Shown here: piece after piece, positions 1 through 34,679 of the stretch
Layout of the letters: each line of letters opens with the position of its first letter
How positions within the stretch are numbered: position 1 is the stretch's first letter
Source of the DNA: Klebsiella pneumoniae
GTDB lineage: Bacteria; Pseudomonadota; Gammaproteobacteria; Ga0077536
NCBI GenBank assembly: GCA_945876945.1
Contig: CAMCQE010000027.1
Location: 1 to 34,679, forward strand
Length of the DNA: 34,679 nucleotides
Reading direction: 5' to 3'
Notes under the pieces: model-generated
What the model saw: the letters and a program-made list of their open reading frames with translations, nothing else
What the model was told of the DNA's origin: nothing
Database searches by the model: none
Made by a program: the position numbers and the translations under genes

Positions 1-179
1 TGTGTCTGGGTCAGGAACATTCCATGGACCTGCGCGCCGTGCTCCGCGAGCACCCCGGCGACATGACCGCACTGAAGACGGCAATCCGGGCCTCGATGGA
101 GTTGAAGCCGCTCGGCCATGAGTTCAATCTCGCCGCCAAACCCCTCATCTTCCGCCACATGAACGCCACTGGCGGTTAA
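1..179 (+). CDS. moaA: GTP 3',8-cyclase MoaA, C-terminal fragment
   Basis: The window opens inside an open frame (codons from position 3) that ends with TAA at 177-179. The 58 visible residues begin with CLGQEHSMDLRAVLRE and end with FRHMNATGG. This resembles the C-terminal part of MoaA, the radical SAM enzyme that starts molybdopterin synthesis from GTP; family members end in a conserved Gly-Gly that inserts into the active site, and that is present here. The mobA-mobB fusion begins 26 bases later on the same strand and moeA follows, which supports the call. The radical SAM domain itself lies outside the window, so the identification rests on the tail and the context. Confidence 0.75.
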   Translation, partial: CLGQEHSMDLRAVLREHPGDMTALKTAIRASMELKPLGHEFNLAAKPLIFRHMNATGG

Positions 180-205
180 GCCGCAACCGTTCTCTCAGGC
201 TGCTC

Positions 206-1315
206 ATGAGTTCACGCATTACCGGGCTAATCCTCGCCGGCGGTCAGGGCAGCCGGCTCGGCGGCCGCGATAAGGGGCTGGTCATGTTGGGGCAGGAGTC
301 GCTGGCGCGCAGGGTGGTGGCCCGGTTCGGCCCTCAGGTCGATCAACTGCTCATCAACGCCAATCGTCATGAAGACGCCTACGCGACGCTTGGCTTTCCG
401 GTCATCGGTGACCTGCGCAAAGATTTCCCGGGCCCCTTGGCCGGAATCGCCGCCGGCCTCGCCGCCACCGCCGACGGACTGCTGGCGATCGCGCCCTGCG
501 ATAGCCCTTTTCTACCCTTGGACCTGATCCCTCGCCTGCACGCAGCCTTGCTCGCCGAACAGGCCGAAATCGCCGTGGCCCGTGCTGGTGGTGAGATGCA
601 GCCGGTTTTCGCGCTAATCCGCACCGACCTGCACGCCGCCCTCACCCGCTTTATGGCCGGTGACGATCGGCGGATTGCGGCATGGTTCCGCCAACATCGC
701 CTGGCCGTGGTCGACTTTGACGACGAGCGAGCATTCGCCAATTTGAATACTGAAAGCGATTTCGAGGCTGCCAATGCGCGACTGGCACTCGAACGGTTTG
801 ACGGTGTGCTGGGGATCGCCGGCTATAGCGGCAGTGGTAAAACCACGCTGCTCACGCGCCTGCTGCCGGATCTCAATGCGGCCGGTCTGCGGGTCGCGGT
901 GCTGAAACACGCGCATCACCAGTTTGATATCGATTATCCGGGCAAGGACAGTTACGAAATCCGCCACGCCGGCGCCCAACGGGTGCTGGTGGCCTCCGCG
1001 CAGCGCTGGGCGCTGATCGCAGAACGCCGGGAGCAAGGCGACCCGCCGTTGCTCGATCTATTGCAGCGCCTGCGCGCACCCGACATCGATCTGATCCTGG
1101 TGGAAGGCTTTCGCCACGAACGCTTTCCCAAGCTCGAAGTGCATCGGCCGTCGCTGGGTCGTGAGCTGCTTTGTCTACAAGATGACTCGGTCATCGCGCT
1201 GGCCAGCGATGCGCCCCTCACGCTCCCGCGCGCGATGCCGCATTTCGCGCTGGACGACCTCTCCGCCATCACCCAATTCGTGCTGCAACGCGCGCGTCAT
1301 GGAGACCCCACATGA
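206..1315 (+). CDS. mobAB: MobA-MobB fusion, molybdenum cofactor guanylyltransferase with GTP-binding adaptor
   Basis: A 369-residue protein with two domains. Residues 1 to about 195 are MobA-like: the nucleotide-binding LAGGQGSRLGGRDKG lies near the N-terminus and DFPGPLAGIAAGL near residue 75. MobA attaches GMP to Mo-molybdopterin to make the guanine dinucleotide form. Residues from about 200 are MobB-like, with the P-loop GYSGSGKTTLL and the following LKHAHHQFDID. MobB is a GTP-binding partner of MobA, so the fusion ties them permanently together; such fusions occur in other proteobacteria. The stop overlaps the moeA start by four bases (ATGA), indicating translational coupling, and the gene probably shares a transcript with upstream moaA. 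There is no strong ribosome binding site before the ATG, but MobA homology starts right after it. Confidence 0.93.
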   Translation: MSSRITGLILAGGQGSRLGGRDKGLVMLGQESLARRVVARFGPQVDQLLINANRHEDAYATLGFPVIGDLRKDFPGPLAGIAAGLAATADGLLAIAPCDSPFLPLDLIPRLHAALLAEQAEIAVARAGGEMQPVFALIRTDLHAALTRFMAGDDRRIAAWFRQHRLAVVDFDDERAFANLNTESDFEAANARLALERFDGVLGIAGYSGSGKTTLLTRLLPDLNAAGLRVAVLKHAHHQFDIDYPGKDSYEIRHAGAQRVLVASAQRWALIAERREQGDPPLLDLLQRLRAPDIDLILVEGFRHERFPKLEVHRPSLGRELLCLQDDSVIALASDAPLTLPRAMPHFALDDLSAITQFVLQRARHGDPT

Positions 1316-2580
1316 CTGAATCCGCCATCACTGCGATCCCCAGTTGCGAAGACGACTACGACCTCCAGTCCTTAAGCTGCGAAGAAGCGCTGGCCCGACT
1401 TTTAGCGGCCGTCGTGCCGCTGGCAGACGCCGAGCGCCTCGCGCTGCGCGCAGCCCTTGGCAGGATCCTCGCCGCGCCCATCAGCGCGCCGTTTGCCGTC
1501 CCGGCGCACACCAATTCGGCGATGGATGGCTACGCCGTGAACGCGCGGGATTTGCCGTCCGAGGGCCTGCGAGAACTGAAGGTGGTGGGCAGTTCGTTCG
1601 CGGGCAAACCCTTTAGCGGGGAGATGCACGACGGCGAAGCGGTGCGCATCATGACCGGCGCAGTCATGCCGGAAACCGCCGACCTGGTCATCCTCCAGGA
1701 ACAGGTATTGGTGGAGGGAGACCGCATCTCCATCGACGCCCGCCACAAGCGCGGTCAGCACGTTCGCGCGGCAGGTGAAGACATTCCGCTGGGCACCACG
1801 GTGTTACCCGCGGGGCGCCGGCTGACGCCGTCGGACCTCGGCCTGATTGCCTCGCTGGGTTTCGGCGAAGTGACCGTGGTGCGGCGGCCGCGGGTGGCCT
1901 TCTTCTCGACCGGTGACGAGCTTCGCTCCATCGGTGAGCCGCTGGGACGTGGCGACATCTACGACAGCAATCGCTACACGCTCTACGGCATGTTGACCCG
2001 GCTAGGCGTGGACGCCATCGATCTGGGCGTGGTGCGCGACGACCCAGAGGCGCTCGGCGCAGCCTTCGACAGCGCGGCCGCGATGGCCGATGTGATCATC
2101 ACCAGCGGCGGGGTGTCGGTGGGCGAAGCCGATTACACCAAAGAGGTGCTGGGTCGCCTCGGCGAAGTGAGATTCTGGAAAGTCGCGATGAAGCCGGGCC
2201 GACCGCTCGCCTTCGGGCGCGTGGGCAAAGCCGCTTTTTTCGGTTTGCCGGGCAACCCGGTCTCGGTGATGGTGACCTTCTATCAGTTCGTCCAGCCCGC
2301 GCTGGAGAAACTTATGGGCACCACGCCGCGCCTGCCATGGACGCTGAGCGCCAAAACCACCACGACTCTCAAAAAGCGTCCGGGGCGGGTTGAGTTTCAG
2401 CGCGGCTGCCTGTCGCGCGATGCGCAGGGGCAGCTGCTCGTCACCGCCACCGGCGATCAGGGCTCCGGCATTTTGAGTTCCATGTCGAGCGCTAACTGCT
2501 TCATCGTGCTCGGCATGGAAGTCGCGAAGCTGGAGGCCGGCAGCGAGGTGCAGGTTCAGCTCTTCGAGTTATTGATGTAG
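1312..2580 (+). CDS. moeA: Molybdopterin molybdenumtransferase MoeA
   Basis: A 422-residue, full-length MoeA. MoeA inserts molybdate (or tungstate) into adenylylated molybdopterin. Typical signatures are visible: HTNSAMDGYAV near residue 67, TSGGVSVGEADYTKEVL near residue 265 (the MPT-binding domain shared with MogA), KPGRPLAFG and FGLPGNPVSVMVTFYQ further on. It overlaps the end of mobAB by four bases and is the last plus-strand gene of this run. Its stop lies only five bases from the end of convergent pqqB. Since a tungsten-type aldehyde oxidoreductase is encoded 12 kb away, this MoeA could also handle tungsten, which is inference. Confidence 0.96.
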   Translation: MTESAITAIPSCEDDYDLQSLSCEEALARLLAAVVPLADAERLALRAALGRILAAPISAPFAVPAHTNSAMDGYAVNARDLPSEGLRELKVVGSSFAGKPFSGEMHDGEAVRIMTGAVMPETADLVILQEQVLVEGDRISIDARHKRGQHVRAAGEDIPLGTTVLPAGRRLTPSDLGLIASLGFGEVTVVRRPRVAFFSTGDELRSIGEPLGRGDIYDSNRYTLYGMLTRLGVDAIDLGVVRDDPEALGAAFDSAAAMADVIITSGGVSVGEADYTKEVLGRLGEVRFWKVAMKPGRPLAFGRVGKAAFFGLPGNPVSVMVTFYQFVQPALEKLMGTTPRLPWTLSAKTTTTLKKRPGRVEFQRGCLSRDAQGQLLVTATGDQGSGILSSMSSANCFIVLGMEVAKLEAGSEVQVQLFELLM

Positions 2581-2585
2581 CCGGC

Positions 2586-3521
2586 TCACACTTCGAGCTG
2601 CATGCCGTCGTAGGCGACTTCCCAGCCGCCGGCGGTGACCTCGGCGCGCTCGGGGCTGTCCTCGAGCAACACGGGATTGGTGGTGTTGATGTGAATGAAC
2701 ACCTTGCGCGCGATTTCGAGCTCGCGCAGTAGCGCGATGCTGCCGCCCTCACCCGAAATGCTCAGATGTCCCATGCGCTGACCGGTTTTGGCCCCCACGC
2801 CATCGCGAATCATCTCGTCATCTACCCACAGGGTGCCGTCGAATAACACCAGCGCCGCGCCGCGGATGCGGGCTGCCAACTCGGGCGTCATGCGGGCGCA
2901 GGCCGGCAGATAAAAGAAGCAACGGCCGCTTTCGGTATCCCGCACTTCAAGCGCAATGGTGTCTTCGGTCACGGCGCCGATGTCGACGCCTTTGGCCGCG
3001 TCTTCCAGCCAGAGCGCCACTTTGCCGGGCACCGCGAACGGCGTGATGGAGAGCCCAAGCGGGCTGCCGTCGGCCGCCAGGGGCGCAAAGGCCTCGCCCA
3101 GCGTCATCGGCCGCCGCGTGACGAAGGCGGGATTGAGCACGTTAAAAATGGAATTGGCGGCGAGCACCTCGAGTACCCGCCCCGTCGCATAGAGATTGAA
3201 GGCCTGCGACTCGCGCAGATTGAGCAAACCGGTGACGTGGTCAACGTCGGCATTGGTCAGCATCACCGCCTGAATCGGACTCGCCCGCAGCGGGCAGTCT
3301 GCGGCCGGTTGCAGCGCCGGGTTGTCGTTGATTTGCTGGCGAAGGTCGGGCGATGCGTTGCAGATCAGCCAGCGCTCACCGTCGGCGCTGACGGCGATCG
3401 AAGACTGCGTGCGCGATTTCGCCTGCGCGTCGCCGGCGCGGGCCCGGCGGCTATTCGGATGATTGCAGTTCCACTGCGGATAACCGCCGCCGGCGGCGGA
3501 ACCCAGAACGCGAATGTGCAT
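2586..3521 (-). CDS. pqqB: PQQ biosynthesis protein PqqB (metallo-beta-lactamase fold)
   Basis: A 311-residue protein matching PqqB throughout: GSAAGGGYPQWNCN near the N-terminus, NADVDHVTGLLNLRE around residue 95, and LPACARMTPEL later. PqqB has a metallo-beta-lactamase fold and is thought to hydroxylate the tyrosine of the PqqA-derived Glu-Tyr intermediate. The cysteine-rich stretch after WNCN that many PqqB proteins carry is here CNHPNSRRARAGD, so only one cysteine remains. The gene starts 18 bases after moaE on the same strand and is probably cotranscribed with moaD and moaE, about 3 kb from the rest of the pqq genes. The start codon is ATG with only a weak GGAAG upstream. Confidence 0.95.
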   Translation of the reverse strand: MHIRVLGSAAGGGYPQWNCNHPNSRRARAGDAQAKSRTQSSIAVSADGERWLICNASPDLRQQINDNPALQPAADCPLRASPIQAVMLTNADVDHVTGLLNLRESQAFNLYATGRVLEVLAANSIFNVLNPAFVTRRPMTLGEAFAPLAADGSPLGLSITPFAVPGKVALWLEDAAKGVDIGAVTEDTIALEVRDTESGRCFFYLPACARMTPELAARIRGAALVLFDGTLWVDDEMIRDGVGAKTGQRMGHLSISGEGGSIALLRELEIARKVFIHINTTNPVLLEDSPERAEVTAGGWEVAYDGMQLEV

Positions 3522-3539
3522 GGTGTGGGACTTCCAGAG

Positions 3540-3995
3540 TCAGGATTCTTGGCCGGTATAGCCGGCGGTATTGCCATTCACCCAGCGAGTGCCCTCGACG
3601 AGGCGCTCTTTTTTCCAGAACGGCGCGCGTGACTTGAGGTCTTCCATCAGCGCGCGGCAGGCTTCGAAGGCTTCGGCGCGATGCGCCGACCACACCGCCA
3701 CCAGCACGATGGGTTCGCCCGGTTCGATATCGCCGACGCGGTGAATCACCAGTGTCTCCAGCAGGGTCCAGCGCGCAGCGGTCTCGGCGCAAATGGCCTC
3801 TAAATGCTGCTCGGTCATGCCGGGATAGTGTTCCAGGGTCATGCCGCGTACGGCGTCGCCGTCATTGAAATCGCGCATGGTGCCGACAAACACGGCGGTG
3901 GCACCGAAGGCGCCCGCGCTCGCGAAATGCGCTGCCTGGTGCGCCAGCACTTCCGCGTAAGGGTCGAACGGCGCGGCGCGCACACTAACCGGCAT
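3540..3995 (-). CDS. moaE: Molybdopterin synthase catalytic subunit MoaE
   Basis: A 151-residue MoaE when started at the ATG at 3995 (MPVSVRAAPFDPY). The frame is open further upstream, but that extension overlaps moaD and shows no MoaE homology. MoaE uses sulfur carried by MoaD thiocarboxylate to make the dithiolene of molybdopterin. Family motifs visible are FVGTMRDFNDGD, LEHYPGM, HRVGDIEPGE and, near the C-terminus, KSRAPFWKKE, which contains the catalytic lysine region. The start lies 11 bases inside moaD, so the two subunits are translationally coupled. pqqB follows 18 bases downstream. Confidence 0.95.
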   Translation of the reverse strand: MPVSVRAAPFDPYAEVLAHQAAHFASAGAFGATAVFVGTMRDFNDGDAVRGMTLEHYPGMTEQHLEAICAETAARWTLLETLVIHRVGDIEPGEPIVLVAVWSAHRAEAFEACRALMEDLKSRAPFWKKERLVEGTRWVNGNTAGYTGQES

Positions 3996-4242
3996 GAGCA
4001 CCCCCGGTAACGGGCGGGAAAAACGCGATTTCATCGCCGGCGGCGACCGGCGTCCCGGCATCGCAATACGCCATGTTGCGGGCGCACAGCACACGCGGCG
4101 GCAAGGTCTCAAGGCCAGTGGCGGCGGCCCAGCAATCGATCACGCGCATCTCGCCGTTGAATGCCAGATTTCGCTCGCGCCAGCCGTGGGTTTCCGCAAG
4201 GCTCGCGAACAGTTTGAGAGTGACTGAGGATGAAAGGCTCAC
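3985..4242 (-). CDS. moaD: Molybdopterin synthase sulfur carrier subunit MoaD with a C-terminal tail
   Basis: A small beta-grasp protein of about 85 residues. VTLKLFASLAETHGW at the N-terminus and DEIAFFPPVTGG at the C-terminus are typical of MoaD, which carries thiocarboxylate sulfur on its terminal glycine for MoaE. The reading frame does not stop after the Gly-Gly; four more residues (AHAG) follow before TAG at 3985-3987. A blocked diglycine should prevent adenylylation by MoeB unless it is trimmed. I chose the GTG at 4242 (VSLSSSVTLK); a TTG at 4254 is the other option, and a GCAGG lies directly before that TTG. It diverges from moaC and overlaps moaE by 11 bases. Confidence 0.85.
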   Translation of the reverse strand: MSLSSSVTLKLFASLAETHGWRERNLAFNGEMRVIDCWAAATGLETLPPRVLCARNMAYCDAGTPVAAGDEIAFFPPVTGGAHAG

Positions 4243-4308
4243 GCGTTGTAGCAACCTGCGGTAGAGTGCGGCCGATTCTAGCCCACGCCTGCCACGGAGA
4301 CATCGCCA

Positions 4309-4788
4309 ATGTCAGATCGCTTGACGCACTTCAACGCCCGGGGCGAAGCCCATATGGTGGATGTTGGCGATAAACCCGCGACCAAACGACGCGCTCGCGC
4401 CGAAGGTCGCATTCTCATGCAAGCCTCCACGCTCGTCATGATCGAAGCCGGCAATCATAAAAAAGGCGACGTGCTGGGCGTGGCCAGACTGGCCGGCATC
4501 ATGGGCGCCAAGCGCACCTCAGACTTGGTCCCGCTGTGTCACCCGCTGGCCTTAACGGCAGTGGACGTAGCGTTCTCGATTGAGCCTTCCCCGCCCGCCG
4601 TGCGCTGCGAAGCACGCGCCGAGACCACCGGTCCCACCGGGGTGGAAATGGAAGCGCTGTGCGCGGTCCAGATCGCCCTGCTCACCGTCTACGACATGTG
4701 CAAAGCGGTCGACCGCGGCATGATCATCAGCGACGTGGGCCTGCTGGAGAAGGAAGGCGGCCGCTCAGGTCATTGGCAGCGCGACTGA
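4309..4788 (+). CDS. moaC: Cyclic pyranopterin monophosphate synthase MoaC
   Basis: A 159-residue MoaC of normal length. With MoaA it converts GTP to cyclic pyranopterin monophosphate, the first stable intermediate of molybdopterin synthesis. Signatures visible are [49 protein letters not shown] (written here as two adjoining pieces: [18 protein letters not shown] and [12 protein letters not shown]), [11 protein letters not shown] and [16 protein letters not shown] sits about eleven bases before the ATG. It diverges from moaDE-pqqB across a gap of about 66 bases that must contain both promoters, and converges with the pterin dehydratase gene, leaving 12 bases between their stops. Confidence 0.97.
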
Positions 4789-4800
4789 CACGCCACGCGC

Positions 4801-5187
4801 TTAGTCGTATTTGAGATATTTGAAGCGAGGATCTTCAGGCGTACCTTCCAGCGCGCTGTGTTCATCCGCCGCCGGCTGCCACATCAAGACCTCTTCGATC
4901 TTCTGCGCAAGCTCGAAGTCTTTATCCGTAATGCCCTTGGCGGCGTGGTTCTGCAATTTCACCGTGACAAACGCATAGGACACATTGAGGTCCGGGTGAT
5001 GCCACGCGGCTTCGGCCAGATGCGCGATCGTGTTGACCGCCATCAGCGTGCCTTTCCAGCCGGACGTCTTGTAGGTGCGCCGAATCCAGCCGTCCTTCAA
5101 AGACCATTTGGGCAGCAGCGCCGCGAGCTTGGCGGTGGTTTCCGCCTCGTCGTATACCTTCTCCGAAATTTTTTCACGCCAGGCCAT
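4801..5187 (-). CDS. phhB: Pterin-4a-carbinolamine dehydratase
   Basis: A 128-residue protein of the PCD/DCoH family. The signature AAWHHPDLNVSY around residue 60 carries the paired histidines of the active site. The enzyme dehydrates 4a-hydroxytetrahydropterin in phenylalanine hydroxylation, and some family members assist pterin cofactor synthesis or recycling. It starts 14 bases after the mfnB-like gene and has a clear AGGAG seven bases before its ATG. No phenylalanine hydroxylase gene is nearby. A PCD homologue sits among methanopterin genes in some methylotrophs, so a role with methanopterin or molybdopterin is plausible, but that is inference from the neighbours. Confidence 0.9.
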   Translation of the reverse strand: MAWREKISEKVYDEAETTAKLAALLPKWSLKDGWIRRTYKTSGWKGTLMAVNTIAHLAEAAWHHPDLNVSYAFVTVKLQNHAAKGITDKDFELAQKIEEVLMWQPAADEHSALEGTPEDPRFKYLKYD

Positions 5188-5200
5188 GGGCTACTCCTGT

Positions 5201-5917
5201 TTAAACTGCGGTTACGAGCGGCGAGGTGACGGGCGCCACCTCGCGATTGAATTCCTGCATGAGCGCGCGGACTGCGGTCTGCTCTACCGCGGCGGTCCGC
5301 GCCTGTGCCGCGCACAGCGCGCTGCGAAAGCCGAGATAATCGGCGCCAAGCGCACGCAAGGGCATGACATCCGCGAGCGCGAGCTTACCCGCCAAGCCAC
5401 AGAGCAAGCCGTGAGCTTTAACGCTAGCGACAAAAGCCGCGAGCGCGACCGCGCTCATCAGGCCACCCAAACTTGGCCCCGCTTTCTCGGCGGTATCCAG
5501 CATCAAGCCCGCCACGCCCGACTCTGCGAGACGCGCAATGTCGTCCGCGCCGGGCGGCGCTTCGGCGAAGCACACGCCGATCACGCGGACACCCCCGGCG
5601 CAAGCTTCGCGCAGTACTTCAATCATCTCGGGCGACACCGCGCTGGCATACAGACCGACCTTGGCGTAATGGGCGCCGGCATCAGTCACCGCCCGCGCCC
5701 GCGCCGGAATAACCGCAGGGCTTAGCCAATGGTCACCGATGGTGGCGCTAACGGTATGGCTGCTGCCAAACGTCGCCGCCACCTCGGTAATGGTGGCCAG
5801 CGCTACTGCGCCCAGCGCGCCGGCGTCGGGTTCCTTCAAATCAATCCAGGGCACGCTGCAAGCGGCAACAATCTGCGCCTCGTCCAGATTGCGCACGCTG
5901 GCGAGGACTGCGGTCAT
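5201..5917 (-). CDS. mfnB: (5-formylfuran-3-yl)methyl phosphate synthase, MfnB family
   Basis: A 238-residue protein when begun at the ATG at 5917, where it overlaps the upstream DUF447 gene by four bases (ATGA). MfnB (formerly DUF556) condenses two glyceraldehyde-3-phosphates to make the furan ring of methanofuran. The N-terminal MTAVLASVRNLDEAQ and WIDLKEPDAGALGAV fit the family; Lys28 in IDLKEP corresponds to the Schiff-base lysine of the archaeal enzyme. Later, YAKVGLYA and LMLDTAEKAG follow the TIM-barrel strands. In bacteria this gene occurs in methylotrophs that oxidise formaldehyde through tetrahydromethanopterin and methanofuran. No fae, mch, mtd or fhc gene lies in the window, so the rest of the pathway must be elsewhere. 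Confidence 0.88.
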   Translation of the reverse strand: MTAVLASVRNLDEAQIVAACSVPWIDLKEPDAGALGAVALATITEVAATFGSSHTVSATIGDHWLSPAVIPARARAVTDAGAHYAKVGLYASAVSPEMIEVLREACAGGVRVIGVCFAEAPPGADDIARLAESGVAGLMLDTAEKAGPSLGGLMSAVALAAFVASVKAHGLLCGLAGKLALADVMPLRALGADYLGFRSALCAAQARTAAVEQTAVRALMQEFNREVAPVTSPLVTAV

Positions 5918-6495
5918 GCGCCGGCGACAGGCGCGTGGGCGCCATGTCGAGGATGTTGGGCTACGGCCTCCCGCAGCCAAGCCCAGGCCACACGCTCGTG
6001 TTCACCCGCGGTCTTGTCGATCGCAATCTGCAGGTAACGCATCTCGCTCGCAACCTGCGCGGGTTCGAGCCAGTCCAGACGAGAAATAAGAATGGCCCCT
6101 TCAAGCACCGCCGCCTGAGCGCGATTGAAGCCGGTAAACGCGGCATGGTTCACCCGCGCCAGCACGCGGCAAAGGAATTGGGGACGCTCGGGATGTTCAA
6201 TCGTGCGCTCGACTGCCAGTTCCCAATGCGCCAGCGCCCCGGCCAGCCTCGGCACGGGGCTGAGGGTCGAGGGCAGCACCGGCCAGTCACGACGGCCGGT
6301 CAGACAACCGGCAAAGACGCGGGCATCCTCGGTGAAATTGAGTACGGCCACCGGGCGCGCGCGCAGGTTCTCCAGCGTCGTCGACGGCACAAACGGCGCC
6401 AGCACAACGCGCTCGTCCTGCTCGCGATAGCCCAGCGGGGTAATGTGCGCGCCGCCATCGGCCGCCAGCGTGGTGATGATCGCTTCGCGGATCAT
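5914..6495 (-). CDS. DUF447 family protein, methanopterin-associated
   Basis: A 193-residue protein starting MIREAIITTLAADGGAHITPLG, with LAPFVPSTTLENL and AVLNFTEDARVFAGCLTGR following. This is the pattern of the DUF447 family, split beta-barrel proteins related to flavin-binding pyridoxamine-oxidase-like folds and common in methanogens and in methanopterin-using methylotrophs. Its biochemical role is not known to me. It is the first gene of a three-gene minus-strand operon with mfnB and the pterin dehydratase, which points to methanofuran or methanopterin metabolism. Its promoter must lie in the 279-base gap shared with pqqA. Confidence 0.8.
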   Translation of the reverse strand: MIREAIITTLAADGGAHITPLGYREQDERVVLAPFVPSTTLENLRARPVAVLNFTEDARVFAGCLTGRRDWPVLPSTLSPVPRLAGALAHWELAVERTIEHPERPQFLCRVLARVNHAAFTGFNRAQAAVLEGAILISRLDWLEPAQVASEMRYLQIAIDKTAGEHERVAWAWLREAVAQHPRHGAHAPVAGA

Positions 6496-6549
6496 GGCCA
6501 GACACTCATCAGGATTGGCGGAAGCATTTGGCTCATATCAACCACCTTG

Positions 6550-6567
6550 CTGGTCTTATAAAACCAG
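6550..6567. promoter_or_regulatory. Near-perfect palindrome, possible activator or operator site
   Basis: CTGGTCTTATAAAACCAG is an 18-base inverted repeat with one mismatched pair. It lies in the gap between the DUF447 operon and pqqA, about 130 to 145 bases upstream of the predicted pqqA transcription start, which is the usual distance for a sigma-54 activator site. It also sits about 55 bases upstream of the DUF447 start codon, so it could instead control that operon. Confidence 0.4.
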
Positions 6568-6622
6568 ATTGAATCCCTAAACATGCCGTCAATTGCCGGC
6601 GCGCAGACGGCGACAGGAGAAA

Positions 6623-6639
6623 CCGCGATTTAATCGCGG
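6623..6639. promoter_or_regulatory. Perfect palindrome upstream of pqqA promoter
   Basis: CCGCGATTTAATCGCGG has two perfectly complementary 8-base arms around one central base. It ends 30 bases before the candidate sigma-54 promoter of pqqA. The symmetry and position suggest a binding site for a dimeric regulator, but no regulator can be named from sequence alone. I did not notice a second copy in the window. Confidence 0.45.
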
Positions 6640-6668
6640 AATAACGGGACAGACCGGCAGTCCGCGAG

Positions 6669-6684
6669 TGGCACGCATGGTGCT
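6669..6684 (+). promoter_or_regulatory. Candidate sigma-54 promoter of pqqA
   Basis: TGGCACG-CATG-GTGCT matches the sigma-54 consensus TGGCACG-N4-TTGCW, with all seven -24 bases identical and one mismatch in the -12 element. GG at 6670-6671 and GC at 6682-6683 are separated by exactly ten bases, as required. Transcription would begin near 6695, giving an RNA leader of about 80 bases before pqqA. A sigma-54 activator is encoded at 20621-22009, but whether it acts here is unknown. Confidence 0.6.
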
Positions 6685-6774
6685 TTAGCTTCTTGAACAC
6701 CGCGGCCTCATTTTCGCAGTGTGGGTGGCGCGCCTCAACCGGCGCGCGGTCAATCTCAAACGAGGAGATATCAA

Positions 6775-6849
6775 ATGGCTTGGCAGACCCCGTCTTTCAG
6801 CGACGTGCGTTTCGGCTTCGAAGTCACGATGTACATCAACAACCGTTGA
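6775..6849 (+). CDS. pqqA: PQQ precursor peptide PqqA
   Basis: A 24-residue peptide beginning MAWQTPSF and ending YINNR. It is the ribosomally made substrate whose glutamate and tyrosine are fused and excised to become PQQ. Glu16 and Tyr20 are in the required E-x-x-x-Y spacing (EVTMY). A strong GAGGAG lies about eight bases before the ATG. It is followed by a stem-loop (6866-6892) and then pqqC, so pqqA can be expressed in excess of the enzymes. pqqB, which usually comes next, is missing from this position. Confidence 0.97.
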   Translation: MAWQTPSFSDVRFGFEVTMYINNR

Positions 6850-6865
6850 TTTCGTGAAGCACGTG

Positions 6866-6892
6866 CCCGGGGGCTGTTCGCAGCCCCTCGGG
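6866..6892 (+). terminator. Strong stem-loop between pqqA and pqqC (attenuator)
   Basis: CCCGGGGGCTG, loop TTCG, CAGCCCCTCGGG forms an eleven-pair stem with a single bulged T and an unusually stable UUCG tetraloop. A short TTT at 6893-6895 follows, not a full U-tract. It begins 16 bases after the pqqA stop. In other pqq operons a structure here lowers readthrough or stabilises the short pqqA message, making the substrate peptide more abundant than the enzymes; that role is inferred here. Confidence 0.7.
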
Positions 6893-6924
6893 TTTCCCCT
6901 ACTTTCCTGATAAAGCCCACCACT

Positions 6925-7680
6925 GTGCCAGAGTACTCAATCCGCCGCCGCGCTACCGATGCTCCCGTCTGGTCGCGAGAGGAATTCGAGCGGCAGCTGC
7001 GCGGCAAAGAGCGCTACTACCATATCCATCACCCCTTCCACATTCAGATGAACGAAGGGGGTCTCAGCCGTGAAGCCGTGCAGGGCTGGGTGACTAATCG
7101 TTTCTATTACCAGCAGTGCATTCCTATCAAAGATGCCGCCGTGCTGGCCAACTGCGAGGACCGCGACAGCCGCCGTCTCTGGATCCAGCGCATTCTCGAC
7201 CACGACGGCCTGGCGGGGGATGAAGGCGGCATCGAAGCCTGGCTGCAGCTTGGCGAAGCGGTGGGTCTGGACCGCGCCTATCTTGAGAGCGGTGACGGTG
7301 TGCTTCCCGGCGTGCGCTTCGCCGTTGATGCCTACGTCAACTTCGCCCGCCGCGCCACGTTTGAAGAAGCCGCGTGCTCCTCGCTCACCGAACTCTTCGC
7401 GCCCACCATTCACCAGCGTCGGCTGGATAACTGGCCACAGATTTATCCCTGGATCGATGAGCGCGGTTATCGCTACTTCCGCAGACGTCTGAGCGAAGCG
7501 CGGCGTGACGTCGAACACGGGCTGACGGTCTCGCTGGAGTACTTCAAAACGCGCAGCGATCAGGACTACGCGCTCAGCATCCTGCAGTTCAAACTGAACG
7601 TGCTGTGGACGATGCTGGATGCCATGTGGATGGCGTACATTGAGCACAAGCCCCCTTTCTTCAGTTGCCCCCATGAGTGA
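6925..7680 (+). CDS. pqqC: Pyrroloquinoline-quinone synthase PqqC
   Basis: A 251-residue PqqC of normal length. PqqC is a cofactor-free oxidase that performs the last ring closure and eight-electron oxidation giving PQQ. Family motifs are [42 protein letters not shown] and [13 protein letters not shown]. The start is GTG (6925) with no clear ribosome binding site; the homology begins a few residues later and there is no better start. It overlaps pqqD by eight bases. Low initiation at this GTG, with the upstream hairpin, would keep enzyme levels below the PqqA peptide. Confidence 0.97.
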
Positions 7681-7960
7681 TTTCAGTCTCAGCCTCGACA
7701 CCGTCCCCCGCATCTCGCCGATGTTCCGCTTCCAGTGGGAAGAGGCGCAGGAAAGCCATGTGCTGCTCTACCCCGAGGGCATGGTCAAGCTGTCGGGCAG
7801 CGCCGGGGAAATTCTCGGTCTCGTCGATGGCAAAACCTCGGTGGGCGGCATCATCGACGCGCTGAAGCTCAAATTCCCGGGCGCCCCCCTGGACAACGAC
7901 GTCATCAACTTTCTGGAAACCGCATATGGACAGGGCTGGCTCCGCACCGTTAACGCCTAG
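7673..7960 (+). CDS. pqqD: PqqA-binding peptide chaperone PqqD
   Basis: A 95-residue PqqD when started at the ATG at 7673 ([16 protein letters not shown]). PqqD binds PqqA and presents it to the radical SAM enzyme PqqE. The pattern [26 protein letters not shown] (quoted in pieces: [24 protein letters not shown]) and the following [16 protein letters not shown] is diagnostic, as is the C-terminal [11 protein letters not shown]. It overlaps pqqC by eight bases and pqqE by 35 bases, so the three are translated as a unit. Confidence 0.96.
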
Positions 7961-9065
7961 CAAGCCGCTGTGGCTGCTGGCGGAACTGACCTATCGCTGT
8001 CCGCTGCAGTGTCCCTACTGTTCCAACCCGCTCGATATCGCCAAATACAAGGACGAACTCAGCACCGAACAGTGGATTAGCGTGCTGCAGCAGGCGCGCA
8101 AGATGGGCGCGGCGCAGCTGGGCTTCTCAGGCGGGGAGCCGCTGGTGCGGCAAGATTTAGAGATCTTGATCGCCGAGGCGCGCCGGCTGGGCTACTACAG
8201 CAATCTCATCACCTCCGGCGTCGGCATGAACGAAGATCGGGTCGCCGCTTTCAAGGAGGCGGGGCTCGATCACATTCAAATCAGCTTTCAGGCCAGCGAC
8301 GAGGAACTGAACAACTATCTCGGCGGCTCGGATTCCTTCCGCCATAAATACGAGATGGCACGGGTGGTCAAAAAACACGACTACCCGATGGTCCTCAACA
8401 TCGTGATCCACCGCCAGAACATCGACCAGATCGAAGACATCATCAAAATGACGATCGATCTGCAGGCGGATTACGTCGAGCTTGCCAGCACCCAGTATTA
8501 CGGCTGGTCGAAACTGAACGAGGCTGGGCTTTTGCCCACCCGCGAGCAACTCGCCCGCGCCGAACGCATCGCCCACGACTACCAGGACCGCATGAAGGGG
8601 AAAATGAAAATCCTCTACGTGGTGCCGGACTACTACGAAACGCGCCCCAAGGCCTGCATGAACGGCTGGGGCTCGATCTTCCTCACCATCGCGCCGGACG
8701 GCTCGGCGCTGCCCTGCCATGCCGCACGCCAGCTGCCCGGCATGAGCTTTCCCAACGTCAAAGACACTTCCATCGCAAGCATCTGGAACGAGTCGAACGC
8801 GTTTATGCGCTTTCGCGGCGATGACTGGATGCAGGAGCCCTGCAGGAGTTGCCCGGAGAAGGGCAAGGATTTCGGCGGCTGTCGGTGCCAGGCCTTCATG
8901 CTGACCGGAGACGCCACGAACGCCGATCCGGTGTGCGGCAAGTCAGACCATCACGCGGCGCTGGTGGCCGAAGTTAACCGCCTGACGGCGCTGTCGCTCG
9001 CAGAGGTGAAAGCCAAACCTCTCGTCTTCCGCAATCTCAAAAATTCGCGCGAACTGGTCCCCTAA
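7926..9065 (+). CDS. pqqE: PqqA peptide cyclase PqqE (radical SAM)
   Basis: A 379-residue radical SAM-SPASM enzyme. It joins the glutamate and tyrosine of PqqA by a carbon-carbon bond, the first committed step of PQQ synthesis. The radical SAM triad is CPLQCPYC near residue 21, and [13 protein letters not shown] is the SAM-contacting motif near residue 62. The C-terminal SPASM region has many cysteines, including [20 protein letters not shown], for two auxiliary iron-sulfur clusters. The ATG lies 35 bases inside pqqD; no later start precedes [13 protein letters not shown], so this overlap appears genuine. The gene ends the operon and converges with the CNB-EAL gene 21 bases away. Confidence 0.97.
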
Positions 9066-9086
9066 GCAAGGGGTTTATCGGGCGCT

Positions 9087-10313
9087 TCACGCCTGACGCG
9101 CCGCGTACCATTCCTTGAGCCCGGGCACGCTCATCGGGCGCGCAAAGTAGTATCCCTGCGCGTAGACACAGCCCATTTCCGCCAACAGTTCTGCGGTCTG
9201 CTCGTCTTCAATTCCCTCGGCCACGGTACTCATCCCGAGTCGCGCCGAGAGTTCAATCGTTGACTGAATAATCTGCTTGCTGCGCTCCGCTTGATGCATC
9301 TTGTCCACGAAGGACTTGTCTATCTTCAGACAGGAAAACGGCAGGCTCTGCAGATAATCCAGACCGCCGTAGCCCTTCCCGAAATCGTCCAGCGCAATCC
9401 CGACGCCGAGCCCCCGCAGGCGGTGGATCACTTCAGACACCACATCAACGTTACTGATAATGACGGTTTCCGTGAGCTCGATCCGGAACTCCTGCGGTGC
9501 CGTGTGGTGGGTGTTCAAACTCTGGGCAATACGCTCGAAAGCGTCTGTTTTGCAAAATTCCGGGGCTGACAGATTGATGCTCATAAAGGGCGTCGCGCCA
9601 TCGACGGCGCCATCGCATAAGGGCTTCAGCATTGGCCAATCGGTCAGCGCCTGCTGCACCACAAATTCGCCAATGCGGTGAATCAGATCGGTTTTCTCGG
9701 CCAGCGGAATAAATTCGTCCGGGCGCACCATGCCCAGCGTCGGGTGGCGCCAGCGAATCAGGGCTTCGAACCCCGCAAGGCGCCGATTCTTCAAACTGAC
9801 GATGGGCTGATAGTGGAGTTCGAGCTGGCCCTCGGCAATCGCGTTGACCAGATTGGTGGCCAAGGTCAGCATGCGGGTCGCTTCGTGTTTCAGTTTGTCC
9901 GCAAGATCCGGCGTTTCCCCGGTCTTTACGGCCAAGGCCAGGAGTTCGCTCAAGGTCCGCGCCTCTCCGGGCGCGCCGCTGGCAGCGCGCCGCACATGCT
10001 CCAGGAGGATGCGCACAATGTATTGAACCACCGGCTCGGCCTTGGCGAGCAGGCTCTCCAGCTGTGAGCGCTGGATCGCGACCAGGCGGGTGGCGGCCAA
10101 TGTGCGGACCGTCGCGGTCCGCGTGCCACCATCCAACAACGCGACTTCACCAAACAAGGCGCCCGGCCCCAGCATATTGATGCGCTCGAATTCGCCGTCC
10201 TTCTCGATCAGGATTTCAACCGCACCTCTCTCGATGACGTAGGCAGCGGTCGCCTCGTCCCCTCTGTGGAACACAATCTCACCGGCCTCAAACCCTCTGA
10301 AATCAAGCGACAT
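9087..10313 (-). CDS. Cyclic-nucleotide-binding domain fused to EAL phosphodiesterase
   Basis: About 408 residues. The N-terminal 110 residues form a CRP-like cyclic-nucleotide-binding domain with GEIVFHRGDEATAAYVIERG and the phosphate-binding cassette FGEVALLDGGTRTATV, including its Glu and Arg. After a helical linker comes an EAL domain, which cleaves cyclic di-GMP: FEALIRW, INLSAPEF, ELTET, DDFGKGYGGLDYL, LKIDKSFV, AEGIED and QGYYFARPM keep the metal- and substrate-binding residues, so activity is expected. There is no GGDEF domain and no membrane segment, so it is probably cytoplasmic. I chose the ATG at 10313 because AGGAG lies nine bases upstream; an in-frame ATG at 10343 is possible. 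The protein would couple cNMP sensing to c-di-GMP turnover. Confidence 0.92.
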   Translation of the reverse strand: MSLDFRGFEAGEIVFHRGDEATAAYVIERGAVEILIEKDGEFERINMLGPGALFGEVALLDGGTRTATVRTLAATRLVAIQRSQLESLLAKAEPVVQYIVRILLEHVRRAASGAPGEARTLSELLALAVKTGETPDLADKLKHEATRMLTLATNLVNAIAEGQLELHYQPIVSLKNRRLAGFEALIRWRHPTLGMVRPDEFIPLAEKTDLIHRIGEFVVQQALTDWPMLKPLCDGAVDGATPFMSINLSAPEFCKTDAFERIAQSLNTHHTAPQEFRIELTETVIISNVDVVSEVIHRLRGLGVGIALDDFGKGYGGLDYLQSLPFSCLKIDKSFVDKMHQAERSKQIIQSTIELSARLGMSTVAEGIEDEQTAELLAEMGCVYAQGYYFARPMSVPGLKEWYAARQA

Positions 10314-10404
10314 CGAAAACAACTCCTGATCTGAAATGGGCATGGATCAAGCGGCACCTGCCCGGGAGTAACACACTGACTGCGTGCCTTCGCATCACGC
10401 CGGT

Positions 10405-11250
10405 TCAGCCCGCTATCGCACCAATCGCCCAGGCGACCTCAGCGGCCTGTCGGTTGGGGCGAACATCGTGCACGCGAAAGACCCTCACACCCGCGGCAAC
10501 CCCCAGCGCGGTGGTCGCGCAGGTTGCGCCCATCAAATCCGTTGGCGAGGTCTCGCGGCAAATGGCCCCCATAAAGCGCTTGCGGCTCGTGCCCAGCAAG
10601 ACCGGGTAACCGGTAGCGACGAATTGCGGCAAGCCGGCCAGCAGCAGGAGATTGTGTTCGCGCGTTTTGCCAAAGCCAATGCCCGGGTCAATTAAAATGC
10701 TGTGGCGGGCGACGCCGGCCGCTTCAGCCGCGCGGGCAGCGGCCAGTAATCCCGCCAGCACCTCAGCCACCACGTCTTGATACGTTGGCGCCACCTGCAT
10801 GCTCTCAGGCTCGCCTTGCATATGCATTAAAACGAGCGCGGCGCTTTCACGGGCGGCGAGTTGCAGCAAACGCGGGTCGCGTCCGCCCGACACGTCGTTG
10901 ATGAGCTGCGCACCGGCCGACAGGGCGGCGGCCGCCACGGTGGAGGAACGCGTATCAATCGACAGCACCACGTGGGCGGGGAGTTGCTTGCGCAAGACCT
11001 CCAGCACCGGCAACACCCTGCGGCACTGTTCCTCGTCACTTACCGCCTGCGCGCCCGGCCGGGTGGACTCGCCCCCGATATCGATGATGCTGGCGCCCTC
11101 TTCCACCATCTCCGCCGCACGGCCAAGCGCCGCGTCCACCGCGAGATGGCGACCGCCGTCAGAGAAGCTGTCGGGCGTGACGTTGAGAACGCCCATCACA
11201 GACGGCGGGCAATGCGGATCGCGCAGTTGGTCCAGCCAGGATTCAAGCAT
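10405..11250 (-). CDS. folP: Dihydropteroate synthase FolP
   Basis: About 281 residues, full length. It joins p-aminobenzoate to dihydropterin pyrophosphate in folate synthesis. All signature blocks are present: VMGVLNVTPDSFSDGG, IIDIGGESTRPGA, INDVSGG, LMHMQGEPESMQ, IDPGIGFGKT, LLGTSRKRFMG and FRVHDV. The ATG at 11250 is preferred; a TTG two codons upstream is also in frame. It overlaps the end of the upstream hydrolase gene by eight bases. The neighbours are not the usual ftsH-glmM pair, so the gene has been relocated. A second folP may exist elsewhere, and its product may feed methanopterin or folate pools, which cannot be told from sequence. Confidence 0.95.
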   Translation of the reverse strand: MLESWLDQLRDPHCPPSVMGVLNVTPDSFSDGGRHLAVDAALGRAAEMVEEGASIIDIGGESTRPGAQAVSDEEQCRRVLPVLEVLRKQLPAHVVLSIDTRSSTVAAAALSAGAQLINDVSGGRDPRLLQLAARESAALVLMHMQGEPESMQVAPTYQDVVAEVLAGLLAAARAAEAAGVARHSILIDPGIGFGKTREHNLLLLAGLPQFVATGYPVLLGTSRKRFMGAICRETSPTDLMGATCATTALGVAAGVRVFRVHDVRPNRQAAEVAWAIGAIAG

Positions 11251-12211
11251 GGCCAAGTAACTCCCCGGCGACCCAGTCTGCCGCCCGTAGCAAAGCGTCC
11301 GTCATCAAGGGCTCGCCCGAGAGATGGCCGGCGGTGCGCAATATTTCGAGGCGTGATCCGGGTATGGCCCGGTGCACGGCGAACGAGGCCTCGGGCGCGC
11401 ACGTGAGGTCGCGCTGCCCATGCACAATGTAGGTGGGCACCTGCGGCAAGCGATGCGCCTCCGCCAACAATTGGTTTTCCTGCAGAAAATAGCGATTCAC
11501 GGCGTAATGCAGTTCGATGCGTGCCTTGCCGAGGAGAATGTCTGAGGGGCCTTCCGGCTCGCTCTCCATCTGGTTGAAGGAATACATGACCACCTCTCCC
11601 GACCATGCCATCCAGGCGCGGGCGGCCGCCAGTGCACGCGCCTCATCCGGTCCAAACAGGCATTCATGCAGATAGCCCGCGATGTCCGCCGGATGGCCCA
11701 ATTCATCGTTAAGCCGCGCCCAGGCCACCGGCAACATGCGGGCGGCGCCGGCATGAAGAAACCATTCCCAATCCACGGGTCGGGCCAGAAAACAGCCGCG
11801 CAATACGATTCCCCGCACGCGCTCGGGATGCTGTTCGGCGTAGGCGAGCGCCAAGGCGACTCCCCAGGATCCGGCAAACAAGACCCAGGCGTCGATTCCG
11901 AGATGTTCCCGCAGGCGCTCCAGATCGGCGACCAGCGCTTGCGTCGTGTTGTGCGCCGTGGCGCCGAAAGGCCGCGAGCGACCGGCGCCGCGCTGGTCAA
12001 AGATCACCGAACGGTAGCGCGCCGGATCAAAAAACTGTCGATGACTGGGCTTACACCCGCCGCCCGGCCCACCGTGGAGAAACACCACCGGCAAGCCGTC
12101 TGCGGGCCCGGCATCTTCAAAGTAAATTTCGTGGCCATCCCCAACAGGCAACCACTCGGCAAGGCGTGGTTCGGTCGCGGGGTATAGTTTTCGGAGTGCG
12201 GTGTCGGCCAT
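11243..12211 (-). CDS. pip: Proline iminopeptidase-like alpha/beta hydrolase
   Basis: A 322-residue alpha/beta hydrolase matching prolyl aminopeptidases, which remove N-terminal proline from peptides in the cytoplasm. HGGPGGG near residue 46 (oxyanion region), FDQRGAGRS near residue 71, WEWFLHAGA and MYSFNQMESEPEG (cap domain) are typical. The catalytic Ser115 lies in FAGSWGVALALAYA, whereas the family usually has GGSWGSTLALAYA, so one flanking glycine and one serine differ. Asp in VHGQRDLTC and His in TAGHLSGEP complete the triad. A GGGAG lies eleven bases before the ATG. The gene is coupled to folP by an eight-base overlap. Confidence 0.88.
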   Translation of the reverse strand: MADTALRKLYPATEPRLAEWLPVGDGHEIYFEDAGPADGLPVVFLHGGPGGGCKPSHRQFFDPARYRSVIFDQRGAGRSRPFGATAHNTTQALVADLERLREHLGIDAWVLFAGSWGVALALAYAEQHPERVRGIVLRGCFLARPVDWEWFLHAGAARMLPVAWARLNDELGHPADIAGYLHECLFGPDEARALAAARAWMAWSGEVVMYSFNQMESEPEGPSDILLGKARIELHYAVNRYFLQENQLLAEAHRLPQVPTYIVHGQRDLTCAPEASFAVHRAIPGSRLEILRTAGHLSGEPLMTDALLRAADWVAGELLGHA

Positions 12212-12379
12212 AAATCACAGTTCTCCCGGAGCGGTGCGCGTGCATGATTGTATTCCGCTTCGGTGATGCGTTTTCTGGTTTTAATCGCGCCCAAGGACGC
12301 GAGGTGCGCTGCTGGTGATCATTGGGTCGCCGAGTGAGCGGACCAACGCAAGGCCCCATCGGGGTCGCAACGTTTGACC

Positions 12380-12676
12380 CTAGCCGCCGCCCTGCTGCAG
12401 CGAGCGCTCGTAGTGGGTGATGAAGGCCGCCAAGGTCTCTGGCGGCCATTGCAGGAAGATGAAGGTGAGCGGCGTGGAAATGATCCGCAGTGAGCCCAAC
12501 TGTCGCACCGACTCCTCACCCAGTGAGATTTGAAGCGAGCGCCCGTCCGGGTATGCCGCGTGATACACAAGACCGGACCACTCAAGGCTGACCTCACCGC
12601 TGAAGAGTCGTGGCAGCAAGCGTCGGAGATCACTATGGCTGAGCGATTGCAGGCGCTCGATGCGGGTTTCAGTCAT
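12380..12676 (-). CDS. Unknown 98-residue protein ending in Gly-Gly-Gly, aldehyde oxidoreductase operon
   Basis: I do not recognise this protein. It begins with a charged helix (RIERLQSLSHSDLRRLLPRL), continues with beta-like segments (SLEWSGLVYHAAY, RSLQISLGEE) and ends with a helix and the tail SLQQGGG just before TAG. It follows the MoaD-like gene by 18 bases on the same strand as the last gene of the aldehyde oxidoreductase operon. A terminal Gly-Gly is the reactive end of sulfur carriers such as MoaD and ThiS, but the rest does not look like a beta-grasp protein. It could be a maturation factor for the tungsten enzyme. Its ribosome binding site is weak. Confidence 0.7.
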   Translation of the reverse strand: MTETRIERLQSLSHSDLRRLLPRLFSGEVSLEWSGLVYHAAYPDGRSLQISLGEESVRQLGSLRIISTPLTFIFLQWPPETLAAFITHYERSLQQGGG

Positions 12677-12694
12677 CCGCCAGCCGGGTTATCG

Positions 12695-12946
12695 CTAGCC
12701 GCCCGCAACGGGTGGCCAGGCGGCAATCACATCCCCTTCAGAGAGGGCCAGCGTGCCGCGCTGGTCGGGCGCCACATACACGCCGTTCACCAATAGCAGA
12801 TGGGCCCGCGCATGCGGCACATGGCAGGTATCGAGCAGTTGGTGGGGCGTTGGCGCGAGAGGAAACTCCAGCGCAATCTGATTGTCGCGCGCGCTCGCGG
12901 GGAGATACTCCGCGAGCGACGCGTACAGCTTTAGCGTGAGGCGCAT
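12695..12946 (-). CDS. MoaD/ThiS-type sulfur carrier of the aldehyde oxidoreductase operon (AorD-like)
   Basis: An 83-residue beta-grasp protein starting MRLTLKLYASLAEYLP and ending VIAAWPPVAGG with a free terminal Gly-Gly. MoaD-like proteins pass sulfur to the pterin cofactor. It lies nine bases after the FAD subunit gene, matching the aorABCDE arrangement of Aromatoleum, where aorD encodes a MoaD/ThiS-like protein. It is the second MoaD in the window and, unlike the one at 3985-4242, has a canonical C-terminus. It may be specific for the tungsten cofactor or may replace the tailed MoaD. Confidence 0.88.
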   Translation of the reverse strand: MRLTLKLYASLAEYLPASARDNQIALEFPLAPTPHQLLDTCHVPHARAHLLLVNGVYVAPDQRGTLALSEGDVIAAWPPVAGG

Positions 12947-12955
12947 GCGCCTCCG

Positions 12956-14227
12956 TTACTTCAGCAGCGCGGCATTGAAGCCGACGGCCTGAGTGCTCGC
13001 GAGATAGGCTTCCATCACGCGGGTAGGGTCTTCGAGCAGATGGTCCTTCCACTTCCCGAGGCGGGTCTTGGTCTGGATCAGGCCGCGCAGCACGCCCACG
13101 TGTTGCGTCATGCCAAGGCTCGTCGCGCCCACCAGCACATCACCGTCGAACTGGAGATTCAAATAGCGATAACGCTCGCGGTTGAGCAACTCGGCGCTGT
13201 CGCCGCCTTCCTTGCCCATCCACAGGCCGAACGAACTGGAGATAAGCCCCAGCGTGTCCAGCACGTTCATGTTCACGCTGCCCCGATGCACCGCGCCCTT
13301 CTGACCCACCATATTGCGGGCGGCCAGTTGCGCGTGCTCGGTAGCCGTCGGCTGAATAGCCTGCACCGCAGACTCTCCGGTAGAGAAGTCCCGGCCTTCG
13401 GCGACGTCGCCGGCGGCAAAGATATCGGGGTCATTGGTCTGCATGTGGCGATTGATCAGAATCCCCTGCTTGATCTCGATGCCGGTGCCTTCAAGAAAGC
13501 CGATGTTCGGTCGCACGCCGGTCGCCGAGACGATGAGGTCGACTTCCAGCGTTTGCCCGGTGCTTAAGGCCGCTTGCAGCGCGTGCTGCGTGCCCTTGGT
13601 GATGCCGGTGACGCGGGTCGAGGTATGCACCGTCACGCCGCGCGACTGGCACCAGTCTTTAATCATGTTGCCGGCGGTGTCGTTCATCATGCGCGGCACC
13701 ATCCGGTCTTCCATTTCGACGACCGTCAGTTCGGCGCCGCTCTGGGCCAGGGCTTCCAGAATGATGCAACCGATAAAGCCGGCCCCCATCAACAGCACCT
13801 TGGCGCCCGGCACCGCACGAGAGGCGATATTGCGCGCATCGGCCAGGGTCCAGCAGGAGAAGATCCCCGGCAGGTCCATGCCAGGAATCGGCGGCGCCAC
13901 CGGGCGCGAACCCGTGGCCAGCAGGAGTTTGTCGTAAGCCAGCGTTTCACCGCCGGCGAGGCTCACCTGTTTCTTGCTACGGTCAATCGCGGTCACCCGG
14001 TCCTGCCGAACGGTGATGTTCTGCTTGGCGAAATGATCGGCGGTTTTGCGCAGATGCGTGCCCTCTTCCGCAATTTGCTTGATCAGAAAATAGGGCAAGG
14101 CCATGCGCGAATAAGGGGCTTCGGGTTCTTCGCCCACCAGCACGATTTCGGCATCGGGCTGAAGTTTACGGAGGGTTTCAACCGCGACCACGCCGGCTGG
14201 GCCGGCGCCTACAACGATGTGCTTCAT
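12956..14227 (-). CDS. aorC: Aldehyde oxidoreductase FAD/NAD(P)-binding subunit (AorC-like)
   Basis: A 423-residue FAD-dependent pyridine-nucleotide-disulfide reductase. The ATG at 14227 is chosen because AGGAG lies seven bases upstream and the FAD-binding HIVVGAGPAGVVAVE begins at once; the longer frame to 14341 adds non-homologous sequence. A second Rossmann motif, LLMGAGFIGCIILEAL, binds NAD(H), and FAAGDVAEG is the FAD-contact signature. There is no redox-active CxxxxC disulfide, so it resembles NADH oxidase-like or ferredoxin-reductase-like proteins. In Aromatoleum the equivalent subunit passes electrons from the polyferredoxin to NAD. The gene follows the large subunit by about 70 bases. 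Confidence 0.9.
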   Translation of the reverse strand: MKHIVVGAGPAGVVAVETLRKLQPDAEIVLVGEEPEAPYSRMALPYFLIKQIAEEGTHLRKTADHFAKQNITVRQDRVTAIDRSKKQVSLAGGETLAYDKLLLATGSRPVAPPIPGMDLPGIFSCWTLADARNIASRAVPGAKVLLMGAGFIGCIILEALAQSGAELTVVEMEDRMVPRMMNDTAGNMIKDWCQSRGVTVHTSTRVTGITKGTQHALQAALSTGQTLEVDLIVSATGVRPNIGFLEGTGIEIKQGILINRHMQTNDPDIFAAGDVAEGRDFSTGESAVQAIQPTATEHAQLAARNMVGQKGAVHRGSVNMNVLDTLGLISSSFGLWMGKEGGDSAELLNRERYRYLNLQFDGDVLVGATSLGMTQHVGVLRGLIQTKTRLGKWKDHLLEDPTRVMEAYLASTQAVGFNAALLK

Positions 14228-14297
14228 AGAGGCTTCTCCTGCCGGTCGCGGCTGGCGACCGGTTGGCATTGAGTGTCTGACTACAACGAATGAACGA

Positions 14298-16148
14298 TCA
14301 CAGGCCGAGGCGCGAGAGCGTTTCTGCGGTAGGGACGCCATCGGTCGTCCAACCGCGAATTTCGTAGTAGTGGGGCAACATCTTGTGCAACTCGTTGACC
14401 TTGCCTTTGGCGGGGCCGGTCTTGGCGGCGTCCTTCAGCAGGCGCTTGGGCAGCGTGTCGTCCGCCGCCGTCAGGCCAGCGTCCAGATTGAACTGACGTT
14501 CGAGATTCCAGATGCGCTCGCCCGCTTCCAGCATTTTCTCGGTCGTCCAGTTCCCTTCGCAGGCGGCGTCCACCTGCGGGGCGATGTCTTCCAGCGTCCA
14601 GGCGAAAGTGGTGAACACGCACAGGCCGGAAGAGTCGACCGCCGCGGTCGCGTCCTGGAAGGCCTTCACCAGCTCGGGCTTGCCTTCGGTCTCCAACGGG
14701 TCGGTCTTCACCGGCACGCCAAGAATTTCGGAAGACACCGTATAGCTACGGAGATGGCAGGCGCCACGGTTAGAGGTGGCATAGGTCAGGCCCATGCCCT
14801 GAATGCCGCGCGGGTCGTAGGCCGGAAACTCCTGCCCCTTCACCGTCATGGACAGATCCGGATGACCGTATTTCTCGGTCAGGCGCTTCGAGCCCAGCGC
14901 GAGTTCGCGGCCAAAGCCTTCGCCTTTCGCGACCAGTTCCGCCGCCTTGGTCAAGGCCTCGGCAGAACCAAACTTCATTTCGATGCCGCCGGTGGTCTCG
15001 GTCGTGATCGCGCCGATTTCGTACAACTCCATCGCCGCCGCAACGGTCGCCCCGAAGGAAATGGGGTCGAAGCCGTCTTCGTTGCAGAGGAAGTTGGCGT
15101 AGGTCAGCGCGTCGAGATCGTCCACACCCGTGTCTGAACCCAGCGCCCAGGCCGCTTCGTACTCCAGGCCGCCATTGGCGCCCATGTATTCCGGCTTGTT
15201 GACGATGGTGTAGTGCTTGGGGTCGATGGTGGAGATGCGGCCGCAGGCGATAGTGCAGCTGAAGCACGCGGCATTGGTGGTGAGATTGGCTTTGCCGTCG
15301 CTCTCGCGCGGCACCAGCATCGCCTCCGCCCCGATGCGATTGGCCCCTTCAAACTGGACTTCTCGCATGTTGCGGGTGGGCATCGCGCCCACTTCGTTAA
15401 TGACGTTCATCAGCACCTGGGTGCCGAGCTTGGGCAGGCCTTCGCCGGTGACCGGGTTGCCCGCCAGCACGGCCTTGCCGGCCTGCGTCGCCTTGAAGAA
15501 GGCCTTGATGTCGCGCACGTTGCCAACACCCTTGGTGCCGCGAATGGCCACCGCCTTCAGATTCTTGGACGCCATCACGGTGCCCACGCCGGACCGGCCA
15601 GCGGCACGGTGCAGGTCGTTCATCACGCCCGAGTACAAGCAGCCCTGCTCGGCCGAACGGCCGACGCAGGCGATGCGCAGCTGCGGATCCTGATAGGTGG
15701 CGTGCAAAGCATGGTCAGTCGCCCAGGCCGAGGTGCCCCAGAGGTGGTCGGCGGGGCAGAGTTCGGCGTGTTCGTTTTCGATGTATAGGTAGACCGGCGT
15801 GGGCGACCGACCTTCAAAAATCACCATATCCCAGCCGGCCATTTTCATTTCATTACCGATGAACCCGCCCGAGTTGGAGCAGGCAATCGCGCCGGTCAGC
15901 GGGCTTTTGGTAATGACGGAGTAGCGACCGCCGGTGGAAGCCATCGTGCCCGTCAGCGGGCCGGTGGCCATGATGAGTTTATTGCCGGGCGAGAGCGCGT
16001 CCACTTTGGGATCGATCTCGGCGGCGAGGTATTTGGTGGCCAGACCGCGCTGACCGAGATACAGATTGGCCCACTCCATATTGAGTGGCTCCGGGGTGCA
16101 GGTGCCGTTCGTGAGGTCGACCCGCAGGATTTTTCTGGTCCATGCCAT
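14298..16148 (-). CDS. aorB: Tungsten-containing aldehyde ferredoxin oxidoreductase, large subunit (AorB-like)
   Basis: A 616-residue member of the aldehyde:ferredoxin oxidoreductase family, which oxidise aldehydes to carboxylic acids with a tungsten bis-pterin cofactor. RAAGRSGVGTVMASKNLKAV near residue 181 and DPRGIQGMGLTYATSNRGAC near residue 445 are the two pterin-binding motifs. Cys295, Cys298 and Cys302 (CFSCTIAC) with Cys510 are placed to bind one 4Fe-4S cluster, as in the archaeal enzyme. No signal peptide is present, so it is cytoplasmic. Between the polyferredoxin and FAD genes it forms an AorABC-type complex, which in Aromatoleum oxidises many aldehydes and reduces NAD. No tungstate transporter is visible in the window. 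Molybdenum cannot be excluded as the metal. Confidence 0.96.
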   Translation of the reverse strand: MAWTRKILRVDLTNGTCTPEPLNMEWANLYLGQRGLATKYLAAEIDPKVDALSPGNKLIMATGPLTGTMASTGGRYSVITKSPLTGAIACSNSGGFIGNEMKMAGWDMVIFEGRSPTPVYLYIENEHAELCPADHLWGTSAWATDHALHATYQDPQLRIACVGRSAEQGCLYSGVMNDLHRAAGRSGVGTVMASKNLKAVAIRGTKGVGNVRDIKAFFKATQAGKAVLAGNPVTGEGLPKLGTQVLMNVINEVGAMPTRNMREVQFEGANRIGAEAMLVPRESDGKANLTTNAACFSCTIACGRISTIDPKHYTIVNKPEYMGANGGLEYEAAWALGSDTGVDDLDALTYANFLCNEDGFDPISFGATVAAAMELYEIGAITTETTGGIEMKFGSAEALTKAAELVAKGEGFGRELALGSKRLTEKYGHPDLSMTVKGQEFPAYDPRGIQGMGLTYATSNRGACHLRSYTVSSEILGVPVKTDPLETEGKPELVKAFQDATAAVDSSGLCVFTTFAWTLEDIAPQVDAACEGNWTTEKMLEAGERIWNLERQFNLDAGLTAADDTLPKRLLKDAAKTGPAKGKVNELHKMLPHYYEIRGWTTDGVPTAETLSRLGL

Positions 16149-16163
16149 GCGTGCTGCCTCCGC

Positions 16164-16631
16164 TTAGCTCTTGGGGATCGACTGGCTGGCGTGCGCCTTC
16201 ATGCGGGCGAGGCCGGTGTGGTCGGCATCGACGTAGGTGATGGCGCCGGTCGGGCAAGCCGTGGCACAGGCCGGGTCGCCGCCGCACAAATCGCACTTGG
16301 CGACCTTGCCGGTATCGGAGTTGTAATTCACGGTGCCGAAGGGGCAGGCAATCGTGCAGACCTTGCAGCCGACGCAAACGTCTTCGATGACTTCTTTGGC
16401 ACCGGTTTGCGGGTTGATGACGATGGCCTCAACCGGGCAAGCATGGAGACACCAGGCTTCCGAACACTGCGAGCAGGTGTACGGTGCGAAGCGCCCTTCA
16501 TCGTGGAAGGTAAACACTTTGATACGGGACTTGCTGGGATTGAACACGGCTTCGTTCTCGTAAGAACAGGCCATTTCACATTGAAGGCAGCCGGTGCAAA
16601 GCTCGGCCTCTAGCTGTAACGCTTTGAGCAT
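16164..16631 (-). CDS. aorA: Polyferredoxin subunit of aldehyde oxidoreductase (AorA-like)
   Basis: A 155-residue ferredoxin with 16 cysteines in four sets: residues 12-15-18-22, 53-56-61-65, 86-89-92-96 and 113-116-122-126. This allows four 4Fe-4S clusters, as in the AorA subunit of the Aromatoleum enzyme and in HycB/DmsB-type electron transfer subunits. It would carry electrons from the tungsten subunit to the FAD subunit. A GGGAG lies eight bases before its ATG. It is the first gene of the minus-strand operon, so the promoter should be in 16632-16937. Confidence 0.95.
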   Translation of the reverse strand: MLKALQLEAELCTGCLQCEMACSYENEAVFNPSKSRIKVFTFHDEGRFAPYTCSQCSEAWCLHACPVEAIVINPQTGAKEVIEDVCVGCKVCTIACPFGTVNYNSDTGKVAKCDLCGGDPACATACPTGAITYVDADHTGLARMKAHASQSIPKS

Positions 16632-16937
16632 GATTGAAACTCCCGGGATCGTTGATGAGAAAAGTCAGCCTCCGTGCGCGGTCCGTACGCTGGCGGGTGA
16701 CCGAAGTCCCCGGGCGCCAGACGGCGTCATCATGAGTGCTGTGGCCGCGCCATCATCAAGGCTTGCGGCGAGTCGAACACTAGCGAGATTCAGCACAAAA
16801 GGCGAGACTCCCGGCCGCCTTTCGTAGCGAGGCTTGCCCGCCTGCCGCCGCAGTCTGTTGGACTGGGCTCGTCGTCGGAACTTGCTCGCTAGCCTTGGGT
16901 CCTGAAACCACTGACTTCACACGCGGAGAACTTCCCG
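16632..16937. other. Divergent intergenic region between aor operon and PQQ accessory genes
   Basis: About 306 bases with no convincing gene. It separates the divergent starts of the polyferredoxin gene and the substrate-binding-like gene and must contain both promoters. I looked for -24/-12 elements on both strands and found none as good as the one before pqqA; no clear -35/-10 pair or strong palindrome was seen either. Confidence 0.6.
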
Positions 16938-17729
16938 ATGCGGCTCCCCCATCTGACACGCACGCTGGCCCTGGGCGCCGCGCTGGCTTGCGCGGCCCAC
17001 CCGGCGCCCGCGGCGCTGAACGTGCCGCTGGGTTTCGCCGGCGATCCCGCCAGCACGGCCTGGTCAGGAGCCAAACAAGGTCTCGCCGAGGCGCAGATTC
17101 AGGGCGATTTTCTGGGTCAAACCTATACCTTGACCCCGCGCCTGACCGAGGTCAGCGCGATTATCGCCGCGGTCCCGCCGGCCGCGCTCAAAGCGCTGGC
17201 GCTGGCCCATCCCGGCGTGCCGGTGCTCAATGTCAGCCGCACCGAAGACACGCTGCGCAGCGACTGCCTGCCGAATCTCCTCCACGTCATCCCCAGTGAC
17301 CACATGCGGGCGGATGCCCAGGCCCAGTGGCAGAAGGCGCATCCGGGCAGCGGGGCCGAAGCCCGCGCCTGGCACTCAGACTTCGAAAAGTACGCGGCCG
17401 CGCAGTTGAACCATCGCTACGCCGAGGCCACCGGCAAGGCGATGGACGATGCGGCCTGGGCCGGCTGGGCAGCGGTAAAACTGGTCTCCGATATGGTGGC
17501 CCGCGAACAAACTACCGACGCCAGCACACTGCTGGAGGCCTTGCGCACCCGACTGGCCTTTGACGGTCAAAAGGGTCAGGACCTCAGCTTTCGGGACAAC
17601 GGCCAGCTGCGCCAGCCTCTGTTACTGATTGAGGCCAACAAGATTGTGGGTGAAGCCCCGGTACGCGGTGTGGCCGAAGTCGAAAATCTCGATAGCCTCG
17701 GCCCCGTCGCTTGCGCTAACGCTCACTGA
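16938..17729 (+). CDS. PQQ-alcohol-dehydrogenase-associated substrate-binding protein, shortened
   Basis: A 263-residue secreted protein; residues 1-25 are a signal peptide cut near APAALNV. It resembles the substrate-binding-like proteins of PQQ-dependent alcohol dehydrogenase gene clusters, related to branched-chain amino acid binding proteins: GFAGDPASTAWSGAKQGLAEA at the start (split here as GFAGDPASTAW and SGAKQGLAEA), AVPPAALKALA, SDCLPNLLHVIPSDHMRADA and, near the end, LSFRDNGQLRQPLLL. The family is usually about 350 residues or longer. Here the sequence passes almost directly from RADAQAQW to the region before FEKYAAAQLNHRYAEATG, so roughly 90-100 residues of the second lobe seem absent. 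GGAG lies nine bases before the ATG. The beta-propeller gene follows after 29 bases. No ABC ATPase or permease is nearby. Confidence 0.78.
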   Translation: MRLPHLTRTLALGAALACAAHPAPAALNVPLGFAGDPASTAWSGAKQGLAEAQIQGDFLGQTYTLTPRLTEVSAIIAAVPPAALKALALAHPGVPVLNVSRTEDTLRSDCLPNLLHVIPSDHMRADAQAQWQKAHPGSGAEARAWHSDFEKYAAAQLNHRYAEATGKAMDDAAWAGWAAVKLVSDMVAREQTTDASTLLEALRTRLAFDGQKGQDLSFRDNGQLRQPLLLIEANKIVGEAPVRGVAEVENLDSLGPVACANAH

Positions 17730-17758
17730 ATGCCATTTCGAACCCCGGAGTTACGCTC

Positions 17759-18697
17759 ATGAAAACACTCATCGCCCTCCTCCTGCTCACCGCCAGCGCT
17801 GCACAGGCCGCGCCGCGCGTGTTCGTCACGAATGAAGAAGGCAACGACGTCTCGGTTATTGATGCCGTCACCAACAAGGTCGTGCAAACCATTCCGGTCG
17901 GTAAGCGACCGCGCGGGATCGGCGTATCGCCGGACGGCAAAGAGGTCTATGTCGCGGTGAGTGGCGACAACAGCATCGTCGTCATCGACAGCGCCACGCT
18001 GAAGGTGGCTCGCCACTTCAACTGCGGCGATGACCCGGAAACCTTCGCCGTGCACCCGAACGGCAACCTCTATATCTCCAATGAGGAAAACGCCAAAGCC
18101 TCGGTGTACAACCCAACGACCGGCGCGCTCGTGGCGGAGATTAAGGTGGGTCTGGAACCTGAAGGTGTGGCGATTTCGCCCGACGGCACCCGCGCCATCG
18201 TGACCAGCGAATCGACCAACATGCTGCACCTCATCGCGATTCCCGAACATAAGACCGTGGCCAATATTCTGGTGGGCGCGCGGCCGCGCGCTGCCTCCTT
18301 CAGTCGCGACGGCAAAACGGCCTACTCCACTTCGGAAATCAGCGGCGAAGTGAAAAAAATAGCCGTCGCGAGCGGCAAGATCATTGCCAAAATGCCGCTG
18401 GCAGATGACAAGGCCAAACCGAAAGACATCCTGCCGAGCCGCGATGGCAAGCGCCTCTTCGTGGCGGGCGGGCGGGCTAATCGGGTGTTCGTGCTGGATG
18501 AGGCCACGCTCGTCATTCAGCAGGAAATCCCGGTCGGGATTCGGGTATGGGGCCTCGCGCTCAACGCCGATGGCACCCGCCTCTACACCACCGATGGCGC
18601 GAGCGGACAGGTGTCGGTCATTGATACCGTCGCCAACAAAGTGGTGGCGACGGTGCCCGTGGGCAAGATGCCCTGGGGCATCACGGTCGTGAACTAG
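17759..18697 (+). CDS. YVTN beta-propeller protein, PQQ-dependent catabolism-associated
   Basis: A 312-residue exported protein with a signal peptide of about 18 residues (MKTLIALLLLTASAAQA). The rest is made of about seven repeats of the form VSVIDAVTNKVVQTIPVG-x-PRGIGVSPDGK, giving a beta-propeller. Proteins of this type accompany PQQ-dependent alcohol dehydrogenase genes and may help in periplasmic assembly or sensing, but their function is not established. A GGAG sits about nine bases before the ATG. It is cotranscribed with the preceding substrate-binding-like gene. The sequence looks intact and complete. Confidence 0.9.
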   Translation: MKTLIALLLLTASAAQAAPRVFVTNEEGNDVSVIDAVTNKVVQTIPVGKRPRGIGVSPDGKEVYVAVSGDNSIVVIDSATLKVARHFNCGDDPETFAVHPNGNLYISNEENAKASVYNPTTGALVAEIKVGLEPEGVAISPDGTRAIVTSESTNMLHLIAIPEHKTVANILVGARPRAASFSRDGKTAYSTSEISGEVKKIAVASGKIIAKMPLADDKAKPKDILPSRDGKRLFVAGGRANRVFVLDEATLVIQQEIPVGIRVWGLALNADGTRLYTTDGASGQVSVIDTVANKVVATVPVGKMPWGITVVN

Positions 18698-18718
18698 GGC
18701 GGCGCGCTGCGCTGCCGC

Positions 18719-18988
18719 TCATCGCTTCAAACGCAGCCCGACCCAGCCCGCGCGCGGCGCCCCGACGCCCAGAGAGCGCGGGCTGGTGTTGTTCAAGCCA
18801 GGAATCACTTCGCTCGGATCTTCACCGAGCAGGCCATAGTTCTCGCAGTCGGTGTCAAACAGATTGGCGACCCGCGCGAAGATCTCCAGATGCCGGTTCA
18901 CGGGACAGGCGCCCCGTAGATTGACCACCGCGTAGCCGTCCACCGGCATCGCCTGCTGCTGCCTGAACAGCTTATCTCCTGAAAAAGA
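18719..18988 (-). pseudogene. 3' remnant of a TonB-dependent receptor
   Basis: About 90 codons read like the C-terminal end of a TonB-dependent outer membrane receptor: VDGYAVVNLRGACPVNRHLE, IFARVANLFDTDCENYGLLG and, at the end, APRAGWVGLRLKR are the last beta-strands of such barrels. Receptors with this ending occur beside PQQ-alcohol-dehydrogenase genes. The frame upstream of about 18988 loses similarity and no receptor start is nearby; the response regulator gene occupies the next stretch. I interpret it as a gene fragment left after deletion. Confidence 0.7.
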
Positions 18989-19061
18989 CGACCTAAACGC
19001 ACCGCGCGCCCGTCGGGCGCGAAGCACAGGGCGCTCGCCGACCGCTGTCGCGCCTCTCCCC

Positions 19062-19703
19062 TCAGGCGCTGAGCAGGCCGTGGCGGATGGCGAGATGCGC
19101 CAACTCCGCCAGGGAGTCAACCTGCAGTTTCAACTTTATCTGGGTGGTGTAATTGGCGATGGTCTTGGGGCTGAGCGCGAGCTGGCGGGCCGCGGCGACC
19201 ACCGTTTGGCCGGCCGCGAGCAGGCAGAACACTTCAAACTCCCGGGTGCTCAGCGCCTGCAGGGGGGAATCAGAACGCCGACGCATGCCAAGGCTCAGGC
19301 GCTCGGCCACATGTTCTTCAATAAAAGTCTCGCCGCGCCCCAGCGCCCGCAAGGCCTGTTGCAACAACTCCGGCGATGCGCCTTTGCTGACAAATCCCAG
19401 CGCACCTGCTTGCAGGGCCTGGCCGATGAACACGCTGTCCTGATGCTGGGAAAACGCCAGAATCCGAGCCTCGGGCTGGCGTTGCAGAATCCGCCGAATG
19501 GTTTCGATGCCGCTCAGGCCGGGCAGGCCCAGATCAACCACCACCAGCGCCTGCTGGTGCGCCTGCGCCAATTTGATAGCGGTCTCGCCGTTGCCGGTCT
19601 CGGCTACCAGTTCCAGATCCGGGGCCTGGGCGATAAACGCCGCGAAGCCCCGCCGCACGATAGTGTGGTCATCGACCAGCAGAATTCCGAGCTTGCCTGA
19701 CAT
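19062..19703 (-). CDS. LuxR/NarL-family response regulator
   Basis: A 213-residue two-component regulator. The receiver domain has the acidic pair Asp11-Asp12, the phosphate acceptor Asp57 (VVVDLGLPG) and Lys107 (VSKGAS). The C-terminal helix-turn-helix is of LuxR type (LSTREFEVFCLLAAGQTV, LSPKTIANYTTQIK). Regulators of this class control PQQ-dependent alcohol oxidation genes in several proteobacteria, and it lies beside such accessory genes, so a similar role is likely. No partner histidine kinase is adjacent; the upstream 560 bases are degenerate. A cognate kinase may have been lost or may lie elsewhere. Confidence 0.9.
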   Translation of the reverse strand: MSGKLGILLVDDHTIVRRGFAAFIAQAPDLELVAETGNGETAIKLAQAHQQALVVVDLGLPGLSGIETIRRILQRQPEARILAFSQHQDSVFIGQALQAGALGFVSKGASPELLQQALRALGRGETFIEEHVAERLSLGMRRRSDSPLQALSTREFEVFCLLAAGQTVVAAARQLALSPKTIANYTTQIKLKLQVDSLAELAHLAIRHGLLSA

Positions 19704-20262
19704 CTCAGCGGCACCTCCCTGCGACTGCCTGATGGTTCAATTCTGGCCCAGAAATCGGCCGCCTCTCAAGCCAGTAGTGATGGCCTCTCGAAGCGGCCAC
19801 ACCGCAGCACCGCGCCGCTCACCGCCAACGGCAGATTGGCGTGCACAAGCAGAACATGCAGGAAAGCGACGAAGACCGGCGCAATCTCCAGCGGCAAAGT
19901 CACCCGAATGTCCACCTGATCGGCATCGTTGCGCGGGCTCTCATGCGCGGCCTACGCGTCGATCCGTTGTTTCGCATTCACCACGGCGCCAATCCCGCGC
20001 CAATCGGCCCGATGCACGAGCTGCGCGCTGGCGCCAGCCGCGCCGCCCGGATCTCGCTGGCCAACGCAGGGCTTACGGTCAGCCCCAAACCTTGCTGAGC
20101 GGCAAGGTCGAGACAGCATGACGGCTGCGTTTTTCACCGTTACGCCGGACGGAAATCGCGCTCTCGTCGGCATCGGCGACGCTGGCGTTCGCCCACACCG
20201 CCAGCAACACCGGACCGAGGCAGCGCAGACGCGCGCGTCAGGCGCCCGGGGCGGCCTGCCGC
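19704..20262. other. Apparently degenerate region without an intact gene
   Basis: This 559-base stretch holds no frame that I can match to a family. On the minus strand, around 20115-20215, there is a hydrophobic stretch (CLGPVLLAVWANASVADA) that resembles a signal peptide but has no good start codon. Around 19770-19945 on the minus strand a frame reads LPLEIAPVFVAFLHVLLVHA and then stops. Together with the receptor remnant at 18719, the region looks like debris of exported-protein genes or of a lost sensor kinase. None of it can be identified. Confidence 0.45.
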
Positions 20263-20565
20263 TTAATGCCCGCCGGCGTCCCGTGCCGCGAAGGCGGCCT
20301 GCTGGGCGGGCGTCGCTTCGGTCTGGTACTTCGCTTTCCATTCCGCGAACGGCATGCCATAGATCAGTTCACGCGCGGCCTCGTAGTCCATCTCCACGCC
20401 TTTTTCCTCGGCGGCCGAGCGGTACCACTTGGACAAACAGTTGCGACAAAAGCCGGCCAGATTCATCAGGTCGATGTTCTGTACTTCGGTATGTTCGCGC
20501 AGGAAATCCCGCAGGCGGCGGAAGGTGGCAGCTTCGAGTTCGAGTTGGGTTTGGGCGTCGGTCAT
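20263..20565 (-). CDS. DUF1244 family protein
   Basis: A 100-residue protein with the family signature DLMNLAGFCRNCLSKWYRSA in the middle and MDYEAARELIYGMPFAEWK after it. DUF1244 proteins are small, all-helical and widespread in proteobacteria; their function is unknown. The two conserved cysteines (CRNC) could bind a metal or take part in redox chemistry, which is inference. GAGGAG lies six bases before the ATG. It starts 55 bases after the sigma-54 activator gene on the same strand and may share its transcript. Confidence 0.93.
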   Translation of the reverse strand: MTDAQTQLELEAATFRRLRDFLREHTEVQNIDLMNLAGFCRNCLSKWYRSAAEEKGVEMDYEAARELIYGMPFAEWKAKYQTEATPAQQAAFAARDAGGH

Positions 20566-20620
20566 GGGAGCTCCTCGGGTTTATCTGTCAGGGTTGATAC
20601 GAGCGGGGGATGGCGGCCGC

Positions 20621-22009
20621 TCAGCCGCCGTCGATCCCGTGCGCCTTCATGCGATAGCGCATCGCCATGCGGGTCACGCCGAGCTGGCGCGCAGCCTCGG
20701 ACACATTGTGCCCGGTGCGCTTCAAGGCCATTTCAATCAGCGCCTTCTCGGCGGCGTCGAGCGTCATGCCGGCTAGCGCCGGCGCGACCTCGACACGCGA
20801 CGCTGCCCCGGGCAGCATGAGGTCGCTGGCGCTCAAAGCCGCGCCACCGGCCAGCAGCAGCGCCCGCTCAACGACGTGTTTCAGTTCGCGGATATTGCCG
20901 GGCCAGGGATAAGCCCTTAAGGCCGCGCGGGCGTCATCGCTGATCGCACATGCTGGCAGCCCGTAGCGACGGCGCGTTTGGCGTGCGAAAAATTCGGCGA
21001 GCGTGATTACATCGTCGTCCCGCTCCCGCAAGGGCGCCAGTTTGAGCATGAAGACATTGAGACGGTAGTAGAGGTCGGCGCGCAGCGTGCCATCGGCCAG
21101 CATGCGATCGACATCCCGGTTGGTCGCGGCGATAAACCAGGCGTCGGTATGGCGCTCGTGGCTGCTGCCTACCCGACGCAGCGAGCGCCGTTCCAGCACC
21201 GCCAGCAGTTTGGCCTGCAATTCGAGCGGTAACTCGCCAATTTCATCGAGAAACACCACGCCATCTTCTGCCGCCTCGATCAGCCCCGTGCGTTCGCTGG
21301 TGGCGTTAGTGAACGCGCCTTTCACATGACCGAACAACTCCGCTTCGATCAGTTCCTTGGGCAAGGCGGCGCAATCGACGTGTACAAACGGCCGCTCCGC
21401 GCGGCGCGAATGCTGATGCAGCACCCGGGCGGCAACATCTTTGCCTGTACCGGTTTCACCCACGATGAGCACCGTGGGGGCCTCGCCTTCGGCCGCGCCG
21501 ATCAGCGTCGCAATGCGTTCGATCTGGGTTCGCAACTGCTGCGCGGCCGATGACCCGCCGACGATCTCTAGCGGGTCTTGCGTGGTCGTTTCGCGCGCCC
21601 TTGAGTATTCCAGTGCCAGCGACACGCGTTGCTGCGCCAGCACCTTTTCCACGTTGAGCAGCAACTCATCGAGGTCAATCGGCTTGCGGAGGTAATCGGA
21701 GGCGCCGAGTTTCATCGCGCTGACCGCATCTTCGAGTTCGCCGTAAGCGCTCATCGCGAGCACTGCCGCCGTCGCCCCCAGCACGCCGCGAAAGCGCGCC
21801 AGAAAATCGAGGCCGGAGCCGTCGGGCAAGCGCATGTCCAGCAACAACAGGTCGGCGGCCTCGGCCTGCCACGACGCCTCCGCCTCGCGCAGGGTCGGCG
21901 CCACCCGCACCGCATAGCCAGCCTTCTCCAGGCGGCGCGCGATGGCGCGGGCGAACAAGGCTTCGTCTTCCACCACCAGCACGCGCGCGGCCTTGTCAGA
22001 GGATTTCAT
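20621..22009 (-). CDS. Sigma-54-dependent response regulator (NtrC family)
   Basis: A 462-residue activator when begun at the ATG at 22009 (MKSSDKAARVLVVEDE). The frame is open for 95 more codons, but these overlap the kinase gene and are not homologous. Residues 9-120 are a receiver with Asp58 and Lys109. The AAA+ domain has Walker A GETGTGKD at 184, the sigma-54 contact loop at 231 and Walker B VVFLDE at 251. That loop reads GAFTNA where most activators have GAFTGA. The last 45 residues form a Fis-type helix-turn-helix (VSEAARQLGVTRMAMRYRMK). It overlaps the kinase gene by 14 bases. Its targets are unknown; the pqqA promoter in this window is a candidate. Confidence 0.95.
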   Translation of the reverse strand: MKSSDKAARVLVVEDEALFARAIARRLEKAGYAVRVAPTLREAEASWQAEAADLLLLDMRLPDGSGLDFLARFRGVLGATAAVLAMSAYGELEDAVSAMKLGASDYLRKPIDLDELLLNVEKVLAQQRVSLALEYSRARETTTQDPLEIVGGSSAAQQLRTQIERIATLIGAAEGEAPTVLIVGETGTGKDVAARVLHQHSRRAERPFVHVDCAALPKELIEAELFGHVKGAFTNATSERTGLIEAAEDGVVFLDEIGELPLELQAKLLAVLERRSLRRVGSSHERHTDAWFIAATNRDVDRMLADGTLRADLYYRLNVFMLKLAPLRERDDDVITLAEFFARQTRRRYGLPACAISDDARAALRAYPWPGNIRELKHVVERALLLAGGAALSASDLMLPGAASRVEVAPALAGMTLDAAEKALIEMALKRTGHNVSEAARQLGVTRMAMRYRMKAHGIDGG

Positions 22010-23471
22010 TGGCGTTTTCCAGATGTCGGGGGGCGGTGATGGTGACGCGAGTGCCGCGGCTATCCACGACTGAGAATTCCAGCGTCCAGCCGTGGGTCTT
22101 GCAGACTTTGAACGCGACGGGGATGCCAAGACCAGTGCCGAAGCGCTTGGTGCTGGGGCCTGGCTCAAGGCCCGCCGGTTCGGGGATAAAAGGAATACCG
22201 CCGGCCTCGTCCTCAATTTCAAAAATGACCTGCGTGTCGCTGGCACGCAAGCCGGCGCGTAACACCGCGCCCTTGGCTGAAGCCTCAAGCGCATTGCCCA
22301 GCAGCCCGTATAAGGCCTGCTCCATCAAATCAGAATCAACCGCCACCCACGCGCCCTCCTGCCAGGGCCGGCGTTCCAGACGCACTTCCCGCTCGCGAGC
22401 GCGCGGCGCGATGAGGTCGAGAACGGCCGCAAACACGCGCGCGGCGGGCATGACCGTCAGACGCGGTTTGAGCGGGTGCAGATACGACACCAGCGCGCTC
22501 ACCCAGCGCCCGAGGCGGTCTACGGTGGCCACGATTTCATTCGCAATTTCGCGCGACTCGGCGGGGTCGTCGACGTGCTCCAGCACCTGCGCGCTGGCGC
22601 GAATCGCGGCCAGTGGATTGCGGATGTTGTGGGCCACCACCGGCACCAGGGCGCCCAGCGCCGCCTGACGTTCGGATTCCACCAGCGCATCGCGACTCAA
22701 GACCAGATCGCCGGCCAGTCGATTCACGCTCTCGGCCAGCAGCGCCACTTCGGTCACACCCGCCACCGGCAGACGCCGGGAGAGTTCCCCATCGCTCATG
22801 CGCTCGGTGCCTTGGATAATCGCCTGCATGGGACGGACAAAGCCGAGGGTCAGACTGCGGCGCGAGAAGTACAGCACCGCCAGCGCCAGCAGCATCGGCA
22901 CCGGCAGCAGGTAAGGCGCGTAGCGGGTCCAGCGTCCAATCCATTCCGCCTGCGCGGCAAGTTCGGTTTCGACGAGGCGCTGGAAGCTCAGACAGGCCTC
23001 ATCAAAACCGCCGAGCAGCGAGGGTTCGCGGCGGGCGTCAAGCGCGCGCAGGCGCACAATCCGGTTCAGAAAATAAGGATCATCCAGCGAGGCGTGGAGG
23101 TCGGCCTGCAAGCGCCCATAGGCTTCCTGCATGTGCTGCACCGCGTAGTCTTCGGCCCGCGAGGCAGACTGCCGCCGCAGCACGTTGAAGCCTTCCTGAA
23201 TGCGCCGGTAGTAACGACCGTGGATGTCTTCTGCCGCCGGATCGTTGCGCAATCGCGCCAGCGCGACTTCCTGAATTTGCTGAAATAAAACACCGCGTGT
23301 TTCCTGCATGGTGTTGGTGAGCGCGTTCAGACGCAACGACTCGGTGGATGTCTCTTGCCAGAAATAGGCCCACAAGCCGCCCATTGCACCGGTCACGACC
23401 ACCAGCGCAATGAAGGCTAGTTCATAAACGAGCAAAACCCGGCGCAGCGATTGGGGGGCGAATGAAGGCAT
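21996..23471 (-). CDS. Sensor histidine kinase
   Basis: A 491-residue inner membrane kinase. Membrane spans lie at about residues 12-36 and 185-203, with a mostly helical periplasmic sensor of about 150 residues between them, then a HAMP domain. The phosphorylation motif is VAHNIRNPLAAIRA with His281. The ATPase domain shows the N box (LLGNALEAS, Asn393), G1 (DEAGGI) and G2 (FGTGLGIPVA). It will phosphorylate the sigma-54 regulator encoded by the overlapping downstream gene. The signal sensed is unknown. A TATAAT lies just before the ATG and there is no ribosome binding site, so the message may be leaderless. Confidence 0.95.
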   Translation of the reverse strand: MPSFAPQSLRRVLLVYELAFIALVVVTGAMGGLWAYFWQETSTESLRLNALTNTMQETRGVLFQQIQEVALARLRNDPAAEDIHGRYYRRIQEGFNVLRRQSASRAEDYAVQHMQEAYGRLQADLHASLDDPYFLNRIVRLRALDARREPSLLGGFDEACLSFQRLVETELAAQAEWIGRWTRYAPYLLPVPMLLALAVLYFSRRSLTLGFVRPMQAIIQGTERMSDGELSRRLPVAGVTEVALLAESVNRLAGDLVLSRDALVESERQAALGALVPVVAHNIRNPLAAIRASAQVLEHVDDPAESREIANEIVATVDRLGRWVSALVSYLHPLKPRLTVMPAARVFAAVLDLIAPRAREREVRLERRPWQEGAWVAVDSDLMEQALYGLLGNALEASAKGAVLRAGLRASDTQVIFEIEDEAGGIPFIPEPAGLEPGPSTKRFGTGLGIPVAFKVCKTHGWTLEFSVVDSRGTRVTITAPRHLENANEIL

Positions 23472-23476
23472 GGCCG

Positions 23477-23482
23477 ATTATA
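23477..23482 (-). promoter_or_regulatory. Candidate -10 element of the kinase gene
   Basis: On the minus strand TATAAT ends six bases before the ATG of the histidine kinase. Transcription would start at or within a base or two of the start codon. The -35 match is poor (TTCGCC at a spacing of about 20), so confidence is limited. Confidence 0.35.
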
Positions 23483-23515
23483 GGATCGGGATTCGGCCCG
23501 AGGGCGAACCTTTCC

Positions 23516-24046
23516 CTACCAGGGCAGTATGCGCCGGAGCAGGCCCGACCCTTCGCGCAAGAGGTGCGAGACGGCACCGAGCACATGCACGCCAATCACG
23601 CCCATCAACAGCACCGCGCCCGCTTCATGCAAACCACTGAACAACTTATTGAGGACGGGGTCTGGTGTGGCCCAGACCGGTAAGCTCACGCCGAGATACC
23701 GGGTTGGATACACCGTGAAGCTTGAGGACACATAGCCTAGTAGGGGTTGGGCCACCAACATCAGATAAAACAGGTGGTGTACCCCGTGTGCCAGTTTGCG
23801 CTGCCAGCCAGGCAGGGTCTCGGGTAACCCGGGCGGGCGATGACGCACACGCCACCATAAGCGCAACAGCGTGAGCAGAAAGACCGTGATGCCGATCGAC
23901 TTGTGCAGTGCGTATGTCTCGCCGCGCGTCGGTCCCCTGGGCAGATCGGTCATGGTCCAACCGATGACAAAGAGTGCCGCCACCAGTGCCACGGTGACCC
24001 AGTGCAAGAGCATCGCCACCCGGGTGTATTTGAGCGTGTCGTTCAT
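23516..24046 (-). CDS. Cytochrome b561 family protein
   Basis: A 176-residue inner membrane protein with four spans. MLLHWVTVALVAALFVIGW, ALHKSIGITVFLLTLLRLWW, HHLFYLMLVAQPLLGYVSS and GAVLLMGVIGVHVLGAVSH are the four helices; histidines in the first, second and last two (LLHW, LHKS, HGVHH, LHEAG) are placed to bind two b hemes. Bacterial cytochrome b561 proteins carry electrons between the quinone pool and oxygen or superoxide. It stands alone on the minus strand, 44 bases upstream of the kinase gene, and diverges from the L,D-transpeptidase operon. Confidence 0.93.
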   Translation of the reverse strand: MNDTLKYTRVAMLLHWVTVALVAALFVIGWTMTDLPRGPTRGETYALHKSIGITVFLLTLLRLWWRVRHRPPGLPETLPGWQRKLAHGVHHLFYLMLVAQPLLGYVSSSFTVYPTRYLGVSLPVWATPDPVLNKLFSGLHEAGAVLLMGVIGVHVLGAVSHLLREGSGLLRRILPW

Positions 24047-24116
24047 GGGATCTCCTGCTGAAGGCGAGTCATTCTACATGGCCGGTGGTGAGGGACATCC
24101 CGCCGCAGCGCTGCGC

Positions 24117-24122
24117 TATACT
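24117..24122 (+). promoter_or_regulatory. Candidate -10 element of the L,D-transpeptidase operon
   Basis: TATACT matches the -10 consensus closely and lies about 50 bases before the ATG at 24173. The best -35 candidate, GGGACA, is 19 bases upstream, which is long. If it is used, transcription starts near 24129 and the in-frame TTG at 24131 could not be a normal start. Confidence 0.35.
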
Positions 24123-24172
24123 CCGGCCCGTTGCTTATCTCCACATCACGCAACGAGACGGTCGCTTACAGC

Positions 24173-24760
24173 ATGCGAGACGTATTGAACACATTCTGGA
24201 TCGCGTTACTGCTGGCCATCACGGCCGCGCCCTGTGCGGCCGACGACCTGAAAGGCGTGGCACTGGAGCCGCCCTACTCCCTCGAGATCGACAAATCCGA
24301 TCGCACGCTGGTTGTTCGCCACGGCAAAGCGCTGACCCGTAAATTCCAGATTGCCGTTGGCCGCGGCGGCATCGGTGACAAACGCATTCGGGGCGACAAC
24401 AAAACCCCGCTCGGCGTGTATCACATCGCGGGCTTCAACGAAGAAAGCGAATTCGATCTGTTCATGCGGCTCAACTATCCGAACGTGAAAGATGCCTTCT
24501 TCGGCCTGCGGAATCATCTGATCGGTCGCCGCGAGTTTGATGCCATCGTGCAAGCCGCGCGACGCAATGAACTCCCGCCGCAAAACACACCGCTGGGCGG
24601 TGCCGTGGGGATCCACGGACTGGGCGAAGAGACGACTGAGCGCGTGAAAGTGCAACGGCATCTGGACTGGACCAGGGGCTGCATCGCGCTGTCCAATCGC
24701 GACGTTCAGGAGTTGCGCCGCTATGTCGACGTCGGCACCAGAGTCACAATCCGCGAATGA
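24173..24760 (+). CDS. L,D-transpeptidase (YkuD domain)
   Basis: A 195-residue exported enzyme when started at the ATG at 24173 (MRDVLNTFWIALLLAITAAPCAA is the signal peptide, ending around CAADD; shown here as MRDVLNTFWIALLL and AITAAPCAADD). The YkuD catalytic domain follows: SLEIDKSDRTLVVRHGK, NKTPLGVYHI, AVGIHGLGEE and WTRGCIALSNRDVQEL, with the catalytic Cys and upstream His. Such enzymes cross-link peptidoglycan or attach proteins to it. The substrate of this one is unknown. The cysteine at the end of the signal region may be a lipobox (APC), but this is weak. It is the first gene of a six-gene operon and overlaps the DUF302 gene by four bases. Confidence 0.93.
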   Translation: MRDVLNTFWIALLLAITAAPCAADDLKGVALEPPYSLEIDKSDRTLVVRHGKALTRKFQIAVGRGGIGDKRIRGDNKTPLGVYHIAGFNEESEFDLFMRLNYPNVKDAFFGLRNHLIGRREFDAIVQAARRNELPPQNTPLGGAVGIHGLGEETTERVKVQRHLDWTRGCIALSNRDVQELRRYVDVGTRVTIRE

Positions 24761-25230
24761 AGGTGCTGGCGCTCGCAGCGTTGGTGTGGTGCAGCCTGCT
24801 GAGTCTCGACGGCCTCGCGGAGCCCGCGCCGGCCCCCGCGCCTGCTTCCCTCATCCTGCGGGGTGAAAGCAAGAAATCTTTTAACGACGTCATTCTGGAA
24901 CTCGACTACGCCATCACCGAGCGTAACTTCCGGATCACCGGGCGCAACACCATCGGCAAAGGCCTGCGTGAGCGCGGCTACGAGGATTTTCCAGACGTTG
25001 AGGTCATCCATTTCTGCAACCTTGAGAACGCGCGCGAGGTGCTGCTGATCGACCCCGACTTCGTCGCCCAGATGCCCTGCCGTCTGAGCGTTTATCGCGT
25101 CGGGGATCGCACGGTGGTGAACGTTGTGACGCTACCCGAAGATCATAAAGACCCGCGGATTAACGCCTTTGCGCACCAAATCAACGGCCAACTCCGCGAA
25201 ATTCTCGCCTTCGTGATGGAGCAAGACTGA
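24757..25230 (+). CDS. DUF302 family exported protein
   Basis: A 157-residue protein with a signal peptide of about 21 residues (MKVLALAALVWCSLLSLDGLA), followed by a proline-alanine-rich linker and one DUF302 domain (SFNDVILELDYAITERNFRI in part, VIHFCNLENAREVLL, PCRLSVYRV). DUF302 proteins are small alpha/beta proteins of unknown role, often periplasmic. It overlaps the L,D-transpeptidase by four bases (ATGA), and its stop is one base from the GTG of the channel gene. Translation of all three is probably coupled. The cysteines in HFCNL and MPCRL are the only ones in the mature part. Confidence 0.85.
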   Translation: MKVLALAALVWCSLLSLDGLAEPAPAPAPASLILRGESKKSFNDVILELDYAITERNFRITGRNTIGKGLRERGYEDFPDVEVIHFCNLENAREVLLIDPDFVAQMPCRLSVYRVGDRTVVNVVTLPEDHKDPRINAFAHQINGQLREILAFVMEQD

Positions 25231-25231
25231 C

Positions 25232-25996
25232 GTGCCGACTCACACTATCCCGAATGAACGCTGGAACATGCTGCTGGGGCAACCGCATCTGCTGTTGCTC
25301 TTCTGGTGGGTCGTCGTCGGCCTGGTCGTCTTTGGCGGCGTGGTTGCCATAGACCAGCAGCTGCTGCAAATCATGCTCAGGGCCGATCGCAGCCATATTT
25401 GTCTTGTGCTGCTTCTGATGTATGCCATCGGCGTTGCGCACACCTTCAAACGAACCCTGTTTCTCTCCACCGAACTAGGTCTGGCCGCTACGCTGGCCGA
25501 CCGCCTGCGCGCCGGCACCCTGAACGCGCACGCGCTGCAAAGCCGTGACGCGGCGCATGCCGCCGGCCTCAAAACAGGTTTTGTGGTGGAGTATCTGTCG
25601 GACCTGCGGGCCGCTACACCGGTTGCCGCCGGCGAGCCGGGCTCCGATCTGCTCGACGCCTACGCCACACGGTTGCGCGGCGCCCATGAGTTTGGCTGGT
25701 TCTATATCGATCTGCTGCTGAAAGCAGGCTTTCTCGGCACGCTGGTGGGCTTCATCCTGATGTTGAGCTCGGTCGCGGAAACCGGTGCGCTGGATGCGGG
25801 CACGATGCAGAAAGTCCTCACCCAGATGAGCGTTGGGATGAGCACGGCGCTCTACACCACGCTGGCCAGTCTGGTGGCCGGCATCCTGCTCTCGATCCCT
25901 TACTACCTGCTGGATCGCGGCCTTGAGGCGCTGCTCCAAATCACGATCGAAATCCGCGACGTGCTGCTGCCCCCAAGCAGCACCCCACGCGACTAA
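25232..25996 (+). CDS. MotA/TolQ/ExbB-type proton channel family protein
   Basis: A 254-residue inner membrane protein with four predicted spans: about residues 20-42, 54-72, 158-183 and 203-230. The last two form the MotA/TolQ/ExbB channel domain, with LLLKAGFLGTLVGFILMLSS and MSVGMSTALYTTLASLVAGI as the signature helices. Members of this family use ion flow to drive TonB, Tol-Pal or the flagellar stator. The two plus two helix layout with a cytoplasmic domain between is closer to MotA than to ExbB. The start is GTG one base after the DUF302 stop; an ATG at 25268 is possible. No ExbD, TolR or MotB follows; an unrelated single-span protein takes that place. Confidence 0.88.
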   Translation: MPTHTIPNERWNMLLGQPHLLLLFWWVVVGLVVFGGVVAIDQQLLQIMLRADRSHICLVLLLMYAIGVAHTFKRTLFLSTELGLAATLADRLRAGTLNAHALQSRDAAHAAGLKTGFVVEYLSDLRAATPVAAGEPGSDLLDAYATRLRGAHEFGWFYIDLLLKAGFLGTLVGFILMLSSVAETGALDAGTMQKVLTQMSVGMSTALYTTLASLVAGILLSIPYYLLDRGLEALLQITIEIRDVLLPPSSTPRD

Positions 25997-26008
25997 AGGC
26001 TGCCGCAG

Positions 26009-26632
26009 GTGTCCGCCCTTTCCCGCTCCAGCAGCCGCTATCGCGCGCCTTTTGATCCCATTACGGCGGTGCTGTTCAAAATTATTCAGGCCATCACCTA
26101 CCTGTTTGTGCTGGCCGTATTGTTCATGAACCCGGTCGCCAAGCAGGGCATCATCAGTCCCAAGGCCGAGTACATCATCACGGTCACCTGGCCCGACCGA
26201 AACCCGAACGACATCGACACCTATGTTGAAGACCCGCAGGGCGACCTGACGTATTTCAAGAATCCAGCGGCCGGGCTGATTCATCTCGACCGCGATGACC
26301 GCGGCAATCTCAACGACTCCCTGAACATCAACGGCAAGGCGATCGAAAATCCGCTGAATCAGGAAGTGACCACTATTCGCGCGGTAATCCCCGGCGAGTA
26401 CGTGGTGAACGTTCACTACTACGCCTCCCAGGACACCCAGCCGGTGCCAGTAACGGTGCGCGTAGACAAGGTGAACCCTACGCTCGAAGTCGTTTATTAC
26501 GATACGATTACCCTTGAGCACAAGGACGAAGAGCGCACAGCGGTGCGCTTCAGCATCATGAGCGACGGTCGCGTGGGCAACATCAATCACGTGGCCAAAG
26601 AACTCGTCAACAAAGCGTTCAAGCGGGAATAA
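26009..26632 (+). CDS. Single-span membrane protein with periplasmic domain, in ExbD position
   Basis: A 207-residue protein, GTG start. One transmembrane helix (about residues 22-41) is followed by a periplasmic domain. Inside it NDIDTYVEDPQGD (residues 67-79) and HLDRDDRGNLND (92-103) resemble the Asp-rich loops of DUF2135-like beta-sandwich domains (W-x-x-x-x-D-x-D-x-x-V-x-D-P), which may bind calcium. YVVNVHYYAS fits a later strand. It has the topology of ExbD/TolR/MotB but lacks the aspartate in the middle of the helix; the nearest is Asp16 just before it. Twelve bases separate it from the channel gene. I infer that it is the channel partner or effector. The family is not one I can name with certainty. 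Confidence 0.75.
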   Translation: MSALSRSSSRYRAPFDPITAVLFKIIQAITYLFVLAVLFMNPVAKQGIISPKAEYIITVTWPDRNPNDIDTYVEDPQGDLTYFKNPAAGLIHLDRDDRGNLNDSLNINGKAIENPLNQEVTTIRAVIPGEYVVNVHYYASQDTQPVPVTVRVDKVNPTLEVVYYDTITLEHKDEERTAVRFSIMSDGRVGNINHVAKELVNKAFKRE

Positions 26633-26638
26633 GGTTTC

Positions 26639-27166
26639 ATGCTGAGCTTCGGTCACGCCACCATTACCGTCGGCTACGTGCTGGTCAGTCTCACGCTACT
26701 GCTGCTCAGCCTGTTCTCTCGCTGGCGCTGGCAGCTCAAAACCGGGCTGATTGTGGCGGTGACGCTGGCCTGGTGCGCGGTGTACTTCTCGCTGCCGGCC
26801 ATGCTGGGCTGGCCCACCGATCGCGACGTGCCCCGGCGCTTTAACCTGCTGGCGGTCTATATTCAGGAACCTGATGCCAGCACCGGCAAACCCGGCGGCG
26901 TGTTTTTCTGGGCTTCCGATCTCAATCCAGACGCTGACCAGAAGCCACGCGCCTATCGCCTACCCTTCTCGCCCGGTTTCAAAAGCGTATTCGAAGAAGG
27001 TCAGGGCAAGCTGCGCAAAAACATCCCGCAGGTCGGCGAGGCTGAAGACGAGGACGAGGTGCACGGCACACCGACCGACCGGCTACAACTCGGCTTGAAG
27101 AGCGTGAAAATTCAATTCCGGGATGCGCCGCCACAGGGCCCACCCAGCAAGGATGCCGCCCCATGA
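26639..27166 (+). CDS. Unknown two-span membrane protein, paralogue of the next gene
   Basis: A 175-residue protein with two N-terminal membrane helices (about residues 8-26 and 34-55) and a soluble domain. The pattern after the helices is LGWPTDRDVPRRFNLLAVYIQ, EP, a glycine, VFFW, PRAYRLPFSP, and KLRKNIPQVGE; nearly the same pattern is found in the following gene. AAG before the ATG is a modest ribosome binding site. The acidic run EAEDEDEV (residues about 135-142) and the proline-rich tail are not shared. No known family recognised. The context suggests a component of the channel-containing operon. Confidence 0.75.
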   Translation: MLSFGHATITVGYVLVSLTLLLLSLFSRWRWQLKTGLIVAVTLAWCAVYFSLPAMLGWPTDRDVPRRFNLLAVYIQEPDASTGKPGGVFFWASDLNPDADQKPRAYRLPFSPGFKSVFEEGQGKLRKNIPQVGEAEDEDEVHGTPTDRLQLGLKSVKIQFRDAPPQGPPSKDAAP

Positions 27167-27669
27167 TCACTTCGGCGACCGCGACTCCGGCCTTCGTTGC
27201 CGCCTTCGTCTTGTTGGTCTTGCTGTTGGCGAACGTGCTGTGGTTTACCCGCTTCGCGTGGTGGGTGAAGGGCTCAGCCATCGTCCTGGTGGCGGGGCTG
27301 TTCTGGATGAGCTGGCGCGCAATGCCCGAACTCCTCGGGTGGCCGGCGCAGGCGGGCATGCCGCCCCGCTTCAATGTCGCCGGCATTCAGGTGATCGAGC
27401 CGGAGAAAAACGGGGCGAGCAAAGGGGCCATCTATCTGTGGGTGACCGGCTTTGCCACGATGCACGGCGAGGTGATCCCGCGCGCTTTTGAAATTCCGTT
27501 CACGCCAGAACTGCAGCTCAAGCTGGCCGGGGTCAGCACCAAACTCCGCAAACGGTTGCCGCAACTTGGCGAAGTCGTGCCATCCAAAGGGCAGCACTCG
27601 GGTCATGGCCCGACGGCTATCGCGCTCGATTTCTTTGACATGCCGGACCCGCTCTTTCCGGAGCGTTGA
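27163..27669 (+). CDS. Unknown two-span membrane protein, paralogue of the preceding gene
   Basis: A 168-residue protein with two N-terminal membrane helices (about residues 9-28 and 35-52). The following domain has LGWPAQAGMPPRFNVAGIQV, EP, IYLWV, PRAFEIPFTP and KLRKRLPQLGE, in the same order and spacing as the preceding protein, so the two arose by tandem duplication. It overlaps that gene by four bases (ATGA) and is the last gene of the operon, with its stop 15 bases from convergent tilS. I do not recognise the family. Differences outside the shared motif are large, so the copies are old and probably have distinct jobs. Confidence 0.75.
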   Translation: MITSATATPAFVAAFVLLVLLLANVLWFTRFAWWVKGSAIVLVAGLFWMSWRAMPELLGWPAQAGMPPRFNVAGIQVIEPEKNGASKGAIYLWVTGFATMHGEVIPRAFEIPFTPELQLKLAGVSTKLRKRLPQLGEVVPSKGQHSGHGPTAIALDFFDMPDPLFPER

Positions 27670-27684
27670 GTTAAGGCCGATGAC

Positions 27685-29025
27685 TCACGCGCAGTGGGCT
27701 TCCCATTGCACGGTCCACGACGCTTCGCCGGGCGCGGCGGCAAACGCCTTCGCAACCCCGATACCCGGCACCGCCGCCAGTTCGTCATCGACGTAGATCA
27801 GTGGCGTTCTCGCGCGCGCCCAGGGCGGCACCCGCGCGGATTGCCAGAGATGCTTGAGCGACTGATGCACGCCCTGACCGGGAAGTTGCAGTCGCTCGCC
27901 GCCATGACGGGAGCGCACGCTTAGCGCGCCCGCTGCCACCGCGCTCCGGCGCAGGCCAAGCCCCGTCGTCGGGGTCGCGGACAGCCGTCCGGTTGGCAGG
28001 ATGAGCGCTTGTTCCGGACACCAGACCCAAGTCCCCGCCAGCACCGGGCCTTCCTCGCGTGCCAGCCACAGTGCGTCGTCGTAGCGACGCACAAGGCCGC
28101 CCTGCCAGCGCACCACCGGATTGCGATCGGTCCCGGCGCCAATCACCTCCGCGCAGATGTTGTCGAGACGGCGGGCGTCAGGCAGCGGCATCTCTGCCTG
28201 CGCCACCCACGCCCGCAAACATTGGCGTTGCAGCGCCGGACTCAAGGGTCGAAAGTCCGCGAGAGGCAGGTGCTTCGCGCTCGCGCCCAAGCGCCTCAAC
28301 TGCTCCGTGGCCAGCATATCCAGCGCGGTCGCGGCCTCAAATTGCAGCTTGGCCACCCGGCCGAAGGTCTGGCCAAGGCCCGGCCAGCGCTGCCGTAAGG
28401 CGGGCAAGACCTGCTGACGCAGATAGTTCCGATCAAAGGCGTCGTCGGCGTTAGACGGGTCTTCCAGAAACGGGAGGTCCAGCGTTTGCACATAGGCCGC
28501 AAGCTCAGCGCGCGTGAAATCAAGCAGCGGGCGTACCAGCAGACCCTCGCCCAGTGGGCGGCACGGCGCAATCCCGGCCAGACCGTGCGGCCCGCTGCCG
28601 CGTAAGGCCATCAGCAGGAAGGTCTCGGCAAGATCGTCCGCATGATGCGCGGTCAGCACGCAGGTGTTAGCGGTGGCACGCGCCGCCAGCGCCGCATACC
28701 GACGCTCACGCCCAAGGGCTTCAAGACTTTCACCTGCGGTGACGCCTGATTCGAATCGCTGCACCTCGCAGGGCACGCCCAAACGCGCCGCGACCGCCAC
28801 ACAATGGGTGGCCCAATCGCGACTGGCGGCCTGCCAGGCGTGGTCGAAGTGGATGGCTTTGATCGTCAGCGGCACAGCGGCGCGGGCGCAGGCCGCAAGC
28901 AAGGCGGTGGAATCGAGCCCACCGCTAAACGCTACCAGCAGCGCCGATGGCGCAGTCGAACTGTGCCGGGCAGCCGCCGCGAGCGCCGCGACGACCGCTT
29001 GTTCTGGCGCGGTTTCCCGGGCCAT
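27685..29025 (-). CDS. tilS: tRNA(Ile)-lysidine synthetase TilS
   Basis: A 446-residue enzyme that converts C34 of the CAU-anticodon isoleucine tRNA to lysidine, so that it reads AUA. The N-terminal PP-loop is VAFSGGLDSTALLAA, followed by HFDHAW and TAHHADDLAETFLLMALRGS. A central domain and the C-terminal TilS domain (RHGGERLQLPGQGVHQSLKH, then VPGIGVAKAF) complete the protein, matching the long gammaproteobacterial form. It lies eight bases downstream of accA on the same strand, a gammaproteobacterial arrangement. The start is ATG. Confidence 0.96.
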   Translation of the reverse strand: MARETAPEQAVVAALAAAARHSSTAPSALLVAFSGGLDSTALLAACARAAVPLTIKAIHFDHAWQAASRDWATHCVAVAARLGVPCEVQRFESGVTAGESLEALGRERRYAALAARATANTCVLTAHHADDLAETFLLMALRGSGPHGLAGIAPCRPLGEGLLVRPLLDFTRAELAAYVQTLDLPFLEDPSNADDAFDRNYLRQQVLPALRQRWPGLGQTFGRVAKLQFEAATALDMLATEQLRRLGASAKHLPLADFRPLSPALQRQCLRAWVAQAEMPLPDARRLDNICAEVIGAGTDRNPVVRWQGGLVRRYDDALWLAREEGPVLAGTWVWCPEQALILPTGRLSATPTTGLGLRRSAVAAGALSVRSRHGGERLQLPGQGVHQSLKHLWQSARVPPWARARTPLIYVDDELAAVPGIGVAKAFAAAPGEASWTVQWEAHCA

Positions 29026-29033
29026 TGTCCGGC

Positions 29034-30023
29034 TTATTTCTCGGCGAATTCGCCGAAACGATAGAGGCGCTGTTGTCGCATGTGGACGAGCTTTTCGGGC
29101 TCAAGAATGCACAACCGATCGAGCGCCTCGACGAGGCTGGCTTTCACGCGCTCGGCAATCCGCGCGTAGTCGCGATGCGCGCCACCCAGGGGTTCCTCAA
29201 TCACAGCATCCACCAGCTTCAATTGCAGCAGGCGCTCGGAGGTAATGCCCATCGCTTCGGCCGCATCGGATGCGCGGTCGGCGCTTTTCCACAAAATAGA
29301 CGCGCAGCCTTCGGGCGAAATCACCGAGTAGGTGGCGTACTGCAACATCAGGACGCGGTCGGCGACCCCGATGGCGAGCGCGCCGCCCGAACCACCCTCG
29401 CCCACTACGGTGGCGATGATGGGCGTCTTCAAGCCCGCCATCACCAGCAGATTGCGGGCGATCGCCTCGCTCTGGCCACGCTCCTCGGCATCGATCCCCG
29501 GATAGGCGCCCGGGGTGTCGATGAAGGTGAGGATCGGTAAACGAAAACGTTCTGCCATCTCCATGATGCGCAGGGCTTTGCGATAGCCCTCGGGCTTTGG
29601 CATGCCGAAATTGCGGTGCAGATTTTCTTTGGTGTTGCGGCCTTTCTGATGACCAATAAAGGCCACACCACGTCCGCTTAAGCGGGCGACGCCGCACACG
29701 ATGGCCGTATCGTCCGAGAAATGCCGGTCGCCATGGAGTTCGTCAAAACTGTCGAAAATGCGCTCCGCGTAGTCCAGCGTGTAGGGACGCAAGGGATGCC
29801 GCGCGAGGCGTGAGATTTGCCAGGGGGTGAGATTGGAGAAAATCTGCCGCGAGAGGTCGCGGGAGCGCTCCTGCAAGCGGGCGATTTCGTCCGAGATGTT
29901 GAGTTCGGAGTCGTTACCGACTTTGCGTAGGGCTTCTATTTTGGCTTCGAGCTCCGCGATGGGTTGTTCGAAGTCAAGAAAATTGAAGTGATGTTGCGCC
30001 TTTTCGGCCCCTGCGCTCGCCAT
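29034..30023 (-). CDS. accA: Acetyl-CoA carboxylase carboxyltransferase subunit alpha
   Basis: A 329-residue AccA when begun at the ATG at 30023, where AGGAGG stands six bases upstream. With AccD it transfers carboxyl groups from biotin to acetyl-CoA, the first step of fatty acid synthesis. [19 protein letters not shown] at the N-terminus, [36 protein letters not shown] and [12 protein letters not shown] are signature segments, and [15 protein letters not shown] follows. It lies 34 bases after dnaE and eight before tilS. The longer frame to 30068 would overlap dnaE and is not needed. Confidence 0.97.
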
Positions 30024-30057
30024 GGTGTACCTCCTGCCCGCAACGCGCTCGGCGTGC

Positions 30058-33000
30058 TCAATATTCAATCGAAACCGCGTCTTCGCCGAGGCGAGACTGC
30101 AAATGTTCCAGTAACTGATCCGACAGTTTTACCCGCCAGTCGTCTGCAAATTTGAGACGCGCCCGTGCGCCATCCCGTTCGTAATCTACCGCCACGGCAC
30201 ACTCGCCGGAGCGGTAATCAGTCAGGGTACGTTCCAGAAACGGGAGCAGGGTATCTGCACATCCCGCCTTCATCTGGAGTACCAGACTGCGCGCCAACTG
30301 TTGTCTTAACTCGCCCACGGACCAGAGCTTCTGGGCGTTCAGCGTGTTCTCACCGCTGACGTCATCCACCTTGCACTCGCCTTCCACGATCACGATGCGG
30401 TCTTCCAGCACCTTGTCGAGCGAGGCCTCGAGGACTTCATTGTACACGGTGACTTCCATGCGGGCGGTGCTGTCATCGAGCGTCATCACGCCCAACCGGC
30501 CGCGGCGTCCCTTATGAAAGCGGACCGCCACAATCAAACCCGCTACGCGCCGTTTGCCGGCCTTCATGTCCGCAATACGCGTGCCCGCCAGCGTTGCTAA
30601 TTCACGCGCGTAGCGGTCGATAGGATGACCACTGAGATAGAGCCCCAGGGTTTCCTTTTCCCAGCCCAACAACTGTTGCTTGGACCATTCTTCGCCGACG
30701 CAGGCGCCGCGCCAGGCGGCCGCTTCGGCCGGATCAGCGACTTCGTTCTGGGCCGGCGAGCCGAAGAGGTCGACCTGCCCGGCGGCAGCGGCCCGCGCCT
30801 GCTGTTCGGCGGCCTGCATGGCGTGCTCGATGATTTCCATCGCCCCCCGGCGGCGGGCGCCAAGGCCATCGATGGCGCCGGCCTTGATTAAGGCTTCCAG
30901 CACCCGCTTGTTAATCTTGCGGCCATCGTTGCGGCGACAGAGGTCGAACAGATCCCGATAAGGCCCACCCTGGTTTCGTTCCTCCACCAAGCCTTCCACC
31001 GCGTTCTCGCCTACCCCGCGGATGGCGCCCAGGCCGTAGCGGATGGTGCGGGAATCCGCCACGGTGAAGCGATGCTCGCAGGAATTGACGTCGGGCTTGC
31101 GCACTTCGATGCCCAGCTGGCGGCATTCGTCGATGAGACGCACCACCTTATCGGTACTGTCCATATCCGCCGACAGCACGGCCGCCATGAAATGCGCCGG
31201 ATAGTGGGCTTTCAACCAGGCGGTTTGATACGCCACCAGCGCATAGGCCGCCGAATGGGACTTGTTGAAGCCGTAACCGGCAAACTTTTCCATCAGGTCG
31301 AAAATCTGCGCGGCGAGGTCCTGATCCACTCCGCGCGCGACGGAGCCGTCGACGAAAGTCTGGCGCTGCTTGGCCATTTCTTCGGGCTTCTTCTTGCCCA
31401 TCGCCCGGCGGAGCATGTCGGCCGAGCCCAGCGTATAGCCGGCCAGCACCTGCGCGATCTGCATCACCTGCTCCTGATAGAGGATGACGCCGTAGGTGGG
31501 TTTGAGCACGGGCTCAAGCTCCGGGTGCGGATACTTCACCACCTGCTTGCCGTGCTTGCGCTCAATGAAGTCGTCGACCATGCCGGACTGCAAGGGGCCG
31601 GGACGGAACAGCGCCACCAGCGCCACCATATCTTCGAAGGAGTCGGGCCGCAGGCGCTTGATGAGTTCTTTCATCCCGCGCGATTCCAGCTGAAATACGG
31701 CGGTGGTTTGCGCCTGCTGGGTCAGTTCGAAAGTGGCGCTGTCGTCGAGCGGCAAGGTCTCGATATCCAGCAGCGCCTCGCCGAGACGCGCCCGATCGGC
31801 GTTGATGCCACGTAGCGCCCATTCGATGATGGTGAGCGTGCGCAGGCCGAGGAAGTCGAACTTCACCAGCCCCATGGCTTCGACGTCGCCCATATCGAGC
31901 TGGGTGACCGCGCTGGCGCCGTTCTGTTCAAAATAGAGCGGCATGAATTCGGTGAGCGGCTTGGGCGCGATGACGATACCGCCCGCGTGCTTGCCGGCGT
32001 TGCGCGCGATGCCTTCCAGCGCGAGACCCAGATCGAGGATCGATTTAACGTCCTCTTCCTGGTCGTAGCGGGTCTTTAGCTGGGGCTCTTCGGCCATGGC
32101 GCGTTCGAGCGTCATTTGCGGATCGAAGGGCACGAGCTTCGCCAACTGATCCACAAAGCCATACGGGAAACCGAGCGCGCGGCCGACGTCGCGCAGCACC
32201 GCCTTCGCGGCCATCGTGCCGTGGGTGATGATTTGCGCCACGCGATCACGCCCGTAGCGGTCCATCACGTAGTCGATAACCTCGTCGCGGCGATCCATAC
32301 AAAAGTCGACGTCGAAGTCCGGCATGGACACGCGTTCCGGATTCAGGAATCGCTCAAACAGGAGGTCGTATTGCAGCGGATCGAGCTCGGTGATGCCTAA
32401 GGAATAGGCCACCAATGAACCCGCGCCAGAGCCACGGCCGGGGCCAACCGGGATGCCATTGCGTTTGGCCCAACCGATGAAGTCCGCCACGATCATGAAA
32501 TAGCCGGCAAACCCCATCTTGGTGATGACGCCAAGCTCCAGATCGAGCCGCGCCCCGTAAACCACCGGGTCGGGCGGCGTGGGCTGGATTTGGGTGAGTT
32601 TCACGATGCGTCGTTCAAGCCCTTCGCGGGACTCGGCGTACAGCAATTCTTCGATGGTCTGGTCGCCGGTCACCGGAAACTCCGGCATTTGGTAGGCGCC
32701 AAAATCCAGCTGCAAGGTGCAGCGTTCCGCGATGTGGACGGTGTTTTCGAGCAGCGCTGGTAAATCCGCGAAGCGCTCGAGCATCTCGGCCGGGGATTTC
32801 AGATACTGCTCGGCGGAATAGACGCGGGGCCGGCGGGGATCAGACAGCGTGCGACCTTCGTGGATACACACCCGCGCCTCATGCGCCTCGAAGTCATCCG
32901 GCTTCAGAAAGCGAACGTCGTTGCTGGCCACCACTGGCACCCCGGTCTGCGCGGCGAGATTGAGCGCGGCGTCGATCAAGCGCTCCTCGCCAGGCCGACC

Positions 33001-33519
33001 AGAGCGCACGACTTCGAGATACAAGCCATCGCCAAACACCGCCAGCCAGCGGGCAAGACGTTCGGCAGCCCGCGCCTCTGCCCCTTCAATCAGCGCCATT
33101 CCCACATCGCTGTGCGCGCCCGCCAGCGCGATAAGCCCAGCGCCAGTCGTGGCGTCCAGCCAGTGACGTTCCAAATGAGGGATACCCTGCAGCTGCCCTT
33201 CGCTGAACGCCCGGGTCAGCAGCCGACTCAAATTGCGATAGCCCTCGCGGTTGCGACAGAGCAAGACCAGTCGCGAACGCTCGCCGCCATCCTCCACGGC
33301 GCGCACCCAGACATCGGCGCCAATGATGGGTTTGAGGCCGGCACGCTCGATTTCCTGATAGAACTTCACCATCCCGAAGAGGTTGTTCTGATCGGTCACC
33401 GCGACCGCCCCCATCCCCAGTTCGCGGGCGCGCGCGGCGAGCTCGTCGATTCGCACAATCCCGTCGACCAGCGAATATTCGGTGTGCAGATGAAGATGGA
33501 CGAAGGAATTGCCGCTCAA
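30058..33519 (-). CDS. dnaE: DNA polymerase III alpha subunit DnaE
   Basis: The replicative polymerase, about 1153 residues. I start it at a TTG (33519): AGGAG lies seven bases upstream and the product begins [20 protein letters not shown], like other DnaE proteins; the ATG at 33570 would add 17 residues without homology. The PHP domain is at the N-terminus. The catalytic region has [18 protein letters not shown] and [20 protein letters not shown] with the aspartates, followed by [17 protein letters not shown] and YQEQVMQIA. The C-terminal third contains the helix-hairpin-helix and the OB domain. It follows rnhB by 69 bases. All major domains are present. Confidence 0.97.
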
Positions 33520-33588
33520 AGCCTTACTCCTGAACTTGCTGACTGGCTGAACCGGGTGCAGTGGGTCCATTTATACCGCGTCGGCAGC

Positions 33589-34149
33589 TCATGCTGTGCG
33601 CCACTCGGCAACCGGCCGAAAAGTTTTCCGATGCGCGGGACACGGGCCGTGACGCCGTAAGGCGGCAAGATGGGCCGCTGTGCCATAGCCCCGATGCCGC
33701 GCAAAGCCGTACGCCGGATAGTGTTGATCGAGTTCGTCCATCATGGCGTCACGGCTCACCTTGGCCAGAATCGAAGCCGCCATGATGGCGGGTTCCAGTC
33801 CGTCCCCGCCCACCAGTGCGCGGGCCGCACAGGGCACCGCCGGCGTATGGAGCCCATCGACCAGAATTTGCTGTGGCAGACAGGGCAAGGCCAGCACCGC
33901 CCGCCGCATTGCCAGCAGGCTGGCCTGCAGAATATTCAGCGTTTCAATTTCCTCCACCGTGGCAATTCCCACGGCGTGACACTGCGCGTGCGCCAAAATT
34001 TCGTGAAAAAGGCGGTCACGAGCGCGAGCGCTCAAACGTTTGGAGTCAGCCAGACCGGAAATTGGCTGGCTCGCTGACAGCACCACGGCTGCCGCCACGA
34101 CCGGCCCGGCCAGAGGTCCCCTGCCCGCCTCGTCTACTCCTGCGATCAC
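33589..34149 (-). CDS. rnhB: Ribonuclease HII
   Basis: A 186-residue RNase HII, which cuts the RNA strand of RNA-DNA hybrids and removes misincorporated ribonucleotides. [18 protein letters not shown] near the start holds the Asp-Glu pair, ILVDGLHTP the third acid and [20 protein letters not shown] the fourth region, and [20 protein letters not shown] closes it. The start is GTG, overlapping the lpxB stop by four bases (GTGA). It sits between lpxB and dnaE as in gammaproteobacteria. Confidence 0.96.
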
Positions 34150-34679
34150 GCGCCCGCCTCGTATCGCTTGCGCAGGCCTTGCTCAATCGCCAGCGCGGCG
34201 CTGCGTCCCGCCTGTTGGGCGAGCTGTTGATGGAGTTGCCCACAGCTGGCGCGCGCGGCCTCTCGTGCTGGCCCGTCACGTAACCATCGCTCGAGTGCGC
34301 CCGCCAGCGCCTCCGGGGTGGCTTCGTTTTGCACGAACTCGGGAAAAAGACGTTTTTCCAGCAATAAATTAGGCAACGCGATATGCGCTACTGTGACCAG
34401 ACGGCGCAGCCACCAATGGCTCAGCGCTGCCATCCGATAGGCCACGACCGCCGGGGTTCCGCACAGCGCAGATTCAAGGCTGACGGTGCCCGACACCACC
34501 AGCGCGGTATCTGCGGCGATCAGCACCTCGGAGGCCTGCCGTTCGACCACCGTGAGCGGCAGCGTTGGAGCGAGCGCGGCATGACGCTCGAGAATTTGGC
34601 GCGCAGCGGCAGCGTGAACGGCGCCAGCGACAAAGCGCGCATCAGGCATCGCCGCCTGCAGGCGCTGCGCGGCAAGGAG
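34146..34679 (-). CDS. lpxB: Lipid-A-disaccharide synthase LpxB, C-terminal part
   Basis: The frame is open to the right edge of the window, so the N-terminal half is outside. About 177 residues are visible. LpxB joins UDP-diacylglucosamine and lipid X to make the lipid A disaccharide at the inner membrane. [40 protein letters not shown] (split here from a continuous segment) and [19 protein letters not shown] are the conserved C-terminal blocks. It overlaps rnhB by four bases. Its presence supports a Gram-negative organism with the gammaproteobacterial lpx-rnhB-dnaE order. Confidence 0.95.

What the first reader, a model, noticed from the sequence alone, without database searches (positions are those of the whole stretch)
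3985..4242. MoaD whose terminal Gly-Gly is followed by AHAG
MoaD must end in a free Gly-Gly to be adenylylated and thiocarboxylated. Here the frame reads PPVTGG-AHAG before the stop. Either a protease trims it, as described for some tailed sulfur-carrier proteins, or this copy is inactive and the second MoaD at 12695-12946, with a normal end, serves molybdopterin synthase. The overlap with moaE (the tail encodes across the moaE start) may have created the extension by loss of an earlier stop.
Basis: partly seen in the sequence, partly recalled or inferred. Interest (0 to 1): 0.6.

Follow-up and report, generated by a model that had tools for sequence, protein, structure and literature searches.

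The report
Capped MoaD with matching JAMM protease
A bacterial sulfur-carrier protein needed for the molybdenum cofactor is made with four extra residues hiding its active end, and in related bacteria such caps occur almost only in genomes that also encode a JAMM protease able, by precedent, to cut them off, so the odd end is most likely a precursor form rather than a broken gene.

Summary
In detail: moaD (3985-4242, minus strand) reads ...FPPVTGG-AHAG-stop and overlaps the moaE start. It is not a sequencing error. All 8 genomes of the genus with the gene carry a cap after Gly-Gly ([A/S]HA[G/C/R], or TA), while other genera of the family stop right after Gly-Gly. The body is under purifying selection, so the gene is not decaying. 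The genome encodes a JAMM metalloprotease with an intact motif, overlapping moeB. Among 150 Gammaproteobacterial MoaDs, 18 (14 families) are capped: 15 of 18 have a strong JAMM gene against 49 of 132 uncapped (p=2e-4). ThiS behaves likewise: all 20 capped ThiS in the listed sample, including one ThiS-ThiG fusion, are in JAMM-positive genomes; 0 of 40 JAMM-negative genomes read are capped. Complete genomes exist whose only MoaD is capped. Best reading: MoaD is a precursor trimmed by the moeB-linked JAMM, and the cap is a by-product of the moaE overlap, tolerated because JAMM is present. New here: its recurrence in housekeeping MoaD and ThiS. The second MoaD is tungsten-AOR type, not a proven substitute. 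No cleavage was shown.

The parts
3985..4242 (-). moaD, sulfur-carrier subunit of MPT synthase, GTG start, ends GG-AHAG
   Evidence: PF02597 E 4.9e-11, TIGR01682 moaD 7.4e-13 (below its cut-off); dN/dS 0.05-0.33 in all genus pairs but one
4000..4005 (-). Gly-Gly codons GGG GGT; they also sit 4 nt upstream of the moaE ATG, where a Shine-Dalgarno sequence would be
   Evidence: same placement (2-7 nt) in most genomes examined; SD role is inference
3988..3999 (-). 4-residue cap AHAG after Gly-Gly
   Evidence: [AS]HA[GCR] in six congeners, TA in one; absent in the eight other genera of the family that were read
3985..3995 (-). 11-nt overlap of moaD tail and stop with the moaE start
   Evidence: sequence
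3540..3995 (-). moaE, catalytic subunit of MPT synthase; the only MoaE of the genome
4309..4788 (+). moaC
   Evidence: TIGR00581 204 bits
12695..12946 (-). second MoaD-like carrier with free Gly-Gly, near the tungsten aldehyde oxidoreductase genes; not thought to belong to the capped-MoaD pathway
   Evidence: (Ub-Mut7C 3.8e-8)
14298..16148 (-). AOR-family oxidoreductase near the second MoaD
   Evidence: NF007354 175 bits (below cut-off)

Best explanation
MoaD is made as a short precursor with a four-residue cap. The zinc metalloprotease JAMM encoded next to moeB (outside the window, G000:C45:18111-18530) cuts after Gly-Gly, so that MoeB can adenylylate the freed Gly and MoaD can be thiocarboxylated and serve MoaE. 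The cap itself probably has no function: it arose when the moaD stop was lost in the few bases between the Gly-Gly codons and the moaE start, and is tolerated because JAMM is there. Shown here: the cap, its genus-wide persistence, purifying selection, the JAMM gene with intact motif, and the cap-JAMM association. Inferred: cleavage, its site, the enzyme responsible, and neutrality of the cap.
For: Cap in all 8 genus genomes with moaD; dN/dS well below 1. JAMM in 9 of 9 genus genomes, directly after moeB in all; motif E..HxHx7SxxD intact in all 23 JAMM loci checked; NCBIfam best hit desampylase (HvJAMM1 family) 96.6 bits, PDB hits 2kks and PfJAMM1. Capped MoaD: JAMM (>=50 bits) in 15/18 vs 49/132 uncapped, p=2.3e-4, one genome per family median p 6e-4; in families f1, f64, f76, f78, f127 only the capped member has JAMM. 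Capped ThiS: 20/20 in JAMM+ genomes vs 39/130 of the rest, p=8e-10; 0 of 40 JAMM-negative genomes read are capped. In the window's own genome the other four carriers end in free GG. Precedents: MoaX cut between Gly82 and Ser83, needed for activity, not processed properly in E. coli (PMC4326299); DRJAMM cleaves MoaD-MoaE (PMC8832034); HvJAMM1 needed for SAMP1-MoaE to work (PMC4443979); capped PtmS2/PtmS3 with JAMM PtmS1 (PMC6006322).
Against: No cleavage was measured. jamm and moaD are not adjacent. One nearly complete genome (G381, 99%) has MoaD ending GG-AQ and no JAMM; G315 and G197 also lack it but are less complete (94%, 90%; congeners of G315 have it). JAMM is also present in genomes whose MoaD and ThiS are both uncapped (G397, G146, G149, G254), so it must have another role there. 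Shared ancestry inflates the raw p-values; JAMM presence rests on a bit-score cut.
Confidence: 0.8

Rival explanations
1. The cap is removed by a general carboxypeptidase or other protease, and the JAMM gene acts on something else (for example isopeptide conjugates of MoaD).
For: G381 has a two-residue cap without JAMM; JAMM occurs in genomes without capped MoaD or ThiS.
Against: Capped carriers are concentrated in JAMM+ genomes for two different carriers; general proteases are in all genomes and would not give that pattern; long ThiS caps and a ThiS-ThiG fusion occur only with JAMM.
Confidence: 0.13
2. This MoaD copy is inactive and the second MoaD (12695-12946) supplies MPT synthase.
For: The second MoaD has a normal end and an orthologue is present in six of the eight genus genomes searched.
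Against: Purifying selection on the capped copy; adjacency to the only moaE; the second copy sits near the AOR genes and scores weakly as MoaD; it was not found in G007 and G008, which have capped MoaD (both genomes incomplete); complete genome G111 and others have only a capped MoaD plus ThiS.
Confidence: 0.03
3. The cap is functional (a regulatory switch coupling Moco synthesis to JAMM level) rather than a tolerated by-product; removal by JAMM still occurs.
For: Caps persist in the whole genus; M. tuberculosis MoaX processing was suggested to be slow or regulated (PMC4326299).
Against: Cap residues vary (A/S; G/C/R) and follow what the moaE frame allows: the last residue changes with a silent third base of moaE codon 2; caps in other families are unrelated in sequence.
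Confidence: 0.04

Closest known systems
Capped sulfur carriers with JAMM: QbsE/QbsD, PtmS2-PtmS1 (PMC6006322)
   Same: One or a few residues after Gly-Gly; JAMM metalloprotease in the same genome; cap must be removed before activation
   Different: Those serve siderophores or natural products and PtmS1-PtmS2 are clustered; here it is the housekeeping MoaD, with the protease beside moeB at another locus
MoaX of M. tuberculosis and MoaD-MoaE of Deinococcus with DRJAMM (PMC4326299, PMC8832034)
   Same: Gly-Gly of MoaD is internal and is freed by cutting after the second Gly; DRJAMM is a JAMM enzyme
   Different: Those are in-frame MoaD-MoaE fusions; here moaE is in another frame and only four residues follow Gly-Gly
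HvJAMM1 with SAMP1 (PMC4443979)
   Same: Closest named family of the JAMM here (NF041370, 96.6 bits, below cut-off 130); SAMP1 is a MoaD-like carrier
   Different: HvJAMM1 also removes SAMP from lysine conjugates; no such conjugation was examined here
E. coli MoaD/MoaE (own knowledge; PDB 1fm0)
   Same: moaD-moaE order, Gly-Gly at residues 80-81
   Different: E. coli MoaD ends at Gly-Gly

Membership tests
MoaD (MPT synthase small subunit) | ThiS/MoaD beta-grasp profile match | tested here: met
   PF02597 43.5 bits over cut-off 22.5; TIGR01682 best NCBIfam hit, 49.1 bits, below its cut-off of 66.15
MoaD (MPT synthase small subunit) | adjacent to moaE and other Moco genes | tested here: met
   moaE overlaps; moaC and moeA nearby
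MoaD (MPT synthase small subunit) | free C-terminal Gly-Gly as encoded | tested here: not met
   AHAG follows; would be met after processing
Capped sulfur carrier matured by JAMM | extra residues after Gly-Gly, kept in relatives | tested here: met
Capped sulfur carrier matured by JAMM | JAMM protease with intact catalytic motif in the same genome | tested here: met
Capped sulfur carrier matured by JAMM | carrier and protease genes clustered (typical, not strictly defining: PtmS3 is capped as well) | tested here: not met
   JAMM is beside moeB on another contig
Capped sulfur carrier matured by JAMM | cleavage after Gly-Gly | not testable with these tools
   needs protein biochemistry
Desampylase (HvJAMM1 family, NF041370) | score over the curated cut-off | tested here: not met
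   96.6 bits against 130

The most novel reading that the evidence does not exclude
In Gammaproteobacteria a moeB-linked JAMM protease acts as a general maturase of housekeeping sulfur carriers. Its presence frees the stop codons of moaD and thiS from selection, so caps, and even a ThiS-ThiG fusion, arise repeatedly and then make the protease indispensable: a neutral ratchet.
Probability: 0.6. Interest if true: 0.66.

Novelty: new variant of a known kind. Interest (0 to 1): 0.57.

Why it matters
It gives a testable job to a widespread bacterial JAMM gene next to moeB: exposing Gly-Gly of housekeeping MoaD and ThiS. It warns that MoaD and ThiS with residues after Gly-Gly should not be annotated as broken, nor expressed in E. 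coli without the protease. It also offers a clean case of a protease that permits repeated loss of stop codons and then becomes essential, a parallel in cofactor biosynthesis to the maturation of ubiquitin precursors.

Tried and rejected
Sequencing error: rejected, same cap in independently assembled congeners. Pseudogene: rejected by dN/dS. Second MoaD as rescuer: not supported. Strict rule 'JAMM present means a capped carrier': rejected, several JAMM+ genomes have uncapped MoaD and ThiS. Under-counting of caps by the search tool: checked; 51 MoaDs listed as uncapped were read and all were uncapped; for ThiS four extra capped ones were found among those read. Carriers beside JAMM in some JAMM+ genomes: looked at, one readable case (G179) ends in free GG. 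Two family searches failed through a wrong coordinate and were repeated. Structure prediction was not run: motif and PDB sequence matches already settle the fold, and a complex cannot be modelled with the tool. A literature search for QbsE found nothing useful in the open library.

Full report
OBSERVATION. Window 3985-4242, minus strand, translates to a MoaD ending ...DEIAFFPPVTGG-AHAG-stop. Pfam ThiS and NCBIfam moaD models match up to the second Gly only. moaE (3540-3995, minus) starts at ATG 3993-3995, inside the tail: GGG GGT GCT C-ATG-CC GGT TAG, so the moaD stop is made of bases of moaE codons 3 and 4 read in another frame. The finding is correct as written.

NOT AN ERROR, NOT DECAY. In the same genus eight genomes have the gene (the window's own included), and all eight lack a stop after Gly-Gly: AHAG, AHAG, SHAG, SHAG, AHAC, SHAR, SHAR, and TA in the most distant one. 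Eight other genera of the family were read and all stop immediately, the closest with the layout GGN GGN TGA G ATG. This genus replaces that stop by a sense codon at the same spacing. Cap residue 1 is A or S; the last residue (G/C/R) changes with the silent third base of moaE codon 2. So the cap sequence follows moaE and seems unselected in itself. The MoaD body is under purifying selection: Nei-Gojobori dN/dS is 0.05-0.33 in all pairs but one very close pair (0.65).

THE PROTEASE. The genome has one Prok-JAB (JAMM) gene, at G000:C45:18111-18530, overlapping the end of moeB in the order hemA-prfA-prmC-moeB-JAMM (gene names other than moeB and JAMM by my reading of the ORFs). All nine genus genomes have it right after moeB. 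The metal and catalytic motif (E...HxHx7SxxD) is intact in all 23 loci examined. By sequence it is nearest the desampylase family (96.6 bits, below the curated cut-off of 130) and matches solved structures 2kks and Pyrococcus JAMM1. The genome has four other ThiS/MoaD-like carriers; all end in free Gly-Gly. The capped MoaD is thus the only carrier found there that needs trimming.

A CLASS-WIDE TEST. Among 370 Gammaproteobacterial genomes, 150 MoaD matches were listed; 18 in 14 families had no stop at Gly-Gly: for example GGAS, GGAA, GGAP, GGAW, GGGW, GGAL, GGAHDR, GGGHAC, GGRGRPR and longer ones. Most come from ATGA or GTGA overlaps with moaE, where the start codon lies 4-5 nt after the Gly-Gly codons. 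A JAMM gene of at least 50 bits is in 15 of 18 capped and 49 of 132 uncapped genomes (Fisher p = 2.3e-4; one genome per family, median p = 6e-4). In five families the capped member has JAMM and its sampled uncapped relatives do not. Reading 51 uncapped calls one by one found no missed cap. Exceptions: G381 (99% complete, GGAQ), G315 (94% complete, congeners have JAMM), G197 (90% complete, long cap).

THE SAME FOR ThiS. While checking other carriers, capped ThiS turned up. A class-wide ThiS search flagged 16 of 150 without a stop, all in JAMM+ genomes; reading sequences raised this to 20, still all JAMM+ (p = 8e-10), with caps from one to about 18 residues and one in-frame ThiS-ThiG fusion (G259). 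G261 (ThiS cap AT) and G080 (AMSCV), outside the listed 150, are also JAMM+. Forty JAMM-negative genomes were read and none has a capped ThiS. The genomes share ancestry, so the p-values are too small as they stand; the flagging itself was blind to JAMM.

THE REVERSE DOES NOT HOLD. Several JAMM+ genomes, some in a single contig (G397, G146, G149), have uncapped MoaD and ThiS. So JAMM is close to necessary for a cap, but caps are not necessary for JAMM. That fits a protease with an older role (deconjugation, or a past cap) that permits caps to arise.

THE SECOND MoaD. The carrier at 12695-12946 lies near an AOR-type tungsten oxidoreductase and a ferredoxin-like gene (14298-16631) and is closer to Ub-Mut7C than to MoaD. 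It was not found in G007 and G008 (both incomplete), which have capped MoaD. Only one MoaE exists per genome in the genus, beside the capped MoaD. In G111, a complete single-contig genome, the only carriers found are a capped MoaD and a capped ThiS. The rescue idea is therefore not supported.

HOW IT WORKS. MoeB adenylylates the free C-terminal Gly of MoaD (established biochemistry). A capped MoaD should not be able to enter that reaction. In M. tuberculosis MoaX, cutting between Gly82 and Ser83 is required and E. coli fails to process it correctly (PMC4326299). In Deinococcus, DRJAMM cuts MoaD-MoaE and leaves a C-terminal Gly (PMC8832034). In Haloferax, SAMP1-MoaE works only with jamm1 (PMC4443979). 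Capped carriers with one or two extra residues and a JAMM protease are known from natural-product pathways (PMC6006322). I infer the same for this MoaD, with JAMM made from the moeB locus.

WHY CAPS APPEAR. The Gly-Gly codons GGNGGN lie 2-7 nt upstream of the moaE start in most genomes, which is where a Shine-Dalgarno sequence sits. The stop of moaD must then fit into a handful of bases. Where a protease can remove extra residues, that stop can be lost. This is inference.

NOVELTY. An earlier genomic survey stated that classical thiamine and Moco operons do not contain a single JAB gene (PMC1779556). Here too the JAMM is outside the moa operon. The parts and chemistry are known; the repeated capping of housekeeping MoaD and ThiS and its tie to JAMM is not described in the papers I could search. 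I call it a new variant of a known kind.

Noticed in passing
G259:C1:3211600-3212900 (L257): ThiS continues in frame into a ThiG-like sequence after Gly-Gly-Gly (a ThiS-ThiG fusion) in a JAMM-positive genome; such a protein would need cutting to work.
   Followed up: partly
window 4000-4005 and moaD-moaE junctions in L002-L204: The codons for the Gly-Gly end of MoaD sit at Shine-Dalgarno distance from the moaE start in most genomes, so one stretch may serve as both protein end and ribosome-binding site.
   Followed up: partly
window 2586-3521 (-) and 6925-9065 (+): A pqqB-like gene lies apart from pqqC-, pqqD- and pqqE-like genes, with the Moco genes moaE-moaD-moaC between them.
   Followed up: no
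window 206-1315 (+): MobA and MobB appear fused in one ORF (nucleotidyltransferase part followed by a P-loop GTP-binding part).
   Followed up: no
G000:C8:23207-23404 and G000:C18:30059-30211 (L092, L093): Two further MoaD-like carriers with free Gly-Gly ends and unknown partners; the genome has five ThiS/MoaD-family carriers in all.
   Followed up: no

Follow-up and report, generated by a model that had tools for sequence, protein, structure and literature searches.

The window, i.e., the whole stretch of 34,679 nucleotides that was analysed, contains a pqq locus in which the gene for the precursor peptide PqqA is followed by pqqC, pqqD and pqqE, while a three-gene operon headed by a DUF447 gene runs in the opposite direction. 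The genes and the features recognised between the two transcription units are the following:

4801-5187: pterin dehydratase gene, in the divergent DUF447 operon
5201-5980: 4-HFC-P synthase gene, in the same divergent operon
5914-6495, minus strand: DUF447 gene, divergent from pqqA, first in the order DUF447 - 4-HFC-P synthase - pterin dehydratase
6529-6544, no strand assigned: operator copy 1, TGGCTCATATCAACCA, consensus TGGTTN6AACCA, absent from the initial annotation
6551-6566, no strand assigned: operator copy 2, TGGTCTTATAAAACCA, TGGTTN6AACCA, core of the 18-bp palindrome at 6550-6567
6623-6639, no strand assigned: perfect 17-bp palindrome, not conserved and probably incidental
6669-6684, plus strand: predicted sigma-54 promoter, from consensus fit and a strict spacing kept in relatives
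6695, plus strand: inferred transcription start, 12 nt past the C of the -12 element, from the spacing to the box and the 5′-terminal hairpin
6697-6722, plus strand: leader hairpin I, beginning 2 nt past the inferred start, with covariation among family members
6728-6747, plus strand: leader hairpin II, weaker, with a register that shifts between genera
6775-6849, plus strand: pqqA, coding the 24-residue PQQ precursor peptide (TIGR02107, 44.2 bits against a cut-off of 20; PF08042)
6925-7680, plus strand: pqqC (TIGR02111, 353 bits)
7673-7960, plus strand: pqqD, from its position and its similarity among relatives
7926-9065, plus strand: pqqE (TIGR02109, 575.7 bits)

The sequence TGGCACGCATGGTGCT, at 6669-6684 of the plus strand and 106 nt 5′ of the pqqA start codon (6775), has the form of a sigma-54 box: GG at 6670-6671 and GC at 6682-6683 are separated by N10, and the -24/-12 elements read TGGCACG-CATG-GTGCT. 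The initial annotation had proposed a sigma-54 promoter from this GG-N10-GC spacing, with one mismatch in the -12 box, and scoring bears it out; indeed, 11 of the 12 scored positions fit the consensus TGGCACGN4TTGCW, and only the first T of the -12 element deviates. A score of at least 11 is reached once in the window when both strands are scanned, by the pqqA box alone, and when the 250-nt region upstream of pqqA was Markov-shuffled 200 times, no shuffle equalled it. The exact pattern TGGCACN6TGCT occurs at 16 places in the same genome, versus nine for the reversed pattern; four of the other places precede pilA, glnK(-amtB), glnA and a glutamine-synthetase-like gene (gene identities assigned by eye), which are familiar sigma-54 targets. 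The genome also encodes rpoN (PF04552, E 5.9e-69).

Conservation of the box was followed in a family sample of 36 genomes, which is also every genome examined of the order and in which pqqC was found in 25. All 18 aligned family pqqA upstreams carry TGGC[AG][CT]N6TGC, 105-124 nt before the start codon, and in this 18-sequence alignment most of the intergenic DNA around the box drifts. A further genome (locus L017, genome G015), read separately, has the box too, so that it is present in 19 of the 19 family genomes whose pqqA operon was readable; in this last genome the PqqA sequence LVFEVTMY replaces FGFEVTMY, yet the box and one operator copy are retained. No box was found in the remaining six genomes with pqqC: five, all from a single genus, show no pqqA next to pqqC; the sixth, G035, does have pqqA.

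The box also recurs far outside the family, in line with the control of pqqA by sigma-54 that had been proposed from the window. When 369 genomes of the class were scanned with a pattern kept loose on purpose, TGGCN8TGC at 83-143 nt before the PqqA motif, 22 genomes matched, while the reversed-pattern control matched none; 19 of the matched genomes lie outside the family, nine of them with two boxed pqqA genes, and nearly all sites read TGGCA[CT]N6TGC[AT], though the scan did not demand it. A perfect box, TGGCACGTCCTTTGCT, is located 143 nt before a pqqA variant on plasmid pTs485 of Candidatus Thiodictyon syntrophicum, in this case without the tandem operator described below.

The region upstream of the box contains two palindromes that the initial annotation had put forward as activator sites, and they fared differently. 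The longer one, CTGGTCTTATAAAACCAG, is an 18-bp near-palindrome at 6550-6567, symmetric at 16 of its 18 positions; it is real and kept in relatives, but it turned out to be the second of two tandem TGGTTN6AACCA sites. The two copies are spaced 22 bp, and their centres lie about 137 and 159 nt 5′ of the inferred start, i.e., within the distance of about 80-200 nt upstream taken for activator sites of sigma-54 promoters; within the family, copy 1 is better conserved than copy 2. The palindrome at 6623-6639 is indeed perfect over 17 bp, but it has no counterpart in relatives and was rejected as an activator site: three of its eight pairs are broken in the nearest genome, the sister species G014, and six perfect palindromes with arms of at least 8 occur in the window, against 0-7 in shuffles, a chance-like frequency. 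It is probably an incidental, chance match.

A tandem operator was counted when the two sites together had at most four mismatches in 20 fixed positions, which is the case for 0.14% of Markov shuffles. It is present before 29 of 40 non-redundant boxed pqqA genes versus 1 of 58 unboxed ones, a comparison from which 23 near-duplicate rows were removed, including the window's own (which has a 60-mer in common with L028), and copies of re-fetched regions were excluded. The single unboxed pqqA with an operator is a second, tandem pqqA whose upstream DNA is common with the boxed copy; the other 11 of the 40 boxed upstreams have a weak tandem operator or none. Outside the family, it accompanies the box at 18 of 28 places (12 of 19 genomes), and in the wider pqqA set the spacing between the two sites shows a sharp peak at 22 bp. 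A search of the 36 family genomes with the tandem pattern matched 11 genomes, with ten places at pqqA and one (G034) elsewhere. In 494.5 kb comprising the window, regulator neighbourhoods and other stretches of its own genome, all six tandem matches are upstream of a pqqA; none was found in the stretches around ten PQQ-dehydrogenase-like loci of this genome (six above cut-off) or around its other sigma-54 activators.

These data bear on two alternative readings of the intergenic region. According to the first, the match to the box is due to chance, and an ordinary sigma-70 promoter drives pqqA; most Methylococcaceae and Pseudomonas pqqA upstreams examined are without such a box, and thus pqqA does not need one everywhere. 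However, the fixed spacing of the box in 19 of 19 family genomes, its recurrence in other families with zero control matches and its linkage to the operator make this reading extremely improbable. According to the second, the box alone belongs to pqqA, and the tandem palindromes serve the divergent DUF447/pterin operon as repressor or activator sites; the sites are indeed 34-71 nt upstream of the DUF447 start, and the divergent DUF447 gene is found in nearly all family loci. On the other side, in locus L015 the DUF447 gene is gone and the pterin dehydratase gene is divergent instead, while the operator is kept, one mismatch from consensus; in other families many lone pqqA genes with unrelated neighbours keep it as well. 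Since the operator is retained in both situations, it follows pqqA, and its role as an operator of the divergent operon alone is disfavoured; we consider this second reading very unlikely. The preferred interpretation remains that box and tandem operator together belong to pqqA.

The leader transcript provides a further element. In 12 family leaders, 94% of the cells of hairpin I are paired and four of its seven pairs have changed on both sides; the covariation score of the two-helix structure is above all 500 shuffles and collapses when the structure is slid. Over the 34 nt that begin at the inferred start, 41 leaders of the wider set, left after the removal of 13 near-duplicate rows, have a mean folding energy of -9.1 kcal/mol, against -5.5 for shuffles and -5.4 to -7.2 at neighbouring offsets. 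No match to the pqqA leader was obtained in Rfam. As far as can be read from the sequences, the location of a hairpin at the inferred 5′ end supports a start at 6695, and such a 5′-terminal hairpin could protect a short, abundant mRNA.

The initial annotation had also pointed to a sigma-54 response regulator and its kinase, encoded in the same window, as the possible controlling pair:

20621-22009, minus strand: candidate activator, a sigma-54 response regulator with receiver, AAA+ domain with GAFTNA, and Fis-type HTH
21996-23471, minus strand: candidate sensor histidine kinase with HAMP, HisKA with AHNIRNPLA, and HATPase

The regulator matches PF00072, PF00158 and PF02954, all above cut-off, whereas neither it nor the kinase reaches a named NCBIfam equivalog (AtoC, NtrC, ZraR, PrsR, NorR), the best being AtoC with 351 of 714 bits. 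Orthologs of the regulator are present in 23 of the 36 family genomes, namely in all 19 boxed genomes, whereas the six with pqqC in which no box was found have no ortholog, so that its presence or absence matches that of the box in 25 of 25 pqqC genomes, a co-occurrence confounded by descent, as both are missing in the same two genera; the other four (G009, G020, G026, G027) have the regulator with no pqqC found, which speaks against a strict link. In seven genomes, including the window's own, regulator and pqqC are on one contig, about 8-23 kb apart.

Adjacency in other lineages points to the same pair. Kinase and/or regulator orthologs adjoin a lone boxed pqqA in six genomes from five families (G016, G165, G208, G043, G105, G234). 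In G016 (locus L184, 2484-2556, minus strand) this lone pqqA is a second copy, which has its own box and tandem operator and diverges from the kinase gene; a lone pqqA divergent from the kinase ortholog is likewise found in G043, G208, G105 and G234, the G043 contig having two pqqA in a row and ending inside the kinase-regulator pair, while in G165 the lone pqqA follows the pair downstream, on the same strand. The regulator orthologs (22 rows) group in one clade with support 100/100, to the exclusion of the other tested sigma-54 activators, in a tree where the placement of other long branches is unsure. Most sigma-54 activators read GAFTGA; 21 of the 22 clade rows instead have GAFT[NSH]A, a pattern not found in L256, and the clade HTH is near-constant, NVSEAARxLG[IV]TRM. 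All 23 aligned kinase orthologs share the H-box AHN[IV]RNPLA, whose N occupies the position of an E found in many kinases. A search of plasmids retrieved no kinase orthologs, and its sole regulator match was a 39.7% relative in Candidatus Manganitrophus. The co-occurrence, the orthologs beside lone boxed pqqA genes and the clade test all speak for the pair proposed at the outset, and on this comparative evidence the window's kinase and response regulator are the best candidates for the control of pqqA.

A different activator, e.g., one encoded elsewhere in the genome, might occupy the tandem sites of a genuine sigma-54 promoter. The genome has eight strong Sigma54_activat matches, besides two weak ones that resemble other AAA proteins, and different activators seem to have been recruited in other organisms: in G336 (locus L253, 6529-9340) an AcoR-like activator with GAFTGA (by eye) is located directly upstream of a boxed pqqA that is without the TGGTT operator, and in Variovorax boronicumulans (locus L279, 2476-5000) an annotated sigma-54-dependent Fis regulator, also AcoR-like, is found just upstream of a pqqA with a weak box and no TGGTT operator. 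Thus, as G336 illustrates, the box does not always imply a regulator of the window type, and these two cases indicate that sigma-54 control of pqqA may have arisen separately with different activators. As regards the window, however, two of the other seven activators are without GAFTGA and the rest are, by eye, PilR, NtrC, FlrA, FlrC and one beside a luciferase-type monooxygenase; only the window's kinase-regulator pair recurs beside lone pqqA genes with the same operator. An activator other than the window's response regulator is therefore unlikely.

We regard as likely the overall model in which pqqA has a sigma-54 promoter with a tandem operator, controlled by the kinase-regulator pair of the window. 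In this model, sigma-54 RNA polymerase would be held closed at 6669-6684; upon a signal, the membrane kinase (21996-23471) would phosphorylate the response regulator (20621-22009), dimers of which would bind the two TGGTTN6AACCA sites, 22 bp or two helical turns apart, and DNA looping from the operator would open the promoter. PqqA, the peptide from which PQQ is made and of which one molecule is consumed per PQQ, would thereby be supplied in a strictly on/off manner. The pqqCDE genes are probably cotranscribed behind pqqA from the sigma-54 promoter; a lone extra pqqA, in some cases divergent from the kinase gene, would be driven by this operator-promoter combination in other lineages as well. 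More broadly, we find it rather likely that a dedicated two-component sigma-54 system switches pqqA, including its orphan copies, across several gammaproteobacterial families and thereby acts as a master switch of quinoprotein metabolism at the substrate level, and that sigma-54 control of pqqA was reached more than once with different activators.

The proposed arrangement resembles the NtrC-family systems (NtrBC, AtoSC, ZraSR, PilSR), which likewise combine a membrane kinase, a receiver-AAA+-Fis regulator and tandem palindromes more than 100 bp upstream of a -24/-12 promoter. Unlike these, the pair of the window reaches no equivalog cut-off and belongs to the GAFT[NSH]A clade, with pqqA as its putative target and TGGTTN6AACCA as the operator. 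The kind of regulation is thus known, while the target pqqA is unexpected and the distribution is wide. To our knowledge, how PQQ supply is matched to quinoprotein enzymes is poorly understood beyond a few model species; the conserved operator, promoter and regulator pair represent a concrete, testable regulon, for which the TGGTTN6AACCA pair together with the -24/-12 box can be used as a bioinformatic marker, and a separately switched peptide supply is a possible reason for the lone pqqA found in many genomes.

No description of sigma-54 control of pqqA was found in the open literature searched, which covers few subscription journals, and the term "pqq" is absent from the main text of a recent sigma-54 regulon survey (PMC12316311). 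The title of Singh et al. 2017, cited in PMC12826043, indicates that sigma-54 controls exaA, a PQQ enzyme gene, in Azospirillum brasilense; as in the window, sigma-54 would act on a quinoprotein alcohol oxidation system, but the target is a dehydrogenase gene and the regulator is of LuxR type. In the same strain, according to the available part of PMC12826043, a pqqA:lacZ fusion depended on the ECF sigma factor RpoE6.

Orphan pqqA genes are described in Methylobacterium/Methylorubrum extorquens, where the supply of PqqA is said to be rate-determining (PMC11317620, available portion), and five pqqA genes are reported in Methylovorus (Ge 2015, as cited in PMC11317620). These extra copies are similar to those found here in being apart from the operon and differently regulated, with the difference that the accessible sections of PMC11317620 mention no sigma-54 promoter or operator. 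For Pseudomonas, excerpts of the published work indicate that the PQQ genes are induced along with alcohol oxidation (PMC12997753) and that the pqqA transcript is altered in cbrB and crcZ mutants (PMC3480352); the Pseudomonas pqqA upstreams examined differ from that of the window in being below the box threshold and without the operator. A Burkholderia insect-symbiosis island combines PQQ genes with DUF447, 4-HFC-P synthase and a sigma-54-dependent Fis regulator, and its pqqA is called a fragment of about 100 bp in the part of the article available (PMC9088363).

Two minor observations concern the region beyond the pqq genes. Next to PQQ-associated genes, the window encodes at 12956-16631 an aldehyde ferredoxin oxidoreductase together with a ferredoxin and a PadH-like oxidoreductase. 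In genome G001 (locus L181, position 13371) a perfect TGGTTN6AACCA site, without a box, is flanked by a ferredoxin gene and a PQQ-associated ABC gene, in a place that is the apparent counterpart of 16632-16937 of the window.
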